From the NCBI GenBank assembly GCA_017437045.1, contig JAFSBY010000006.1, forward strand, positions 110,083 through 174,082: a stretch of DNA of 64,000 bases, written 5' to 3'. Both the position numbers and the translations under genes were made by a program. The notes below the pieces were generated by a model. It made no database searches, was not told where the DNA came from, and worked only from the letters and a program-made list of their open reading frames with translations. This document shows positions 1 to 64,000 of this stretch, piece by piece. The stretch's first letter is position 1. The number at the start of each line of letters is the position of its first letter. Origin of the DNA: Alistipes sp. GTDB taxonomy: Bacteria; Bacteroidota; Bacteroidia; Bacteroidales; Rikenellaceae.

Positions 1-979
1 CCTGCTCCTCGTTGGCAATTTCATCCTCAAAATTCTGCTCGGCGCGCGAGTAGATGCTGAAGTAGCGTCGCTTCAGAAGGAAGGTGGTACGGCAGAGCGT
101 GCCGGTTTTGAAGTCGATCAGTCGCTCGGGGTCGAACGATTGTCCGTAGTAGCGCGTCTCGAAGTGCAGGTGCGGGCCGGTCGAGCGTCCGGTCGATCCG
201 CCCAAACCAATCACTTGTCCGGCCTCGACCCATTGGTTTTGAGCTACGAGGCGTTCGGAAAGGTGGGCATAGAAGGTCTCCAGACCATTGTCGTGGCGAA
301 TGATCACCAGATTACCGTAGCCTCCTCGGTTGTATTGCGAGATGCGGACGCGACCGCTGAAGGTGGCGTAGATCGGCTCGCCCACTTTGAGCGAGAGGTC
401 CACACCCTGGTGGGCACGACCGCGACGCGGTCCATAGCGGCTACGTACGGGTGCGGGTTTGTAGGGTGTGTGATACCCGCTTGCCGAGTCGAGCAGGTCG
501 ATGACCAGCGACTGGGGCAGCGAGTCGTAGGGAATGTGCCGATAGGGAAAGAGCGTCGTTGTGTCCCAATAATTGACAAAGACGGTGCTGTCGCGTTCGA
601 TGGCACGGTTACGCACATATCGCCACGTGTTATTGGCGTATAGAATGACGTGTACGGCCTCGTGCCCCGAATCGAGCGTGTCAATCACGGCCAACGAATC
701 AATCTCCGAGACCGATTCGATCCGTTTGCGGGCCAGACGCAGGCGCATGGCTACGATCGAATCGACCGTGGCTGCCTGAGCCGGCGTGAGGATCTTCGAG
801 AGCGAGTCGATCTTGGCCGCCTCGGCTGCCATTTCGCGTTGCTGCTGTGCCTCGATGGCCGAGTCGATCACCTGCTCGATGTCGTGGTCGGCTGTTGTTG
901 TGGCTGCAGTGGGTTGCTCTTGTGCGATCAATACAGAGGCGGAGAGCAAGAGTGTAAGGGTTAGTATCAGCGATTTCAT
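1..979 (-). CDS. M23 (LytM-type) peptidoglycan endopeptidase, cut by left edge
   Basis: Secreted zinc metallopeptidase expected to cut peptide cross-links in the cell wall. Reading leftwards from ATG at 977-979, the frame stays open for 326 codons to the window edge, so the C-terminus is missing. The first 20 residues form a signal peptide (MKSLILTLTLLLSASVLIAQ). A helical, Asp/Ser-rich linker leads to the M23 domain at about residues 175-285. Zinc and catalytic motifs are visible: H190/D194 in HQGVD, and H270 and H272 in GPHLHF. The gene follows the DUF3109 gene by about 10 bp and is the last visible member of the yicC-gmk-nadD-ddl operon, next to a D-Ala-D-Ala ligase, which fits a cell-wall role. 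A cell-wall-binding domain such as LysM could lie past the edge; this cannot be seen. Confidence 0.9.
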   Translation of the reverse strand, partial: MKSLILTLTLLLSASVLIAQEQPTAATTTADHDIEQVIDSAIEAQQQREMAAEAAKIDSLSKILTPAQAATVDSIVAMRLRLARKRIESVSEIDSLAVIDTLDSGHEAVHVILYANNTWRYVRNRAIERDSTVFVNYWDTTTLFPYRHIPYDSLPQSLVIDLLDSASGYHTPYKPAPVRSRYGPRRGRAHQGVDLSLKVGEPIYATFSGRVRISQYNRGGYGNLVIIRHDNGLETFYAHLSERLVAQNQWVEAGQVIGLGGSTGRSTGPHLHFETRYYGQSFDPERLIDFKTGTLCRTTFLLKRRYFSIYSRAEQNFEDEIANEEQ

Positions 980-989
980 AGTAGCCTTT

Positions 990-1562
990 TTATGCCTTGT
1001 TGATTAGCTCTTCGGCGGCCTCGAGTTGCTGATAGAAGGTCTCGCCAAAACGGCGAATGATAGCCTCCTTGAGCGATTTGTAGACCGGTACGCCGGCGCG
1101 CTTGCCACAAGCACGTGCCCCCTCGCAAACCGACCAACGGTGATAATTCAGGCCGACCGATCCGTTCGAGAAATTGACCAGTCGGATGGGATACAGATGG
1201 CACGAAATCGGCTTGCGGAAGGCACACTTGCCCTCCATCCACGCCTTCTCGATGGCGCAAAGTGTGACGCCGTTTTCGGTGTAGGTGTAGGCGCATTCGG
1301 CGTCATTGACCAGCGGTGTGGTGTAGTCGCCATCCTCGTCGATGACCATGAATCCTTGGCGTTCGATCGCCTCGATACCCTCCGGGGTCATGTAGGGCTT
1401 GTAGTTGGGATACTCCTCCTCGAGGATATCCACCTCGTCCATCTCCAGCGGTGCACCGGCATTGCCCTCGACGCAGCAGATGCCTTTGCACTGTGCCAAA
1501 TCGCACAAGAAACCCTCGCGCAAGAGATCGGCACTGACAATTTTATCGTCTATCTCAATCAT
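990..1562 (-). CDS. DUF3109 family cysteine-rich protein
   Basis: Cytoplasmic protein of 190 residues from a family with no established function. It is recognised by a cysteine-rich N-terminus (CDLAQCKGICC, about residues 20-30) and further cysteines in CAYTY, CAIEK, CAFRK, CHLYP and CEGARACG. This pattern suggests a bound metal or iron-sulfur centre, as in YkgJ-like CxxxCxxCC proteins; that is an inference. The ATG overlaps the ddl stop by one base, so the two are probably translationally coupled. It is a conserved passenger in cell-wall or housekeeping operons of Bacteroidota. No signal peptide or membrane segment is visible. Confidence 0.8.
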   Translation of the reverse strand: MIEIDDKIVSADLLREGFLCDLAQCKGICCVEGNAGAPLEMDEVDILEEEYPNYKPYMTPEGIEAIERQGFMVIDEDGDYTTPLVNDAECAYTYTENGVTLCAIEKAWMEGKCAFRKPISCHLYPIRLVNFSNGSVGLNYHRWSVCEGARACGKRAGVPVYKSLKEAIIRRFGETFYQQLEAAEELINKA

Positions 1563-2542
1563 TATTTATACGTGTCTTGAATAATCAGATCATACAACTC
1601 ACCCAACGAAAGCCCCATCTCGCGGGCCTGCTTGGGGACAATGCTGCCGCCACTCATGCCCGGAATCGAATTGATCTCGATCAGGTAGGGCTTGCCCTCC
1701 TCTGTGACGATGAAATCAACTCGCACGACGCCTCGGCAACGGCAGGTCTTGTAGGCTTCGAGGGTCATGCGATTCAGGTCGGCCTTCACCTCGGGGGTGA
1801 TGTCGGCCGGTGTGATCTCCTCGGAGAATCCCTCGGTGTATTTGGCTTCGTAATCGAAGAAGTCGTTCTTGGCGACAATCTCGGTGATCGGGAAGATCCA
1901 CTCTTTGCCTCCGACGATCATCACGCCACAACCCATCTCACGTCCCGTGATGCACTCCTCGATCAGCACCTCGTCGCTCTCCTTGAGAGCCGCTTCGATG
2001 GCGGCCGGCAGCTCCTCTGCGGCCTTCACCTTCGTAACACCGAACGACGATCCGCTGGCGTTGGGCTTGACAAAGAGCGGCAGCCCCAACTCCCCTACGA
2101 TGGCCTCCACATCAACCTTTTCACCTCGCAGCAGAAAGCGATCGCGCGCCAGATTGACACGCCCCTGCAACGTGCGTTTGGTGGTCACTTTGTCGAAGGT
2201 GATCACCGACGAGGTCATCGAGCAGGAGCTGCAAGGGATCTGCATCATCTCCAGGTAGCCCTGCAACATGCCATTCTCGCCCGGCGTGCCGTGGATCAGA
2301 ATGAGGGCATAGTCGAAAATCTTCTTCTCCCCGGCAATGGTGATCGAGAAATCGTTTTTGTCCACCTCGTAGCGTGTACCATCAGCCGCCGTGTGGCTCC
2401 AACTGCGCCCTTTGAGGTCAATGAGTGTGATGTCATATTTTTCGTGATCGAGTGCTGCATGAATCTGCGCGGCACTCTGCAGGGCGATCTCCCGTTCCGA
2501 GGAGTCGCCACCCGCCATCAAGGCGATCTTCAATCTCTTCAT
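1562..2542 (-). CDS. ddl: D-alanine--D-alanine ligase
   Basis: ATP-grasp enzyme joining two D-alanines to make the dipeptide that ends the peptidoglycan stem peptide; acts in the cytoplasm. Its 326 residues match the family length. Visible signatures are the N-terminal MAGGDSSEREIALQSA loop, the HGTPGENGMLQGYLE substrate loop, the ATP-grasp core from about residue 130, GSSFGVTKV, GREMGCGVM, and the metal-binding end RVDFIVTEEGKPYLIEINSIPGMS. It sits between nadD (end and start abut at 2542) and DUF3109 (one-base overlap), within the minus-strand operon. Confidence 0.95.
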   Translation of the reverse strand: MKRLKIALMAGGDSSEREIALQSAAQIHAALDHEKYDITLIDLKGRSWSHTAADGTRYEVDKNDFSITIAGEKKIFDYALILIHGTPGENGMLQGYLEMMQIPCSSCSMTSSVITFDKVTTKRTLQGRVNLARDRFLLRGEKVDVEAIVGELGLPLFVKPNASGSSFGVTKVKAAEELPAAIEAALKESDEVLIEECITGREMGCGVMIVGGKEWIFPITEIVAKNDFFDYEAKYTEGFSEEITPADITPEVKADLNRMTLEAYKTCRCRGVVRVDFIVTEEGKPYLIEINSIPGMSGGSIVPKQAREMGLSLGELYDLIIQDTYK

Positions 2543-3129
2543 TATTCCACTTTTTTATATAATCCTTTGGTGCGGATGTGCCACGCCACCTTCGGGTGAA
2601 TCAGTTGCGAGCAATCCTCGCCGGCGGCTATTCGCCGACGAATCTCGGTAGCCGACATGGGGTGAAGTGGCGCATCGGCAAGCAGTTGCATGGTCGGCGC
2701 AGGTAGAGCCTCCAAGCCGTTTTGCTCACCGGCACGCGGATAGATCCAAATGGGATATTTGACAACCTCCTGCCACTCGCGCCATCCGGTCAGACCGTCG
2801 ATCTGGTCTGCACCCATCAAGATTGAGAATTGCATCGAGTCGCCCGATACCTGCTCTAAATAGCGCAACGTGTCGATCGTGTAAGAGGGCTTCGGAAGCA
2901 ACATTTCGACCACCGAAGGCTTGATCTGCTCCGGGTAGCGCGATGCTGCGCAGGCCAACTCGGCCATCTCGAAACGGTCGAGGGCCGGAGCCAGCTCATG
3001 CTCGCTTTTGTAGGGGCTTTGCGGGGAGACGATCAGAGTTACCAAGTCGCACAACCCCTGCTCGAGTACATATTCGGCCAGGGCGATATGGCCCTTGTGA
3101 ATCGGGTTGAACGACCCGAAGTAGAGCAT
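2542..3129 (-). CDS. nadD: Nicotinate-nucleotide adenylyltransferase
   Basis: Transfers AMP from ATP to nicotinate mononucleotide in NAD synthesis. The chosen start gives MLYFGSFNPIHKGH, which places the nucleotidyltransferase motif GxFxPxHxGH right at the N-terminus as the family requires. The frame also opens upstream to 3177, but those 16 residues would overlap the end of gmk and are unlikely. The second signature, MSATEIRRRI near the C-terminus, is the SxTxxR motif that contacts ATP. Length is about 195 residues, usual for NadD. It lies between gmk and ddl in the operon. Confidence 0.93.
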   Translation of the reverse strand: MLYFGSFNPIHKGHIALAEYVLEQGLCDLVTLIVSPQSPYKSEHELAPALDRFEMAELACAASRYPEQIKPSVVEMLLPKPSYTIDTLRYLEQVSGDSMQFSILMGADQIDGLTGWREWQEVVKYPIWIYPRAGEQNGLEALPAPTMQLLADAPLHPMSATEIRRRIAAGEDCSQLIHPKVAWHIRTKGLYKKVE

Positions 3130-3143
3130 GACGCGCTGCACGG

Positions 3144-3707
3144 TTATCGGCTTAAAAATTGGTTCAAAATAGCGCACGTCTCTTCGACGGCAACCTCCAG
3201 CTGATCGTTCACAACGCGATGGTCAAATTCGGGCGCCTTTTCCAACTCAAATGCCGCCTTTGCCACGCGCTTGGCGATCACCTCCGGACTATCCGTGGCG
3301 CGGCCCTCCAAACGACGTTGCAACTCCTCGATCGAGGGGGGCATGATGAAGATCGAGCAGGCCTGCTCGCCAAAGATGCGCTTAAGGTTGATGCCGCCCA
3401 TTACATCGACATCGAACAGAATGACATGGCCCTTCGACCAGATGCGCTCCACCTCGCTCTTCAGCGTGCCGTATGAGGTGCCGGCATAGACCTCTTCCCA
3501 CTCGACAAAGGCCTCCTCGGCAACTTTGGATGCGAACTCCTCTTGCGAGAGGAAATAGTAATCCTTGCCGTGTTGCTCTTCGCCGCGCGGGGCACGGCTG
3601 GTAGCCGAAATCGAGAACTCAAATTGGTCGTATCGGGCCAGCAGTTGCTTGACGATAGTCGTCTTACCCGAGCCGCTCGGAGCCGAAAAAATAACTACTT
3701 TTCCCAT
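3144..3707 (-). CDS. gmk: Guanylate kinase
   Basis: Phosphorylates GMP to GDP. The P-loop SAPSGSGKTT is at residues 8-17, followed by the GMP-binding segment SATSRAPRGEEQHGKDYYF, and the lid and LEGRATDSPEVIAKR segments near the C-terminus. Length of 187 residues is normal. The start lies two bases beyond the stop of the upstream YicC gene, so the pair is probably translationally coupled; yicC next to gmk is a very common bacterial arrangement. Confidence 0.95.
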   Translation of the reverse strand: MGKVVIFSAPSGSGKTTIVKQLLARYDQFEFSISATSRAPRGEEQHGKDYYFLSQEEFASKVAEEAFVEWEEVYAGTSYGTLKSEVERIWSKGHVILFDVDVMGGINLKRIFGEQACSIFIMPPSIEELQRRLEGRATDSPEVIAKRVAKAAFELEKAPEFDHRVVNDQLEVAVEETCAILNQFLSR

Positions 3708-3709
3708 CT

Positions 3710-4582
3710 TTACAAAATATTGAGAACCTGCTCTTTGATCTTCTCGAGCTCATCCTTCATTTTAACTACCAAGATCTGCATATTCGTCTCGTTGGCCTTC
3801 GATCCCATGGTGTTGATTTCGCGTCCCAGCTCCTGGGCAATGAAACCCAATTTGCGACCGACACCCTCTTCGCTGGCAGCCACCTCGCGGAAATAGTTGC
3901 AATGGTTCTGTAGGCGTACCTTCTCCTCGGTGATGTCCAACTTCTCGATGTAGAAGATCATCTCCTGCTCCAGGCGATTCGTATCGACATCGATCTTGAG
4001 TTGTGCTAAGTGGTCGTAGATGCGCTGACGAATGGTCTCGCTACGTTGCACCTCGAAGGGGATAACCTCGTTCTTGTATTGCTCGATCAGATCAATGCGA
4101 TGCAGCAGATCAGTAATGAGCGTGGCACCCTCCTGCTCACGGAAGGCGTCGAGCTGGTCGCAAGCACCGTTGGCCGCCTCGATCAGGGCTTTGATCTCGT
4201 CATCGTCCACCACCTCGATCTGGGTCGAAACCACCTCGGGCATGCGCATGACGGTCGAAACCATCGTGTCGAACGATGCCTCGACGCCCGAGTAGGTCAT
4301 GGCGTCGGAGAGCTGGCGCATGTAGGCGCGGAACAGTTCGTGGTTGATCGATGCGGGGGTCTCCACCTGCTGCGTCTCGACGCTGATGAAGGCATCGACT
4401 TTACCGCGTTGCAGGCGGCGAGCCAAGAGTTGGCGCACCTCAAATTCGGCACTGCGATAGCGGGCCGGAATACGTAGGTTCAGATCGAGCTGCTTGGCGT
4501 TCAGCGAACGAAGCTCGACTGTTATTTTTCGATTTTGCACATGCGCTTCGCCTTTGCCGAAGCCGGTCATTGATTTTACCAT
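3710..4582 (-). CDS. yicC: YicC/YloC-family endoribonuclease
   Basis: Member of the YicC family, whose E. coli and B. subtilis members have been described as endoribonucleases. The true start is the ATG at 4580-4582, giving the conserved N-terminus MVKSMTGFGKGEAHV; the frame opens 10 codons further up but those residues are not conserved. Further family signatures are ELRSLNAKQLDLNLRIP and the C-terminal GRKLGFIAQELGREINTMGSKAN. It is the first gene of the minus-strand operon, with a TATCTTTG promoter box just upstream. Confidence 0.92.
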   Translation of the reverse strand: MVKSMTGFGKGEAHVQNRKITVELRSLNAKQLDLNLRIPARYRSAEFEVRQLLARRLQRGKVDAFISVETQQVETPASINHELFRAYMRQLSDAMTYSGVEASFDTMVSTVMRMPEVVSTQIEVVDDDEIKALIEAANGACDQLDAFREQEGATLITDLLHRIDLIEQYKNEVIPFEVQRSETIRQRIYDHLAQLKIDVDTNRLEQEMIFYIEKLDITEEKVRLQNHCNYFREVAASEEGVGRKLGFIAQELGREINTMGSKANETNMQILVVKMKDELEKIKEQVLNIL

Positions 4583-4609
4583 AGTCGTGTAATGGGTGTA
4601 AAATTTGAG

Positions 4610-4617
4610 CAAAGATA
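4610..4617 (-). promoter_or_regulatory. -7 promoter box of the yicC operon
   Basis: TATCTTTG on the minus strand (CAAAGATA on plus), 28 bp upstream of the yicC ATG. It is an exact match to the Bacteroidota TAnnTTTG -7 element. No clear -33 box was picked out. Confidence 0.65.
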
Positions 4618-4700
4618 CGAAAAAACCTGGGAAAAGGTGTCGATTTGGACTATAGAATGAAATTTATTTCATTCGTGGTAGTAAATTCGAGAAAAATGCG

Positions 4701-4708
4701 TAAATTTG
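4701..4708 (+). promoter_or_regulatory. -7 promoter box of fbp
   Basis: TAAATTTG on the plus strand, 44 bp before the fbp start at 4752. It matches TAnnTTTG and is divergent from the yicC promoter 90 bp away. Confidence 0.6.
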
Positions 4709-4751
4709 TATGATTAGCGCGCATGAGCGCAGCGATTATAAGCAAAAGACT

Positions 4752-6737
4752 ATGGCAAACGAGCTAAAAAAACGCGATGTGAAGGAGGATTTGCGATATC
4801 TCAAACTCCTCGCACGCGACTTCCCGACCGTCTCGAGCGTGACGGCCGAGATTATCAATTTGGAGGCGATCCTCCATCTGCCCAAACCGACGGAGCATTT
4901 TCTGGCTGACCTGCACGGTGAGAATGAGGCCTTTCAGCATGTGATTCGCAACGCTTCGGGTAACATCAAGCGTAAGGTGAAAGAGCTTTTCGGTCAGGAA
5001 CTTACCCACGATCAGATCAAAGAGTTGTGTACACTGATCTACTACCCCGAGCAGAAACTCAAACTCGTACGCCGCACCGAGACTAATCTCGAGGAGTTCT
5101 ACACCTCGACGCTCAATAAACTCATCATTCTGTGTCGGGATGTGTCGTCGAAATATACCCGTTCAAAGGTGCGTAAAAGTCTCCCCGAGGAGTATGCTTA
5201 CATCATTGAGGAGTTGCTGCATGAGACCTCGGATGTGAGCAACAAGCAGGCCTATCTGAATGTCATCGTGCAGACCATCGTTTCGACGCGTCGCGCGGCC
5301 GATTTTATCGTGGCGCTCTGCTACCTGATTCAAACCTTGTCGATTGACCGTCTGCACATTCTGGGCGATATTTTCGATCGTGGCCCGGGTGCTCACCTGA
5401 TTCTCGATACGCTGTGCAGCTATCACCATTTCGATATTCAGTGGGGCAACCACGATGTGTTGTGGATGGGTGCGGCAGCCGGAAACCTCTGTTGTATAGC
5501 CAGTGTATTGCGTCTTTCGTTGCGCTACGCCAACACCCTTACGCTCGAAGACGGCTATGCCATCAACATGGTGCCGTTGGCCACCTTTGCCATGGAGACC
5601 TATGCCGATGATGATTGCCGCATCTTCGCTCCGCATGTCGAGGAGAATCGTCCCGATCTGAACGAGAAGACACTGCGCCTGATTGCCCAGATGCACAAGG
5701 CCATCACGATCATTAACTTCAAACTCGAGGGTGCGATGTGTAAGGCCTATCCGGAATGGGGCATGATGCATCGTTGTGTGTTGGAACATATTGATAAAGA
5801 GGCGGGAACGATTACGCTCGACGGCGTTACCTATCCGCTCATTGATCGTAATTTCCCGACGCTCGACCCTGCAAATCCCTATGCACTGACACCCGAGGAG
5901 GCCGATTTGATGGAGCGACTCAAACACTCGTTCATGATCAGCGAGCGTCTGCGTACGCATGTCGGGTGTCTGCTCTCGCATGGCGGCATGTATGAGATTT
6001 ACAACTCGAATCTGCTGTTCCATGCCTCGGTGCCGCTCAATGCCGACGGATCGCTGCGTGAGGTCTGCATCGACCGGACTAAGGTCAAGGGCAAGGAGCT
6101 GATGCAACGTGTAGATCAGGTGGTGCGCACGGCTTTCGATTTGGGAGCCTCGAACGAAGAGCGTAAGTTTGCGACCGATTATTTCTGGTATCTGTGGAGT
6201 GGTGCCGACTCGCCCCTCTTTGGCAAGTCGAAGATGGCCACCTTCGAGCGCTATTTCATAGCCGATACGGCCACCCACAAGGAGGAGAAGGGCTGGTATT
6301 ACACCCTGCGCGATTCGGCCGAGGTGTGCGAACGCATCCTGGACGAGTTTGGCGTGACGGGCTCCCATCGCCACATTATCAATGGCCACGTTCCCGTGCG
6401 TGCCGGTAAGGGGGAGAACCCGATCAAGGCCGATGGCCGACTGATGGTCATCGATGGCGGTTTTGCCAAGGCCTACCACAACAAAACGGGCATCGCAGGC
6501 TACACGTTGGTCTATCACAGCCGTGGATTCCAGCTCGTGCAGCACGAGCCGTTTAAGTCGGCCGAGGAGGCGATCCTCAATGGTACGGATATCCACAGCA
6601 CGACGCAGATTGTCGAGATGATGGGCCGTCGTGAAATGGTGAAAGACACCGACGTCGGTCGTGAGTTGCGTGAGCAGATCGAGGATCTGAAGAGCCTGCT
6701 CCGAGCCTATCGTCGCGGTTACATCAAAGAACGATAG
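4752..6737 (+). CDS. fbp: Fructose-1,6-bisphosphatase, class III
   Basis: Gluconeogenic enzyme that hydrolyses fructose 1,6-bisphosphate. The large size (661 residues) and calcineurin-like metal motifs GDIFDRG (after LHIL) and GNHDVLW identify the class III type found in Firmicutes and Bacteroidota. The last third contains HIINGHVPVRAGKGE and VIDGGFAKAYHNKTGIAGY, typical of this family. Start at ATG 4752 (MANELKKRDVKEDLRYL): the frame opens at 4710, but that codon lies right at the promoter box. The gene stands alone, divergent from yicC. Confidence 0.95.
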   Translation: MANELKKRDVKEDLRYLKLLARDFPTVSSVTAEIINLEAILHLPKPTEHFLADLHGENEAFQHVIRNASGNIKRKVKELFGQELTHDQIKELCTLIYYPEQKLKLVRRTETNLEEFYTSTLNKLIILCRDVSSKYTRSKVRKSLPEEYAYIIEELLHETSDVSNKQAYLNVIVQTIVSTRRAADFIVALCYLIQTLSIDRLHILGDIFDRGPGAHLILDTLCSYHHFDIQWGNHDVLWMGAAAGNLCCIASVLRLSLRYANTLTLEDGYAINMVPLATFAMETYADDDCRIFAPHVEENRPDLNEKTLRLIAQMHKAITIINFKLEGAMCKAYPEWGMMHRCVLEHIDKEAGTITLDGVTYPLIDRNFPTLDPANPYALTPEEADLMERLKHSFMISERLRTHVGCLLSHGGMYEIYNSNLLFHASVPLNADGSLREVCIDRTKVKGKELMQRVDQVVRTAFDLGASNEERKFATDYFWYLWSGADSPLFGKSKMATFERYFIADTATHKEEKGWYYTLRDSAEVCERILDEFGVTGSHRHIINGHVPVRAGKGENPIKADGRLMVIDGGFAKAYHNKTGIAGYTLVYHSRGFQLVQHEPFKSAEEAILNGTDIHSTTQIVEMMGRREMVKDTDVGRELREQIEDLKSLLRAYRRGYIKER

Positions 6738-6788
6738 CCGATGGCTGAATTTCTTGTAGCCGAAGTTCGCTATATTCCGTTTTTTTAC

Positions 6789-6796
6789 TACCTTTG
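6789..6796 (+). promoter_or_regulatory. -7 promoter box of the serC-serA-DUF1015 operon
   Basis: TACCTTTG, a match to TAnnTTTG, 64 bp before the serC ATG at 6860. It implies an untranslated leader of about 55 nt. Confidence 0.65.
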
Positions 6797-6859
6797 TATA
6801 TTACAATTGAGTTTAGGACGGTTTTTTTGAGTAAAATAACATATTCACAGATATCTATT

Positions 6860-7933
6860 ATGAAAAAGCACATCTTTAACGCCGGTCCGTCGTTGTTGGC
6901 CGACGAGGTTTATGCAAGTGCCGCCAAGGCGATTATGGATTTCAACGATTCGGGTATCTCGATTCTGTCGATTTCGCACCGTACGCCCGATTTTGATGCC
7001 GTGATGTCGGAGGCGGATGCTCTGTTCCGTGAGTTGCTGCATATTCCCGATAACTATAAGATCATCTACTTAGGTGGTGGTGCCAGCACTTACTTCTATG
7101 AGATTCCGGCCAACTTCCTCGGGAAGAAGGCAGCCTATATAAATACAGGTGTATGGTCGAAGAAGGCTATCAAGGAGGCCAAGCGTTATGGTGAGGTCGA
7201 GGTGATCGCCTCGTCCGAGGATAAGAATTTTAACTACATCCCGAAGGGCTTTACCATCCCCGAGGATGCTGATTACCTCCATATTACCTCGAACAACACG
7301 ATCTATGGTACGGAGTATCATGAGGACCTCGACTCCCCTATTCCGGTGATTGCCGATATGAGCTCGAACATCTTGTCGCGCCCGATAGACGTGACCAAGT
7401 ATGCCATGATCTACGGTGGCGCACAGAAGAATCTGGCTCCGGCCGGTGTTGCCTTTGCCATCATCCGTGAGGATATGGTCGATCGCGTTGTGCGTGACCT
7501 GCCCACGATGATGCAGTTCAAGACCCACATGGAGAACAACTCGATGTTCAACACCCCGCCCGTTTTCCCGATCTTCGTACTCAAGGAGACGCTTAAGTGG
7601 CTCAAGTCGATCGGTGGCGTGGAGGAGATCTATCGCCGCAATCAGGAGAAGGCACAACTGCTCTACGATGAGATTGATCGCAACCCGCTCTTCCGTGGTA
7701 CGGTCGAGAAGGATTCGCGCTCGCTGATGAACATCTGTTTTGTGATGGCCGAGGGCTATGAGGATCTGGCTCCGGAGTTTATGGCCTATACCAAAGAGCA
7801 GGGCATCGTCGGCATCAAGGGCCACCGTCTGGTGGGCGGTTTCCGCGCATCGTGCTACAACGCCCTGCCGAAGGAGAGTGTCGAGGTGCTTGTGAAGTGC
7901 ATGCAGGATTTTGCGGTCAAATATGCCAAATAA
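6860..7933 (+). CDS. serC: Phosphoserine aminotransferase
   Basis: PLP enzyme converting 3-phosphohydroxypyruvate to phosphoserine, the second step of serine synthesis; it also acts in PLP synthesis in many bacteria. ATG 6860 gives [18 protein letters not shown], the conserved N-terminus (xFNAGPS); the longer frame from 6794 would begin inside the promoter. The PLP lysine lies in [20 protein letters not shown] binds the cofactor phosphate, and the C-terminal [16 protein letters not shown] is characteristic. 357 residues, as usual. First gene of the operon with serA. Confidence 0.95.
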
Positions 7934-8011
7934 CGGATGCCAACCATTGTTCCATTAACCTACGAAAAGAGGGAGGAGCCGCGGCTCTACTTTACCTCAC
8001 TACTGAAAAAT

Positions 8012-8935
8012 ATGAAGATTCTTGTAGCAACCGAAAAGCCCTTCTCTGCTGCTGCCGTAGAGGGGATTCGTCAGATTGTAGAGCAGGCCGGTCATGAGCT
8101 TGTTCTGTTGGAGAAATATACCGATAAGGCCGATCTGCTGGCTGCTGTTGCCGAGGTTGATGCCTTGATCATTCGCAGCGATAAGGTGACGGCCGAGGTG
8201 ATCGAGGCGGCCCGCAACCTCAAGATTGTGGTACGCGCCGGTGCCGGTTATGACAATGTTGATCTGGCTGCTGCCTCGGCACGTGGTATCGTGGTGATGA
8301 ATACGCCGGGTCAGAACTCGAACGCTGTGGCCGAGTTGGCGTTGGCCATGATGATCTATATGGCTCGCAACCGCTTTACGCCCGGTACGGGTTCGGAGTT
8401 GCAGGGCAAGACGCTCGCCATCCATGCCTATGGCAATGTGGGTAAGCTCGTAGGCCGCAAAGGCAAGGCATTGGGTATGCGGGTGATCGCTTACGACCCC
8501 TTTATCACCGACGCAACGATTTTCGAGAATGACGGCGTAGAGCAGGTTGCCTCGGTCGAGGAGTTGTATGCCCAGGCCGACTACCTCTCGCTGCACATTC
8601 CGGCTACGGCCGAGACGCGTGGCTCGATCGGCTATGAGCGTCTGATGTCGATGCCCAAGGGGGCCACGTTGGTCAATACGGCTCGCAAGGAGGTGATCGA
8701 CGAGGAGGGTCTGAAACGCGCTATGAGTGAGCGTGCGGATCTGAAGTATATCTCCGATATCGCCCCGGCCAATGCTGCCGAGTTGGAGGAGCTCTTCGGC
8801 AAACGTTTCTTCGCTACGCCTAAAAAGCAGGGAGCCGAGACGGCCGAGGCCAATATGAATGCCGGTTTGGCAGCTGCTCGTCAGATTGTCGATTATTTGG
8901 CAACGGGCAATACGCGCTTCCAGGTCAATAAATAA
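8012..8935 (+). CDS. serA: D-3-phosphoglycerate dehydrogenase-like protein (SerA), short form
   Basis: NAD-dependent 2-hydroxyacid dehydrogenase family, placed by context as the first enzyme of serine synthesis. ATG 8012 gives MKILVATEKPFSAAAVEGIR, 307 residues with no regulatory ACT domain. Substrate-binding RAGAGYDNVDL and NTPGQNSNAVAELAL are present, as is the arginine of VNTARKEVIDEEG. The nucleotide-binding loop reads HAYGNVGKLVGRKGKALGM. Odd point: the Glu and His of the usual Arg-Glu-His catalytic set are not where expected (ISDIAPANAAEL and FATPKKQGAETAEAN in place of a TEP segment and TPHxGAxT). This may be a Bacteroidota-type variant. Located 78 bp after serC. Confidence 0.88.
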   Translation: MKILVATEKPFSAAAVEGIRQIVEQAGHELVLLEKYTDKADLLAAVAEVDALIIRSDKVTAEVIEAARNLKIVVRAGAGYDNVDLAAASARGIVVMNTPGQNSNAVAELALAMMIYMARNRFTPGTGSELQGKTLAIHAYGNVGKLVGRKGKALGMRVIAYDPFITDATIFENDGVEQVASVEELYAQADYLSLHIPATAETRGSIGYERLMSMPKGATLVNTARKEVIDEEGLKRAMSERADLKYISDIAPANAAELEELFGKRFFATPKKQGAETAEANMNAGLAAARQIVDYLATGNTRFQVNK

Positions 8936-8966
8936 GCCTTTCACTCCTTAAAACTTCGATAAGATT

Positions 8967-10208
8967 ATGGTGAAAATCAAACCGTTTGCAGCTATCCGTC
9001 CGCCGAAGCAATATGCCGCCGAGGTGGCATCCCGTCCCTACGATGTGCTCAATTCGGTCGAGGCCAAGGCCGAGGCCACGGAGCGTTCGCTGCTGCACAT
9101 CATCAAGCCCGAGATCGACTTCGATCCCATCGCGGACGAACATTCGCAGGAGGTCTATGACAAGGCGGTCGAGAACTTCAAGCGTTGGCAGGCCGAGGGT
9201 TGGCTCTGCCAGGATGAGGAGGAGTACTACTATGTTTATGCCCAGACGATGGAGGGCCGCACGCAGTATGGTCTGGCTATGTGCTGCCATTACGAGGACT
9301 ACCGTTCGGGTGCCATCAAGAAGCATGAGCTGACCCGTCCGGATAAGGAGGAGGATCGCATGATCCATGTCCGCAATCAGCAGGCGAATATCGAGCCGGT
9401 CTTCTTTGCCTACCCCGATGATGAGGAGGTCAATGCCATCGTAGCCGAGGTGGTGAAGGGTGAACCGGAGTATGCGTTTACGGCCGCAGATGGTTTTGGC
9501 CACCAGTTGTGGGTGATCCGCGATCGCAAGACGAATGATCGTCTGACAGAGCTCTTTGCAGCTATTCCGGCTCTCTATGTGGCTGATGGTCATCACCGTA
9601 CGGCTGCTGCAGCTCGCGTGGGTGCCGAATGCGAGGGAAAGAATCCGAACCACACGGGCGAGGAGGAGTATTGCTACTTCTTGGCTGTTACGTTCCCCGC
9701 TTCGCAACTCAAAATCATTGACTACAACCGCGTGGTGAAGGATTTGAACGGCCTGACCCCCGAGGAGCTGATTGCCAAGTTGGAGGAGTCGTTCATCGTG
9801 GAGAAGAAGGGCGTGGAGGAGTATCGTCCCACGGCCCTGCACAACTTTGCGATGTATCTCGAGGGTGCATGGTATAGCCTGACGGCCAAGGAGGGTACGT
9901 ATAACGACGCTGACCCGATTGGTGTGTTGGATGTTACGGTGCTTTCTGATCTTGTGCTGGATAAGGTGCTCGATATTAAGGATTTGCGCACCTCGAAGCG
10001 CATCGACTTTGTGGGCGGTATTCGTGGCTTGGGTGAGCTGAAGCGTCGCGTTGATAGCGGCGAGATGAAGGTGGCCTTTGCCCTCTACCCTGTTTCGATG
10101 CAGCAGCTGATCAACATTGCCGATACGGGTAACATCATGCCTCCGAAGACGACGTGGTTTGAGCCGAAGTTGCGTTCGGGTGTGGTGATCCATTCGTTTG
10201 CCGAATAG
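8967..10208 (+). CDS. DUF1015 family protein, third gene of the serine operon
   Basis: Conserved 413-residue cytoplasmic protein of unknown function. The family is recognised from the opening IKPFAAIRPPKQYAAEVASRPYDVLN and the motif LYVADGHHRTAAAARV at about residues 200-220. It lies 31 bp after serA and before a strong terminator, so it belongs to the serC-serA transcript. No phosphoserine phosphatase (SerB) gene is visible nearby, so a link to serine metabolism is tempting but unproven. The DGHHRTAAA motif resembles a phosphate- or nucleotide-binding loop; that is only an impression. Confidence 0.85.
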   Translation: MVKIKPFAAIRPPKQYAAEVASRPYDVLNSVEAKAEATERSLLHIIKPEIDFDPIADEHSQEVYDKAVENFKRWQAEGWLCQDEEEYYYVYAQTMEGRTQYGLAMCCHYEDYRSGAIKKHELTRPDKEEDRMIHVRNQQANIEPVFFAYPDDEEVNAIVAEVVKGEPEYAFTAADGFGHQLWVIRDRKTNDRLTELFAAIPALYVADGHHRTAAAARVGAECEGKNPNHTGEEEYCYFLAVTFPASQLKIIDYNRVVKDLNGLTPEELIAKLEESFIVEKKGVEEYRPTALHNFAMYLEGAWYSLTAKEGTYNDADPIGVLDVTVLSDLVLDKVLDIKDLRTSKRIDFVGGIRGLGELKRRVDSGEMKVAFALYPVSMQQLINIADTGNIMPPKTTWFEPKLRSGVVIHSFAE

Positions 10209-10230
10209 ATGCCTGGGAATAGATAGGAAA

Positions 10231-10263
10231 AATGCCGCTCAACTGACGAGCGGCATTTTTTTT
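10231..10263 (+). terminator. Intrinsic terminator of the serine operon
   Basis: Perfect 10-bp stem AATGCCGCTC / GAGCGGCATT with a 7-nt loop, followed by a run of eight T. It ends the serC-serA-DUF1015 transcript 22 bp after the stop. Confidence 0.9.
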
Positions 10264-10298
10264 GTGTGGCATTGTGCTACGACTTATTTATACCTATT

Positions 10299-10991
10299 AT
10301 GGAGACACAAAATTTTCATGCACCCATGATTGGCGATGCTGCACCGGCATTTGTGGCCGAGACAACGCAAGGAACGATCCACTTTCCGGAAGATTTCGGG
10401 GGTAAATGGGTAATTCTATTTAGCCATCCGGCCGACTTTACAGCGGTTTGTACCTCCGAATTTGTCCTCTTCGGGGCGATGCAGGAGGAGTTTGAGCGGC
10501 TTAACTGCCGTCTGTTGGGCCTTTCGATCGGTACCAATTCGAGCCATATTGCTTGGCTCCGATCCATTGAGCAGAATATCGCCTACAAAGGCCACAGCCA
10601 TGTGAAGATGCGCTTCCCGCTCATTGCTGACATGACGATGGAGGTTGCCCGCCTCTATGGTATGATCGCCCCTCGCTCGTCTGCAACGATGGCCGTGCGA
10701 TCGGTCTTCTTCATCGATCCCGAGGCGAAGATTCGGGCAGTGATGAGTTATCCGATGCAGTTGGGACGCAATTTTGACGAACTGAAACGTATCTTGGTCG
10801 GGCTGCAGGTGGTCGATCGGCACAAAGTGGCTCTGCCGGCTGATTGGCATCCGGGCGATGATATTGTGGTGGGAGCACCGACGACTTATGATGGCTCGGA
10901 ACGATCCATGGAGGGATTGACCTGCTACGATTGGTATTTCTGCACCAAACCCTTGTCGCTTAAGGAGAAGGAATATGCTCCTGTGGAGTAA
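10299..10991 (+). CDS. Peroxiredoxin of the Prx6/archaeal type
   Basis: Thiol peroxidase of 230 residues reducing hydrogen peroxide and organic peroxides. The peroxidatic cysteine is C51 in HPADFTAVCTSEF. The C-terminus carries C209 and C215 in CYDWYFCTK, six residues apart. The same CxDWxFC arrangement is known from archaeal Prx6-type enzymes such as that of Aeropyrum pernix, where these cysteines take part in the redox cycle. Start at ATG 10299 (METQNFHAPMIGDAAPAF). Single gene between two terminators; no dedicated reductase is adjacent. Confidence 0.92.
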   Translation: METQNFHAPMIGDAAPAFVAETTQGTIHFPEDFGGKWVILFSHPADFTAVCTSEFVLFGAMQEEFERLNCRLLGLSIGTNSSHIAWLRSIEQNIAYKGHSHVKMRFPLIADMTMEVARLYGMIAPRSSATMAVRSVFFIDPEAKIRAVMSYPMQLGRNFDELKRILVGLQVVDRHKVALPADWHPGDDIVVGAPTTYDGSERSMEGLTCYDWYFCTKPLSLKEKEYAPVE

Positions 10992-11000
10992 AATCTGAAA

Positions 11001-11044
11001 AAAAAAGGACTGCCGCAACCGAACAGGTTGGGCAGCCCTTTTTT
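11001..11044. terminator. Bidirectional terminator between peroxiredoxin and fmt
   Basis: Hairpin with arms around GGACTGCCGCAACC and GGTTGGGCAGCCC, one or two mismatches, loop GAACA, with a run of A on one side and T on the other. It can therefore end both convergent transcripts. Confidence 0.85.
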
Positions 11045-11054
11045 GTGGTTTGGG

Positions 11055-12020
11055 CTATTGAAATTGGCAGGTGTCGATATCCCGCAAGCCGAGTAGCAAA
11101 TCGCGGGTGGCCATGCGACGTTTGCCGGCCAACTGCAACTCCTCGATGGCGATCCATCCGTCGGCGCAAGCCACTTCGAGCAGCGTGCGATAATCGGTCC
11201 GAATCGTGCCACAAGGCTCGCCGTGTACCCCTGCATGGAAGGCGACGCGGAAGAGTTTGGCCGAACCAACCTCCTGCCCCTGACGGTAGAGACGGCTCCA
11301 TGCCGCCGGATAGGGCGAAAGTCCGCGTACGAAATTGATAATCTCGACGCCCGGCTTCGACCAGTCGATCAGACAATCCTCTTTGAAGATTTTCGGTGCC
11401 GGTTTGAGCGTGCTCTCGTCGATGTGCTGCTGCTCGATGGGCGCGATCTCCCCCGCAGCTAATTTATCGACGGTCTCGAGCACCAACCCTACCCCCTTGT
11501 GCATCAACCGATCATAGAGCGTTCCGATCGTATCGTCGTCGGCAATCGGCTCACGCAGCTGGCCGATGATCGCCCCCTTGTCGATCTCGTGGTTGAGCAG
11601 GAAGGTGGTTACACCGGTCTCTCGCTCGCCGTTGATGATGGCCCAGTTGATCGGGGCTGCACCTCGATACTCGGGAAGTAGCGAAGCGTGCAGATTGAAC
11701 GTGCCCAGACGCGGCATGGCCCAAATCACCTCGGGTAACATGCGGAAGGCAATGACGATACCCAGATCGGGTTGCAGTGCCCGCATAGCCTCCACAAAGG
11801 CCTCATCACGCAACTTCTCGGGCTGGAGAATCGGCAGCCCCAGCTCCTTGGCGGCGATTTTGACATCGCTTTCACGCAGTTGCTGACCACGACCGGCCGG
11901 CTTGTCAGGGGTGGTAACGACCCCCACGACGTTGTAGCCTGCTGCTACCAACGCACGCAACGAGGGTACGGCAAACTCGGGCGTACCCATAAAGACTATT
12001 CGTAGATCCTTGGCGTTCAT
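11055..12020 (-). CDS. fmt: Methionyl-tRNA formyltransferase
   Basis: Formylates Met-tRNAfMet for translation initiation. The N-terminal formyltransferase domain shows IVFMGTPEFAVPSLRAL, the catalytic block FNLHASLLPEYRGAAPINWAIINGE with the Asn/His pair, and GVTTFLLNHEIDKGAII. A C-terminal OB-fold domain follows from about residue 205. 321 residues, full length. It follows ribBA by 9 bp, the last gene of a four-gene minus-strand run. Confidence 0.95.
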   Translation of the reverse strand: MNAKDLRIVFMGTPEFAVPSLRALVAAGYNVVGVVTTPDKPAGRGQQLRESDVKIAAKELGLPILQPEKLRDEAFVEAMRALQPDLGIVIAFRMLPEVIWAMPRLGTFNLHASLLPEYRGAAPINWAIINGERETGVTTFLLNHEIDKGAIIGQLREPIADDDTIGTLYDRLMHKGVGLVLETVDKLAAGEIAPIEQQHIDESTLKPAPKIFKEDCLIDWSKPGVEIINFVRGLSPYPAAWSRLYRQGQEVGSAKLFRVAFHAGVHGEPCGTIRTDYRTLLEVACADGWIAIEELQLAGKRRMATRDLLLGLRDIDTCQFQ

Positions 12021-12029
12021 CCTAACCGA

Positions 12030-13256
12030 CTATTTCTTCTCCAAACCCAGCTGGTGATGCATGCGCTCCTGCTTGGTCGAGAGGTAGCGTTCGTTGTACT
12101 CGTTGGGCTGAATCACCAGCGGAACGATCTCCTCGATGGTCAGGCCATAGCCCTCCAACCCCGCCTTCTTCGAGGGGTTGTTGGTCATCAAACGCATCTT
12201 GCGGATGCCCAACTCGCGGATGATGCTGGCACCCACACCGTAGTCGCGCTCATCGGCTTGGAAGCCTAAACGCAGGTTGGCATCGACCGTATCGAGCCCC
12301 TGATCCTGCAGCTTGTAGGCGTGGATCTTGTTGCAGAGGCCAATGCCGCGTCCCTCCTGATTCAGATAGACAATAGCACCCTTACCCTCGCGTGCTACGC
12401 GCTGCATGGCACGGTGGAGCTGATCGCCGCAGTCGCAACGTTTCGATCCGAAGATGTCGCCCGTGGCGCACGATGAGTGTACACGGATCAACACAGGCTC
12501 CTCCTCACTCCACTCGCCAATGGTCAGCGCAACATGCTCTACGCCGTTGGACTTTTGACGGAATGGCGTGATCATGAAATCGCCCCACTCGGTCGGGAGC
12601 GGCACCGTGACACCACGCTCAATGATCGACTCCTCACGCAGACGATAGGCAATGAGTTGTGCAATCGAGATGATCTTCAGGTCGTATTTCTTGGCAATCT
12701 CTACCAACTGGGGCAGACGTGCCATCGTGCCGTCTTCGTTCATCACCTCGATCAGCACACCTGCTGGTTGCAGACCCGCCAGACGAGCCAAGTCGATGGC
12801 AGCCTCCGTATGTCCCGGACGACGCAGCACGCCCTTATCACGAGCGCGGAGCGGATTGATATGTCCCGGACGGCCCAAATCGGTCGGCAAGGTGGCCGGA
12901 TTGGCCAATGCACGCAACGTAGCAGCACGGTCGGCGGCTGAAACGCCGGTTGTGCAACCATGTCCCAGCAGGTCGCACGAAACCGTAAAGGGAGTGCCGA
13001 GCAGCGACGTGTTGTTCTGCTCCATCATCTGCAGCCCCAGCTCGTCGCAACGCTGCTCCGAGAGCGGAGCACACAGCACGCCACGCCCCTCGTGGAGCAT
13101 GAAATTGACAACCTCCGGGGTGATCAATTCGGCCGCTACGATGAAGTCACCTTCGTTCTCGCGGTCCTCGTCATCGACCACGATGATTACTTTGCCCTGT
13201 CGAAAGTCTTCGATGGCCTCCTCTACGCTATTCAATATGCTTTTGCTTTTTTCCAT
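12030..13256 (-). CDS. ribBA: Bifunctional 3,4-dihydroxy-2-butanone-4-phosphate synthase / GTP cyclohydrolase II
   Basis: Makes both precursors of riboflavin. Residues about 1-205 form the RibB domain with [16 protein letters not shown] and the ribulose-5-phosphate site GHINPL and [14 protein letters not shown]. Residues about 210-400 form the RibA domain, with zinc cysteines in [20 protein letters not shown] and the GTP site NQEGRGIGL. 408 residues, typical for RibBA. The start overlaps the 3' end of the LptF/G gene by 29 bp, so the genes are tightly packed. Confidence 0.95.
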
Positions 13257-14745
13257 TTCGCTTGAATTTTACGATTTTTTTTACCCATGCGGTGAAGGGT
13301 TGCATCTTCTCCTGCAGGAGTTTTATCTTGCCGGCATACCAATCCGTGTCGAGCAGCGTCGAGTCGTTGGTCGCCTTATAGGTCAGGTAGATGGCTATGG
13401 GCGATAGGACAAATGTCGATAGCCACATGCCGTAGATGGCATCCCAGTTACCCTCTTTTGCAGCCTTTTCGCCCGAGAGCGAGATGATGTAATAGATCAC
13501 AAAGAAGAGCACCGATACGACCACCGGCATGCCCAATCCGCCCTTGCGGATGATGGCTCCCAGCGGTGCACCGATCAGGAAGAAGATCATGATCGAGACG
13601 GGCAGCGACATCTTCTTGTGCCACTCGACCTTGCTCTTATAGAGCTGGTTGAGAGCCTCTTTGGCATTCGTCTCGTCGAACGAGAAGAGGTTTCGCGAGT
13701 TGCGAGCCGAGGCGGCCGCCTGATCCCAGATCTGCTCCTTGTCTCGGATCGAAAGGTGCGGAATCGAATCCATCAGCACCGGACTGTAGAACCCGCTATG
13801 GTCGGGCTTCAGGCTGTCGGGCAGATCGAGTACCGAGTGATCTTTGGCGAAGATACGCTCTTTGAGCAATGGCTCGTACGAACGGTTTGTAGCCGTGCTG
13901 ACCAGCAACTCCAACGAGTCGATATCGTCCTGCAGCTGGTTGATGTTCTTCGTTTGGCTGTTCGAGAATTGGTTGGCATCCGAACGACCCATATCGAAGC
14001 CCTCCATGGGGATGATCTGATCCTGACGATCGAAAATGTGGTGGCGCAGCGAGCTCTTGGTGAACCATTGGCTGTTGCCGGTCGTCGTACGCGTCTGCTC
14101 ATACGTCTCACCGTTGAAGAGCGTGACGAGCAGGAAACGCTTGTCGTCCGAGAGGCGGATATAGCCCGAATCGGCCACGATCGTGTTCATGTTGCCACGC
14201 GAGTCGCGGTTGTCGTAGATCAGGACATCGGTCAGTAGGTGCGTCTCGGGGTTCTGCTTGCCGACGCGGATCGACATGTCGGGAATGCCGTTGAAAAACA
14301 GACCGTCCTGGAATTCGATATTCTGATTCTGTTGTCGAATGTCGTATAGGATACTGAATACCTTTTTGTTGGCGTAGGGCACCAAATTGTTGCCTATAAA
14401 GAAACTACCGATCGAGACAAACGCAATCAAGATAATGAGCGGCTTGGCAATTTGTACGAGCGACATACCGGCCGACTTCATGGCCAGCAACTCGTAGTTC
14501 TCGCCGAGATTACCCATGGTCATGATAGCTGCCAGCAGGACGGCCAACGGCAGACCCAACGGCAACATATTGGCCATGAAATAGGTCATCAGCTCGATGA
14601 TGATACCGGCCGAGAGACCTTTACCCACCAATTCGTCGATATATCGCCACACGATGTTCATCATCAAGACGAACATCACGATGAAGAAGGTGAGGATCAT
14701 CGGGCCCAGGTAGGACTTCAGTACAAGTTTATGTAGGGTTTTCAT
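13228..14745 (-). CDS. LptF/LptG family lipopolysaccharide export permease (YjgP/YjgQ)
   Basis: Inner-membrane permease of the Lpt machine that extracts lipopolysaccharide for transport to the outer membrane. The N-terminal half holds three membrane segments (residues about 12-130), then a periplasmic jellyroll-type domain (about 135-345), then three more membrane segments ending near residue 465. Sequence marks are [18 protein letters not shown] and [29 protein letters not shown]. At 505 residues it is longer than the E. coli proteins, with an enlarged periplasmic part, common in Bacteroidota. The ATPase LptB is not in the window. The start overlaps the end of the ABC permease gene by 17 bp. 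Confidence 0.88.
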
Positions 14746-15574
14746 CGAGTCTGCTCGTTTTTTTTCGACACAAAGTTAATAGTTTTACCGCAATCAACGC
14801 AATGGTGAGCGTAAATATTATTACAGCTCCGGGTGGAACGTCCCATTGGTAGCTGATAATCAGTCCGATCGTGTTGCAACAAATCGCGATGAGCGGTGCC
14901 ACGACGATGATGTGTCGATAGGATTTGGTGAGTGTATTGGCCACCACTACCGGCATCGTGATGAGCGAGAGTAACAGCACGATACCCATGATGCGGATCG
15001 AAAGGACGATGGTCAAAGCCATGACGATGGCCATCAAGTAGCTGATCAGGCGAGTCGGGATGTTCCGACTGCGGGCAAATTCGCGGTCGAAGGCGACATA
15101 CATGATCGGTCGTAACCAAAAAATAGCTCCGATAACAACACCCAACGTCAAGAGAGCCAACGCGATCAGATCGCCTCGCGTGACGGTGATGATGCTGCCG
15201 AACAGATAGGCCGACAGATCACCCGAGGTGTAGCCCGGTCGCAGGCTCATGAAGAGCACGCCGATGGCCATACCGATCGACCAGATGATGCCGATGGCCG
15301 AATCCTCGCGGATACGTCCGCGCGAGGAGGCCCACTCGATGCCGATGGCCGCCGCTACGGCCGAAAGCATGGCTCCCAGAATCGGATTTACACCCATATA
15401 AAAGGCGATGCCCAGCCCTCCAAACGAGGCATGAGTAACCCCTCCGGCCAAAAAGACCAGGCGTCGGCTGACGATATAGGTGCCGACCAAACCGCACACC
15501 ACACCCGCCAAGAGCGCCGCGAGAAAGGCGTTACTGAGGTAGCCAAAATGGGTCAGGTCGTAAAAAAAATCCAT
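14729..15574 (-). CDS. Metal ABC transporter permease (ZnuB/MntB family)
   Basis: Integral membrane subunit of a zinc/manganese/iron-type ABC importer of the ABC-3 family. The protein from ATG 15574 (MDFFYDLTHFGYLSNAFLAALLAGV) has 281 residues and about eight to nine membrane segments. Typical marks are GTYIVSRRLVFLAGGVTHASFGGLGIAFYMG and SIRIMGIVLLLSLITMPVVVANTL. A longer frame to 15709 runs through the promoter and is rejected. The matching ATPase and metal-binding lipoprotein are not adjacent, so this permease must partner with genes elsewhere. Confidence 0.9.
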   Translation of the reverse strand: MDFFYDLTHFGYLSNAFLAALLAGVVCGLVGTYIVSRRLVFLAGGVTHASFGGLGIAFYMGVNPILGAMLSAVAAAIGIEWASSRGRIREDSAIGIIWSIGMAIGVLFMSLRPGYTSGDLSAYLFGSIITVTRGDLIALALLTLGVVIGAIFWLRPIMYVAFDREFARSRNIPTRLISYLMAIVMALTIVLSIRIMGIVLLLSLITMPVVVANTLTKSYRHIIVVAPLIAICCNTIGLIISYQWDVPPGAVIIFTLTIALIAVKLLTLCRKKTSRLDENPT

Positions 15575-15594
15575 CTCTTCTAAAATTGTGCGCG

Positions 15595-15602
15595 CAAATT
15601 TA
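15595..15602 (-). promoter_or_regulatory. -7 promoter box of the ABC permease operon
   Basis: TAAATTTG on the minus strand, 21 bp upstream of the ATG at 15574; matches TAnnTTTG. It likely drives the permease-LptF/G-ribBA-fmt run. Confidence 0.6.
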
Positions 15603-15682
15603 CGTTTTTTATCTGAAAAGGCCGCCTCTTTTGGGTAAGATTTCGTAATTTCGCCTCCGAAATAACCAATCATCGTAGCAAT

Positions 15683-16984
15683 ATGGCTGTACGCAGAGTT
15701 AATTTCCATACCTTGGGCTGCAAGCTCAATTTTTCCGAATCATCGACCTTGGCACGTCAATTTGTCGAGGGGGGCTTTGAGCGAGTAGCCCCGACGGCCG
15801 AGGCGGATATTTGTGTGATCAACAGCTGTTCGGTGACGGAGCATGCCGACAAAAAATGCCGCAATCTGATCCGCAAATTGCATCGGCGAAATCCGCATGC
15901 GCTGATCGCCGTGACGGGGTGTTATGCGCAGCTCAAGCCGTACGAAATAGCCCAAATTGAGGGTGTTGATATTGTGCTGGGAAACAACTATAAAGGAGAT
16001 TTATATCAACGAGTGGTTGAGATCGCATCGAAGAGTGGCGAGGCGGCCGTTCATAGCTGCTCGGTCGAGGAGCTGACTCGCTTCTTTGCCGCCTTTTCGA
16101 CGGGTGATCGTACACGTGCATTTCTCAAGGTCCAGGATGGCTGCGATTACAAGTGCGCCTACTGCACGATTCACTATGCGCGCGGATCGAGCCGCAACAT
16201 GCCGATCGCCGATCTGGTGCGCGAGGCCGAACAGATTGCCGCCGAGGGACAAAAGGAGATCGTCATCACGGGTATCAACACGGGCGATTTTGGTCGTACG
16301 ACCGGGGAGTCGTTCCTGGATCTGCTGCGCGCACTCGATCGGGTCGAGGGGATCGAGCGGTATCGTATCTCGTCGATCGAGCCCAATTTGCTTACGGATG
16401 AGATTATTGCCTTCTGCGCCTCTTCGCCGAAGTTCCAACACCATTTCCATATCCCGATTCAGAGTGGATCGGACAAGATTTTGGGATTGATGCGTCGTCG
16501 CTATACGACGGCTAAATTTGCCGATCGTATTGCTGCCGTGCGCCGTGCGATGCCCGATGCCTTTATCGGGATTGATGTCATTGTCGGTTTTCCGGGCGAG
16601 ACGGAGGAGGATTTTCGCCAAACGTATGATTTCTTGGCCGGTATCGCTCCGGCATTTTTGCATATCTTCCCCTTCTCGGAGCGTCCCGGTACGCCGGCCG
16701 TCACGATGCCTGGCAAGGTGCAAGCCTCGGTGGCTACGCGTCGTGTAGCCGAGCTGGAGGCTTTGTGTGCGCAGTTGCACCGCCAATTTTGCGCGCAGGC
16801 CGTCGGCAGCGAGGATCGAGTGCTGTTCGAGAGTACGATGCGTGGCGGTTGGATGTTTGGCTTTACGGGCAACTATCGTCGGGTCAAAGTGCCCTATGAT
16901 CGGAACTATATTAACCGCATTTGTCGGGTAAAAATGGTCGAGATTGACAATTCTGACGATTTGATAGGTGAAATTCTCGATTAA
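15683..16984 (+). CDS. mtaB: tRNA t6A methylthiotransferase MtaB
   Basis: Radical-SAM enzyme that adds a methylthio group to N6-threonylcarbamoyladenosine at tRNA position 37. The N-terminal UPF0004 domain holds the auxiliary cluster cysteines C13 (HTLGCKLN), C49 (NSCSVT) and C80 (TGCYAQ). The radical-SAM cluster cysteines are C154, C158 and C161 in GCDYKCAYC. The C-terminal part resembles a TRAM RNA-binding region. The HTLGCKLN opening and the 433-residue length fit MtaB better than MiaB or RimO. It is divergent from the ABC permease; a weak promoter-like TAATTTCG lies about 35 bp upstream. Confidence 0.92.
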   Translation: MAVRRVNFHTLGCKLNFSESSTLARQFVEGGFERVAPTAEADICVINSCSVTEHADKKCRNLIRKLHRRNPHALIAVTGCYAQLKPYEIAQIEGVDIVLGNNYKGDLYQRVVEIASKSGEAAVHSCSVEELTRFFAAFSTGDRTRAFLKVQDGCDYKCAYCTIHYARGSSRNMPIADLVREAEQIAAEGQKEIVITGINTGDFGRTTGESFLDLLRALDRVEGIERYRISSIEPNLLTDEIIAFCASSPKFQHHFHIPIQSGSDKILGLMRRRYTTAKFADRIAAVRRAMPDAFIGIDVIVGFPGETEEDFRQTYDFLAGIAPAFLHIFPFSERPGTPAVTMPGKVQASVATRRVAELEALCAQLHRQFCAQAVGSEDRVLFESTMRGGWMFGFTGNYRRVKVPYDRNYINRICRVKMVEIDNSDDLIGEILD

Positions 16985-16989
16985 ATGCT

Positions 16990-16997
16990 TATATTTG
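16990..16997 (+). promoter_or_regulatory. -7 promoter box before the solo sensor gene
   Basis: TATATTTG, matching TAnnTTTG, 36 bp upstream of the ATG at 17033 and only a few bases past the mtaB stop. It implies that the sensor-trkH run has its own promoter. Confidence 0.6.
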
Positions 16998-17032
16998 CAT
17001 ATTATACTATACTTATAGCGATACGGTAAGTT

Positions 17033-17875
17033 ATGAAAGGAATGCAAAAACGGGTGACCGTGGGTTTTTTGAGCATCGTCTGTCTGCTCTTTATCTCGGG
17101 TATGCTCTCGTTTGTCGAGTTGAGCCGTTTGAGCCGTGATACGGGTGATATTCTGAAGGCCAGCCGCCGCAATATCGAGTTGGCCAAGGAGATTCTCGAT
17201 GCTGCGCACGAACTGAATGTCTCTCTGATCCACAGCTCGGTTTTTGGTGATCGTGCTCAGGATAGTGTGGCACGTCGTTCGATGGTGCGTTTAGAGACGG
17301 TGTGGCTGACGGCACAGGAGGAGGCACTCGATAAATCGTTCCTCGATTCGCTTGCCTTTGCTGCTACCGAGATGAAGATTTTGGTCGATGGCTACCTCGC
17401 TACCCCGCTGCCGCAACCCGCTACGGTCGATACGCTTGTCGTGGTAGAGCCCGTAGTTGCGGATCAGCTAACGGTCGATCCGATGCAGGCTGTGGTGGTC
17501 GAAGAGAAGCCCGAAAATTGGTACACCGATCAGTTTGAGTCGGTATATAGCCGTCTGACGACCGCCGTGAAGGCCTATATGACCTCGACGCAGAGTTCGC
17601 TGGCTCCGCGTACCGAGCAGTTGAAGAAAAATGCCTATCGTGCGGTTACGCCGGTGCTGATTTCGCTCGTGGTGATGATTGCCATCGTGCTGATGCTCTA
17701 CTACTTCATGATGATTTACTGCGTCAAACCGATGCTCCGCATGAATAAGAGTTTGGGCGATTACCTCACCTTCAAGATCCCCTTCTCGGTCAAATCGGAG
17801 CTCAAAGATGAGGTGCTGGAACTCAAGGAGAAGATAGACACCCTCATCGGGCAGGTGCGTAAATCGAAACTCTAA
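17033..17875 (+). CDS. Two-span membrane sensor-like protein without output domain (4HB-MCP/HAMP-like)
   Basis: A 280-residue protein built like the input half of a chemoreceptor or histidine kinase. Membrane segment 1 is at about residues 10-30 (VGFLSIVCLLFISGMLSF). Next is a long helical periplasmic region of about 175 residues, membrane segment 2 at about 203-225 (VTPVLISLVVMIAIVLMLYYF), and a cytoplasmic HAMP-like tail containing CVKPMLRMNKSLGDYL and a coiled-coil stretch. The tail ends without a kinase, cyclase or methyl-accepting domain. It lies 28 bp upstream of trkH, which suggests it serves potassium uptake or senses the envelope. No exact function is claimed. Confidence 0.7.
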   Translation: MKGMQKRVTVGFLSIVCLLFISGMLSFVELSRLSRDTGDILKASRRNIELAKEILDAAHELNVSLIHSSVFGDRAQDSVARRSMVRLETVWLTAQEEALDKSFLDSLAFAATEMKILVDGYLATPLPQPATVDTLVVVEPVVADQLTVDPMQAVVVEEKPENWYTDQFESVYSRLTTAVKAYMTSTQSSLAPRTEQLKKNAYRAVTPVLISLVVMIAIVLMLYYFMMIYCVKPMLRMNKSLGDYLTFKIPFSVKSELKDEVLELKEKIDTLIGQVRKSKL

Positions 17876-17903
17876 TCTCGAAAACAACAAAGCAGACGAG
17901 GCT

Positions 17904-19349
17904 ATGCGAATTGATTTGGTGTTGCGATATGTCGGGATGGTGATGTTGTTCATCGCCGCCTTCATGCTGGTTTCGGTAGGTATCTCCTACGCGAGCGGTG
18001 TGGACTCGGCCTTCTATCCGCTGCTGCTCTCGGCGCTGCTGACGGCCCTGCTGGGTGCCTTTCCGCAGATCTTTGTCGAGAAGAAGGGCCATTTGAGCAC
18101 CAAAGAGGGCTTTGCCGTGGTGGTAGGCTCGTGGTTGGTGGCCTGCATCGTGGGTATGTTCCCCTATCTGATCTGGGGCGGGGAGTTTAACCTGATCAAT
18201 GCTTGGTTTGAAAGTGTTTCGGGCTTTACGACTACCGGAGCTACGATTCTGAACGATATCGAGGCCTTGCCGCGCGGATTGCTCTTTTGGCGTATGTCCT
18301 CCACCTGGATCGGCGGTATGGGTGTTGTGATGTTTGCGTTGGTCATCCTGCCGTCGATGGGACGCAGTAAGATGACCCTTTCGAATGTCGAGCTCTCGAC
18401 GCTGGCTAAAGAGAATTTCAACTATCGCACGCAGGTGATCGTGCGTATTCTGTTGGTGGTCTATTTGGGCTTGACGTTGCTTTCGCTCGTATCGCTGAAG
18501 ATGGCCGGCATGAATTGGTTTGATTCGTTGTGCCACGCCATGTCAGCTGTGTCCACCAGTGGATTCTCGACAAAAAACCTCTCGATCGCCTTCTATAACA
18601 GCCCGGCCATCGAGACCATTTTGATCTTGACAATGGCCATTTCGGGTATTCACTTTGGTCTGATCTATGCCACGGTGACCGGTAAGCGAAACAATGTGTT
18701 TCGGTCGGAGGTGACACGCTATTACGTGGGTATGCTGCTTGTCATGTCGCTCTTGATTGCCATCAGCCTCTATGGGGCCGATCTCTACTCTACCTTCTCG
18801 ACTTCGTTCCGTCACGCTGTTTTCCAGGTTGTTTCGGTGACGACGACGAGTGGCTTTGCTACGGCCGATACCAACTTATGGACCCCCTTTGCCGTCGTGA
18901 TCCTGATCGTCGGGTCCATGGTCTGTGCCTCGGCAGGATCGACGACCGGAGGTCTGAAGATCAATCGTCTGATCTTGGCTGTCAAGATGATGAAGGCGCG
19001 TCTGTTGCAACAGCGACACCCGAACGCCGTCATTCGGGTACGCTTGGATGGTATGATTCAAGAGCACGACATGCTGCATTCGGTCATGGTCTTCATCGTG
19101 GCATACGTCGTGCTGATTCTGATCGGCGCCTTGATCGGAACGATGTGGGGATTGGATCTGACGACCGCTTTTACCGGCTCGGTAGCCTGTATGGGTAACA
19201 TCGGTCCCGGTTTTGGAGAGGTCGGTTCGATGGATAATTTTGCCTCGATGCCGACGGTAATTAAGGGCGTGGATTCGCTCCTGATGCTCTTCGGTCGTTT
19301 GGAGATATTTGGTTTGATACAACTCTTCTTTATGAAGTGGTGGAAATAA
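17904..19349 (+). CDS. trkH: Trk-type potassium uptake permease TrkH
   Basis: Potassium channel-like permease of the Trk/Ktr/HKT family. Four selectivity-filter loops can be traced: GFTTTGATI, AVSTSGFST, VTTTSGFAT and MGNIGPGFG. The CASAGSTTGGLKINR segment is typical of TrkH. 481 residues with about ten membrane segments, as usual. The cytoplasmic regulatory subunit TrkA is not seen in the window, although TrkH normally depends on it. The gene sits between the solo sensor protein and the SPOR-domain protein. Confidence 0.93.
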   Translation: MRIDLVLRYVGMVMLFIAAFMLVSVGISYASGVDSAFYPLLLSALLTALLGAFPQIFVEKKGHLSTKEGFAVVVGSWLVACIVGMFPYLIWGGEFNLINAWFESVSGFTTTGATILNDIEALPRGLLFWRMSSTWIGGMGVVMFALVILPSMGRSKMTLSNVELSTLAKENFNYRTQVIVRILLVVYLGLTLLSLVSLKMAGMNWFDSLCHAMSAVSTSGFSTKNLSIAFYNSPAIETILILTMAISGIHFGLIYATVTGKRNNVFRSEVTRYYVGMLLVMSLLIAISLYGADLYSTFSTSFRHAVFQVVSVTTTSGFATADTNLWTPFAVVILIVGSMVCASAGSTTGGLKINRLILAVKMMKARLLQQRHPNAVIRVRLDGMIQEHDMLHSVMVFIVAYVVLILIGALIGTMWGLDLTTAFTGSVACMGNIGPGFGEVGSMDNFASMPTVIKGVDSLLMLFGRLEIFGLIQLFFMKWWK

Positions 19350-19360
19350 AGAGTTTCGTG

Positions 19361-20896
19361 ATGAGAAAATTGCTTGTTCTATGGGGTTTGACCCTGTTTT
19401 ATGTAGCCCCGATCGTCGCACAACAGCCTGTCAAGGCGCGTATTGCCGGCCTGGAGTCCCACGCCGAATATATGTCGCTCTTGGAGCAGGATGCCGTATT
19501 GCAGATGCGTGAGGATTCGATCGCTTCGGCGATGATCCGTGTACGCCAACAATTGCGCGAGGATCCGGAAAACAGACCGCAGTATGCCCAGCAGATCTTG
19601 CAATGCGAGAACGAAATCTTTGAACTGCGCACGGCCAAGGGTCGTGTGATTGACCGTATCAACACGATCGAACAAGAGTGGGTCTTGGCCAATCTGAATG
19701 CCGAGATCGCCCGCCAACAGCAGGATCCTGCCGGTCAGGAACTTCCCGACTCGCTGAAATGTCGTAATTTGATCGATAATACCCCCTTCCGGCAGCATCT
19801 AACCCGCCAAGATTACGGGGCGTTGCGACGTGCACAACGTGATGAGATGCAGGCCGTGGAGATGGTCAATCGTTATCTGAATAACTATTTGTCGCTGACT
19901 GAGTTGGGCGCTACCTATGCCGCTGTGGCAACCGAGCAGGAGGCGCTTGCCGTGTTGGACAGCATGACCATGATCGAGCGGCGGAATGAGGAGGTGGCCG
20001 ATTCGTTGGGTGCGGTTTGGAATCAGATTTTTGATAATAAGAGCTATGCGTATGACTACCTGATGGAGGCCTTGCGCAAAGAGGAGCAGTTGGATCGTCA
20101 GCAGGAGCGGTTGTCAGCCACGATGCGTGAGATCGGCACCTTGCAGGGCGAGACTGTTTCGGATCAGTTGGTGGACTACTTCCTGCGCAAACAGGCGCTG
20201 GTGGCTTATGAGTTGGATGTGGCGCAGGCGTTGCAATTTGATGCGGCGTGCGATTCGTTGCGCGGGGTGGCCTCGCAGCTGACGGCCATTGATTACAAAT
20301 TGCCCAAGATCACGGTCGAGGAGCGCACCTTTATCGAGTATGACTCGCTCCAATTCTCCTCCAAGCCGGTCTATACGGCAGCGAATCCGATTCCGGAATG
20401 TCGTATCTATCAGCGCGGTACGATCTATCGCGTGCAGCTGGGTACCTTCTCGACCAAACGTCCCGTTTCGATCTTCCGAGGGACTTCGCCCTTGAGCTAT
20501 CTGCAGACCGAGGATCAGAAGTGGCGTTATTTTGCCGGTGGCTTTGCTACGCTCGAAGAGGCTGAAGCGGCACAAGCGACCTTGAAGAAGCGAGGCTTTA
20601 CGCGTCCGGAGGTGGTCGTTTGGATAGATGGCGTCTATCGTAATTTGGCCGAGGAACCGCTGCCCTCGGCGGCCGATTCGGGCTATCGCATCGAGTTTGA
20701 ATTTGACGAAGCACTGCCCGAGCAGGTGCGAACAGCGATTACGCAAGGTGAGTACGGAGTGGAGATCTCCCGCGTGGGAAGCAGCCGCTACATCATCGGT
20801 ACCTTTGTCGAGCGAGCCGATGCCGAGAAGGTGGTCGAAGCGATTCGTGCGGAGATGGGGTCGATCGACCTTTCGATTGTGCAGATTGGTCAGTAG
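19361..20896 (+). CDS. Secreted coiled-coil protein with two C-terminal SPOR-like domains
   Basis: A 511-residue exported protein. The signal peptide is MRKLLVLWGLTLFYVAPIVAQ. Residues about 25-330 are almost all helical, rich in Glu, Gln and Arg, and look like coiled coil. Two tandem SPOR-like modules follow: one around IYRVQLGTFSTKRPVSIFRG, ending in GFTRPEVVVW, and a second starting YRIEFEFDEALPEQV and ending in IDLSIVQIG. SPOR domains bind denuded glycan strands of peptidoglycan, so a role at the division site or wall is likely. Start ATG 19361 is 11 bp after the trkH stop. Confidence 0.8.
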   Translation: MRKLLVLWGLTLFYVAPIVAQQPVKARIAGLESHAEYMSLLEQDAVLQMREDSIASAMIRVRQQLREDPENRPQYAQQILQCENEIFELRTAKGRVIDRINTIEQEWVLANLNAEIARQQQDPAGQELPDSLKCRNLIDNTPFRQHLTRQDYGALRRAQRDEMQAVEMVNRYLNNYLSLTELGATYAAVATEQEALAVLDSMTMIERRNEEVADSLGAVWNQIFDNKSYAYDYLMEALRKEEQLDRQQERLSATMREIGTLQGETVSDQLVDYFLRKQALVAYELDVAQALQFDAACDSLRGVASQLTAIDYKLPKITVEERTFIEYDSLQFSSKPVYTAANPIPECRIYQRGTIYRVQLGTFSTKRPVSIFRGTSPLSYLQTEDQKWRYFAGGFATLEEAEAAQATLKKRGFTRPEVVVWIDGVYRNLAEEPLPSAADSGYRIEFEFDEALPEQVRTAITQGEYGVEISRVGSSRYIIGTFVERADAEKVVEAIRAEMGSIDLSIVQIGQ

Positions 20897-20940
20897 CATA
20901 GATAGTTAAGAAGTTTTACCTCGATAAAAGATTTCGCTTT

Positions 20941-21405
20941 ATGGTTTGGTATATTGCCTTGTTGATCCTCTTCGGGCTGCTGTTCTTGGTGGCCGAGTTG
21001 GTCTTGCTGCCGGGTGTCTCGGTGTGTGGTGTTTTGTCGCTGGCCTGCTATGCCGGAGCCATCTATTTGGCCTTCACCCATCTGGGGACTACGGCGGGTA
21101 TTGTGGTGATCGTGATCATTGCCCTGCTATCGCTCCTGACCATCATCTTCTCGCTCCGAGCCAAGACCTGGCAACGTTTCTCGCTCAAACAAAATCTGGA
21201 GAATACGAGTATGCCTTCGCCCGAGCAGGAGCTCAAGGTGGGCGATCGCGGTACTACCCTCTCGCGCTTGGCTCCGATGGGCAAGGTGCAGATCGAAGGA
21301 CGCACCTATGAGGCCAAATCGGTCGATTGCTTTATCGATCAGCAAAGTCCGATCGAGGTGGTCGGCTTTGAGAATTTTAGTGTCATTGTCAAGAAAATCA
21401 ATTAA
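20941..21405 (+). CDS. NfeD-like membrane protein (short form)
   Basis: A 154-residue protein with two to three N-terminal membrane segments (residues about 1-75: [23 protein letters not shown], then two hydrophobic stretches). A C-terminal OB-fold of the NfeD type follows, with [29 protein letters not shown]. NfeD proteins are conserved partners of bacterial flotillins; the flotillin gene follows 11 bp downstream. No serine-protease domain is present, so this is the short type. Confidence 0.88.
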
Positions 21406-21416
21406 AAAATAGGCGT

Positions 21417-22397
21417 ATGATAGAATTAAATGCAGACATGGGAATTATGGCCCTGGTGATCTTCGTATCGCTGGTTGCCGTTTGGTTGATCTTTTACTTT
21501 ATTCCGATCGGATTGTGGTTCTCGGCCCTGGTGTCGGGTGTGCGTATCAGCCTCTTGCAGCTGATTCTGATGCGCTGGCGTAAGGTGCCGCCTTCGATCA
21601 TTGTCTCGTCGATGATCGAGAGTACGAAGGCGGGTCTGAAGTTGAACCCGAACGAGCTGGAGGCACACTACCTGGCCGGTGGTAATGTGACCAATGTCGT
21701 ACACGCGCTGGTGTCGGCACAGAAGGCCAACATTCTGCTCGATTTCAAGATGGCTACGGCCATTGATTTGGCCGGACGCGACGTCTTCGAGGCGGTTCAG
21801 ATGTCGGTAAACCCGAAGGTGATCAATACGCCGCCGGTAGCTGCCGTAGCCAAGGATGGCATCCAGCTGATTGCCAAGGCGCGTGTGACGGTGCGTGCCA
21901 ACATCAAGCAGTTGGTCGGTGGTGCCGGTGAAGAGACTGTTTTGGCACGTGTCGGTGAGGGTATCGTCTCGTCGATCGGTTCGGCCGATTCGCACAAGAT
22001 CGTACTGGAGAATCCCGATTCGATCTCGCGTGTCGTATTGGAGAAGGGCCTCGATGCCGGTACGGCCTTTGAGATTTTGTCGATTGATATTGCTGATATT
22101 GATGTCGGTAAGAATATCGGTGCACAGCTGCAGATGGATCAGGCCGAGGCCGATAAGAATATCGCCCAGGCCAAGGCCGAGGAGCGTCGTGCTATGGCGG
22201 TAGCCTTGGAGCAGGAGAACAAGGCCAAGGCACAAGATGCCCGTGCGAAGGTGATCTTAGCCGAGGCTGAGGTGCCGCTGGCTATGGCCGAGGCCTTCCG
22301 CAATGGCAATCTGGGTATCATGGACTACTACAAGATGAAGAACATCATGGCCGATACGCAGATGCGTGAGACGATCGGCAAGCCCGAAAAGAAATAA
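21417..22397 (+). CDS. floA: Flotillin-like protein FloA
   Basis: Membrane-raft scaffold of the FloA/YqfA (UPF0365) family. It has an N-terminal membrane hairpin (residues about 9-50), then a PHB-type region ([54 protein letters not shown]), then an Ala/Glu-rich helix with [20 protein letters not shown]. 326 residues, full length. It forms an operon with the NfeD-like gene and ends at a strong terminator. Confidence 0.94.
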
Positions 22398-22428
22398 TCG
22401 GATAGTCCGCTCGATATGGGTATTTACG

Positions 22429-22467
22429 GAGGCTGTCCACAGCAGATTGTGGCAGCCTCTTTTTTTA
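22429..22467 (+). terminator. Intrinsic terminator after floA
   Basis: Stem GAGGCTG(T)CCACA / TGTGGCAGCCTC with a single bulged T and a 6-nt loop, followed by seven to eight T. The GGCTGTC core recurs in other terminators of this window. Confidence 0.9.
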
Positions 22468-22484
22468 GAGAAAATCGGTTATAG

Positions 22485-23768
22485 ATGAAAAGACAACTCT
22501 TATGCTGGTTGCTGTTGTGGACAGCTGCGGCGACAGCTCAAGTGCGCTTTGAGGAGCATTTTTTCGATCGCACAATGCGCTTCGATTTCTATCATGGCGG
22601 TGATAGCCACACGGAGCATTACACCTTTGATGCGCTCAAGTCGGAGCCCTATTGGGCCGGGTCGAAGCGTTCGTTGGTCGATACGACCAATCTGGGCAAT
22701 CAACTCTTTCGGATCGTGGATGCCGAGAGCCGTCAGGTGCTCTATTCGCGGGGTTACTGCACGCTCTTCAACGAATGGCAGCAGACCGAGGAGGCTACCC
22801 GCATGGCGCGCAGCTACCCCGAATCGGTTGTATTTCCCTACCCGAAGCGTGCGGTGGTAATCGAATTTTACAGCCGCGATGCAAAGGGAAAATTTACGCA
22901 GCGATACAGCCAGCAGATCGATCCGGAGAGCTATTGGGTGGAGTCGTTCACTCCCCGATATGAGACCTTTGATGTGGTCTATCAGGGCGCTCCGGACCAT
23001 CGGGTCGATATTGTCGTCCTGCCCGAAGGTTATGCGGCCGATGAACGCGCCAAATTCGAGGAGGCCTGCCGTGGCTTTGCCGAGGCAATGTTTGCCTATG
23101 CTCCCTACAACAGGCTGAAGGAGCGATTTAACATCCGCGCCGTCTGGGCGCCTTCGGAGGACTCCGGCGTAACGATCCCGGGCGAGCGCATCTGGCGTAA
23201 TACGGCGTGTGGAGCCAATTTTACAACCTTCGATTCGGAACGCTATCAGACGGTGGCCGATCAGCAGCGACTGCGAGATTTGGCAGCTCATGTACCCTAT
23301 GAATATATCTACGTGTTGTCCAACACGCAGAAGTATGGCGGTGGCGGTATCTTCAACTTCTATGGCATCAGTGCGGCGCACAATCCGGGTTTCACGGGGA
23401 AGATCTATATCCACGAATTTGGCCATCTGTTGATGGGATTGGGCGATGAATATGTCGGAACGACGGCCTACGATGATACGATGTATGATCGAAAATTGGA
23501 GCCCTGGGAGCCGAATCTGACGACGTTGGTCGATTTTGAGCGAAAACAAATCTGGCGCGAACTGCTCGAGCAGACCACGCCGGTGCCTACGCCGACAACC
23601 GAGCCTTATCGCGAAAAGGTCGGTGTTTATGAGGGTGGAGGCTATGCTGCCAAGGGCATTTATCGTCCGGCGCAGCAGTGTCTGATGAACAGTTTCCGAG
23701 GAGTCGAGGCCTTCTGTCCGGTCTGCCAAGTGGCCATTGAACGGTATGTGGAATTCTTGTGCGAATAA
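22485..23768 (+). CDS. Secreted M64-family metallopeptidase
   Basis: Zinc peptidase of the M64 (IgA peptidase) family, 427 residues with a signal peptide (MKRQLLCWLLLWTAAATAQ). The zinc site is H310/E311/H314 in YIHEFGHLLMGLGDEYVG. Preceding family blocks are RVDIVVLPEGYAADERAKFEEACRGF and YIYVLSNTQKYGGGGIFNFYG. The N-terminal third (residues about 20-165) is a beta-rich domain usual for these proteins. M64 members of gut Bacteroidota are thought to be exported; cleavage of IgA is known only for the founding Clostridium enzyme and should not be assumed. It stands 18 bp after the floA terminator; no promoter box was seen. Confidence 0.88.
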   Translation: MKRQLLCWLLLWTAAATAQVRFEEHFFDRTMRFDFYHGGDSHTEHYTFDALKSEPYWAGSKRSLVDTTNLGNQLFRIVDAESRQVLYSRGYCTLFNEWQQTEEATRMARSYPESVVFPYPKRAVVIEFYSRDAKGKFTQRYSQQIDPESYWVESFTPRYETFDVVYQGAPDHRVDIVVLPEGYAADERAKFEEACRGFAEAMFAYAPYNRLKERFNIRAVWAPSEDSGVTIPGERIWRNTACGANFTTFDSERYQTVADQQRLRDLAAHVPYEYIYVLSNTQKYGGGGIFNFYGISAAHNPGFTGKIYIHEFGHLLMGLGDEYVGTTAYDDTMYDRKLEPWEPNLTTLVDFERKQIWRELLEQTTPVPTPTTEPYREKVGVYEGGGYAAKGIYRPAQQCLMNSFRGVEAFCPVCQVAIERYVEFLCE

Positions 23769-23808
23769 TAATTTGCCCGCCTTTGCGTTTATAAAACGGT
23801 CAAACAGC

Positions 23809-23826
23809 GATTTATTTCGATAAATC
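23809..23826. terminator. UUCG hairpin after the M64 gene
   Basis: Seven-bp stem GATTTAT / ATAAATC closed by a TTCG tetraloop, followed by a short T-rich stretch (CCCCTGTTTTTCG). It may end the peptidase transcript just before the next promoter. Confidence 0.45.
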
Positions 23827-23862
23827 ACCCCTGTTTTTCGCGTTTTATAATACAAAATATGC

Positions 23863-23870
23863 TATCTTTG
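23863..23870 (+). promoter_or_regulatory. -7 promoter box of the surface lipoprotein gene
   Basis: TATCTTTG, an exact TAnnTTTG match, 30 bp before the ATG at 23900. Confidence 0.7.
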
Positions 23871-23890
23871 CAACGATTTTTGAAGGAAAA

Positions 23891-25318
23891 ATGCAAACCA
23901 TGAAACATATCGTACATATCTTGGGCGTCGTATGTGGTCTCATGCTGCTGACGACCGCTTGTAGTGATAAAGACGAGGCCGGCTCGATCAGCTGGAACCA
24001 GAAAGCACTCTTTATGCATTGGGGTGAGGAGGCGACCGTCTCGTTTAGTGGATTTAATATCTCGAGCTATTCGATCTCGGACGTTCCCGAGGGTTGGGAT
24101 ACGCCGAAAATTGATGCGCAGAGCCTCACGGCAACGATCGTTGCTCCGGCTGAGGATTCGGGGGCTGCCGCTACCGGTACGATTCGTCTGCGTGGCTTGA
24201 CGACCGGAAGCGAATACATTCACTCGTCGCTCTATGTCGCCCTCAATGCGCTTGAGGTGGACTACACTGCGCAACCGGCTAACTGCTACATTGCCAATAA
24301 GCCGAATGCCTACTATCGCTTCGATGCGATGCGTAAGGGCAATGGGGAGCCGATTGCTACGGCGCGCGTGGCGGTGATCTGGCAGACGTCCATGAACTTG
24401 GTGCAATATTTGTCCTTCAACAACGGTGAGTGTGCCTTCTATATCAAGGCCGAGGACGATGATGCCACGAAACCCAAACGGGGTAACGCCCTGCTGGGAG
24501 CCTACGACTCGGCTGATAATCTGCTTTGGAGTTGGCATGTGTGGATCACCGATATGGATGTGGAAGGCGAGGTTATTACGAATGGTGAGTATGAGTTGAT
24601 GGGTCGTCAGTTGGGTGCTTTGGCATGTGCAAACGACACGCCGCAGGAGATCCTCGATTCGTATGGCGTTTACTACCAGCTGGGCCGCAAGGATCCCTTT
24701 GCCGGTCCCTCGACCTATACAGCCTCGAAGGGTACAACGATCAGCTTGTTTGATGCCGAAAGCAACACGGTGACCTATCAATATCCGGCCTCCAGCAGCG
24801 AGACGGGCAACTATAGCTACGCGAACAGCCACCCCACTCACTTCATCACGACCGAGCATAAGAATGAGAACTGGTGCCGCGAAATGACCAACAATGTGCA
24901 GGGCTGGAATGATACGCAAAAGTCGGTCAATGACCCCTGCCCCTATGGTTGGCGTGTTGCTCCGGCAGCAGCCTTTGCCGGCTTGACCATCGCAGATGAT
25001 CTGACCGTGGAGGATGCTGCCACGCGTTACGCCTCGAGCTATGGATGGCAACTGACGAATGGCAGCGCATCGCACTTCTGGTTTGCGGCCGGTCGTCGTA
25101 TTTACCTCGATGGTAAGATCGAAAACCTCTATAACGACACGTTGGTGCGCAATATTGCTACCGAGGCGCAGCCCTGGGTGGGCTATTTGTGGGCTTCCGA
25201 GGGTACGATCTTCACCTATTGGTTTAATAAGGCCAACCCCGCCGCAAGCGGTGTGCGCAACGACTATCAGTTGGGCGGAGCCAATGGCCTTTCGGTGCGC
25301 TGTGTGCGCGAGAAATAG
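23891..25318 (+). CDS. Surface lipoprotein with FISUMP-like C-terminal domain
   Basis: Predicted outer-membrane lipoprotein of 475 residues. A lipobox ends at the cysteine of LMLLTTACSD; the second ATG at 23900 (MKHIVHILG) is an equally good start. Residues about 30-115 form a beta-sandwich-like region. A segment beginning PANCYIANKPNAYYRFDA follows. The C-terminus has the pattern NDPCPYGWRVAPAAAF ... GGANGLSVRCVREK, which resembles the Fibrobacter succinogenes major paralogous (FISUMP) domain found in many Bacteroidota surface proteins. Substrate unknown. It has its own promoter and terminator. Confidence 0.75.
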   Translation: MQTMKHIVHILGVVCGLMLLTTACSDKDEAGSISWNQKALFMHWGEEATVSFSGFNISSYSISDVPEGWDTPKIDAQSLTATIVAPAEDSGAAATGTIRLRGLTTGSEYIHSSLYVALNALEVDYTAQPANCYIANKPNAYYRFDAMRKGNGEPIATARVAVIWQTSMNLVQYLSFNNGECAFYIKAEDDDATKPKRGNALLGAYDSADNLLWSWHVWITDMDVEGEVITNGEYELMGRQLGALACANDTPQEILDSYGVYYQLGRKDPFAGPSTYTASKGTTISLFDAESNTVTYQYPASSSETGNYSYANSHPTHFITTEHKNENWCREMTNNVQGWNDTQKSVNDPCPYGWRVAPAAAFAGLTIADDLTVEDAATRYASSYGWQLTNGSASHFWFAAGRRIYLDGKIENLYNDTLVRNIATEAQPWVGYLWASEGTIFTYWFNKANPAASGVRNDYQLGGANGLSVRCVREK

Positions 25319-25341
25319 CCGCACCCAAAACGATCTTAACG

Positions 25342-25375
25342 AGGGCTGTCGAATCCAGGCGTATTCGACAGCCCT
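25342..25375 (+). terminator. Hairpin terminator after the FISUMP-like lipoprotein
   Basis: Perfect 13-bp stem AGGGCTGTCGAAT / ATTCGACAGCCCT with an 8-nt loop, followed by TGTTGTTTGG. The T-run is weak but the stem is strong; it shares the GGCTGTC core with other terminators. Confidence 0.75.
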
Positions 25376-25445
25376 TGTTGTTTGGAGGGGCTTTTGGTAG
25401 GGTTTGGTATGCACCTTGCAGGAGGACTGCCAAAACAGACGGATT

Positions 25446-26648
25446 ATGCAAATCAATACCGGTAAAGGCTCTATTTCGCTGCTTGTGCTCTTGGCTATCT
25501 GGTCGGTCTCGGCTGTCTCTTCGCTGCCCGGATTGGCTATCTCCCCCATCTTGGGCGATCTGGCTAAAATCTTCCCGACGGCTACCGAGCTGGAGATTCA
25601 ACTGCTCACGTCACTCCCCTCGCTGCTGATTATTCCCTTTGTCCTGCTGGCGGGTAAACTCTCGGAGGGTAGCGAGCCCTTGCCGATCTTGTTCGTAGGT
25701 CTGGCTATCTTCTTTTTGAGCGGTGTGGTCTGCCTCTTCAGCAAGAACATCGGCATGCTGATCTTTATGAGCTGCGTGCTGGGTATGGGTGCCGGTATGA
25801 TGATCCCCTTCTCGACGGGTCTGGTTGTGAACTACTTCACGGGCGATTCCCGCGTCCGCCAACTCGGTTACAGCTCGGCCATCAACAACCTCACGTTGGT
25901 GGTCGCCACCGCCTTGACGGGCTATTTAGCCGAGATGGATTGGCACCTCCCCTTTTTGGTCTATCTGTTGCCCGGCCTCTCGTTTGTGCTGGTCTTTGCC
26001 CTGCGGCGGGTGCCTATTCCGCCCGAGCCGCGCGAAAGTTTGCAGTTGCAGAACACCCGCACCGACTATCGGAAATTGGCAGGCCTGATGCTCTTCTACC
26101 TTTTTATTACCTATGCCGTGCTGGTCATCACCTACGATCTGCCCTTCCTCGTGGAGCATAATCACCTCCCGTCCAGCCTTTCGGGATGGCTCATTTCGCT
26201 CTTCTTCTTGGCTATCATGGCCCCTGGCTTTGTGCTCAATCCGATCATTCGCCGCCTGCGTTCGCTGACGAATCTCCTTTCGCTCGTGCTGGTTGCGTTG
26301 GGGTTGATCTGCATCGGATTCTTCCATACCAAAGGGATGCTGGTGCTTGGGGTGCTTTTGTCGGGCTTGGGCTATGGGGTGATGCAGCCGATCATCTACG
26401 ACAAGGCTGCCACGATCGCTCCACCGCGCTCGGCTACCTGGGCTTTGGCGTGTGTGATGGCCATGAACTATCTGGCCGTGATGATCTGCCCCTTCCTGCT
26501 CTCGTTGGCCCGCGTGCTCTTCAAAACGACGAACGAAGCATTCGCCTTTCAGATGAATGCCGTGCTGGTCCTGGTTTGTGCCATCGCCGCCTGCTGCCAC
26601 CGCCGCCACTTTGTCCTGGGCATGGACAAACGCTATTATGTGCAGTAG
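25446..26648 (+). CDS. Major facilitator superfamily transporter
   Basis: Inner-membrane secondary transporter of 400 residues with about twelve membrane segments. Start at ATG 25446 (MQINTGKGSISLLVLLAIWSV), since the longer frame adds a hydrophilic, Cys-containing stretch that is not membrane-like. The first half includes GLAISPILGDLAKIFPTAT and MLIFMSCVLGMGAGMMIPFS, where MFS motif-like glycines are seen. A charged central loop (LRRVPIPPEPRESLQLQ) separates the halves. The resemblance is to the drug-efflux group, but the substrate cannot be told from sequence. Confidence 0.85.
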   Translation: MQINTGKGSISLLVLLAIWSVSAVSSLPGLAISPILGDLAKIFPTATELEIQLLTSLPSLLIIPFVLLAGKLSEGSEPLPILFVGLAIFFLSGVVCLFSKNIGMLIFMSCVLGMGAGMMIPFSTGLVVNYFTGDSRVRQLGYSSAINNLTLVVATALTGYLAEMDWHLPFLVYLLPGLSFVLVFALRRVPIPPEPRESLQLQNTRTDYRKLAGLMLFYLFITYAVLVITYDLPFLVEHNHLPSSLSGWLISLFFLAIMAPGFVLNPIIRRLRSLTNLLSLVLVALGLICIGFFHTKGMLVLGVLLSGLGYGVMQPIIYDKAATIAPPRSATWALACVMAMNYLAVMICPFLLSLARVLFKTTNEAFAFQMNAVLVLVCAIAACCHRRHFVLGMDKRYYVQ

Positions 26649-26669
26649 CGCATTTTCGTAAGTCAAAAA

Positions 26670-26702
26670 GGGTGCTCAACTGCAGTAGTTGAACACCCTC
26701 TT
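26670..26702. terminator. Bidirectional terminator between the MFS gene and hom
   Basis: Twelve-bp stem GGGTGCTCAACT / AGTTGAACACCC with one mismatch, loop GCAGT, and A-rich and T-rich flanks. It separates two convergent genes. Confidence 0.8.
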
Positions 26703-26720
26703 TATGTGTAGCCTGTGCGG

Positions 26721-27932
26721 CTAGTTATCCTTATTGAGGAAGAAGATCGGGATATTGGCGATAAAGAGATCCTTGGCGGTGAGTTGGTCGCGTTTGGCGA
26801 TCAGCTCCGAGAGGCGGATGTCGCCAATGACGTAGTTGCTCTCCGACGAGATATACTGCTCGTGGATCTGCTCGAAGTGCAGCACGTGCTGAATATTGGT
26901 CTGCGAATAGCGGACGTAGATCTTCAACAGAATGTCGGTCGTGTAGTCGGGCTTCTGCTCGAAATGCTGCTTCTTGTATTCGTAGCGATAGTCGTGACGA
27001 CGGGCCATGATGTCGCTCAAGATCGACGAGGCCGTAGGCAACGAGCCTGCCCCTTTGCCGAACATAAACTGACGGTCGTAGCATTCGCCACGAATCACTA
27101 CGCCGTTATACTCGTCATCGACGCTATAAATATACTTGTTCGGGCTGACAAATTCGGGCATCACAAACATCGTGAAGTGCTCGTCGCTGACCTTCACAAC
27201 CTGCGCCACCAACTTGATCTTCACCCCCTTCTCGCGGGCATACTGAATATCCGAATCGTGGATCGTCGAGATGCCGTAGGTGAAGATGCGCTCGGGGGCA
27301 ACATAGGTACCTAAAGCATGGACGGTGATGATGACGAGTTTGAATAACGAGTCGTAGCCTTCGATATCGAACGAGGGGTCGGTCTCGGCAAAGCCCAACT
27401 CCTGGGCCTTGCGCAGCGCACTCTCGTAGGGCTCTTTGTGGTCGAAGACGCGCGAAAGGATGTAGTTCGACGAGCCATTCAAGATACCCTTGACCTCCAA
27501 CAGCAGGTCGTTGTCGTAGTACTCTTCGAGGTTGCGAATGACAGGAATAGAGCCACACGACGAGGCATCGTAGAGCAAGGCTACGTTGTGCTTCTTCTGC
27601 AACTCGATCAACTCGGGCAGGTGCTTGGCTAACATCGCTTTGCTGCCCGAGACAACCGGAATACCGCGCTCAAGAGCCGTTTTGACGATCTGATAGGCAT
27701 CGTCGGCATTGTTGATCACCTCGACGATCAGGTCGATCTCCGGATTGAGGAGAATATCCTCGGCGCGATCGGTCAAAAGCGAGGCATCGACCTCCGTGCG
27801 GCGGGGCTTTTGCAGGTTGCTGACACAAATCTTGACCACCTCGGCGTGGGCATTCTTCGATTTGCGGATCACTTCGTAGACGCCTTGTCCGACAACTCCG
27901 AAGCCGAATAGACCTATTTTAATGTTACTCAT
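26721..27932 (-). CDS. hom: Homoserine dehydrogenase
   Basis: NAD(P)-dependent reduction of aspartate semialdehyde to homoserine, on the way to threonine and methionine. The Rossmann motif GLFGFGVVGQGVYE is at the N-terminus. Next come the catalytic region GSKAMLAKHLPELIEL and SSCGSIPVIRNLEEYY, and the substrate domain GILNGSSNYILSRVF and FAETDPSFDIEGYDSLFKL. Residues after about 320 form a C-terminal extension. 403 residues; no fused aspartokinase. It overlaps metX by 8 bp and is transcribed after it. Confidence 0.94.
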   Translation of the reverse strand: MSNIKIGLFGFGVVGQGVYEVIRKSKNAHAEVVKICVSNLQKPRRTEVDASLLTDRAEDILLNPEIDLIVEVINNADDAYQIVKTALERGIPVVSGSKAMLAKHLPELIELQKKHNVALLYDASSCGSIPVIRNLEEYYDNDLLLEVKGILNGSSNYILSRVFDHKEPYESALRKAQELGFAETDPSFDIEGYDSLFKLVIITVHALGTYVAPERIFTYGISTIHDSDIQYAREKGVKIKLVAQVVKVSDEHFTMFVMPEFVSPNKYIYSVDDEYNGVVIRGECYDRQFMFGKGAGSLPTASSILSDIMARRHDYRYEYKKQHFEQKPDYTTDILLKIYVRYSQTNIQHVLHFEQIHEQYISSESNYVIGDIRLSELIAKRDQLTAKDLFIANIPIFFLNKDN

Positions 27933-28938
27933 GGTGTGCGTGTATAAATGGATAGAGAATTTGGTTCAACTGTTCATGCTCGACCAAGAAACCGTCGTGG
28001 CCAAAGGGCGAGTCGATTTCATAATAACGGCTCCCGGGGATCTGGCTTTGCAGGGTGCGCATTTCGGCCGGTGTGAAGATGATGTCGGAGGTGATGCCCA
28101 CCAACACGGTCCGAGCGGTGATTTTGGCCAATTCGGCCTCCAGACCGGCACGTCCACGCCCTACGTCGTGCGTGTCAAAGGCATTCAGAATGGCGTAGTA
28201 GGAGTAGGCATTGTAGCGACGGCATAACTTCTCGCCCTGATACTGCTGATAGGTCGAGGCGCGATGCACCGTCGGAGCCTCTTCGTGGTCCTGCTGCGTG
28301 AGGTTATAGCCCAGCGACCCGCGATAGGTCAGAAGTCCCAACGCGCGGGCGGCTGCCATGCCACGCATACCGGCATCCGAATGGCGCTCGCCAAAGGTTT
28401 GGTCGGCCTCGATAGCCATGCGTTGCGTCTCGTCAATGGCGATGGTCCAGGGCGAGGCTTTGGCTGCTGTGGCAATCAGAATCAGTTTGTCGAAGCGTGT
28501 CGGCTCCATGACCGCCCACTCGACGGCTTGGAATCCACCGACTGAACTGCCCACCAACGTGTCAATCTGCTCAATGCCCAATGCCGCAGCCAACGTGCGG
28601 TGTGCCTCGACCATGTCCCGGATGGTGAAGGCCGGAAAATCGCCATACCACGGCTCTCCGGTGGTCGGATTGATCGACAGTGGCCCTGTCGTACCATAGT
28701 GCGACCCGAGGATATTGGCGCAGACGATAAAGTGGTCAGCCGGATCGAGAAAACGACCCTCCTCGACCGTGTGTGGCCACCAATCGGCTACATCCGAATT
28801 GGCCGTCAGGGCGTGGCAGACCCACACGACATTGTTGCGTGCGGCATTCAACGTACCATAGGTGTGGTATGCGATCTGCAGTTCGGGCAACTCAACACCC
28901 GACTCTAATCGAAAAGCTCCGTGTCGATAGCAATGCAT
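27925..28938 (-). CDS. metX: Homoserine O-acetyltransferase (MetX family)
   Basis: Alpha/beta-hydrolase-fold enzyme that acylates homoserine, the first committed step to methionine. The nucleophile serine lies in VGSSVGGFQAVEW, where most family members have GGSMGG. The other triad residues are the Asp of VLVGITSDIIFTP and the His of PFGHDGFLVEH. Early motifs are HTYGTLNAARNNVVWVCHALT and LGSHYGTTGPLS. 337 residues. Sequence alone does not settle acetyl versus succinyl specificity. First gene of a two-gene operon with hom. Confidence 0.92.
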   Translation of the reverse strand: MHCYRHGAFRLESGVELPELQIAYHTYGTLNAARNNVVWVCHALTANSDVADWWPHTVEEGRFLDPADHFIVCANILGSHYGTTGPLSINPTTGEPWYGDFPAFTIRDMVEAHRTLAAALGIEQIDTLVGSSVGGFQAVEWAVMEPTRFDKLILIATAAKASPWTIAIDETQRMAIEADQTFGERHSDAGMRGMAAARALGLLTYRGSLGYNLTQQDHEEAPTVHRASTYQQYQGEKLCRRYNAYSYYAILNAFDTHDVGRGRAGLEAELAKITARTVLVGITSDIIFTPAEMRTLQSQIPGSRYYEIDSPFGHDGFLVEHEQLNQILYPFIHAHHE

Positions 28939-28958
28939 GGGTCTGTTGTTTGATTGGG

Positions 28959-28966
28959 CAAAGATA
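28959..28966 (-). promoter_or_regulatory. -7 promoter box of metX-hom
   Basis: TATCTTTG on the minus strand, 21 bp upstream of the metX ATG. Exact TAnnTTTG match. Confidence 0.7.
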
Positions 28967-28999
28967 CAATTTTTTGTCGTTATCTGATCATCCCCTTAT

Positions 29000-29034
29000 A
29001 AAAAAGAGGTGTCGAGATTTTTTCTCGACACCTC
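29000..29034 (-). terminator. Terminator of the RND efflux operon
   Basis: Twelve-bp perfect stem GAGGTGTCGAGA / TCTCGACACCTC with a 5-nt loop. On the minus strand it is followed by six T, 20 bp after the outer-membrane factor stop. Confidence 0.88.
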
Positions 29035-29056
29035 CTGCGGTTGTGTGTGCGGCGTG

Positions 29057-30424
29057 TTATTTCACCTCGCGGCCACCACCCAAAGCCTGGTAGAGGCTCA
29101 CGATGCTCTGCAACTCGTTGAAATGGTTGCTTACCTCAGCCAACTCGGCCGACAGCAACGTCTGACGAGCCGTCAAAACCTCCAGATAGGTCGTCGAGGT
29201 GTGCTCCATCAACAGCTCGGTGCTCTCCACGGCACGCTGCAGCGAGGCAACCTGCTGGGCGGTCAGCGCACGCTTCTCGCGGGCAGCTTGCACCTGGGCC
29301 AGCAACGTATTGACCTCGGCACCGGCATTGAGGATCGTCTGGCGGTATGCCAACTCGGCCTCCTCCTGTTGTGCCTTCGAGATCTTCACCTGATTGCGGT
29401 TTACGCGGGCGTTGAAGATCGGCTGCAGCAACGAACCGGCTGCGCTCATGATCACGTCACCAGGATTGACAATGCCCATACCGCTGCTGTTCGTCCAACC
29501 GATCGAGCCGCTGAGCGAGATCGACGGATAGAGCTTCGAGCGAGCGATGTTGGTGGCGTAGTAAGCCTGCATCAGGCTATACTCGGCAATGCGCACATCG
29601 GGACGATTCGAGAGCATCTGCACCGGAATACCCACCTCGATCGTGGCGGGCAGCTGCTGGTCGGCCAGCTTGCCACGCTCGATGGCGTGCGGAGCCTCGG
29701 CCAGGATCGTGCAGATATTGTTCTCGATCGACTTTACCTGTTGCTTGAGATCTTTGAGCGAAGCCTCGATCGAATAGTAGGTACCCTCGTACTGCGATAC
29801 GGCAGCCTCGTTGAACATGCCGGCCTCCTTCATGATGCGGGCCTTCTCGACCAGCTCCTTCCAGATGGCTACCGTCTGCTCGGTGATGCGTACCTGCTCA
29901 TCGAACATCAAGAGCGAGTAGTAGAGGTTGGCTACCCCACCAATGAGCTGGGCACGTACGGCCTGCTCATACTCCTTCGAGAGTTCGTAGGTGGCCTTCG
30001 TCTGACGCTTGGCATTCGTGATACCGCCCATCAGCAGATCAAACTGCCAGCTGGCTGCCACCGGCAAGGTATAGGTCTTGGTCGGCGTAGCGTGGTTAAA
30101 GCTCGACAAAGCACCCTGCGGGGCGAGGTTGATCGAGGGCAGATAGGCCAAACGAGCCGATTGCAGGGCGGCCTGTGCCTCCTCGATTTTCAGTTGAGCT
30201 GCCTGCAGGTCGGTGTTCTGCTCCAGTGTCTTGGCAATCAGCGTGCGGAGGTGTGCATCGGTGAAGATCTCCTCCCACTTCAGATCGCCAAACGTCTCCC
30301 CTTCGGTGCCTACGGCGTCGCCATACAGGTCGGCCGTCTCCACCTCAGGACGTTCGTATTGTTTGTAGATGCCGCAGCCGGTCATCAAGCCGGCTGCCAG
30401 GCAAAAGATTACTAATTTCTTCAT
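29057..30424 (-). CDS. RND efflux outer-membrane lipoprotein (OprM/NodT family)
   Basis: TolC-like outer-membrane channel of a tripartite drug-efflux pump. Start ATG 30424 gives MKKLVIFCLAAGLMTGCGIY with a lipobox cysteine at residue 17; two more ATGs lie just upstream. Two homologous OEP repeats follow, with FGDLKWEEIFTDAHLRTLI in the first, and VGIPVQMLSNRPDVRIAEY plus ISLSGSIGWTNSSG in the second. Third gene of the efflux operon; the start region overlaps the end of the transporter gene or lies within 14 bp of it. Confidence 0.93.
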   Translation of the reverse strand: MKKLVIFCLAAGLMTGCGIYKQYERPEVETADLYGDAVGTEGETFGDLKWEEIFTDAHLRTLIAKTLEQNTDLQAAQLKIEEAQAALQSARLAYLPSINLAPQGALSSFNHATPTKTYTLPVAASWQFDLLMGGITNAKRQTKATYELSKEYEQAVRAQLIGGVANLYYSLLMFDEQVRITEQTVAIWKELVEKARIMKEAGMFNEAAVSQYEGTYYSIEASLKDLKQQVKSIENNICTILAEAPHAIERGKLADQQLPATIEVGIPVQMLSNRPDVRIAEYSLMQAYYATNIARSKLYPSISLSGSIGWTNSSGMGIVNPGDVIMSAAGSLLQPIFNARVNRNQVKISKAQQEEAELAYRQTILNAGAEVNTLLAQVQAAREKRALTAQQVASLQRAVESTELLMEHTSTTYLEVLTARQTLLSAELAEVSNHFNELQSIVSLYQALGGGREVK

Positions 30425-30437
30425 ACTTTTCATCGTA

Positions 30438-33400
30438 TTACTCGTTATCACCCTCCTGGGTCTCCTTCTTGAATTGGATTGGTTTTACCTTCTCCTGCAA
30501 AGTCTGGAAGACGATGAAGAGCATCGGAACCAGGAAGAGCAGGGCCAGCGTACCAATCAACATACCACCAACAACACCCGTACCGAGCGTCGAGTTACCG
30601 TTAGCACCTACACCGTGCGAGAATACCAGCGGCAACATACCGAAGATCATCGTCAAAACGGTCATCAAGATCGGGCGCAAACGAGCCTTGGCTGCCGAGA
30701 TGGCTGCTTGCGAAAGCGACATGCCCTGCTCGCGACGCTGGCCGGCATACTCGGTAAGCAGAATGGCTGTCTTGGCCAATAGACCGATCAACATGATCAG
30801 ACCCGTCTGCAGGTAGATGTTGTTCTCCATACCCATCGCCTTGGCGAAGAGGAACGAACCCATCAGACCGCACGGAACCGACAAAATGACGGCAAACGGC
30901 ACGAAGAAGCTCTCATAGAGGGCAGCCAGAATCAGGTAGATGATCAAGATACAGATACCGAAGATGATACCCGTATTGCTCGTCGTCGTAGTCTCCTCAC
31001 GGGTCATACCACCGAAGTCGTAGCCGTAACCACGCGGTAGCACCTGATCGGCCACCTCGCGGATAGCCGTAATGGCATCACCGGTCGAATAACCATCGGC
31101 TACCGAGCCACTGATCGAGATCGAGTTATAGAGGTTGAATCGGTTCAGTACCTCGGGACCATAGATCTTCTTCATCTCGACGAACTGGCTTACGGGAGCC
31201 ATCTCGCCTACTGAGTTGCGTACGTAGATGTTGTTCAACGACTCCGGATCATCGCGGTCGATGGCACGAGCCTGCATCGTTACGCGGTACACCTTCGAGA
31301 AGCGGTTGATGTTCGAGATATACGAACTACCGAAATAGCTCGACATAACCGACAGCAGATCGGCAGGCGAAACACCGGCACGCTTGGCCTTGGCAGCATC
31401 AATATCGAAGATATACTGCGGGAAGTTGATACTGAATGTCGAGTAAGCCATAGCGATCTCGGGACGCTGGTTCAGGGCGGCTACATACTGCAGATAGACA
31501 TTGTAGAAGTCGTTGATCGCACCGCCGACCTTGTCCTGCAGATACATCTCAAAGCCCGACGTCGTACCGTAACCGGTAATCATCGGCGGAGCAATGGCGA
31601 AGATCTGGGCATTCTTGATATCCATCGTGCGACCATAGATCTGCTGGATTACAGCCTGTACGTTGTCCGACTTCTCGGGACGCTCCGACCAGTCTTTCAA
31701 CTTGACGATACACATACCATACGACGAACCAGCACCGGCCATCAAACCGTAACCGGCAACCTGCGATACGATGCGTACCTGCGGAATCGAGCGAATGCGA
31801 CCGGCAACCTCCTTCATGATTTGGTCCGTCTCATTCAGCGTAGCACCCGGAGCGGCCGAAACCTGTACCATCACAACACCCATATCCTCGTCAGGCACCA
31901 TACCCGACTTCGTGTTGTTCATCAGCACGAAGAGCAGCGCCAAGGCAGCGAACAACGTACCCCAAGCCAGCCACTTGTGCTTGATGAAGGCCAGCACGCC
32001 GTGCTTGTACTTCTTGATCATGGCACCAAAACCGGCATTGAAGACCTTACGGAAGCGGGCTGCGAAGTTATTCTTGGCGTTACCATCCTCATCCAGGTAG
32101 GGCTTGAGCATCAGGGCGCAGAGGGCCGGCGAGAGGGTCAAGGCGTTCACAGCCGAAATACCCACGGCCACGGCCATCGTGATACCGAACTGTGTGTAGA
32201 AGACACCCGACGTACCACCCATCATCGAGGTGGGGATAAACACAGCCATGAAGACCAGCGTCGAGGTGATAATAGCCGACGTAATACCCGACATGGCATC
32301 GACGGTCGCCTTCTTGGGCGAGCGATAGCCCTCGTCGAATTTGGCCTGTACGGCCTCGACCACAATCACCGCGTCGTCAACCACCGTACCGATTGCCAAC
32401 ACCAAAGCGAAGAGCGTCAGGATGTTGATCGAGAAACCAGCAACGACCATGAAGGCGAAGGTACCGATCAACGATACGAGAATCGAGATCGTCGGCACGA
32501 TCGTCGAGCGAATATCCTGCAAGAAGCAATATACCACCAAGATTACGAGCAAGATGGCCTCCAAGAGGGTCTTGATCACCTCGTGAATCGAGGCGTAGAG
32601 GAAGTCGTTCACCGACATTACGCGGGCGATAGCCAAGCCCTCGGGCATATCGGCCTCTACCTCGTCGAGCAGAGCGTCTATATTCTCCACGATCTCCGTA
32701 GCGTTCGATCCGGGCGTCTGCATGATCATCGTCATCAGACCCGGCGAGCCGTTCAGGAAGCCTTTGTAGGCATACGACTCGGCACCCAGCTCGATGTCTG
32801 CCACATCCTTGAGTTTGAGTACCTGACCATCGGGCGTCGAACGGATCACGATCTGCTCGAACTCCTCGGGCGTGGTCAGACGGCCCTTATAGCGGAGCGT
32901 AAACTGGAAAGCGTTTTCCGACTCCGAACCCAGTGCACCGGCAGCAGCCTCGATGTTCTGCTCGGCCAGCGCATAGGTGATGTCCGAAGGCATGATCTTG
33001 TACTGTGCCATCACCTCCGGCTTGAGCCAGATACGCATGGCATAGTCGGCACCCAGCGTGAAACACTCACCCACACCCTGGATACGCTGAATCTGCGGCT
33101 CAAGGTTGATCTTCACATAGTTCGAGATGAAGTTCTCGTCGTAACGACCATCGGGCGAGTAGGTCGAGAATACGCGAAGCATCGAGGTCTGACGCTTCAT
33201 GGTGAAGACACCGATCTGGTTTACCTCGGCCGGTAGCAGTGCGGTTGCCGTAGCCACCTTGTTCTGCACGTTCACGGCCGCCATGTCGGGATCGGTACCC
33301 TGGCGGAAGAAGATGTTGATCGAAGCCGTACCGGTCGAGGCGGTCGAGGAGATGTACATCATGTTCTCCACGCCATTGATAGCCTCCTCCAACGGAACGA

Positions 33401-33587
33401 TCACTGATTTCTGAATGGTCTCGGCACCTGCACCCGGGTAGCTGGCGTGAACCATCACCGTGGGCGGTGCGATATTGGGATACTGCTCAACCGGCAGCGA
33501 AGCCAAACCGATGACACCGGCAAAGACGATCAAGATCGAAATTACCGAGGCCAGAACCGGTCGCTCAATAAATGCTCTTAAATTCAT
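30438..33587 (-). CDS. RND multidrug efflux transporter (AcrB/MexB family)
   Basis: Proton-driven inner-membrane pump of 1049 residues, full length for the HAE1 group. N-terminus NLRAFIERPVLASVISILIVFAGVIGLASLPVEQYPNIAPPTV is typical. The membrane helix 4 proton-relay aspartates lie in LVLAIGTVVDDAVIVVEAV. Porter-domain and second membrane-half motifs such as FVPFAVILSVPCGLMGSFLFA and VGGMLIGTLALLFLVPMLFI are present. Substrates cannot be predicted. It lies between the adaptor gene (3-bp gap) and the outer-membrane channel. Confidence 0.96.
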   Translation of the reverse strand: MNLRAFIERPVLASVISILIVFAGVIGLASLPVEQYPNIAPPTVMVHASYPGAGAETIQKSVIVPLEEAINGVENMMYISSTASTGTASINIFFRQGTDPDMAAVNVQNKVATATALLPAEVNQIGVFTMKRQTSMLRVFSTYSPDGRYDENFISNYVKINLEPQIQRIQGVGECFTLGADYAMRIWLKPEVMAQYKIMPSDITYALAEQNIEAAAGALGSESENAFQFTLRYKGRLTTPEEFEQIVIRSTPDGQVLKLKDVADIELGAESYAYKGFLNGSPGLMTMIMQTPGSNATEIVENIDALLDEVEADMPEGLAIARVMSVNDFLYASIHEVIKTLLEAILLVILVVYCFLQDIRSTIVPTISILVSLIGTFAFMVVAGFSINILTLFALVLAIGTVVDDAVIVVEAVQAKFDEGYRSPKKATVDAMSGITSAIITSTLVFMAVFIPTSMMGGTSGVFYTQFGITMAVAVGISAVNALTLSPALCALMLKPYLDEDGNAKNNFAARFRKVFNAGFGAMIKKYKHGVLAFIKHKWLAWGTLFAALALLFVLMNNTKSGMVPDEDMGVVMVQVSAAPGATLNETDQIMKEVAGRIRSIPQVRIVSQVAGYGLMAGAGSSYGMCIVKLKDWSERPEKSDNVQAVIQQIYGRTMDIKNAQIFAIAPPMITGYGTTSGFEMYLQDKVGGAINDFYNVYLQYVAALNQRPEIAMAYSTFSINFPQYIFDIDAAKAKRAGVSPADLLSVMSSYFGSSYISNINRFSKVYRVTMQARAIDRDDPESLNNIYVRNSVGEMAPVSQFVEMKKIYGPEVLNRFNLYNSISISGSVADGYSTGDAITAIREVADQVLPRGYGYDFGGMTREETTTTSNTGIIFGICILIIYLILAALYESFFVPFAVILSVPCGLMGSFLFAKAMGMENNIYLQTGLIMLIGLLAKTAILLTEYAGQRREQGMSLSQAAISAAKARLRPILMTVLTMIFGMLPLVFSHGVGANGNSTLGTGVVGGMLIGTLALLFLVPMLFIVFQTLQEKVKPIQFKKETQEGDNE

Positions 33588-33590
33588 AGT

Positions 33591-34760
33591 TTACTCCTCC
33601 GTATTTTCAGTTTGGGCAGCAGCCTGCTCCTGCTCGGCGGCGGGAGCTGCAGCAGCCGTTTGCTGTTTGGGCTGAATCGGGGTACCCTCGCGCAGCAGCG
33701 CAGCACCCTCGGCTACGATGACATCACCGGCCGTCAGACCTGCCGTCACGACATACTCCTTACCATTGTTGATCTTCTCTACCGAGATCGGGAACGACTT
33801 GGCGAGGCCATCGACGTTCTTGAAGACAAAGACGCGATCCTGCAGCTCGAAGGTAGCCACCTGCGGGATGACGATGCAATCTTTGTACGTGTTGGGAATC
33901 ACGACATTACCCGAGCCACCGCTGTGCAGCAAACCACCCTTGTTCGGGAAGGCAGCACGCAGCGATACCGTTCCGGTCGAGGTCTCAATCACACCACTGA
34001 TCGACTCCACGCGACCCTTCTCCGAGTAGATCGTACCGTCCGAGAGCTTCAGCTCTACATCGGGCATCTGCTTGATCGTAGCGTCGATCGAACCATACTC
34101 ACGAGCCAACTCCAGCAGTTGCTTCTCGTTCATCGAGAAGTAAACATACATCACCGAGTTGTCCGAAACGGTCGTCAGCGGCTTGGGCATAGCGGCACTT
34201 ACCAGCGCACCTACACGATACGGCAGCGTACCTACCACACCGTTTGCCGGAGCCTTGACCACCGTGTACGAGAGCGAATTGGCCGCATTTACGCGCTGAG
34301 CCTCGGCCTGAGCCAGCTGTGCTTTGGCCGTCAGCAGGTTGTTCTCGGCCGTCGAGAGGTCGAATTTCGATACGACGTTCTTGGCGTAGAGCTCCTTCTT
34401 GCTGTCATAAACGAGTTGGGCGGTAGCTACACCGGCTTTAGCGGCAGCTACATTGGCCTCGGCCGTCTGCAGAGCTGCTTTGTAGGGGACCTGATCAATA
34501 ATGAAGAGCGTCTGACCCTGGGCTACGGTTTGACCCTCGGTTACGCACAATTTTGCGATCGTACCGCCCACCTGGGGATAGATGTCGATGTCCTGACGAC
34601 CACGAATCGTTGCCGAGTACGAGCTCGGAATCACGCGATCGGTCGTCGAGATCTCCAGCATGGCGTATTGCGCCGGCGGCATCGTCACCGGAGCTTGAGC
34701 GCAGCCTATGGCTGCCAAGGCGCAGACCATTGCGGCTGCTTTGACAAATGTCTGTTTCAT
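33591..34760 (-). CDS. RND efflux periplasmic adaptor (MexA/AcrA family)
   Basis: Membrane-fusion lipoprotein linking the pump to its outer-membrane channel. ATG 34760 gives MKQTFVKAAAMVCALAAIGCAQ with a lipobox cysteine at residue 20; a longer frame to 34868 crosses the promoter and is rejected. Domains in order: lipoyl half (VGGTIAKLCVTEGQTVAQGQTLFIID), alpha-hairpin (about residues 100-160), second lipoyl half (VKAPANGVVGTLPYRVG), beta-barrel and membrane-proximal domain, then a Gln/Ala/Glu-rich tail of about 25 residues. First gene of the operon. Confidence 0.94.
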   Translation of the reverse strand: MKQTFVKAAAMVCALAAIGCAQAPVTMPPAQYAMLEISTTDRVIPSSYSATIRGRQDIDIYPQVGGTIAKLCVTEGQTVAQGQTLFIIDQVPYKAALQTAEANVAAAKAGVATAQLVYDSKKELYAKNVVSKFDLSTAENNLLTAKAQLAQAEAQRVNAANSLSYTVVKAPANGVVGTLPYRVGALVSAAMPKPLTTVSDNSVMYVYFSMNEKQLLELAREYGSIDATIKQMPDVELKLSDGTIYSEKGRVESISGVIETSTGTVSLRAAFPNKGGLLHSGGSGNVVIPNTYKDCIVIPQVATFELQDRVFVFKNVDGLAKSFPISVEKINNGKEYVVTAGLTAGDVIVAEGAALLREGTPIQPKQQTAAAAPAAEQEQAAAQTENTEE

Positions 34761-34799
34761 AAAAACGTTATTTAATATAAATACAAAATCTTCCGATTG

Positions 34800-34807
34800 C
34801 AAAAGTA
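34800..34807 (-). promoter_or_regulatory. -7 promoter box of the RND efflux operon
   Basis: TACTTTTG on the minus strand, 40 bp upstream of the adaptor ATG. Matches TAnnTTTG. It faces away from the AraC promoter about 90 bp away. Confidence 0.65.
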
Positions 34808-34895
34808 TTTTATAAAATGCAAATTTACACCTAAAATATAAGAACAAGATTATCCTTTTTCGGAACAAAAAATCGTGGTTTTATCAAAAATTAGT

Positions 34896-34903
34896 TATCT
34901 TTG
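34896..34903 (+). promoter_or_regulatory. -7 promoter box of the AraC-type regulator
   Basis: TATCTTTG, 23 bp upstream of the ATG at 34926. Exact TAnnTTTG match. Confidence 0.7.
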
Positions 34904-34925
34904 TTCAAAATTTAACGTTGGAATT

Positions 34926-35780
34926 ATGGTAAATCTACTGCAAAACCCCCTTCTACTGCCCGACAACGAGCTGTTTTCAATCGGAAAGTCGAACCTGCAA
35001 GGGTTGGAAAATTACCATGAACGCAGTGCCTCCGGAGGCTTTTTTTTGTGCCGAAAAGGGCGAGCCGTGCTCTCGATTGATGATGCCGAATGGCCGATTC
35101 GTCGCTATGCTTCGATCTTGATTTTGCCCGGGTCTATGGTCTCGATTCGAGAGCGTTCGGAGGACTTTCAGCTCGATTGTTTTGTCTTCTCGTCGCAGCT
35201 CTTCTCCGAGGCTGCATTTCGCCTCGACATCGAGTTCCTGCGTATCCTGAAACATCACCCGGTCAATCACCACACGGCGAAGATGACCAAGGCCTTCAGT
35301 GCCTGGTTTAAGATTTTGGAATATAGCTATTTGGATCGAGAAAATCGCTTTCGGGATGCCATCATTCGTAACCGTTTGCAGATCGCCCTGATGGAGGCCT
35401 ATGACAAGGTCCTGCGTAAGCCCGACATCCACCTCGAACCGATCATGGCCTCGTCACGCCAAAGCGATCTGTTTAGTCGTTTCACCCAGCTTGTTCACCA
35501 ACATGTACGCGAGGAGCGCGAGGTGGCTTTTTATGCCGAAAAACTCTGTATATCAACGCGCTATCTTTCGACTATAGCACGTGCGGTTTCGGGGCATACG
35601 GCCAAAGAGTTGATCGACCATACGGCCTTGATCGAGATTCAAATGTTGTTGCGTAATACCGATCTGTCGGTGCAGGAGATCGCCTACCAGCTCCATTTTC
35701 CGGATCAGTCCTACCTGGGACGTTTCTTCCGCAAACATACGGGGCTTTCCCCGACGGCCTATCGGCAGATGAAAAAATGA
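34926..35780 (+). CDS. AraC-family transcriptional regulator, divergent from the RND operon
   Basis: DNA-binding regulator of 284 residues. The N-terminal half (about 1-160) is a cupin-like sensing domain with FFLCRKGRAVLSIDDAEWPIRRYASILILPG. The C-terminal 100 residues form the double helix-turn-helix: YAEKLCISTRYLSTIARAVSG, then LSVQEIAYQLHFPDQSYLGRFFRKHTG, LSPTAYR. Start ATG 34926 (MVNLLQNPLLLPDNELF). Its head-to-head position with the efflux operon makes it the likely local regulator; this is inferred from context only. Confidence 0.92.
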   Translation: MVNLLQNPLLLPDNELFSIGKSNLQGLENYHERSASGGFFLCRKGRAVLSIDDAEWPIRRYASILILPGSMVSIRERSEDFQLDCFVFSSQLFSEAAFRLDIEFLRILKHHPVNHHTAKMTKAFSAWFKILEYSYLDRENRFRDAIIRNRLQIALMEAYDKVLRKPDIHLEPIMASSRQSDLFSRFTQLVHQHVREEREVAFYAEKLCISTRYLSTIARAVSGHTAKELIDHTALIEIQMLLRNTDLSVQEIAYQLHFPDQSYLGRFFRKHTGLSPTAYRQMKK

Positions 35781-35797
35781 TCGTGACCAGACAAAAG

Positions 35798-35836
35798 AAG
35801 AGAGGCTGTCCAACTTCTTGTTGGACAGCCTCTCTT
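35798..35836. terminator. Bidirectional terminator between the araC-type gene and the S1/P1 nuclease
   Basis: Perfect 17-bp stem starting AAGAGAGGCTGTCCAAC, loop TTCTT, with A-rich and T-containing flanks. One of the GGCTGTC-core terminators; separates convergent genes. Confidence 0.85.
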
Positions 35837-35851
35837 GATTGAACGTAGGAC

Positions 35852-36628
35852 TTACTTCGTGCCGTAAATGCGATTCAGCACACCGGCCAGACGCAGACCA
35901 CCCAGCAGCAACTGCTGCTCGATGACGGGTGCCATGGCGGCAATGTAATCGTACGAGATGCGCGAACCCTCGGGCGTTACCTCGTAGACCTTCTTGGCAA
36001 TCGTCCAGGTCTGGAGGAACCAATCCTCGATCGTGCCTTGCTGCATTTGGGCGGCAAACTCATCGGTCACGCGGTCAATTTGGAACTGCCACTCCGAATA
36101 GCTCCAGTTGTGAGCCGACTCGACCAGCGACGAATCCCAAATCGAATGAAGGTTTGTTTCACGGCTGAAATAGAGCACTTTGACGCGATTACCTCCATAA
36201 TCGGTCGAACGGCCTGCGTGCATCGGGCAGTGCAGGTCGCCCATCAGGTGGATCAATATACGCAGCTCATCGAACTCCTCCTCTTTGCTCAATTTGCCCT
36301 TCTCGAGGCGACCGATGATGTCGTTCAGCGCAGTCAAAATATCACCCTTTGCATTGCGCGGCTGGCTCTCCAGCGTCTCATTCTCGTCGATGTTCATGTA
36401 GTGCCAGGTCTTCGTATGCGCATAGCGCGGCGTATGGCTGGCATTGTCCATCCAGTTCGAGTAATAGACGGGTGAATGGCCACCCAGCACAGCGCTGACA
36501 CGTTGTGCTGCTTCGGGCGTTAAATGGTTCTCGGCAATGTATGCCACCACATCGTGTCCCTTCTGCCCCCAGGCGAAGGCGTTGCATGCCATAAGTACGG
36601 CAATGCAACCAAGCAAAAATCTCTTCAT
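35852..36628 (-). CDS. S1/P1-type zinc-dependent nuclease
   Basis: Exported single-strand nuclease / 3'-nucleotidase family protein of 258 residues. A signal peptide (MKRFLLGCIAVLMACNAFA) would be cut before a tryptophan (WGQKGHDVVAYIAE), the residue whose amino group binds zinc in this family. Zinc ligands are visible in HTKTWHYMNI, LIHLMGDLHCPMHAG and NLHSIWDSSLVESA. It starts 21 bp after the rho stop and is probably cotranscribed with rho. Confidence 0.92.
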   Translation of the reverse strand: MKRFLLGCIAVLMACNAFAWGQKGHDVVAYIAENHLTPEAAQRVSAVLGGHSPVYYSNWMDNASHTPRYAHTKTWHYMNIDENETLESQPRNAKGDILTALNDIIGRLEKGKLSKEEEFDELRILIHLMGDLHCPMHAGRSTDYGGNRVKVLYFSRETNLHSIWDSSLVESAHNWSYSEWQFQIDRVTDEFAAQMQQGTIEDWFLQTWTIAKKVYEVTPEGSRISYDYIAAMAPVIEQQLLLGGLRLAGVLNRIYGTK

Positions 36629-36649
36629 TGTTGGGTCTTATTTTTAGGT

Positions 36650-38305
36650 TTATTGATTCATGGTTGCCAGGAACTCCTCGTTCGTTTCGGTCAGATTCAT
36701 CTGCTTTTGGAGGAACTCCATCGCCTCTACGGTAGTCATATCCGAGAGATATTTACGCAACACCCACGTGCGATTCATCACCTCGCGCGAGAGCAACAGA
36801 TCCTCACGACGCGTACTCGACGCAATGACATCCACAGCCGGGTAGACGCGCTTGTTCGAGAGACGACGGTCGAGCTGCAGCTCCATGTTACCCGTACCCT
36901 TAAACTCCTCGAAGATCACCTCGTCCATCTTCGATCCGGTGTCAATCAGGGCCGTGGCGATGATGGTCAGCGAGCCCTTCTCCTCGGTGTTACGTGCTGC
37001 ACCGAAGAATCGCTTGGGCTTGTGCAGCGCATTGGCATCCACACCACCCGACAAGACCTTGCCGGAGGCAGGCTGCACCGAGTTGTAGGCACGAGCCAAG
37101 CGGGTAATCGAGTCGAGGAAGATCACCACATCGTGGCCACACTCGACCATGCGTTTGGCCTTCTCCAACACCATTTCGGCCACCTTGACATGGCGCGAGG
37201 CCTGCTCATCGAAGGTCGAAGCTACGACCTCGGCTTTGACGTTGCGGGCCATTTCGGTCACCTCCTCGGGACGTTCGTCGATCAGCAGCACGATCATGTA
37301 GACCTCCGGGTGGTGGTCGGCAATGGCATTGGCAATCGACTGCAGGAGCATCGTTTTACCGGTCTTGGGCTGGGCTACGATCAGTGCTCGCTGGCCCTTG
37401 CCGATGGGCGAGAAGAGATCGACGATGCGCGTCGAGAGTGTGTTGTGACCATGCCCCGTCAGGCAGAATTTCTCGCTCGGGAAGAGCGGGGTCATGTACT
37501 CAAATTGCACACGGTCGCGGATATATTCGGGCTTCAAGCCATTGATCTCATTGACACGCACCAGCGGGAAATATTTCTCCCCTTCGCGCGGCGGACGGAT
37601 CGTGCCGCTGACCGTATCGCCGGGTTTCAGACCGAACAGTTTGATCTGCGAGGGCGAAACATAGACATCGTCGGGCGAATTGAGGTAGTTGTAGTCGGCC
37701 GAACGCAGGAAGCCAAAGCCGTCGGCCATCACCTCCAAGACGCCCTCCCCTTCGATCTCACCCAGGTAGTCGTCTTTGGTGATCACCTCGTCGTCGAGCG
37801 ACGGACGAGCTGCCGGTGCAGGTTGTTGGGTAGGTGCCTCTTCGGTTGTCGGTGTCTCCTGTTTGGGCGCGACAGCCTCCGGGCGCATTTTTGGCTTGCG
37901 GCCTCGGCGTTTCGGCTCCGGCTTGGGAGCCTCGGGCGTGGATGCCGGCTCCTCGGCGGGGGGGGGTTCGGGTGCTGAGGGGGCGGTTTGCTCCTTGGTC
38001 GGCTCTTCGGCTACGGGCATTTCGGGAGCCGGCGTAGCGGGCGTTTCGGCACTCTCCACCTTGGCAATGCGCGGACGACGACCACGACGCGGTTTCTCGA
38101 CAGCGGGCGCAGCGGCAGCCTCCTCGGGTTTTGCTCCCGAAACGGCCGGAGCCGCCTCCTCTCGGGATGCTGTTCCCTCTGCAACGGCCACAATCCGGGC
38201 ACGCAGTTCACCCTTTTTCATGTGCGTACCATCAATACCCAGCATCGCTGCTATTTCACGTAGCTCGGACACGCTTTTGCCCTCGAGCACTTCTAAATCT
38301 TGCAT
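36650..38305 (-). CDS. rho: Transcription termination factor Rho with long low-complexity insert
   Basis: Hexameric RNA helicase ending untranslated transcripts. ATG 38305 gives [19 protein letters not shown], a Rho_N domain of about 45 residues. Then comes an insert of about 125 residues (45-170) almost entirely Ala, Pro, Glu, Lys and Thr, with two AT-hook-like patches RRGRRPR and KRRGRKPK. The RNA-binding cold-shock domain follows ([16 protein letters not shown]), then the ATPase core with Walker [21 protein letters not shown], and [21 protein letters not shown]. 551 residues against 419 in E. coli; the insert explains the difference. Confidence 0.95.
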
Positions 38306-38368
38306 AAATCGTATTTGTTGGTTGATTTTACGGATCGAACGAAGGTCGATCCCTCTTGATTTCACATG

Positions 38369-38376
38369 CAAAGATA
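38369..38376 (-). promoter_or_regulatory. -7 promoter box of rho
   Basis: TATCTTTG on the minus strand, 64 bp upstream of the rho ATG, leaving a leader of about 55 nt. It also shows that the longer rho frame (to 38371) cannot be translated in full. Confidence 0.7.
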
Positions 38377-38540
38377 GTGCAAACGATACAAATAAACAAA
38401 TAATTGCCTAAAAATCACAGCTGCTTTCTGCGAGTTTTCGCCCTCGTTTATGGCTGTGGCGCAGGTTGCGAGGGGTGTAAAATACCTAAATATGGTGATT
38501 GATAGTTTCCGCTCGAGTTCCGATCTTTGTACTCGTAAAG

Positions 38541-38613
38541 TAAAACAGCCGTTTTATTGTTATTGTTTGTGTGTGAAAAAGGTCCAATGCGTTGTGCTAT
38601 TGGACTTTTTTTT
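38541..38613 (+). terminator. Small hairpin plus intrinsic terminator upstream of the cupin gene
   Basis: First hairpin TAAAAC-AGCC-GTTTTA (38541-38556). Second hairpin with stem GTCCAAT / ATTGGAC, extended by A-T pairs and followed by eight T (38576-38613): a good intrinsic terminator. No gene lies upstream on this strand, so it may end a small RNA or a cupin leader transcript. Confidence 0.65.
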
Positions 38614-38614
38614 C

Positions 38615-38622
38615 TATATTTG
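38615..38622 (+). promoter_or_regulatory. -7 promoter box of the cupin gene
   Basis: TATATTTG directly after the T-run of the preceding terminator, 38 bp before the ATG at 38660. Confidence 0.55.
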
Positions 38623-38659
38623 TAGGCAGAACTTTTTACCACAAAAACTATTGGATACG

Positions 38660-39001
38660 ATGAAAACTCGCAGTACAACTTATCAGATTGAGCAGGAGAT
38701 GGCATGGGAGAACCCTGCTCCCGGTATTACGCGCCAGGTGATGGCTTATGACGGCCAGCTGATGCTCGTGAAGGTCAAATTTGAGACCGGCGCCGTTGGT
38801 TCGGCCCACGCTCACTACCACTCGCAGGCAACCTATGTGGCCAGCGGTCGTTTTGAGCTGACCATCGGTGACGAAAAGCGTATTCTTGGCCCGGGTGATG
38901 GCTACTACGTGGAGCCCGATCTGGAGCACGGTTGCGTATGCCTGGAGGCCGGTATTCTGATCGACACCTTCTCGCCTATGCGTGCCGACTTCCTCAAATA
39001 G
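38660..39001 (+). CDS. Small single-domain cupin protein (KdgF-like)
   Basis: Cytoplasmic cupin of 113 residues starting MKTRSTTYQIEQEMAWENPA. Metal-binding motif 1 reads GSAHAHYHSQATYVASGRFELTIG, with three histidines and a Gln/Glu-like position. Motif 2 is GDGYYVEPDLEHGC. The layout resembles KdgF-type cupins that help open unsaturated uronate sugars, but small cupins are hard to tell apart and no pectin or alginate genes are adjacent. The frame extends upstream to 38450 but crosses a terminator, so ATG 38660 was chosen. Confidence 0.82.
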   Translation: MKTRSTTYQIEQEMAWENPAPGITRQVMAYDGQLMLVKVKFETGAVGSAHAHYHSQATYVASGRFELTIGDEKRILGPGDGYYVEPDLEHGCVCLEAGILIDTFSPMRADFLK

Positions 39002-39020
39002 GGGTCACGCATTGCAAAAA

Positions 39021-39064
39021 AAAATCGGTGCTGTGCGTTGGGTGCGGCACCGATTTTGCTTTTT
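39021..39064 (+). terminator. Terminator after the cupin gene
   Basis: Eleven-bp perfect stem AAAATCGGTGC / GCACCGATTTT with a 15-nt loop, followed by GCTTTTT. Confidence 0.8.
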
Positions 39065-39092
39065 GTGGCAGGGCAATAAATACCCTACCGCC

Positions 39093-39635
39093 ATGAAACG
39101 ACTATTTTTTATCTTCTCTTCCGCCCTACTGCTCATCGCAGCGATGAGCGTCATCGGACAACGCAAGAATCTCTCCCCGAAGGAGGAACGCCGCGAAATA
39201 CGCGAGAAACGTCGTGCCGAACGATTGGCCGAATACGAACGTATGATGGATTCGTTGGTGTTGTCGCGCAACTTTCAGTTCAATCCGCAGACCATGCAAC
39301 GCCAACCGGCCGGACCGATGCGGCAGATCATGAATCCCGAATTTAATATTTGTGTTTGGGATACGGCCGTCGATGTCTGCATGCCCTACATCAAGGGTTT
39401 TACGCCTCCCTATTATGTGACGGTGCTCAACTATACCCTCCCCTCGGTCGAACACTATACGACCGAACAGACCCACGAGGGGTGGATGGTGAGCTTCTCT
39501 TCGTCGCTCTTCAGCGGTTCGACCTACACCTTTACCTTTGAGATCTATTCACGCACGGGCGGGGCAACGCTGACGATCTCGAATCCGTGGTACAACGCGG
39601 TCCAATATTCAGGTACGATTTCGCAACTCTATTAA
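39093..39635 (+). CDS. DUF4251-like secreted protein
   Basis: Exported protein of 180 residues with a signal peptide (MKRLFFIFSSALLLIAAMSVIGQ). A charged helical stretch follows (KEERREIREKRRAERLAEYERMMD, about residues 28-52). The beta-rich domain has FQFNPQTMQRQPAGPMRQIMNPEFN and ends in ISNPWYNAVQYSGTI. The SRNFQFNP and GTI patterns match the DUF4251 family of Bacteroidota, function unknown. ATG 39093 starts after the cupin terminator. The stop codon overlaps that of ispF on the other strand. Confidence 0.75.
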   Translation: MKRLFFIFSSALLLIAAMSVIGQRKNLSPKEERREIREKRRAERLAEYERMMDSLVLSRNFQFNPQTMQRQPAGPMRQIMNPEFNICVWDTAVDVCMPYIKGFTPPYYVTVLNYTLPSVEHYTTEQTHEGWMVSFSSSLFSGSTYTFTFEIYSRTGGATLTISNPWYNAVQYSGTISQLY

Positions 39636-40111
39636 GCGCGATAGATCAGCGCAACGGCCGAGACCGATACGCCCTCTTCGCGCCCCTCAAATCCCAGATG
39701 CTCTGTGGTCGTGGCTTTGACCGATACTTGGTCATCGTCCACACCCATAGCATCGGCGAGTGTGTGACGCATCGTGTCGATATAGGGGCGCAGTTTGGGT
39801 CGTTGCATGCGGATCGTGCAATCGACATTGCCGATTCGGTATCCCTGCTCGGTCAGCAGAGCTACGACGCGGCGCAACAGCACCTTCGAGTCGATGCCGG
39901 CAAATTCGTCGGCCGTATCGGGAAAATGCAACCCAATATCGCCCATCGCCGCTGCCCCCAGCAGCGCATCGCAAATGGCATGAATCGCCACATCGCCATC
40001 CGAATGGGCCACAAAGCCCTTCTCATAGGGGATCGCTACCCCACCCAAGACCAACTGCAAACCCTCTTGCAGACGATGTACATCATATCCGTGTCCGATT
40101 CTGAAATTCAT
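39632..40111 (-). CDS. ispF: 2-C-methyl-D-erythritol 2,4-cyclodiphosphate synthase
   Basis: Enzyme of the non-mevalonate isoprenoid pathway. ATG 40111 gives MNFRIGHGYDVHRL, the conserved opening with the zinc ligands Asp and His (DVH). Further signatures are HSDGDVAIHAICDALLGAAAMGDIGLHFPDT and the C-terminal KATTTEHLGFEGREEGV. 159 residues, full length. Single gene with its own TATTTTTG promoter. Confidence 0.96.
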   Translation of the reverse strand: MNFRIGHGYDVHRLQEGLQLVLGGVAIPYEKGFVAHSDGDVAIHAICDALLGAAAMGDIGLHFPDTADEFAGIDSKVLLRRVVALLTEQGYRIGNVDCTIRMQRPKLRPYIDTMRHTLADAMGVDDDQVSVKATTTEHLGFEGREEGVSVSAVALIYRA

Positions 40112-40147
40112 GGGTTGTAAGGTGTTTTTTTGTGCTTGTTGTTTTGA

Positions 40148-40155
40148 CAAAAATA
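40148..40155 (-). promoter_or_regulatory. -7 promoter box of ispF
   Basis: TATTTTTG on the minus strand, 37 bp upstream of the ispF ATG. Matches TAnnTTTG. Confidence 0.6.
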
Positions 40156-40218
40156 ACGGAATAGTTTCAAATTATCAAATTCTCAACCGGGAATAATGAC
40201 GGTTGTTAGCATAATAAG

Positions 40219-40258
40219 AAAAACAACCAGCCCGACCTGTTGATGGTCGGGCTGGAAA
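40219..40258 (-). terminator. Terminator after the fimbrillin/SusE-F-like lipoprotein
   Basis: Perfect 11-bp stem CCAGCCCGACC / GGTCGGGCTGG with a 7-nt loop. On the minus strand it is followed by TTGTTTTTC. Confidence 0.85.
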
Positions 40259-40279
40259 AATTGGAATGCGCTATATTGA

Positions 40280-41761
40280 TTAGAGCGACGGAGCAGCCGA
40301 ACCCGGCGTCTTCACCCAAATCTTAGCGGGATTTTTCAGATTACTAGAATCAACCCACAGATAAACATCATAGAGTTTATTAGTCGTCGTACCCGAGAGT
40401 TTCAAATTACCCGAGCTATTGTTATAGATTGCAGTTGCTGCAGCCTTGTTCAATGAAATGGTTGCGCCTCCATAGTTGTTTGTCCAAGATTTATCTGCGC
40501 GAACCTTAAACTCACCTGTAAGGCTTATATTTTTAGCAACATACATACCAAGCGAACCATCCCAAGTCATAGCGGTATCATTCGTTCCCCAACCGTTATG
40601 AGCACCGCAAAGACCCCAAGTCATCCCACTCGGATCAGGCATAGGACCCTCTTTGGTCTGTTCAGCAGCTGTTGTATAATCGACCCCTGCCTTCATTAAC
40701 CAAATTTTCGCCTCGTCATTGTTAATTTGCTGGAAATAAATGTCAAACGAACCAGCCTCTGTGAAGTATAAGTCTGATGAATTTACCCAAGCTGACGTCC
40801 AATGGTTAGACATAATATAATCATAATAGCGACGACCATAGTTCAATCCGGTCCAGTTTCCCTTATTGCGAATCTTGAAGCCGGTATAAACCTGAGCCTC
40901 CGTAACGGTGATGTTCTTTGCTACAAACAGATTTGCAGTCGGGGTTGTGTACATGGCGATGTCGCCATTGTCACTCCAGCCGGTCAACTCACCAACAACA
41001 CCCCACTCCGACTTCTCTGCTACAAACGGCTTATCCAGCGTGCCGAGGTTGTAGATTGTACCATTCTTGGGCGAGAAGTTGCTAATCGTACCGCACGTTT
41101 TACCGTCGATAGCATAGCTCAACGAACCCGAGCCGGCCAGATCTGCGTAGAAAATCGGCACAAGGATATCCTTACCGGCCGGAAGCGTCAACTCGGAGAA
41201 GTTCTTGACATCATAACCCTCCATAGTACCATCACCAAACAAACCACCGTTCGGGAAGTATGTAGCCGTCGTGGTGAAGGTTACCTCGTAATCCGATGAG
41301 TAGCGCAGGATAGCGCAATCGGCCTCAAGAACAACGGGATCACCGCTGCCCAGCATACAGGTACTCCAGATGCTAATACCGTCAGCACCCATTGCACTGT
41401 TAGGACCGTTCTCGGCGTTTTTATTGTAAATGTTGGCCGATACGGGACCGTCTACCATAAGATCAAGGATCGACGGATCGGTGCAAGTAAACTTGTTAGG
41501 CTCCTCGGGCGTGTTGCTAAATTCGAACTTATTCGTCCAATTGATATTGGCGATCAGCGTCTCGTTACCCTCCCAGACGGTGTTCCAAACACCCTCGTCG
41601 TCCTTCTCAAGCGTGGCGCGCGAATCGGCACCCATGTTTACCGAGGCGTAGAACGATACGCCCTCCGTTGCAGGAGCGGTCTGCTCATCAGCACCCTCGC
41701 TACAAGCCGTTACACCCAAAGCTACCAGTGCAACAGCAAAAATAGTCCAAAAACGTTTCAT
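40280..41761 (-). CDS. Surface lipoprotein: fimbrillin-like N-terminus and two SusE/F-like C-terminal modules
   Basis: Outer-membrane lipoprotein of 493 residues. The lipobox is in MKRFWTIFAVALVALGVTACSE. The N-terminal part (VSFYASVNMGADSRATLEKDD) resembles fimbrillin-type proteins of Bacteroidota. The C-terminal half has two related units: WGVVGELTGWSDNGDIAMY ... FKIRNKGNW, and WGLCGAHNGWGTNDTAMTW ... FKVRADKSW. These match the pattern of SusE/SusF starch-binding modules. A glycan-binding role is therefore likely. No SusC or SusD gene is adjacent. It is preceded, 33 bp upstream, by a gene for a 43-residue peptide and probably shares its promoter. Confidence 0.8.
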   Translation of the reverse strand: MKRFWTIFAVALVALGVTACSEGADEQTAPATEGVSFYASVNMGADSRATLEKDDEGVWNTVWEGNETLIANINWTNKFEFSNTPEEPNKFTCTDPSILDLMVDGPVSANIYNKNAENGPNSAMGADGISIWSTCMLGSGDPVVLEADCAILRYSSDYEVTFTTTATYFPNGGLFGDGTMEGYDVKNFSELTLPAGKDILVPIFYADLAGSGSLSYAIDGKTCGTISNFSPKNGTIYNLGTLDKPFVAEKSEWGVVGELTGWSDNGDIAMYTTPTANLFVAKNITVTEAQVYTGFKIRNKGNWTGLNYGRRYYDYIMSNHWTSAWVNSSDLYFTEAGSFDIYFQQINNDEAKIWLMKAGVDYTTAAEQTKEGPMPDPSGMTWGLCGAHNGWGTNDTAMTWDGSLGMYVAKNISLTGEFKVRADKSWTNNYGGATISLNKAAATAIYNNSSGNLKLSGTTTNKLYDVYLWVDSSNLKNPAKIWVKTPGSAAPSL

Positions 41762-41794
41762 CTTTTCTTCTTGCTTTTTTTGGTTAAACTTTGG

Positions 41795-41926
41795 TTACTC
41801 CCATTTGTCGGTTACGTCCTCCTCGCCAAACGAGGGACCCGAAAACTCTCCCGAAGCAGAAAAACCCTGCTCCACGACCATCTCAACTTGCTCGATGGTC
41901 GGCATTTCGTAGAATGTCTTTTTCAT
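41795..41926 (-). CDS. 43-residue peptide with PSFGEED tail, upstream of surface lipoprotein
   Basis: Short gene read from ATG 41926 to TAA 41795. The product begins MKKTFYEMPTIEQVEMVVEQ, continues GFSASGEFSG and ends PSFGEEDVTDKWE. It has no signal peptide, is acidic, and contains a core VVEQGFSAS. It has a promoter box 45 bp upstream and lies 33 bp before the lipoprotein ATG. A second, clearly similar peptide gene (59129-59287) sits in the same place before another large lipoprotein. Conservation of ends, core and placement argues that it is real. Function unknown. Confidence 0.72.
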   Translation of the reverse strand: MKKTFYEMPTIEQVEMVVEQGFSASGEFSGPSFGEEDVTDKWE

Positions 41927-41970
41927 AGTTTGTGTTATTGGTTTGTGTTTTATGTTTACACGAATTTTGG

Positions 41971-41978
41971 CAAAAGTA
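41971..41978 (-). promoter_or_regulatory. -7 promoter box of the peptide-lipoprotein pair at 40-42 kb
   Basis: TACTTTTG on the minus strand, 44 bp upstream of the 43-residue peptide ATG. The identical octamer serves the second peptide-lipoprotein pair. Confidence 0.65.
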
Positions 41979-42012
41979 ATTAAAATTTTCTAAACCGCAT
42001 TAATTCGCTAAC

Positions 42013-42084
42013 CTAAAAGAGAAGAATGCAGCCAAATAGAACGATGAATGGACCAAATAACACGATGAACGGTAAGAATTTCAT
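42013..42084 (-). CDS. Possible 23-residue hydrophobic peptide
   Basis: Short frame after the pbpC stop: ATG at 42084, stop at 42013. The product is MKFLPFIVLFG followed by a second PFIVLFG and a hydrophobic end. At DNA level it is an imperfect tandem duplication of about 24 bp. It could be a small membrane peptide or a chance product of a repeat. No good ribosome-binding site or own promoter was seen. Confidence 0.3.
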   Translation of the reverse strand: MKFLPFIVLFGPFIVLFGCILLF

Positions 42085-42119
42085 CACGAATCCGTCACTC
42101 ACCCCCTGAAGAAGGCGTT

Positions 42120-44387
42120 TTAGGGCGTTTGTGAAGCGACGCATCGCATCCGAGTCGTGATGCTCGCGCCGTGGGCATCGACTACCATCAATCGATGATG
42201 GCCGGCGGTCGGTGTGATCTGCATCTGATGTAGATCGCGTGTAACTCCTAAGAATTGATCGTCGAGGTGCCAAAAAAGTTCGGTCGAAGGCTGGCTGTGA
42301 GCCACCTTGCAATGGATAGCACCCGACGAACCGTCCATCTGCTTGGGGAGCGAAACGATCACCCCGTCAGTTGGGTAGATGAAGCGCATCGGCTCATCCG
42401 AATCGACCGACGCAGCCGAGGGTTTGATGGGCGGAAGGGGTCGGTATTCGGGGTGGCATTGGCGGTAGTAGTGTTCCAAGAGGGGTGGCAGTGCAAAGCG
42501 GCGTTCGATGTGGGTCGGCTGGCTGCGATCAACCACACGGAAAGCGCCATCGTATGATACGTTCACCTCTTGGCAATAGGGACAAGCCCGTGTGCGGGTG
42601 GCTGCACGCGGGAGCTGGCGATGGAGCGTGTCGCAACAAGCACGGCCGGCCGGATAGCCCGAATGGCGACAAATCGGCAACCACACCCCTTCCTCGGGCT
42701 GCGGAGCCTCAAACCATCCGGACGCAGGCAGCAGATCCACCAAATCGAACATCACCGGCCCGGCCGTTTGGGCTCCGGTCATCTCGGCTACCCCGCTGCT
42801 GTCGGCATTTCCACACCACACACCCACGACATAGCGCGGTGTGCATCCGATGGCCCAGGCATCGCGCGCCCCATAGCTCGTGCCGGTCTTCCAGGCCACC
42901 TGTTGCACGGATTGTGCACGTCGCCAGTCGAGGTGATCGGGGCGGTTGAGTTCGCGCATCGTCTCGAAGGTGTGGTGCAGAGCCACTCGGTCGCGCAGCG
43001 GAAAGTCGGCATAGCGCGTCGAATCTTGATAAACGGCCACCATGCGGGCATAGAAACGGGTAACGTCATAGAGGGTCACTTCGGCACCTCCCAGCGCAAG
43101 CGAGAGACCATAGCGATCGGCCGGTCGGTCGAGCGAGGTCATGCCACCCACCTGCAGCAACTCGGCAAAACGCATCGTTCCATACTCCTTGAGCAGGTGG
43201 ACATACGGCATGTTGAGCGAGCGGATCAACGCCTCGTTGGCCGGTACAGCTCCATCGTAGGATCCGTGGTAGTTTTTCGGGGAGAAACCTCCAAAATCGG
43301 TGGGAATATCGACCAACAGCATCTCGGGCGTGAGAGTGCCCTCTTGCAACGCTGCGGCATAGAGCAAGGGTTTGAGAATGCTGCCCGAACTGCGGGGCGC
43401 ACGGGCAATGTCGATCCAACGCCCCTCGCGCTCATAGCTCATGTCGCTATTGCCGCAGTAGGCCACCACGTCGCCCTGCTCGATGTCGAAAATGACGGCT
43501 GACAGGTCGCGAACGCCCGCCTTGCGCAGGGTGCGGCTATGGCGTGTGGTGACCTCCTCGACCTGTTGTTGCAGGAGCGCATCGATCGTGGTTACGATGC
43601 GCTCGCCCGGATGGGTGCGATGATACCACGACACCAAATGAGTGGCCTCCTGGGGCATGGGATAAGGTTGGTCGATGAGCGGTTCGTCGAGTGCGAGCCG
43701 ATAATCCTCCTCGGAGAGATGGCCGGCCTCGAAAAGTCGCGTCAGCAGGCGGTTGCGCTTGGCACACAGCGCATCGCGGTTTTTCGAGGGGTGCATCGAC
43801 GAAGGGGCATTTTGCAAGACGGCAAGCGTTGCCGCCTCGGCCCACGACAGATGGCTGCCATCATGGCCCAAATAACGCCATAGGGCGGCATCGAAACCGA
43901 CAACATTGCCGCCAAAGGGGGCGTGCGAGGCATATAGGCGCAGGATCTCCTCCTTCGAGTAACGCCACTCGAGACGGGTTGCCATGAAGATTTCGACGGC
44001 CTTCTGCCACAGCGTACGCGGTTTGCGACGCGAGAGGCGGATCACCTGCATCGAGATCGTACTGCCGCCACTGACCACGCGCCCGTTGCGGAGGTTCTGC
44101 ATCACGGCACGCCCCAAAGCCCGCAGACTGACGCCGGGATGGTCGTAGAAGGTGCGATCCTCAAACTCAATGAGGGCTGTGACGAATTTCTCGGGCAACG
44201 AGTCGCACGGCGGGAATCGCCATTGCTCGTCGCGGGCCAAACGAGCTCCGAGCAATGTACCGTTGCGATCGGTAACAACGGTCGAATAGCTGACCCCTTC
44301 AAAAAGTTCTCGAGGCAGACAAAAGAGCCACAGCAGCAGGAGTGCTCCTGCCGCTGTAGCTGCGCCATATCGTAGTAGTTGTTTCAT
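42120..44387 (-). CDS. pbpC: Penicillin-binding protein 1C
   Basis: Bifunctional peptidoglycan glycosyltransferase/transpeptidase of 755 residues anchored by one N-terminal membrane segment (about residues 10-26). The glycosyltransferase site is in EFEDRTFYDHPGVSLRALGRAV, with GGSTISMQVIRLSRR. The transpeptidase serine motif is SSGSILKPLLY and the KTG box lies in WKTGTSYGARDAW. A C-terminal beta domain (about residues 655-750), ending in the RDLHQMQITPTAGHHRL region, is typical of PbpC (BiPBP_C). The start overlaps the alpha-2-macroglobulin stop by 4 bp. This pair is conserved across many Gram-negative bacteria. Confidence 0.94.
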   Translation of the reverse strand: MKQLLRYGAATAAGALLLLWLFCLPRELFEGVSYSTVVTDRNGTLLGARLARDEQWRFPPCDSLPEKFVTALIEFEDRTFYDHPGVSLRALGRAVMQNLRNGRVVSGGSTISMQVIRLSRRKPRTLWQKAVEIFMATRLEWRYSKEEILRLYASHAPFGGNVVGFDAALWRYLGHDGSHLSWAEAATLAVLQNAPSSMHPSKNRDALCAKRNRLLTRLFEAGHLSEEDYRLALDEPLIDQPYPMPQEATHLVSWYHRTHPGERIVTTIDALLQQQVEEVTTRHSRTLRKAGVRDLSAVIFDIEQGDVVAYCGNSDMSYEREGRWIDIARAPRSSGSILKPLLYAAALQEGTLTPEMLLVDIPTDFGGFSPKNYHGSYDGAVPANEALIRSLNMPYVHLLKEYGTMRFAELLQVGGMTSLDRPADRYGLSLALGGAEVTLYDVTRFYARMVAVYQDSTRYADFPLRDRVALHHTFETMRELNRPDHLDWRRAQSVQQVAWKTGTSYGARDAWAIGCTPRYVVGVWCGNADSSGVAEMTGAQTAGPVMFDLVDLLPASGWFEAPQPEEGVWLPICRHSGYPAGRACCDTLHRQLPRAATRTRACPYCQEVNVSYDGAFRVVDRSQPTHIERRFALPPLLEHYYRQCHPEYRPLPPIKPSAASVDSDEPMRFIYPTDGVIVSLPKQMDGSSGAIHCKVAHSQPSTELFWHLDDQFLGVTRDLHQMQITPTAGHHRLMVVDAHGASITTRMRCVASQTP

Positions 44388-47300
44388 CGTTTGACGGTAA
44401 TCATGCGGCTTGCGGTGGTAGCATAGCCGGTGGCATCGTACATATCTTCACAGCGGGTAGGCGGCAGTAAGAACTGACCGGTATAGGCTGCTCTGAGACG
44501 AACTTTGAACTGCTTGCTTTGGCCGGCATCAAGGGGGAAATACCAATGGATGCGGTCATCGCGCTGGTCGCAGTAGGTCACCTCCTCCTGGTTTTGCGGG
44601 GAGAGCAGTCGGTCGTTCCAGATCTCCCAGCCGGAGGGGGCTACGAAGGTCAGAGCCAACGATTCGGAATCGACAACGGCATTTCGCTTGACGGTGATCT
44701 GAGCCAGAAACTCGGCCCCCTGCTGCAGGGTATTGATGGCGCAGGGTTGACCCTTCAGATCGGTGTATTGCACCTCGACGGTGAGTTTGTTGGCCGAGGC
44801 TGCCACCGGTTCGTTGGCGGTAGGTTGCCGCAGGGTGACCAGCGTAGCGAAGAGGGGCTTTGTCCCTTGATTTTGGAGCGAAAGCGAACCCATGTCGGGC
44901 TGAACATCCAAGACTTGCGTAGCACGGATGTCGCACAACTCGATCGGGGCACTCCCCTGCTGCTCTACACGCGCCCGCTCCACGCTCGTGCCGATCTGCT
45001 CGGCGAGTGAGCCAAAGGCCGAACTGATGAAGGCTACCTGCTGCGTGTCGCAGGTCGTGGCCGAAAATTTGGAGGCTACCACTTCGGCCAACGACAACAT
45101 CTGCTCCGAAGCCCCCAGCAGAGCCCAACTTTGCAACTCCATGGCCTGATCGCGGAGGGGCGAAGAGAAGGTCGAGTAGTCGCCTGCGGCAGGTTGGGCT
45201 GTTGCAGCCCGTGTAGTCAACTCTTGGGCTACGCCGGTGCGCCCCATCCAGGCGTAGGCGGCTGCAAGGCGCAGCACAGCCTGACGCGAGAGACGAGATT
45301 CTTCGCGCAGTCGGTTCATGGCGGCCAAGGGCTGGTCGCCCGATTTGACCAACGTATAGAGGCGATACGCCTGCTGGATGTCTGTGCGGGTCGAATGGGC
45401 GTATTGGCGAGCCGCTTGTGTTTGGTATTGCTGCCAGCGTTCGATCACCTGACCTTGGATCGGGAATCCTTGGCGACGTGCCTCGATCAGCACCTCGCCG
45501 GCCATCGAAGTGACCCAATCGTGGGCTGTGTGGGAGGAGGGCCAATAGCGGAATCCGCCATTGCGCATCTGTCGGCTGATCAGCTGCTGAAGGAGCTTCG
45601 GCAGGGCCTGTTCGGCTTGTTGTTGCTCCTCTGACGATAAGAATTGACGGGCATAGAGCATATACATGGCCCGTGCCGAAAGTTGCTCGGAGCAGTAGTG
45701 TTCGTACTGCTCGACGAAGGCAAACGTACCACTAAAGTCGATGGCCGGCATGGCACTCACCTCCAACCGCGCTTCACCGTGCGTGAAGGGAGTCCAATTA
45801 AACTGTTGCGTCTTGCCTCCGGAAAGTGTAACCGGCTGTGTATGGATCACTTTGGGAAGCGGATTGCACACCTCGATTGCAATCGTGTCTTGGATGTGGT
45901 AGGAGGCCGACGAGGCCGAAATAACCACATGCGCCCGGCCGGTCTGCATCTTGTCGCACTGCAACTCGAAGTTGAGCTGTTTGTCACACGGTGCCGAGCA
46001 GGTGAACTGGTGGCTCTTCGGCCCCACGATCGACAACGGCCCATCGACCGCAACCTGCACCTGCGTCTTTCCGATATTAGGACGCGTCGCAAATAGTTGC
46101 ACGGGTAGCGATACACGATCACCGCATACCAAGCGTCTGGGCAACGAGGGCAGCAACATCAACGGTGCCTGCACCTTCATGGTCCGATCGGCACTGCCAT
46201 AGCAGCCTTCGTGAGCGGCTACGACCATTACGCGTACCGAGCCAACATAGATCGGCAGGGTGATCGTATGGGTGGCACTACCCTTTTTCAGGGTAAACGG
46301 ACCTAATACCTTCACTACCGGATTGAAACGTTTCTCTTTGCCCTGGGCGCTGCGAACGGCCATATCGCCACCAATGCTGAGCAGCGTGTGGAATTGTCCC
46401 GTCTGTGCTCCGATGACATCGCCATACAGATCCCACGTGCTCACGCCCAACGCTTCGCGCTGATTCATCGCCTGCCAGGGCTGCGGCGTACGGAAGGAGG
46501 TGATGTCGAGCAATCCTTCATCGACCAGAGCCAACGTGTAGCTCATCGGCTTGCCGTCACGCTCCCGGATGCCCACCGTAAAGGGTTGCTGGGGCTGTAC
46601 CTCGTCGGGCAATTCGATCTCGGGGTGCAATACCGTGCTGCGATTGACTACATCGGCGCGCTCGATGCCGTAAAGACGTAGTGGCAGGTCGTTCGACGGA
46701 CGGTTGTGGGGCTGCAACAGCGTGGCGTGGAGGTAAAAATTGGGGGTCATGTCATGGGTTACGGGCAATTTGAAGGCGGTCTCCTGCTCTTTTGAGAGGG
46801 TGATCCAGCGGCGACTGATCACCCGCGAACCATTCTCCACCGAGAGCAGTACACGTCCGCCTTCGGCACGGGGCAGATAGACCGTAGCCTGCTCCCCTAC
46901 CTCGTAGTTTTTCTTGTCGAGCGAAAAGGCAAGCATGGTGGCTGCTGACGGCTCCTGGCGGCCGCTTCGACCGCGCCATTCGGGCCAATCAATCGAAACT
47001 ACACCTCCGGTCGAATGGCCACTCTGACGATCGTGCACCAGGATCAGATATCGCCCCCACGAGGGGTAATCAAGGCGGAATTGGATCGTCGCCATCCCTT
47101 CTTTTGAGGTGGTCAGGGTGCTCGAGGCCACCGAGCAAACCGAAGAGCCCTCCATATAGGTGGCGAGCTCTTGTGCCGAGCCTTCAAACCACCAACTCCA
47201 ATCCAGCCGATAGATCGAGTAATCGAGCTTGCGATTGGCCAACGGGCGGCCTTCGGCATCAACGGTCACAACATCCCATTTTAGGTCCGTGTCGGTCTCA

Positions 47301-49762
47301 AACGTGCGCTCCCCCAAGCAGATGCCGACATAGGCATCATAGGGCGCATAACGTACCATGCGCGAGGTGATGCTCTCGTCGCCTCCGGCCTCGGTGACGC
47401 GGGCTATCAGGTTCGCCCACAAGAGCCCCGGTTCGCCATCGGCTGTAGGCATGGTGAGGGTGCGGCTTAAGTGGCCCACACTATCGAGCCGAGCCGTGAT
47501 GAGTTGATCTTCGGATGAGGAAAACTCCGTGAGCGGATTGGTAAAACTGAAACTCTTGTAATCGGCAAAGGGGGTGGCATCCGCATGGAGCGTCCACTCC
47601 ATCGTAGCCGTTAATCCGTCGGCTGCAGGGCCTGTCAGCCAATGGGCTTGCAGACCGATTGTTGTAGGCTTTCCGGCCTGAATAATATCGGGTGATTCGA
47701 TCTTGATCTTCAGACGATTAGGTTTGATTGTCTCAATCTGTACAGGATGTTCAAAGATTGCTCCACCGACCTGGAATTTTGCTTGCCAATGACCGGTCGG
47801 CGCAGCCTCCTCCGTCGCAATGCGGAACAGATAAAAGCCATCGATGCCCTCGCTCTGTGTTTGACGCGTGTAGCTTTGCCCCTGGGGGGTAAAGAGCTCC
47901 AGCGTTACCGGATGCTGTTTAGGCAGCACCCGGTTGCGATCCTCCAACAAGAGGGTCAGACAAATCTCGTCGCCCGGACGCCATACACCTCGCTCGCCAT
48001 AGACAAAGCCCTTTAAGGTCGTTTTACTCGGTTTTTGACCACTCACATCGAAACGACTGTTGGATTGCGCATCCCCACCCCGCATACGCAGGTAGCTCAC
48101 CGATTGTCCATCCTCGGCCGTCACGACAAAAGGTACGCCCGAGAGTGTGAAATCGGCAAAACCTTGGGCATTGGTCTTGCCCTGGCCGATGGGGCGAAGC
48201 TGGTAGTTGTAGGCCGTGACGGTCACACCGCTGATGGGCTTGATGGTCATGATGTCGCTCACGGTGGTCCAAAGTCGATCGCCATCAGCCTTCTTGACAA
48301 TCAACCCCAGGTTCGAGGCAACCAAGTTGTAGCCGTTGTTGTAGATGTAGGGATAGAACTGATCCCACTCTGCCTCCTCTTCGGGGGTCAAGCCGCGTTG
48401 CATGGTCAAATCGGACGATGCAGACTCCCCGTCTAGGGCGTACTCCTCCTTAAAAGAGAGTTGGACATTGTAGATCGCCCCTCGCTCCTGCCGGAAGAGC
48501 CCCTTCAGGTCGATGGCAAAGGATTGCCACTCGCGCAGATTGCGCGTCGTGTCGGCATCTAATCGGACGGTCTGTTTGTGAATGGCGCGTCCGACGCGAC
48601 GGAGATTGTCCGTCTCATGCAAGGCATTCTCTTGCAGGAAGGTCAGCACATTGTCGGCATAGATCTTCACTACCTCGACATCGACAGCCTTTAGATTGAT
48701 CGTCTGGAACGGAAAACGCAGGTTGCTGCCATCGGGCAGGATCGTACCGCTGAGCGGTACCTTGATCGAGGGAGGCAGATCGGCGGCCGTGAATTGGCGT
48801 ACGTAGTTCTGGGGCAGACGCTTTCCCTGCGCACTACGTACCGAGGAGGAAACCTTGAGCGTTAATTGCGAATCGGTCAGCGGGTCAAAAAACAGCCGTA
48901 CACACGAGGCGTTGTAGCGCGAGGTGCGGATGCGGCAGTTCTCGGCCCCTTCGAGCGTAATCAGCCCATCCAACTCTTGGTCGCAGTCAATCGGGGCACT
49001 GAATTCGATTTCGAGATAGGTGTTTGTCCCCTCGGATAGTCGGGCTTGCAGCAATTCAAAATTGCGTCCCGGGAGGATAATCGTGCGCTCAACGGCTTTG
49101 CCAAAGCCGATCTTATCGGCTCGAAAACAGATCTTCGCGGCACGTGCACGCGTATCTCGCTCAATGCCATGAATGGTGTACTTCCACTGCTCGGGATCAT
49201 CCTGCTCGATCTCGAAGGTGACCCCGTCATCGCCCGTAAGGGAGAAGAACGACGAGGCCTCTTCATACGGAACAGGCTCGCTAAAGCACAACGTGCCTCG
49301 CGCAATGAGGTGGTCCGTCCGATGCGGATCAATCAGGAGGAGTGGCTCTTGCAGGATGGCAAAACGATCTTTGACGGAAAACGAAAAGGCGAAATCGGCC
49401 AATGAGTCCACGCCTGTCAGTTCGGCCAGATTCAAGATACACCGATAGCTCTTACCCGGTTGCAACTCTCCAGCCTCGGGGGTAAAGCAGAGCTGCTGTT
49501 TTGTCTCGCTCCAATGCGTTTGCCCGGCGAGCGAGGGGGTGAAGCGGAAGAGTCGGTCGAGGCGGGCTGTCGAGTCGATTGACTGCCGCAGCAGCTCGCT
49601 TGGCTCAATGCAGATGCTGGAGCTCGTGCTAATCGTGGCGGGTGAGAAGGCTTGAATCAAGGTCGAAGCCTCCTCGGGGGTGAGTTCCGGGCGGGAGGTG
49701 CAACCCGCCAGCAGGAGGATAGCAGCCAGGGCCATCCCGATTTTGTGTACGAAGTGTTTCAT
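44384..49762 (-). CDS. Bacterial alpha-2-macroglobulin lipoprotein with thioester
   Basis: Very large (1792-residue) periplasmic lipoprotein; lipobox in MALAAILLLAGCTSRPEL. It has serial macroglobulin beta domains, including FVYGERGVWRPGDEICLTLLLEDR, a bait-like middle region and the alpha-2-macroglobulin family block (LGPFTLKKGSATHTITLPIYVGSVRVMVVA). The thioester site is intact: Cys1357 and Gln1360 in HYCSEQLS. A helical toroid (about residues 1370-1600) and a C-terminal receptor-like beta domain follow. These proteins are thought to trap foreign proteases and, with PbpC, guard the cell wall. Operon with pbpC (4-bp overlap). Confidence 0.92.
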   Translation of the reverse strand: MKHFVHKIGMALAAILLLAGCTSRPELTPEEASTLIQAFSPATISTSSSICIEPSELLRQSIDSTARLDRLFRFTPSLAGQTHWSETKQQLCFTPEAGELQPGKSYRCILNLAELTGVDSLADFAFSFSVKDRFAILQEPLLLIDPHRTDHLIARGTLCFSEPVPYEEASSFFSLTGDDGVTFEIEQDDPEQWKYTIHGIERDTRARAAKICFRADKIGFGKAVERTIILPGRNFELLQARLSEGTNTYLEIEFSAPIDCDQELDGLITLEGAENCRIRTSRYNASCVRLFFDPLTDSQLTLKVSSSVRSAQGKRLPQNYVRQFTAADLPPSIKVPLSGTILPDGSNLRFPFQTINLKAVDVEVVKIYADNVLTFLQENALHETDNLRRVGRAIHKQTVRLDADTTRNLREWQSFAIDLKGLFRQERGAIYNVQLSFKEEYALDGESASSDLTMQRGLTPEEEAEWDQFYPYIYNNGYNLVASNLGLIVKKADGDRLWTTVSDIMTIKPISGVTVTAYNYQLRPIGQGKTNAQGFADFTLSGVPFVVTAEDGQSVSYLRMRGGDAQSNSRFDVSGQKPSKTTLKGFVYGERGVWRPGDEICLTLLLEDRNRVLPKQHPVTLELFTPQGQSYTRQTQSEGIDGFYLFRIATEEAAPTGHWQAKFQVGGAIFEHPVQIETIKPNRLKIKIESPDIIQAGKPTTIGLQAHWLTGPAADGLTATMEWTLHADATPFADYKSFSFTNPLTEFSSSEDQLITARLDSVGHLSRTLTMPTADGEPGLLWANLIARVTEAGGDESITSRMVRYAPYDAYVGICLGERTFETDTDLKWDVVTVDAEGRPLANRKLDYSIYRLDWSWWFEGSAQELATYMEGSSVCSVASSTLTTSKEGMATIQFRLDYPSWGRYLILVHDRQSGHSTGGVVSIDWPEWRGRSGRQEPSAATMLAFSLDKKNYEVGEQATVYLPRAEGGRVLLSVENGSRVISRRWITLSKEQETAFKLPVTHDMTPNFYLHATLLQPHNRPSNDLPLRLYGIERADVVNRSTVLHPEIELPDEVQPQQPFTVGIRERDGKPMSYTLALVDEGLLDITSFRTPQPWQAMNQREALGVSTWDLYGDVIGAQTGQFHTLLSIGGDMAVRSAQGKEKRFNPVVKVLGPFTLKKGSATHTITLPIYVGSVRVMVVAAHEGCYGSADRTMKVQAPLMLLPSLPRRLVCGDRVSLPVQLFATRPNIGKTQVQVAVDGPLSIVGPKSHQFTCSAPCDKQLNFELQCDKMQTGRAHVVISASSASYHIQDTIAIEVCNPLPKVIHTQPVTLSGGKTQQFNWTPFTHGEARLEVSAMPAIDFSGTFAFVEQYEHYCSEQLSARAMYMLYARQFLSSEEQQQAEQALPKLLQQLISRQMRNGGFRYWPSSHTAHDWVTSMAGEVLIEARRQGFPIQGQVIERWQQYQTQAARQYAHSTRTDIQQAYRLYTLVKSGDQPLAAMNRLREESRLSRQAVLRLAAAYAWMGRTGVAQELTTRAATAQPAAGDYSTFSSPLRDQAMELQSWALLGASEQMLSLAEVVASKFSATTCDTQQVAFISSAFGSLAEQIGTSVERARVEQQGSAPIELCDIRATQVLDVQPDMGSLSLQNQGTKPLFATLVTLRQPTANEPVAASANKLTVEVQYTDLKGQPCAINTLQQGAEFLAQITVKRNAVVDSESLALTFVAPSGWEIWNDRLLSPQNQEEVTYCDQRDDRIHWYFPLDAGQSKQFKVRLRAAYTGQFLLPPTRCEDMYDATGYATTASRMITVKR

Positions 49763-49818
49763 GCGTTTATAGAGTTATTGATTTGTTTCTATCTATCTCG
49801 GCATGTACAAAAATCCAC

Positions 49819-49861
49819 AAAAAAAATCGTACAGCCGCATCTTTTGATACGTACTGTACGA
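49819..49861 (-). terminator. Terminator after the DUF2569 gene
   Basis: Stem TCGTACAG / CTGTACGA around a 19-nt loop; on the minus strand it is followed by eight T. It ends the LytTR-DUF2569 operon upstream of the alpha-2-macroglobulin gene. Confidence 0.7.
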
Positions 49862-49934
49862 AATCGTTTTTCGGGTGTATGAAATGGATCGCTACCCGTT
49901 ATTTGAAACCCGCGAAACGCGGCAATCAGAGCCT

Positions 49935-50594
49935 TTAAGCGGCTACATTCAGAGCGATGAGGATCAGGTAAACCAGCAGATAGATCCCCAACAAGATACG
50001 TTCCGGCATGCCCCATGTGCGCTGCTGCTCGGGAATCAAATCGGCCACGCGGCTCGAATAATGGAGGAAGCAGGCCCAAATCGTGGTCCAAATCAGCGGA
50101 CGCAATCCATCTACAAGCGCGATGTCGGCGATGCCCTTGGCTGCAAATAATAAGGCTGCGACACCGTCAATGGCGGCCATAGCAAGATAGGTATAAGCCA
50201 GGGATACGGCATTGGATTTCCGGCGATAGAAGGCGATGATGGCCAGTACGGCTATGGTCACAATGATGACTGCGATGGGAAGCGTAAAGAGTAGGCTGAG
50301 CGGGTTGTCATAGAGGCTGGAAATGAGCAACGAAAAGAATGACACCGTTGCTCCACCACCGAGCCCGACCCACAAGAAGAAGGCTAACCAGCCTCCAACC
50401 GAAGCCTCCTTGTCGGATTGTTGCTCGATGCGATTTTGTTGCTCTTGCAGAATTTTGTTGGGCGTATAATTGGGGCATGCCTCCTCAAAATCGGCTTTTG
50501 CGTTGGTTAGGCCACAAACAATACCCATCTCCGGGTTGAATTTGCGCAGATCGCAGGTTGCACATTGTGCATTTCGGTCTTGTTGTGTAATCAT
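49935..50594 (-). CDS. DUF2569-like membrane protein with N-terminal cysteine cluster
   Basis: A 219-residue protein. The first 45 residues carry C11, C14, C27 and C40 (CATCDLRKFNPEMGIVCG ... ACPNY), a pattern that suggests zinc binding. A short helical linker leads to four membrane segments (about residues 68-92, 100-122, 135-155 and 195-216). The GGWLAFFLWVGL opening of the membrane part resembles DUF2569. Function unknown. It follows the SGNH hydrolase gene by 19 bp and is the last gene of a four-gene operon. Confidence 0.7.
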   Translation of the reverse strand: MITQQDRNAQCATCDLRKFNPEMGIVCGLTNAKADFEEACPNYTPNKILQEQQNRIEQQSDKEASVGGWLAFFLWVGLGGGATVSFFSLLISSLYDNPLSLLFTLPIAVIIVTIAVLAIIAFYRRKSNAVSLAYTYLAMAAIDGVAALLFAAKGIADIALVDGLRPLIWTTIWACFLHYSSRVADLIPEQQRTWGMPERILLGIYLLVYLILIALNVAA

Positions 50595-50613
50595 ATTGGT
50601 AGTTATAAAAGGG

Positions 50614-51369
50614 TTAGTTCGTGCGTATAGGTACTACCGCCTCCAACCAGCAATCGGCCATGCGGGCATGACCGGCCGGCGTAGGATGAATACCATCCCA
50701 AATCCAATACGAGGTCTCGGTGGTGGGATGCTGCTCGGCCAAGCGAGCGAAGCAACGGTGGTAATCGACCAATACGGCCTTGTACTCCGCAGCCAATCGA
50801 CGTACCACCTCGGCACAGGCGTCGATGGCGGCTGCCCGTTGCTGAAAATCAGCTTTCGTGCCCAATCGACCTACGGCAGCCACAAAGGGTGTCCCGAGGA
50901 TCAATTTTGCCTGCGGCAAGGCACTCTGCGTGCGCTCTATATAGGCACGATAACGCTGCTCCCAAGCCGCCACATCGAAGGGCTCTCGGCTTCGATCGTA
51001 GTGCTTGGCCACGTCGTTCGTGCCGATCAGTATGGATAACAGATGCGGGCGGAAGGTCGCCACATCCTGCTCCCAACGGGTGTGCAAATCTTCGAGCGTG
51101 TAGCCACTGATGCCGCGATTTTGGCAATGGTAGCCTCGCTCGGGCGATTGGCTCTCGAGTCGAGCCGCACATAGGAACATGTAGCTGTGGCCGTAGAGGT
51201 GATTTTGATCCTTGAGGTTGCGCTCTTCGGCCGGTTGCATCGAGCCACCACTACGCCCCCATCCCCCATCGGTGATCGAATCGCCCACAAAGAGAATGCG
51301 CACCGACGGCTGATCGCTCCAGAGCATGCCGGGTAACAAGAGAGCCAGCAGAAACAGTATGCGTCGCAT
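50614..51369 (-). CDS. Exported SGNH/GDSL-family hydrolase
   Basis: Lipase/esterase-fold protein of 251 residues with a signal peptide (MRRILFLLALLLPGMLWS). Block I is ILFVGDSITDGG with nucleophile S31. Block III is LIGTNDVAKHY, and block V is WDGIHPTPAGHARMA, carrying the Asp and His of the triad. The substrate is probably an ester, for example an acetyl group on a sugar, but is not determined. It starts 11 bp after the preceding gene in the operon. Confidence 0.9.
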   Translation of the reverse strand: MRRILFLLALLLPGMLWSDQPSVRILFVGDSITDGGWGRSGGSMQPAEERNLKDQNHLYGHSYMFLCAARLESQSPERGYHCQNRGISGYTLEDLHTRWEQDVATFRPHLLSILIGTNDVAKHYDRSREPFDVAAWEQRYRAYIERTQSALPQAKLILGTPFVAAVGRLGTKADFQQRAAAIDACAEVVRRLAAEYKAVLVDYHRCFARLAEQHPTTETSYWIWDGIHPTPAGHARMADCWLEAVVPIRTN

Positions 51370-51380
51370 CGTGTTGAATC

Positions 51381-52292
51381 CTATTTTTTACGCCAAACAA
51401 TGTAACTCGTGTTGCGTGGCATGCGCCGACGCCCCGTGTAATAGTTATCGTCGCCAAATTCGTGGCGCGTGCCCGCTTGATCGACCGCCCAGCCGTAGGC
51501 ATTTCCACCCACCAGATAGACGGCATGATCAACCCCCAGATCGACCAACGCCTGGGCAAAATCGTGGAAGGATTCGGGTTGCAGGCTCTCGACCATAAAA
51601 ATCTCGCCGATGCGGTCGCAGATGGCACGTCGAACAGCTTTGTTTTTCGGATTATTCTCGACCAACATACCGTTATCGACCAACGGATATTGGCGGAAGA
51701 AGTAGCCACCCTTCTCGGTAGCCTCTTCAAAGAGCGGGGAGTTGTCGGCTACGCCGATCGTAATCTCATCGTTGATAATGGCGCAAAAACCTCGTTTGGA
51801 GAGCCCCCATGCGCGAGGGGTTCCTTGCAAGACAAAGGCCCCGACGATTTTGCCGTTGTCGGCTCGGATGTCGGCCGCTTGGGCCGTGTAGATGACCGTC
51901 GTATCCTGCTTGTTCATACGGCCGATATGGAGGGTGAGCCGTGCATTTTGCGGCAGGTAGATGCGAAGCGGAATGTCGTTGATGGTCGTGTCGCGCAATT
52001 CGCAGAAGCCGCTCGCGAGCGAATCGACCGGTGTGGCCAGCCGGGTAACCGTGCGAGCAGGTGTTGGCTCGACGGGGAGTGTCGGTTGCTCGGGCTCGAA
52101 ATAGCTCGGTTCGGCCTCATGCACGGCCTGCTCGCGGCTGATGATCCATGCAATCACGGCACCGGCCAGCAGAATGGCCACAAAAGCGGCAATCAGCGTA
52201 CTCCGTCGGAATCGGGGCGTCTCTTCGCCTCCTCCGCCCAAGATGCGGATCTCGTCCTCTTCGATTTGGTATTTTTCCTCGTTTCTCATCAC
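51381..52292 (-). CDS. Membrane-anchored phosphodiester glycosidase-like (NAGPA) protein
   Basis: A 303-residue protein with one membrane segment near residues 30-50 (STLIAAFVAILLAGAVIAWII) and a Pro/Thr-rich linker to about residue 90. The C-terminal domain shows the scheme of phosphodiester glycosidase (NAGPA) proteins: AFVLQGTPRAWGLSKRGF, then RRAICDRIGEIFMVES, then ALVDLGVDHAVYLVGG. The final GG is in the place of the family's DGG. Assignment is by pattern and moderately uncertain. The start codon shares a base with the LytTR gene stop, so the two are coupled. Confidence 0.6.
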   Translation of the reverse strand: MMRNEEKYQIEEDEIRILGGGGEETPRFRRSTLIAAFVAILLAGAVIAWIISREQAVHEAEPSYFEPEQPTLPVEPTPARTVTRLATPVDSLASGFCELRDTTINDIPLRIYLPQNARLTLHIGRMNKQDTTVIYTAQAADIRADNGKIVGAFVLQGTPRAWGLSKRGFCAIINDEITIGVADNSPLFEEATEKGGYFFRQYPLVDNGMLVENNPKNKAVRRAICDRIGEIFMVESLQPESFHDFAQALVDLGVDHAVYLVGGNAYGWAVDQAGTRHEFGDDNYYTGRRRMPRNTSYIVWRKK

Positions 52293-52654
52293 TATTTGAC
52301 CTCCTTTTCAATGTGCTCCTTTAACTGTTTGAGTGCCTCCTTGGAAGCGGTCACCGTGTGGCTGAATGAGCCTACATCGGACAACACGATCTTCTGTCTG
52401 GGGATGTTGATGTAATAGATATAGGAGCGGTTTATGATCAAACTCTTGCCAATGCGGATGAATTGCTCGCCCGCTTTGCCCAACTGCGAATTGATCATCT
52501 TCTCGATTTGTCCAAGCTGAAACGAGAGCATGCGCACCTCACCGTCGGCCTGAATCAGGGTCGAATAGTTGCCGTCGGAGGAGATGTAGACAATGCGCTC
52601 GGGCGCAATACGCACCAGATCGATCGAGGTGGATATGATCAGTTGGGCAGCCAT
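52292..52654 (-). CDS. Stand-alone LytTR DNA-binding regulator
   Basis: A 120-residue protein that is essentially one LytTR domain. Marks are ERIVYISSDGNYSTLIQADGEV and FIRIGKSLIINRSYIYYINIPRQKIVL. There is no receiver domain, so it is not a classical response regulator. ATG 52654 (MAAQLIISTSIDL) was preferred over a longer frame that would cross the promoter. It heads the LytTR, NAGPA-like, SGNH, DUF2569 operon. Confidence 0.85.
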   Translation of the reverse strand: MAAQLIISTSIDLVRIAPERIVYISSDGNYSTLIQADGEVRMLSFQLGQIEKMINSQLGKAGEQFIRIGKSLIINRSYIYYINIPRQKIVLSDVGSFSHTVTASKEALKQLKEHIEKEVK

Positions 52655-52672
52655 CTGTCTTATTTCGTGAAA

Positions 52673-52680
52673 CAAAGTTA
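52673..52680 (-). promoter_or_regulatory. -7 promoter box of the LytTR operon
   Basis: TAACTTTG on the minus strand, 19 bp upstream of the LytTR ATG. Matches TAnnTTTG. Confidence 0.6.
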
Positions 52681-52805
52681 CAAACAAAAAATCGAACCGA
52701 CAACACCCCACCCCTCCGATTGTATGAAATAGGTGGCTGAATGTATGAAACGCTGCCGAGCCTGTAAAAAATGGCTGCAAAGAGCGTGATGTGAACAAAA
52801 AACAT

Positions 52806-52813
52806 TATCTTTG
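52806..52813 (+). promoter_or_regulatory. -7 promoter box of the Sel1/YgjP-like gene
   Basis: TATCTTTG, 36 bp upstream of the ATG at 52849; exact TAnnTTTG match. Confidence 0.65.
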
Positions 52814-52848
52814 TCAATCACTTGATTCATGTTACCTGCTCGATTGTT

Positions 52849-53850
52849 ATGTTTCAGATCTCCTTTCAACAAGCCAAGGCCTATCTCGATGCCGGAGAGG
52901 ATCGGATGGCTGTAGCCTGTTTTCGGTTTCGAGCACTCTACACATGGCGGGCCATACAGTCGATCGGATGGTTGGGCTGGTGTCACGAGCAGGGGCGAGG
53001 TGTACCGCGCGATCCCTATACGGCCCTATTGTGGTATCGGTATGCGCTTCGAATGTGCAGCAAGAAGAGCGAGAGCGCATGGATCGAGCAACGGCTGCAA
53101 CGGCTCGAGCAGGAGAACCCTAAACCCCAGCATGGCTCGGAGGTGCGATTCGAGGATGCGCTGTGCGGGACGATTGTGAGTCGTTACGAAGAACCGAGTT
53201 GTCGGTGTTCGTTTTTGGAGGATCATGCCGTCTGCAATCTGCCGCCTGGGGTCCCCTACGACATGGCTGCGATTTATCTTCACGAGGAGCATAAAGAGCG
53301 AGAGTTTAAGCGGTATCATGAGGGCTCTCCAACGCCTCCCGACCGGATTGACGAGACTTTCCGACGCGATTTTCCCCATTTCCGCCTCCGCATTGAGCGG
53401 GGAACGGGTGTGCGATACAGCCACCGACAAGAGGGCGACTGCTACACGATGATCCTACCGGCAGCAGCCAATTGCGATCAGATGATTACGCGCGAAGCGA
53501 TCATGACCTATGGCACGAAGCTGATGATCGAGGCTGCCAAAGCCTACCTGTTGCCCCGCTTGGCCTATTGGTCCGAGCAGACGGGGCTGAAATACAACAG
53601 CAGTGGCATTTCACGGGCTCGTAACCATTTCGGGATATGCTATACGGGTCAAAAACGCATCCTCTTCTCCTGTCATCTGATCAAATACAGTGATTTGAAG
53701 ATTGATTCGGTGATTATCCACGAACTCTGCCACACGAAGGTCTCCGGTCATGACAACGCATTCTACGATTTTCTGGGACGGCATACCACGCGTGCCCAAT
53801 ATCGTAAAGAAATAGACTCAATACCGGAATCGGTACCCTATGATTTATAA
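52849..53850 (+). CDS. Sel1-like repeat protein fused to a YgjP-like metallopeptidase domain
   Basis: A 333-residue cytoplasmic protein. The N-terminus (about residues 1-75) looks like one or two Sel1/TPR repeats: FQQAKAYLDAGEDRMAVACF and GWLGWCHEQGRGVPRDPYTALLWYRYA. The C-terminal half matches the YgjP/WLM-type peptidase group, with H291, E292 and H295 in VIIHELCHTKVSGHDNAFYDFL; GHD may give the third zinc ligand. The middle has several Cys residues (CGTIVSRYEEPSCRCSF). The role is unknown; this family is often thought to act on proteins linked to DNA. Monocistronic. Confidence 0.8.
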   Translation: MFQISFQQAKAYLDAGEDRMAVACFRFRALYTWRAIQSIGWLGWCHEQGRGVPRDPYTALLWYRYALRMCSKKSESAWIEQRLQRLEQENPKPQHGSEVRFEDALCGTIVSRYEEPSCRCSFLEDHAVCNLPPGVPYDMAAIYLHEEHKEREFKRYHEGSPTPPDRIDETFRRDFPHFRLRIERGTGVRYSHRQEGDCYTMILPAAANCDQMITREAIMTYGTKLMIEAAKAYLLPRLAYWSEQTGLKYNSSGISRARNHFGICYTGQKRILFSCHLIKYSDLKIDSVIIHELCHTKVSGHDNAFYDFLGRHTTRAQYRKEIDSIPESVPYDL

Positions 53851-54012
53851 GCAATATGCAGAAATACCATAAGCTAACTGGGTATACGTTTCAATGGCAA
53901 AATGGTTCGAAAAGGGCAATCGTGAGGGGTGGTGACTGTGTGCGAGCATTGGATTGTGCGTGCTGAGCGGTCAAATTGGTGTGCGTTTGTCTGCTTTTTC
54001 GGTGAAAAAGAG

Positions 54013-54020
54013 TATCTTTG
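54013..54020 (+). promoter_or_regulatory. -7 promoter box of the symporter gene
   Basis: TATCTTTG ending only 5 bp before ATG 54026. If transcription starts at the usual distance, the mRNA is nearly leaderless. Confidence 0.6.
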
Positions 54021-54025
54021 TAGGT

Positions 54026-55237
54026 ATGATGAAACATATTTGGCGTAATATTGGTTTTTGGATTCTGGTGGCGATGGTCCTCGGAGTCGTTGTTGGTGTC
54101 TATATGGGCGAGGAGGCAAAGATCTTTGTCCCGCTGGGCACGCTCTTTATTCAGCTGATCAAAATGTTGGTCGTGCCGCTCGTGGCCGTCTCGATTGTGG
54201 TCGGAGCTGCGTCGTTAGGCGGTAGCAGTTCGGCCGGGCGGATTGGTGTGGTTGGCATCGGCTACATCATCATCTCTACCCTGCTCGCTATCCTGATTGC
54301 CATTGGCGCGGGGCTGCTTTTCCAGCCCGGAGCCGGCTTGACGGCCGAGAGCGTCGAGGCTATTCAGGCCGTTGCTACGACAACAGAGCAGAGTGCCCCG
54401 GTACCCCTTTCGTTCTCGGACCATATCATGCAGTTGATTCCTGATAACCCGATTCGAGCATTGGCCGAAGGGAATATTTTGCAGATCATCATCTTCGGCC
54501 TCTTCTTCGGTTTTGGTCTTTCGGCACTTCCGACCGAAAAGCGTGTGCGGATGATGGAGGGGCTGCAAACGGTCCTCGATGCTTTGATCTGGTGTATCGG
54601 CAAGGTGATGCTGATTGCTCCGTTAGGGGTCTTTGGCCTCATGGCCGAGGCAACCGGCACGTTCGGGTTCGATGTGCTGTGGAAGGTGGCCAATCTGTTG
54701 TGGGTCGATTTGCTGGCCATTTTAGTGATGGCCGTAGTGGTCTATTTGGGCTCACTCAAGCTGCTGGCTCGGGTACCTGTCGGCACCTTCTGCAAAGCCA
54801 TGGTGCGCCCGCAAATCATCGCCTTCTCGACCGCTTCGTCGATGGCTACCCTGCCTCTGACGATGCAGGCTTGCCGCCAGATGGGTATCTCGCAACAGAC
54901 GACCGGCTTTGTGGTTCCGCTCGGTGCAACGATCAACATGACGGGCAACGCCATCTATTATACGCTCGTAGCGATCTTCTTTGCCCAATTTTATGGCATT
55001 GAGCTGCAGATGAGCCACTATGTGGCCATTACGATCACAGCTTCGCTCGGCAGTATCGGTCAGGCCGGTGTGCCTGGCCCGACATTGATGGTCGTGGCTG
55101 TGCTGGCAGCTGCCGGTATTCCGATCGAGGGATTGCCGCTGCTCTATGCCTTGGATCGCGTATTCGATATGATACGTACGGTGCTGAACATTACGGGCGA
55201 TGCTGTGTGTGCCGCCGTGACGGATCGTTTTGCTTAA
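54026..55237 (+). CDS. Dicarboxylate/amino acid:cation symporter (DAACS family)
   Basis: Sodium- or proton-coupled uptake system of the GltP/DctA type. The protein starts MMKHIWRNIGFW (ATG 54026 or 54029) and has about 403 residues. Membrane segments run throughout. Family marks are FIQLIKMLVVPLVAVSIVVG near the N-terminus, the serine-rich loop FSTASSMATLPLTMQACRQMG, and TINMTGNAIYYTLVAIFFAQF plus VPGPTLMVVAVLAAAGIP. The substrate (glutamate, aspartate or C4-dicarboxylate) cannot be told apart here. Followed 23 bp later by a rhodanese lipoprotein. Confidence 0.92.
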   Translation: MMKHIWRNIGFWILVAMVLGVVVGVYMGEEAKIFVPLGTLFIQLIKMLVVPLVAVSIVVGAASLGGSSSAGRIGVVGIGYIIISTLLAILIAIGAGLLFQPGAGLTAESVEAIQAVATTTEQSAPVPLSFSDHIMQLIPDNPIRALAEGNILQIIIFGLFFGFGLSALPTEKRVRMMEGLQTVLDALIWCIGKVMLIAPLGVFGLMAEATGTFGFDVLWKVANLLWVDLLAILVMAVVVYLGSLKLLARVPVGTFCKAMVRPQIIAFSTASSMATLPLTMQACRQMGISQQTTGFVVPLGATINMTGNAIYYTLVAIFFAQFYGIELQMSHYVAITITASLGSIGQAGVPGPTLMVVAVLAAAGIPIEGLPLLYALDRVFDMIRTVLNITGDAVCAAVTDRFA

Positions 55238-55260
55238 TTTTTGAAAAAAACTTATTGATA

Positions 55261-55635
55261 ATGTTACGTATTGCCTTTATGAGTCTGTTTGCTTGTTGTG
55301 CACTCTTGTTTGGTTGCAAGAAGAGTGATCTTTTTCGCTCGGTCGATGCGACAACCTTTGCCGAAGTGATCACCAATCCCGCCATCCAATTGGTGGATGT
55401 ACGCACCCCGGCTGAATATGCCGAGGGATATATCCCGGGTGCGAAAAATATGGATGTTAATTCCGAGCAATTTGATCGTCAGATAGAGACGCTCGACAAA
55501 GAACGCCCCGTGGCCCTCTATTGCCGCAGTGGTCGCCGCAGCAAGATGGCTGCCGAACGGGTGGCCAAGGCCGGTTATGAGGTGATTGAGCTCGATGGCG
55601 GTATTCTCTCCTGGAAGGGGACATTGGAGCGATAA
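55261..55635 (+). CDS. Rhodanese-domain lipoprotein
   Basis: A 124-residue exported protein. A signal sequence with a lipobox-like end (MSLFACCALLFGCKK) is followed by one rhodanese domain: FAEVITNPAIQLVDVRTPAEYAEGYIPGAKN, catalytic C88 in ALYCRSGRRSKMAA, and VIELDGGILSW. It may handle sulfane sulfur or redox chemistry in the periplasm. Start ATG 55261 was chosen because it gives the export signal directly. It probably shares a transcript with the symporter gene. Confidence 0.87.
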   Translation: MLRIAFMSLFACCALLFGCKKSDLFRSVDATTFAEVITNPAIQLVDVRTPAEYAEGYIPGAKNMDVNSEQFDRQIETLDKERPVALYCRSGRRSKMAAERVAKAGYEVIELDGGILSWKGTLER

Positions 55636-55654
55636 ATCCTGCTCGTTCAATCAG

Positions 55655-55693
55655 AAGGGGCTGTCCAACAAGTGTGTTGAGACAGCCCCTTTC
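55655..55693. terminator. Bidirectional terminator between rhodanese and PL6-type genes
   Basis: Stem AAGGGGCTGTC / GACAGCCCCTT, extended by an inner CAACA / TGTTG pairing with one bulge. Member of the GGCTGTC-core terminators; lies between convergent genes. Confidence 0.8.
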
Positions 55694-55720
55694 GCTTATA
55701 TGCGTAAACCAATCAATCGC

Positions 55721-58700
55721 TTAGTCCATCGACCAGGCTACACCGGCAGCGTTGGCGATGGCTTTGCGTGCCGACGACACATCGGTGAGCGTCGGAGCCG
55801 TTTTGACCGCAGTCAATCCGAAATAGTTGTTCTTGAATTTGCCGTAGATCGTATTGTTCTCCCAAGTAATCTCGGCCTCGGGCGTCGTGCTCTCGTAACG
55901 CACGGCATAGACTGAATAACCCTCTATATCGACTGCAACGATCGTGTTGCCACGCATCGTGGTCGAAAGGACGGGCATCGTCATGTTCGAGCCGCCATAG
56001 TTGGCGTGTACGGCCAGCACGCACTCGTTGAAGGTGTTGTTCTCGATCAGCGCATTCTTGACCTGTGCATAGCCACTCAAGGCGGCATTCTCCTGCCCAC
56101 GAACGAGCGACAAGGCTGCCTTGTAACCGATGCCGGTGAGCTTCTCGAAGTGGTTGCCTCGCACCGTGTGGCCCTCGCCAATAACACGCACACCACCCGA
56201 CTCCTCGACACCGTTGCCGTAGAAATAGTTGCCCTCGATCGTGCAGTTGTTGCCGTGGCGCAGGGTCAGCGTACCGCGGCACTCCTCGAAATAGTTGCCT
56301 TTGTAGAGGTTGGCGCACGATTTGCTCGATACGACCTCGGCACTCTCGCCATAGCACTGATAGAAATAGTTGTTTGCAACGGTTACCTTGCCATCGCTGA
56401 GCGAGTTGGCGCTGTCACCCACGCGAATCGTCTCCTGCTCGTTGGCCGGATCGCCATCCGTCGGATCAATCAGAATCGTGGGACGCGTGAAGTGGTTGTA
56501 CTGAATCGTGTGGTTGGGCGTTACACCCTCGTCAAACCAGACAACGAGTAAGGCCCCGCGATCGCGCTTGTCCATAAACGAGCAGTGCTGCACGGTATGA
56601 TGATCGCCATTGAGCGAAACCCATTTGCAGGCATGTGTGTAGTCGGCCGTGGTGTTGTAGCCCGTGATGGCGCACTCTTCGAGTGTGCAGTACGAAGTGC
56701 CCGCATGGAAACGTACCAGATGCTCGGCACTGATCAGCGGGTCCTGCCAATGAAAACCGCGTACGGTCGTGCGATCGCTCTTAATAGCAAGGGTGGAGTT
56801 CCCCGTAAAGAGAACTCCACCGTTTGATTCTGCACGGAACGTAATACCTTGTGTGATCGCTTGTTTGCTGTCGATCGTCAGGTTTACATCCTTATAGGTG
56901 CCATTTTTCCAAATAATCTCATCACCATCTACCAGCGGCGTCAGCGCGCTAAACTCGGCTACCGAAGCGACCGTAAAGGTGCCCGCTGCACGCTCGCCAT
57001 CGACTACGGGCGGCGTAGGCGTGGGCAGAGCCACGCCATCGTCACCATAGGTCGGTTGAGCTGCCGCATCGTTGATCGGCTTCGACCAGTAGAAGTCGAA
57101 CTTAATATAGCCCTCGCGAGGAACCGTCTCCACCGTGGCTTTTCCCGTTGTCAGATCGGCGCAGGTTACCTCCTTGATATGGATAAAGCCCTTCTTGGCC
57201 AAATCGGACATATTCGATGCCGAGGGTTTTGCTCCCTTCTCATAGGTGCTATATCCGATCATAATCACAGCGCCTACCGTCCAAGTACCACCTTCAGCAG
57301 TAGCGGTTCCCAAAGCAGGACCACCCGACGAAGGTTTCGTACCGTCATAATTCATCGACGACAAGGTACCCTCGGTGATAGCCTTCGACCACTCGTTGTC
57401 AGTGCCCAATACGCGATAGAACGTAATCGGCGTACCGAACATCTTGTTGGCGATCAGATTGCGATAATCGCTGCCATCGAGCGGGTAGTAATGGTTGCGA
57501 ATGACCGAGTTTGAATTGGCCACTGATGCAAATGATAGTTTCTGTCCCGAATCTGCTACAAAGAAGAAATAAGGCATCGAAGCATAATATTGCGCAGCCG
57601 AAATAACGGTTTTATCCAGTCCGCCGTGCTTACTATCCGAAGTGAGCAGTACGGCAGAGTTGGAGGTCTGTTCCTGCTGATCGGCCGTAACGACAAACGG
57701 ATCAATCGGCATATCATACCACTCATTCGCCGAGATCACCTTGCCCAAATCGGGAACAAAGAAGGCGTTTTGCGAAGCATACTCGGTGTAGGTCGATGAC
57801 GAATTCGATCCCAGACCGAGCTGTACATCTTTATAATAGAAGAAGGGATAGACCTTGATTGAGCCGAGCTCGTATGCGTTGTCGTTGCTATCGTAGCCCA
57901 CTACATCACACGAGGCAGCTTCCGTGCGCTCGATCGTATCGGGAATCTTGAAGATGATCTGGCTGTTCGACACCTGCAGACCGGTAGCCGGAACCTCCTT
58001 GCCATCGACCGTCAGCTTCGTGATCGTACCCAGATTCAGACCCGTAGCCGTAGCTACCGTATTGAGGTAGAACTTCTCCGACTCGGCATCGTGGTCGGGC
58101 GTAATGGCCGTCACGGTCATGGCGCTATCGTCAAATGCGCTGACGGTCAGCTTCTTCGTGGCGCGTGCACCACGATCGAGCTTGCCGGCCTGGAACTCGG
58201 TCGACCAAACGGGGTTGCCCGTCGTATAGAGCTCCACTTCGAGGGTCTCGCCGTCGAGGTAGTATTCGGTGGTCGAGCCATCCTTGAAACCGGCGTTGAT
58301 CATCAGGCGGATATCCATGGCCTCGCCCGCCTTCACAACCGTAGCCTCGGGCAAAGTCGTCGTGATACTCGATGCGGGTGTGATGAAACGACCATCGGTG
58401 TTCGATACCTCCGTAGCATTGTGAAGAGCTTCGTAGGTCTTCGATTTACCAATGTTGGCCTGGAAATCACCTGCCAAGATCAGACCACTCTTCGAGGTCA
58501 GCGTCAGCTTCTCGATCGTCAGATCTTTGCCCGTCTGATTGACTACATTGAGGCGCAGTACCGAGAAGAGGTGTCGGAACGTTACCGTAGGATTCACGCC
58601 GAGCTCCGAAGACTGAGCCGTACCGCTCACCATAAAGGCGTAGTCCGAGATATCCCAACCGGCCGGATCATATACCTGCTCCGCGGGCAGCGTGCCAAAA

Positions 58701-59107
58701 GCGGCCGACGACGATGTAACCGTCTCATCGTAGGGATAGTACATCTGGAACTTGTGTACACCCTCACCGATCTCTACCCACTCGATATCGCCCGTCAGGG
58801 TTGCCGTAGCCTTGTCAAACGAGGACAAGGTGTAGAGCGCATTGCGGTCGCGGGTTTTGTTGCTGCCGCCGGTCGGTGTCGTGGTATAGAAAACGCCGAT
58901 CTGCTCGTCGCCCTTCCAGTGTACCGTTGCACCATCCTCGGCCAAAATCGTACGGCTGGCGCTATCATCAATCGTTGCCGAGAAGCCGATCTTCTCGCCC
59001 GTGGTCATCGGAGCCGACAACTCGTTGCCCTCCTTCTCGCACGAAGCTGCACCCAACAACAGCAGGGCGCATACCATGTAACCAAATAGTTTCTGTTGCT
59101 TTTTCAT
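55721..59107 (-). CDS. Large surface lipoprotein: fimbrillin-like + IPT/TIG-like + PL6-type polysaccharide lyase
   Basis: A 1128-residue lipoprotein (lipobox in CALLLLGAASCEKE). The N-terminal region (about 30-330) is fimbrillin-like, with IGFSATIDDSASRTILAED and VHWKGDEQIGVFYTT. Around 345-430 is an IPT/TIG-like beta domain (ITPDHDAESEKFYL ... LTVDGKEVPA). Residues about 430-740 are unassigned. The last 390 residues form a right-handed beta-helix of polysaccharide lyase family 6. The two catalytic residues can be placed: Lys929 in VVSSKSCANLYKG and Arg950 in LTLRHGNNCTIEGN. Their spacing of 21 equals that of chondroitinase B (Lys250, Arg271). Expected to cut a uronate-containing glycan such as alginate or dermatan sulfate; the substrate is not known. 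Preceded by a 52-residue peptide gene. Confidence 0.85.
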   Translation of the reverse strand: MKKQQKLFGYMVCALLLLGAASCEKEGNELSAPMTTGEKIGFSATIDDSASRTILAEDGATVHWKGDEQIGVFYTTTPTGGSNKTRDRNALYTLSSFDKATATLTGDIEWVEIGEGVHKFQMYYPYDETVTSSSAAFGTLPAEQVYDPAGWDISDYAFMVSGTAQSSELGVNPTVTFRHLFSVLRLNVVNQTGKDLTIEKLTLTSKSGLILAGDFQANIGKSKTYEALHNATEVSNTDGRFITPASSITTTLPEATVVKAGEAMDIRLMINAGFKDGSTTEYYLDGETLEVELYTTGNPVWSTEFQAGKLDRGARATKKLTVSAFDDSAMTVTAITPDHDAESEKFYLNTVATATGLNLGTITKLTVDGKEVPATGLQVSNSQIIFKIPDTIERTEAASCDVVGYDSNDNAYELGSIKVYPFFYYKDVQLGLGSNSSSTYTEYASQNAFFVPDLGKVISANEWYDMPIDPFVVTADQQEQTSNSAVLLTSDSKHGGLDKTVISAAQYYASMPYFFFVADSGQKLSFASVANSNSVIRNHYYPLDGSDYRNLIANKMFGTPITFYRVLGTDNEWSKAITEGTLSSMNYDGTKPSSGGPALGTATAEGGTWTVGAVIMIGYSTYEKGAKPSASNMSDLAKKGFIHIKEVTCADLTTGKATVETVPREGYIKFDFYWSKPINDAAAQPTYGDDGVALPTPTPPVVDGERAAGTFTVASVAEFSALTPLVDGDEIIWKNGTYKDVNLTIDSKQAITQGITFRAESNGGVLFTGNSTLAIKSDRTTVRGFHWQDPLISAEHLVRFHAGTSYCTLEECAITGYNTTADYTHACKWVSLNGDHHTVQHCSFMDKRDRGALLVVWFDEGVTPNHTIQYNHFTRPTILIDPTDGDPANEQETIRVGDSANSLSDGKVTVANNYFYQCYGESAEVVSSKSCANLYKGNYFEECRGTLTLRHGNNCTIEGNYFYGNGVEESGGVRVIGEGHTVRGNHFEKLTGIGYKAALSLVRGQENAALSGYAQVKNALIENNTFNECVLAVHANYGGSNMTMPVLSTTMRGNTIVAVDIEGYSVYAVRYESTTPEAEITWENNTIYGKFKNNYFGLTAVKTAPTLTDVSSARKAIANAAGVAWSMD

Positions 59108-59128
59108 TGCTTGCTGTCTTGAATGGGG

Positions 59129-59287
59129 TTAATTGTTCGCGTTGTCCCAGTCCTCCTCGTCACCGAACGAGGGAGCACCTGTTTCTTGATTCGAGTAGGC
59201 GAAACCGGCCTCGATCACGATATTGACCACTTCGATGCGTGGCGACAAATAGCTCTCGCGGAGCTCTTTTTCGGATAAGTAGTTCAT
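59129..59287 (-). CDS. 52-residue peptide with PSFGDEED tail, upstream of the PL6-type lipoprotein
   Basis: Short gene from ATG 59287 to TAA 59129. The product begins MNYLSEKELRESYLSPRIEV, has the core VIEAGFAYS, and ends APSFGDEEDWDNANN. It matches the 43-residue peptide at 41795-41926 in the P-x-I-E start of the core, the (E)xGF(A/S)xS core, and the PSFG(D/E)E tail. It has no signal peptide and is acidic. It lies 21 bp before the lipoprotein ATG and 31 bp after its promoter box. Function unknown. Confidence 0.75.
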   Translation of the reverse strand: MNYLSEKELRESYLSPRIEVVNIVIEAGFAYSNQETGAPSFGDEEDWDNANN

Positions 59288-59302
59288 TATAGGGTTATTT
59301 TA

Positions 59303-59350
59303 ATTGGTTTACCAATCGCAAAAGTAGTACAACTTAATTGGTAAACCAAA
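59303..59350. promoter_or_regulatory. Two palindromic operator-like sites around the peptide-PL6 promoter
   Basis: TTGGTTTACCAA (within 59303-59316) and TTGGTAAACCAA (within 59337-59350) are reverse complements of each other and each is an inverted repeat. Their centres are 34 bp apart, close to three DNA turns, and they flank the -7 box. A dimeric repressor or activator binding here is a reasonable inference. Confidence 0.6.
59319..59326 (-). promoter_or_regulatory. -7 promoter box of the peptide-PL6 pair
   Basis: TACTTTTG on the minus strand, 31 bp upstream of the peptide ATG; identical to the box of the other peptide-lipoprotein pair. Confidence 0.7.
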
Positions 59351-59453
59351 TTTTTGACTACATTTTTCCAAATAATTCTCCGTTTTCGCTTTTTAGCTAC
59401 GCCGGAGGGGTAAAAGTTGATTTGAAAAAGGGAATAATCTGTCAGTAAGATCA

Positions 59454-59481
59454 AAAAAAGCCTCCCTTATCAAAGGGAGGT
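59454..59481 (-). terminator. Minus-strand intrinsic terminator
   Basis: Eight-bp stem CCTCCCTT / AAGGGAGG with a 4-nt loop; on the minus strand it is followed by seven T. It could end a transcript coming from the 59.5-60.0 kb block. Confidence 0.75.
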
Positions 59482-59510
59482 TTGGAGGGTTTGTCTATAT
59501 CGGATCACAA

Positions 59511-59542
59511 AAAAAGGAGTCAATTTCTTGACTCCTTTTTTC
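59511..59542. terminator. Bidirectional hairpin terminator
   Basis: Twelve-bp perfect stem AAAAGGAGTCAA / TTGACTCCTTTT with loop TTTC, flanked by A and T runs on both sides. Directly next to the tRNA-like fragment. Confidence 0.85.
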
Positions 59543-59543
59543 G

Positions 59544-59564
59544 TGATCCCGCTGGGGCTCGAAG
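59544..59564 (-). other. Fragment resembling the 3' end of a tRNA (tRNA-Lys-like), possible attachment site
   Basis: On the minus strand it reads TTCGAGC (T-loop), CCCAG (3' T-stem), CGGGATC (3' acceptor strand) and then AC, followed by a terminator. The 5' T-stem and the rest of a tRNA are missing. This is what an element inserting at a tRNA 3' end leaves behind. The lysine identity is from memory of similar Bacteroidota tRNAs and is uncertain. Confidence 0.4.
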
Positions 59565-60006
59565 CGGAGGGCTGTGCCCGAAGCTCGCGGGGATGCTTAT
59601 TGGCGCAGCCGCAGGCAAGCATTAACACCAATATCCCCGCAACCCTTATTATAATGCCCAGCGAAAGCGACCGACCGGCGAGCCGGTGTTTGTTTTGGGG
59701 TGTGCAAGGGCGTTTGCGCACAACTGCACTACCACAAAACAAACAACCGAAGCAAACTGCTTCGGTTGTCGCTTGTAAGGTGATCCCGGCGGTGAAGGCT
59801 GTGCGGTTTGTGTGTTTCAAACACTCAAAGCGTTGTGCGATTTTTGTCGTATTCACTCACACCACACTCACAGACAAATACATAGACTTTCTTACTCGGA
59901 AAGTGCTGGGAGTAATACATTGATATATAATAACATAAATATGTATATTATACTATTCTTCTTGTGCTTTTTGTCTTGTTTATCGGTTTTAGTTCGTTTT
60001 GCTACT

Positions 60007-60014
60007 CAAAGATA
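60007..60014 (-). promoter_or_regulatory. -7 box reading into the structured block
   Basis: TATCTTTG on the minus strand, with no convincing gene downstream; points into the 59.5-60.0 kb block. Confidence 0.45.
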
Positions 60015-60059
60015 GTAAAATTAGTGATAAACTAGGCATACTATCTGTTTTATTTAATT

Positions 60060-61322
60060 TCAAACCCTATCTACTCGTCTACATTTAAGAATTAATGGTT
60101 GTCCGTTACTATTCTTTATTCCACTATTAATGGTTGTCGTATTACCTCGTTTGATAGGGTGATCTGAATATGTAATAGCTGTTTTGTTGTGTGAAGAAAA
60201 ATGAGAATAAATAAATATTTCTTTAATATAACAATCCAGCAATTGTTGTAAGCGTTTTGCATCAAAATGCTTAAACGCGAGCAACTCCATACTTGTTGAC
60301 TCTTTTGAATCATCAATAACCACCTTAATTTCCACATCCGCACAATTGCGAATCTCTATCATAAAACTATATTTGGAATCTATTTTGCCACTTGTGCTAA
60401 TCTTAACATTTTTTCTATCCCATACTTTATGTAATGTATCCCTTAAATTAGTAAAAACGATATTAAGTCCTGCTCTTTCCACAGCATCTAAATCTTTCCA
60501 CCAATCTTTGAACTCCAGTAATTCAAAAACTGGCAGATGTTTTAGGATATTATACTCATTTATATATTTAATAAACTTATGTCCATAATAAGTAAGAGCA
60601 TTGTATCTCAAAAAGAACAACTCTGTCTCCGTCAATTGAGCCCTAATGATTTTTAAATAATCTTTTTTAATTCCCTCAGGGATTGTTTTGGCATTGTCAA
60701 TCAGGTCATATATGCGATACAATGTTCTATAATATGCCCCTATTTTATCCTTGTTTTTTATATAGAAAAACATGTATGTTTTTAGAGCTTCTGCTTGATT
60801 TTGCTCAAAAGATTTTTTGGGAGTGAAAACCCGTTGAAGTTTTTCTTTTTCAAAGTCAAAAAAGTCTTTGTTGTTATATGAGTATTCATACACTTCAGTA
60901 TTTTCATCTTCAGTTAAATTATCCTTTTTCGACTTCTCAAAGGTTCTATATACTCCACATAAATCTGATACTTGACTTTGATACAATCGTAATAATTCAA
61001 AGAATAAATCATGGAAGCGCTCTATTTCAAGTTGTGTTTGATTATCAGCCGTTGCTATTCGCTGATGATCAAATGTTTTAAACATTAGGAGTACACTTAT
61101 TACTCCAAAGATGGTTCCTAAAACACCTCCGACGAAATCACCATATGTTCCCAATCGTGCATAATCTGCTATATAGTCCGCTTTAAATGGTTCAATTATT
61201 TGTCCCCATCCAAAAGCTATACCTGACAAAGCGATAAAAACAATGGAAAGCACAGCATATGCCCATTTAGACATTAATATTTTGTCTACAAATTGACTGA
61301 TCTTACTAAAAATTGCCTTCAT
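60060..61322 (-). CDS. Putative phage abortive-infection protein (AbiC-like)
   Basis: A 420-residue protein with two N-terminal membrane segments (about 18-40 and 63-84), then a large helical cytoplasmic part. The stretch LGTYGDFVGGVLGTIFGVISVLLMF, and after it QTQLEIERFHDLFFELLRLY, is characteristic of the 'putative phage abortive infection protein' family. The later block LRYNALTYYGHKFIKYINEYNILKHL also fits. Such proteins are thought to kill or arrest phage-infected cells. It lies in an AT-rich island with codon use unlike the core genome, 151 bp after a small unknown gene on the same strand, which suggests horizontal transfer. Confidence 0.75.
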   Translation of the reverse strand: MKAIFSKISQFVDKILMSKWAYAVLSIVFIALSGIAFGWGQIIEPFKADYIADYARLGTYGDFVGGVLGTIFGVISVLLMFKTFDHQRIATADNQTQLEIERFHDLFFELLRLYQSQVSDLCGVYRTFEKSKKDNLTEDENTEVYEYSYNNKDFFDFEKEKLQRVFTPKKSFEQNQAEALKTYMFFYIKNKDKIGAYYRTLYRIYDLIDNAKTIPEGIKKDYLKIIRAQLTETELFFLRYNALTYYGHKFIKYINEYNILKHLPVFELLEFKDWWKDLDAVERAGLNIVFTNLRDTLHKVWDRKNVKISTSGKIDSKYSFMIEIRNCADVEIKVVIDDSKESTSMELLAFKHFDAKRLQQLLDCYIKEIFIYSHFSSHNKTAITYSDHPIKRGNTTTINSGIKNSNGQPLILKCRRVDRV

Positions 61323-61394
61323 ATGGTTAGTAATTTAAGGAATAACATTTATAAATGTATAATACCTCAATGTTCTTGTAAACATTTGATTATA

Positions 61395-61403
61395 CAAAGA
61401 CTA
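61395..61403 (-). promoter_or_regulatory. Weak promoter-like box before the AbiC-like gene
   Basis: TAGTCTTTG on the minus strand: the TAnnTTTG pattern with one extra base, 73 bp upstream of the ATG. Low certainty. Confidence 0.3.
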
Positions 61404-61473
61404 TTACCACCGATCAATTATAAATCTTTTAACCAAACACTTTGGCAAGTCTCAACCTAAAGTTTTTGATATT

Positions 61474-61872
61474 TTACTGTTTTAATGCTCCCTCTACTGC
61501 TTGCTTTGCTGCGATTTTAGCTCCACCTCCAATAATCCTAAGTAATTTATAGCTTGCGAGCATATTATTTAACGCTCCTGCTGCAACCAACAAACTATTT
61601 TGTAATTGTATAACAGACATACCATCTACAATATTACTGGGGACAACAGTTAAAAAGCAATTGTGAGGTGTAAATTGAGTGAGGTCTGGATACTTGTTAG
61701 TTATATAACTATTACAAGTCTTCAACTCTTCTGCATTAGCACGCAATACAGCATTAAATATGTGCTGTAAATCCTCTCTGACTATGTCTTGTTGTTCTTT
61801 TACATCTTTAGCAACTTCAAAGGACTCCTTACATGCATCTGCAAACAACTTTATTCTATCTTGATTATCCAT
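61474..61872 (-). CDS. Unknown 132-residue protein of the AT-rich island
   Basis: No family was recognised. The N-terminal half (residues about 1-60) is charged and helical (DRIKLFADACKESFEVAKDVKEQQ). A middle segment has NKYPDLTQFTPHNCFLTVVPSN. The C-terminal 45 residues are mildly hydrophobic, ending LLRIIGGGAKIAAKQAVEG, which could lie on a membrane. There is no signal peptide. It follows the AAA ATPase gene by 27 bp and precedes the AbiC-like gene, so it may be part of the same defence cassette. Confidence 0.65.
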   Translation of the reverse strand: MDNQDRIKLFADACKESFEVAKDVKEQQDIVREDLQHIFNAVLRANAEELKTCNSYITNKYPDLTQFTPHNCFLTVVPSNIVDGMSVIQLQNSLLVAAGALNNMLASYKLLRIIGGGAKIAAKQAVEGALKQ

Positions 61873-61899
61873 ATTATAAAAGTATTAAAAACAATAAAC

Positions 61900-63225
61900 T
61901 TAATCTTTTAAGCATCCGAGTGGGATTACCTTCACGCCATCCTCACGAGTATATGCAAACTCTCCACCGGTCAGCACAATCAACAGGTCTGGTTCACGGA
62001 GAGGCATCTGCTTCTCGGGTTTATTGCGCTCACGAATAAGTTCTTGGAGCTGTAGTAGATGTGTTGCTCCCTCATCAATATCTCGGCTACCCAACTTACA
62101 CTCAATAAGTGCATATCGCTGATCATCAAGATGAAGAACAATATCAGCCTCCAAGCCATATCTATCATGGTAGTATGACACTCTACCACCCATAGCCTGT
62201 GAATATACCCTCAAATCACGAATACACATACACTCGAAAATAAAACCAAAGGTTTTCAAGTCAAGTTCAAGCGATTTGGGGGATGCACCCATTGCTGCCA
62301 CAGCGATAGATGGATCAATGAAGCACCTCTTCTTGCCCGAACGAATAGCAGTTGCCGAACGAATAGCCGGACACCACGCATCGATATCCTCAAGAACAAA
62401 TAGACGTTTCAATGCATCAACATACTCATCAAAGGTTGCTTGCACAGTTGTCTCCATCTCGACTTTAACATCAGCAAGCATTGCCGTCTTCTTCGCCAGT
62501 GTGCATAGGTTACGAGCATAGGAACGCAAAATGAGTCTTGCAAGTTCCGGATTGCGCTGTACACCATCTACTCGTGAAATATCATCTTCGCATACTTTAT
62601 TGAGATAATCTTTGGCAATAAGTAATTGTGCCCTTTCGCTTTTAACATTCAATGAATCGGGCCAACCACCTCTACACGCCAACATTATCAACTCCTCAAT
62701 CGATAGTTTTGATGTGATACCATCAATGTCCAACGACTTATTGTCGAACAATTCGAGAAAAGATATTTCACCTGACGACTCTTTAGACTCATAAAGGCTC
62801 ATCGGATACATCGTCATAGTCGCAATTCTACCGGTACCCGTATGCATTTGCTTTTGTTCTTCAGGAGTATCTTCGTCGCCATTATTCTTTATTACAGTTG
62901 ATCCCGTAAGAATAAACTGACCTTTTAGACCTCTTTGGTCAACAGCATTACGTACAGCATCCCACAAAATAGGTATATCCTGCCATTCATCAATCAGTCG
63001 AGGTGTTTCTCCCTTCAACAAAATTGAGGGTTTTGTTCTTGCAGTAGCCAAATAACCTTCGCGTTTATCAGGGTCCTGCAATTTGATAAAACTTTTGGCT
63101 TGTTGTTCCGCAGTAGTGGTCTTACCACACCATTTGGGGCCCTTGATTTGCACAGCCCCGAAAGCCTCTAATCGCAAAGCAAGTTCGTCGTCAGCTATTC
63201 TACTTAAATACTCCTTATCAGCCAT
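61900..63225 (-). CDS. AAA-family ATPase with DUF4143-type C-terminal domain
   Basis: A 441-residue protein of the AAA_14/DUF4143 group, widespread in gut Bacteroidota and archaea with unclear roles. The Walker A motif is G29-P-K-W-C-G-K-T-T37, a Walker B-like segment is RLIDEWQDIPILWDAVR, and sensor-like QFILTGSTVI follows. The C-terminal domain ends with a nuclease-like fold: SYYHDRYGLEADIVLHLDDQRYALIECKLGSRDI, which contains an E-x-D...E-x-K pattern resembling PD-(D/E)xK enzymes. It is AT-richer than the core genes and has its own TATATTTG promoter box. Confidence 0.88.
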   Translation of the reverse strand: MADKEYLSRIADDELALRLEAFGAVQIKGPKWCGKTTTAEQQAKSFIKLQDPDKREGYLATARTKPSILLKGETPRLIDEWQDIPILWDAVRNAVDQRGLKGQFILTGSTVIKNNGDEDTPEEQKQMHTGTGRIATMTMYPMSLYESKESSGEISFLELFDNKSLDIDGITSKLSIEELIMLACRGGWPDSLNVKSERAQLLIAKDYLNKVCEDDISRVDGVQRNPELARLILRSYARNLCTLAKKTAMLADVKVEMETTVQATFDEYVDALKRLFVLEDIDAWCPAIRSATAIRSGKKRCFIDPSIAVAAMGASPKSLELDLKTFGFIFECMCIRDLRVYSQAMGGRVSYYHDRYGLEADIVLHLDDQRYALIECKLGSRDIDEGATHLLQLQELIRERNKPEKQMPLREPDLLIVLTGGEFAYTREDGVKVIPLGCLKD

Positions 63226-63253
63226 ATCATAATCTTTTTGTGCTTACTATTTG

Positions 63254-63261
63254 CAAATATA
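63254..63261 (-). promoter_or_regulatory. -7 promoter box of the AAA ATPase gene
   Basis: TATATTTG on the minus strand, 29 bp upstream of the ATG at 63225. Matches TAnnTTTG. Confidence 0.6.
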
Positions 63262-63292
63262 ATGATTATTCTTTAGATGGCAATGGAAATTT

Positions 63293-63355
63293 ACTTTTTT
63301 GTCGCATTTCAACTTGCGTTTTTGTGGTCAAATAACTTGTATTTTTGTGGTCAAA
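63293..63355. repeat. Repeat cluster with TTTTTGTGGT units
   Basis: Two adjacent units of 21 bp each (63312-63332 and 63335-63355) of the form ACTTG(C/T)(G/A)TTTTTGTGGTCAAA, 23 bp apart. A third, ACTTATGTTTTTGTGGTAAC, is at 63627-63646. The sequence before copies one and three (TTTTTGTCGCATTT and TTTTTTGCGGCATTT) is also related. Confidence 0.6.
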
Positions 63356-63507
63356 CATCTAGCAATTTTGTGATACAGCCCTGCTTAACCTAAAATATAT
63401 AGAAATAGATAATCGTATTATGGCGTTACAACAACTTTATTTTCTCGATTTATGGCGTTTGACAAAGACTGAATATCTTACTATGAATCCATCAATAATT
63501 TCAAAGA

Positions 63508-63675
63508 GCCATTTTGGCACTTTGAAATAATAAATCTTAAAGTCCGCAACTCGTGAGGAGCGCTCACGAGTTGCTTTATTATTCCCTACTAACAACTGAA
63601 ACATCTTGCTTTTTTGCGGCATTTTGACTTATGTTTTTGTGGTAACGAAACAGGGCCAAAATGCCACTTTGAAAA
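63508..63675. repeat. CACTTTGAAA repeats next to GCC-AT-rich-GC palindromes
   Basis: GCCATTTTGG followed by CACTTTGAAA near 63508-63527, and GCCAAAATGC followed by the ACTTTGAAAA word near 63656-63675. The palindromic parts appear in opposite orientation, while the CACTTTGAAA words are direct repeats. Confidence 0.45.
63546..63583 (+). terminator. Strong hairpin with T-rich tail
   Basis: Perfect 12-bp stem GCAACTCGTGAG / CTCACGAGTTGC with loop GAGCG, followed by TTTATTATT. It looks like an intrinsic terminator on the plus strand, though no plus-strand gene precedes it. Confidence 0.6.
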
Positions 63676-64000
63676 ACTATCTGCACTTCCCCAAATAGAA
63701 AGTAAACAAATACTCCAACATGCAATAATGCCTCAAACGAGGGCATCATTATTTATCCACCATTTAACGCAATTTTCTATGAAATTTTACCATCTTTATA
63801 CTTTGATTAGGGCACCAAGTGAAAAATACAAGAAGTAGTCATTTGCCTTAACTGAAAGGTATAATCGGCAAAACGATTTGTACAACTTTGTAAAACGAAA
63901 TGTGCAAAAATCCAAAATTTTTGCGAGCGTTTGAAGCGACCATTTGAGCGGAAATTAAACGCTTTTCAAACACTATTCAAACGATATTCAAAAGCAAACC

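Follow-up and report, generated by a model that had tools for sequence, protein, structure and literature searches.

Alistipes is a common gut genus, and in a 64,000-nucleotide stretch of one Alistipes genome (the window) a 43-codon gene stands directly before the gene of a large surface lipoprotein, which raises the question of what so short a peptide does there. A reading of the letters alone (the sequence-only reading) had offered four roles: regulator, chaperone-like partner, modified peptide precursor or translational leader. Among these, the modified precursor is favoured because of an RRE-binding leader motif and co-occurrence with genes for an RRE, a kinase and a leader peptidase; for the remaining three there is scant or no positive evidence. 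We consider it likely (probability roughly 0.8) that the gene encodes the A protein, or precursor, of a RiPP resembling the linear polyphosphorylated peptides (LPPs), with dispersed precursors, one machine and each precursor paired with its own surface lipoprotein. The maturation genes, which the sequence-only reading did not find, lie elsewhere in the genome, outside the window. The features of the window are as follows.

41795..41926, minus strand: putative precursor peptide gene 1, 43 aa, translation MKKTFYEMPTIEQVEMVVEQGFSASGEFSGPSFGEEDVTDKWE; belongs to a peptide family with core pN/pS 0.26
41861..41911, minus strand: leader motif Y6 to F22 of peptide 1, YEMPTIEQVEMVVEQGF; YxxPxI (RRE-binding-type), then E-Q-G-F
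41852..41854, minus strand: conserved Ser25 of peptide 1, putative phosphate acceptor; core S3 if cleavage follows F22, by analogy with S3 of LppA
41798..41860, minus strand: variable acidic core/tail of peptide 1, SASGEFSGPSFGEEDVTDKWE, from the translation
41971..41978, minus strand: promoter -7 box-like site upstream of peptide 1, TACTTTTG, fits TAnnTTTG
40280..41761, minus strand: partner lipoprotein 1, 493 aa, beginning MKRFWTIFAVALVALGVTAC; starts 33 bp after the peptide 1 stop; weak X25 pullulanase match, below cut-off only
59129..59287, minus strand: putative precursor peptide gene 2, 52 aa, translation MNYLSEKELRESYLSPRIEVVNIVIEAGFAYSNQETGAPSFGDEEDWDNANN
59319..59326, minus strand: promoter -7 box-like site upstream of peptide 2, TACTTTTG
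55721..59107, minus strand: partner lipoprotein 2, 1128 aa; starts 21 bp after peptide 2; fimbrillin-like and C-terminal chondroitinase B parts

The gene at 41795-41926, previously reported without a strand, is a real open reading frame on the minus strand, and its gap of 33 bp to the lipoprotein start at 41761 is as described. Both translations contain the GFxxS core and the PSFG(E/D)E tail said to be common to the two peptides, and both products are indeed acidic (net charge -7 for peptide 1 and -8 for peptide 2) with no signal peptide seen by eye. Peptide 2 is found from peptide 1 in a single-sequence search (E 4.3e-4) and by the family profile (E 5.5e-17, peptide 2 itself being part of that profile). 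Small open reading frames with the strict motif number two in the window, against 0.033 per first-order random window (60 windows). The claim of an own promoter agrees with the promoter-like site 5' of both peptides and with enrichment across the family: 32 of 61 members have TAnnTTTG, which we take to be the Bacteroidota -7 box, no more than 150 bp from their start, where mononucleotide shuffling predicts 4.1. Such a box before the peptide is consistent with one transcript for peptide and lipoprotein. Rfam returned nothing on the window at gathering scores, and there is therefore no described leader RNA in it. Other genes of the window include a large bacterial alpha-2-macroglobulin (42120-49762; 1792 aa, Pfam), followed by a gene that is penicillin-binding-protein-like by eye, and a protein with a putative phage abortive infection (putAbiC) domain (60060-61322, minus strand) near the unit of peptide 2 and its lipoprotein.

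Searching the own genome with peptide 1 gave ten matches, all ten followed by a lipoprotein start 1-33 bp on, and a profile built from them raised the number to 13, of which 12 are credible. The remaining match (L024; E 0.022, internal stop) was dropped as a non-member. Across the genus, matches with E no higher than 0.01 occur in 54 of 61 genomes, with up to 22 per genome; the 12 own-genome members and the 54 genomes exclude the case in which the two window peptides have no further homologues. Closer examination covered 61 members, comprising 12 from the own genome, 29 best-per-genome and 20 loci that were hand-picked from the genus matches and not drawn at random. They share a rigid 20-residue core, Y-x-x-P-x-[ILV]-...-E-x-G-F-x-x-S, followed by a variable acidic tail; length is 35-61 aa (start by rule) and mean net charge -7.6. 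The core pattern Y-x-x-P-(11)-G-[FYI]-x-x-[ST] is free of indels in 61/61 members, a count that is not independent given that the members were profile-chosen. Within the same profile-chosen cores Y, P, E and G are conserved in 61/61 and F in 59/61, and the final position is S in 59/61 and T in 2/61. The conserved Ser is written with both TCN and AGY codons and Pro with all four of its codons, and pN/pS of the 20-codon core is 0.26 (53 pairs at no less than 72% DNA identity, the pairs not being independent). This ratio and the use of both Ser codon families indicate that selection acts on the protein, and a family lacking protein-level constraint is excluded. Ten members compared with Pfam gave no match, and with NCBIfam three weak matches, one member each, none over cut-off, which bears out the suggestion that the module lies outside standard annotation.

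Repeated pairing with large surface lipoproteins, also proposed from the window, recurs in all three sets. Under a relaxed lipobox rule, 11/12 own-genome, 25/29 best-per-genome and 20/20 hand-picked members have a lipoprotein start no more than 100 bp downstream; the rule accepts 53 of the 503 genes called with 100 aa or more and was written after seeing the misses of a first one (8/12, 22/29 and 20/20, baseline 60/503). The gap medians are 21, 21 and 13 bp, and the 11 paired own-genome peptides have their lipoprotein gene within 33 bp. The unpaired one (L023, G000:C32:81618-81719) has a lipoprotein start just 1 bp downstream, but that frame breaks after 67 aa; the remainder seems to resume further on after the stop. 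The four unpaired among the 29 are L028 (contig end), L044 (next open reading frame at 170 bp, not a lipoprotein), and L042 and L049, which have similar downstream proteins, that of L049 reading as a lipoprotein by eye.

The partners are modular. Partner lipoprotein 2 matches PF13149 (Mfa_like_1) at 38.9 bits and PF14592 at 217.7 bits. Among 19 partners scanned (most of the own-genome ones truncated near 490 aa), PF13149 matches five (two below cut-off), CBM26 two, FnIII two (one below cut-off) and LRR_5 one (below cut-off), and nine have no match. Some partners thus carry the fimbrillin-like part and others CBM26, LRR-like, FnIII or lyase parts, whereas many fimbrillin-like lipoproteins stand without a peptide. 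As a control, fimbrillin-like lipoproteins were found in 11/11 genomes tested, including six without the peptide system. A convincing upstream peptide was seen at 0/16 fimbrillin-like loci in those six genomes (one loose match was read as spurious) and at 0/7 such loci inspected in genomes having the system, start codons being set by a rough rule that looks wrong in some cases (L318, L321, L333). The peptide therefore marks only some such lipoproteins. To our knowledge, no fimbrillin system with a RiPP precursor is known. Similarity between tails tracks similarity between lipoproteins beyond that of the leaders (partial rho 0.12-0.18, 58 gene pairs); 0/300 permutations were as strong at each of three cut-offs, with the leader less clear (21-38/300). 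The effect is small and may in part reflect the two paired genes being inherited together. The evidence favours a peptide matched to its own lipoprotein, which is the weakest step of the account.

Profile searches of the 61 genus genomes found the peptide in 54, a PqqD-type RRE in 54, an HprK-like kinase in 51 and an SpI-like peptidase in 51. The 54 genomes with the peptide include 53 with an orphan PqqD-type RRE, 50 with the HprK-like kinase and 50 with the archaeal-type signal-peptidase homologue; six of the seven without it (G007, G009, G012, G013, G048, G060) lack all three. The table of peptide against PqqD (53 and 1; 1 and 6) gives a Fisher value of 8.7e-7. On an rpoB tree with 45 genomes, five of the six among them, 1-3 losses would account for the absence of the system (3 changes, with 2-3 across bootstraps), and the genomes are thus less independent than the genus Fisher values imply. 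In good-quality genomes, meaning at least 90% complete and at most 5% contaminated, all four parts agree in 27/27 (24 with, 3 without), and the control gene rpoB is found in 27/27. One exception, G045, lacks a peptide match although RRE, kinase and peptidase are there; one of its two peptidase matches is in three pieces (G045:C65 and C82). Another, G226 (99% complete), has one peptide without a PqqD or HprK match; this lone peptide stands before a lipoprotein (L141, G226:C10:73656-73766) and is possibly a relic or a recent transfer. The peptide occurs without a PqqD match in G036 (71% complete) and G299 (65%). The peptide-bearing genus genomes without the kinase (G032, G033, G036, G042) or without the peptidase (G010, G032, G036, G042) are 71-86% complete.

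Kinase and peptidase matches lie within 150 bp of each other in 50/50 genomes having both, and an ABC exporter gene stands just before the kinase in 14/17 loci read, two of the other three being second, EPS-linked clusters. In the own genome (G000) exporter, kinase and peptidase form a tight set at C8:118964-121944, with the RRE apart at C31:24863-25120. By eye, no modifying enzyme adjoins the orphan PqqD at 15/16 genus loci; the exception (L075) belongs to a second cluster, which holds NTP transferase and HprK-like genes. The RRE was presumably relocated, given that a sister genus has it beside exporter and kinase. At many Alistipes loci read (L070, L071, L080 and others), recQ lies on one side of the RRE gene and a TonB receptor/heavy-metal-domain set on the other. 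Among the 80 RRE relatives listed of 211, 75 are from Alistipes or Rikenellaceae, including Alistipes montrealensis. The second PqqD-NTP transferase-HprK cluster is seen in three Alistipes genomes (G034, G027, G008; L075:9870-12146, L175, L176); its setting, exopolysaccharide-like loci, parallels that of the capsule-linked LPP clusters in Bacilli, and a precursor search near these clusters found no acidic YxxP peptide.

Kinase, peptidase, exporter and RRE all score below NCBIfam curated cut-offs. The RRE is over the Pfam PqqD (PF05402) cut-off in 54/61 genus genomes, reaches 16-17 bits against NCBIfam lasso_PqqD models with cut-offs of 70-80, and its profile has a single match in the PDB (E up to 1), TfuB1 (6jx3, E 9e-4), which we take to be a lasso RRE. 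The kinase conserves the P-loop FLG[EK]SGTGKSTH, scores only 20-22 bits against TIGR04352 (cut-off 200) and has no Pfam match over cut-off. For the peptidases of G000, G079 and G068 the best family is TIGR02228, at 23.4, 34.4 and 44.2 bits (cut-off 51.85), and the Ser, His and Asp positions are conserved by eye. The exporter has MsbA as its best NCBIfam match (266.5 bits, below the cut-off of 602).

Linked versions of the system are found in relatives. Among 247 genomes at order level, the peptide profile matches nine, and an RRE orthologue of at least 90 bits is present in seven; all seven have the peptide, compared with 2/240 of the other genomes, and the system genomes come from five family labels. 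In G079 the genes for peptide, HprK-like, SpI-like, PqqD, NTP_transf_5 and ABC proteins are consecutive. In G068 RRE, exporter, kinase and peptidase are consecutive, as are exporter, peptidase and RRE in G273 (the sister genus), where the kinase match starts about 1.2 kb further; G268 has most of the set together, and G098 has only a weak kinase match (56.7 bits) on another contig. By eye, a lipoprotein lies downstream of 5/5 peptides in G273, 2/2 in G173, 2/3 in G268, 1/1 in G098 and 5/5 G068 loci with enough sequence (six loci read of ten matches), and of 0/3 peptides read in each of G079 and G299. Kinase and RRE are found together beyond these cases as well: the kinase reaches at least 120 bits in 16 genomes, 15 of which have an RRE of at least 50 bits. 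HprK, SpI, PqqD and NTP transferase genes also stand side by side, by eye, with a more distant RRE at three loci (L122, L124, L125 in G290, G138, G242), followed by an ABC-like gene at L124. No convincing precursor was recognised near these three clusters, which are probably further LPP-like systems with other leaders.

The closest described counterpart is the LPP class, reported in 2026 from the lpp cluster of Paenibacillus alginolyticus; the following comparison draws on the accessible part of that report (PMC13381572). The LPP core set comprises SpI, an RRE, an HprK-like kinase, an NTP transferase and an MsbA-like exporter, with no lipoprotein. LPP leaders resemble [Y/W]xxPx[L/V/I/F/A], the motif bound by discrete RREs of lasso peptides, and are cleaved by SpI, with the RRE needed for efficiency; in LppA, S3 is phosphorylated, just after the cleavage site between FET and AQS (PMC13381572). 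Alistipes resembles this in its discrete RRE, HprK-like kinase, archaeal-type SpI homologue, MsbA-like exporter and lack of a lasso B2, and its peptides resemble LPP precursors in a YxxPx[V/I] leader, a conserved Ser and a variable C-terminus (PMC13381572). The LPP leader reads YxxPxVLxHQxIxFETxxS, whereas here YxxPx[ILV] and the final Ser are joined by an E-Q-G-F leader end without HQxIxFET, and the Ser is at Y+19 rather than Y+18, one residue longer (PMC13381572). LPP clusters hold one to three precursor ORFs, compared with up to 22 scattered matches per genome here; further differences are the Bacteroidales host, an RRE apart from the kinase operon in Alistipes, and the pairing of most precursors with a lipoprotein (PMC13381572). 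Four of the five LPP core genes are found here, the NTP transferase (NTP_transf_5, PF14907) not being seen, by eye, adjoining the Alistipes exporter-kinase-peptidase operon (PMC13381572); it does lie near PqqD in G079, G268 and the second G034 cluster. A full-text search, with subscription journals and bioRxiv mostly outside it, gave no description of such a system in Bacteroidales, and no mention was found in the accessible parts of a 2023 RiPP survey of Bacteroidales (PMC10352776) or a 2025 RRE survey (PMC12710340).

By this likeness, the N-terminal half of the peptide would be the leader, its Y-x-x-P-x-I segment pairing as a beta strand with the orphan PqqD-type RRE (G000:C31). The RRE would present the precursor to the HprK-like kinase, which would phosphorylate the conserved Ser (A/S-x-S), and to the archaeal-type (Ser/His/Asp) signal-peptidase homologue, which would remove the leader; the product is thus probably phosphorylated and leader-cleaved. 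Cleavage is predicted after Phe, between GF and AxS by alignment with FET and AQS of LppA, which would make the Ser core position 3; alternatively, a cut of the classical signal-peptidase type may fall behind the Ser (AxS). Export of the product would be the task of the MsbA-like ABC transporter whose gene adjoins those of kinase and peptidase (G000:C8). One machine would serve about 12 precursors scattered over the genome, each predicted to be co-transcribed with its own large surface lipoprotein, and the mature peptide would most likely act with that lipoprotein at the surface as a ligand, plug or displayed group. More tentatively, and with less than even odds, these units may form a genome-wide peptide and surface-receptor system, in which one machine matures at least a dozen phosphopeptides, every one co-transcribed with and fitted to a modular lipoprotein of its own (adhesin, carbohydrate binder, lyase) whose function or assembly at the surface it gates.

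The same RRE/HprK/SpI machine might instead make a free exported peptide, signal or toxin-like, with the lipoprotein a promoter-sharing neighbour, receptor or immunity protein and not a display partner. The peptides of G079 and G299 that stand without lipoproteins speak for this, as does the Bacillota LPP core set, which has no lipoprotein in the accessible part of its report (PMC13381572); the great majority of genus peptides are nevertheless paired (11/12, 25/29 and 20/20), and the tail tracks the lipoprotein, so that we regard a free peptide as possible rather than probable. An unmodified cytosolic chaperone for lipoprotein assembly or secretion would also account for a tail that tracks the lipoprotein and for a small acidic protein beside its client. 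It would leave the YxxP leader, the conserved Ser and the linked machinery unexplained, and a protein of 35-61 aa with a variable tail fits it poorly, which makes it highly improbable.

Short gaps (medians 21, 21 and 13 bp) and a promoter-like site before the peptide are what would be expected of a translational leader, an ORF that only controls translation of the lipoprotein gene by stalling or coupling. Such a role is very unlikely, given that the protein is constrained while synonymous codons vary freely, that the peptide goes together with RRE, kinase and peptidase across genomes, and that other fimbrillin-like lipoproteins without a peptide and peptide copies without a lipoprotein both exist. 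The RRE-bound [Y/W]xxP leader and the HprK-like kinase are also shared with phosphorylated lasso peptides of the paeninodin type, and a lasso precursor could be read into the YxxPx[ILV] motif and into the match of one of ten members to NCBIfam lasso_PadeA_fam (E 0.014). However, the lasso B2 protease (PF13471) is over cut-off in 0/61 genus genomes, with weak matches in 4/61, and the tails are too short or too variable for a lasso core, one member having only ten residues after the Ser; this identity is scarcely credible. An LPP-like precursor that is paired with a surface lipoprotein remains our preferred reading.

If it is true, a RiPP class reported in 2026, together with paeninodins, as restricted to Bacillota (stated in the accessible part of PMC13381572) extends to Bacteroidales, in Alistipes. 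If experiments confirm it, many precursor genes, mostly before lipoprotein genes and sharing one enzyme set, would be a new kind of arrangement. Cluster-based RiPP mining relies on precursor and enzymes side by side and would therefore miss about 12 precursors per genome that lie apart from their enzymes. The biological role of LPP-type peptides is called unknown by the LPP authors in the part of their report available (PMC13381572), and the pairing with lipoproteins offers a testable role for them.
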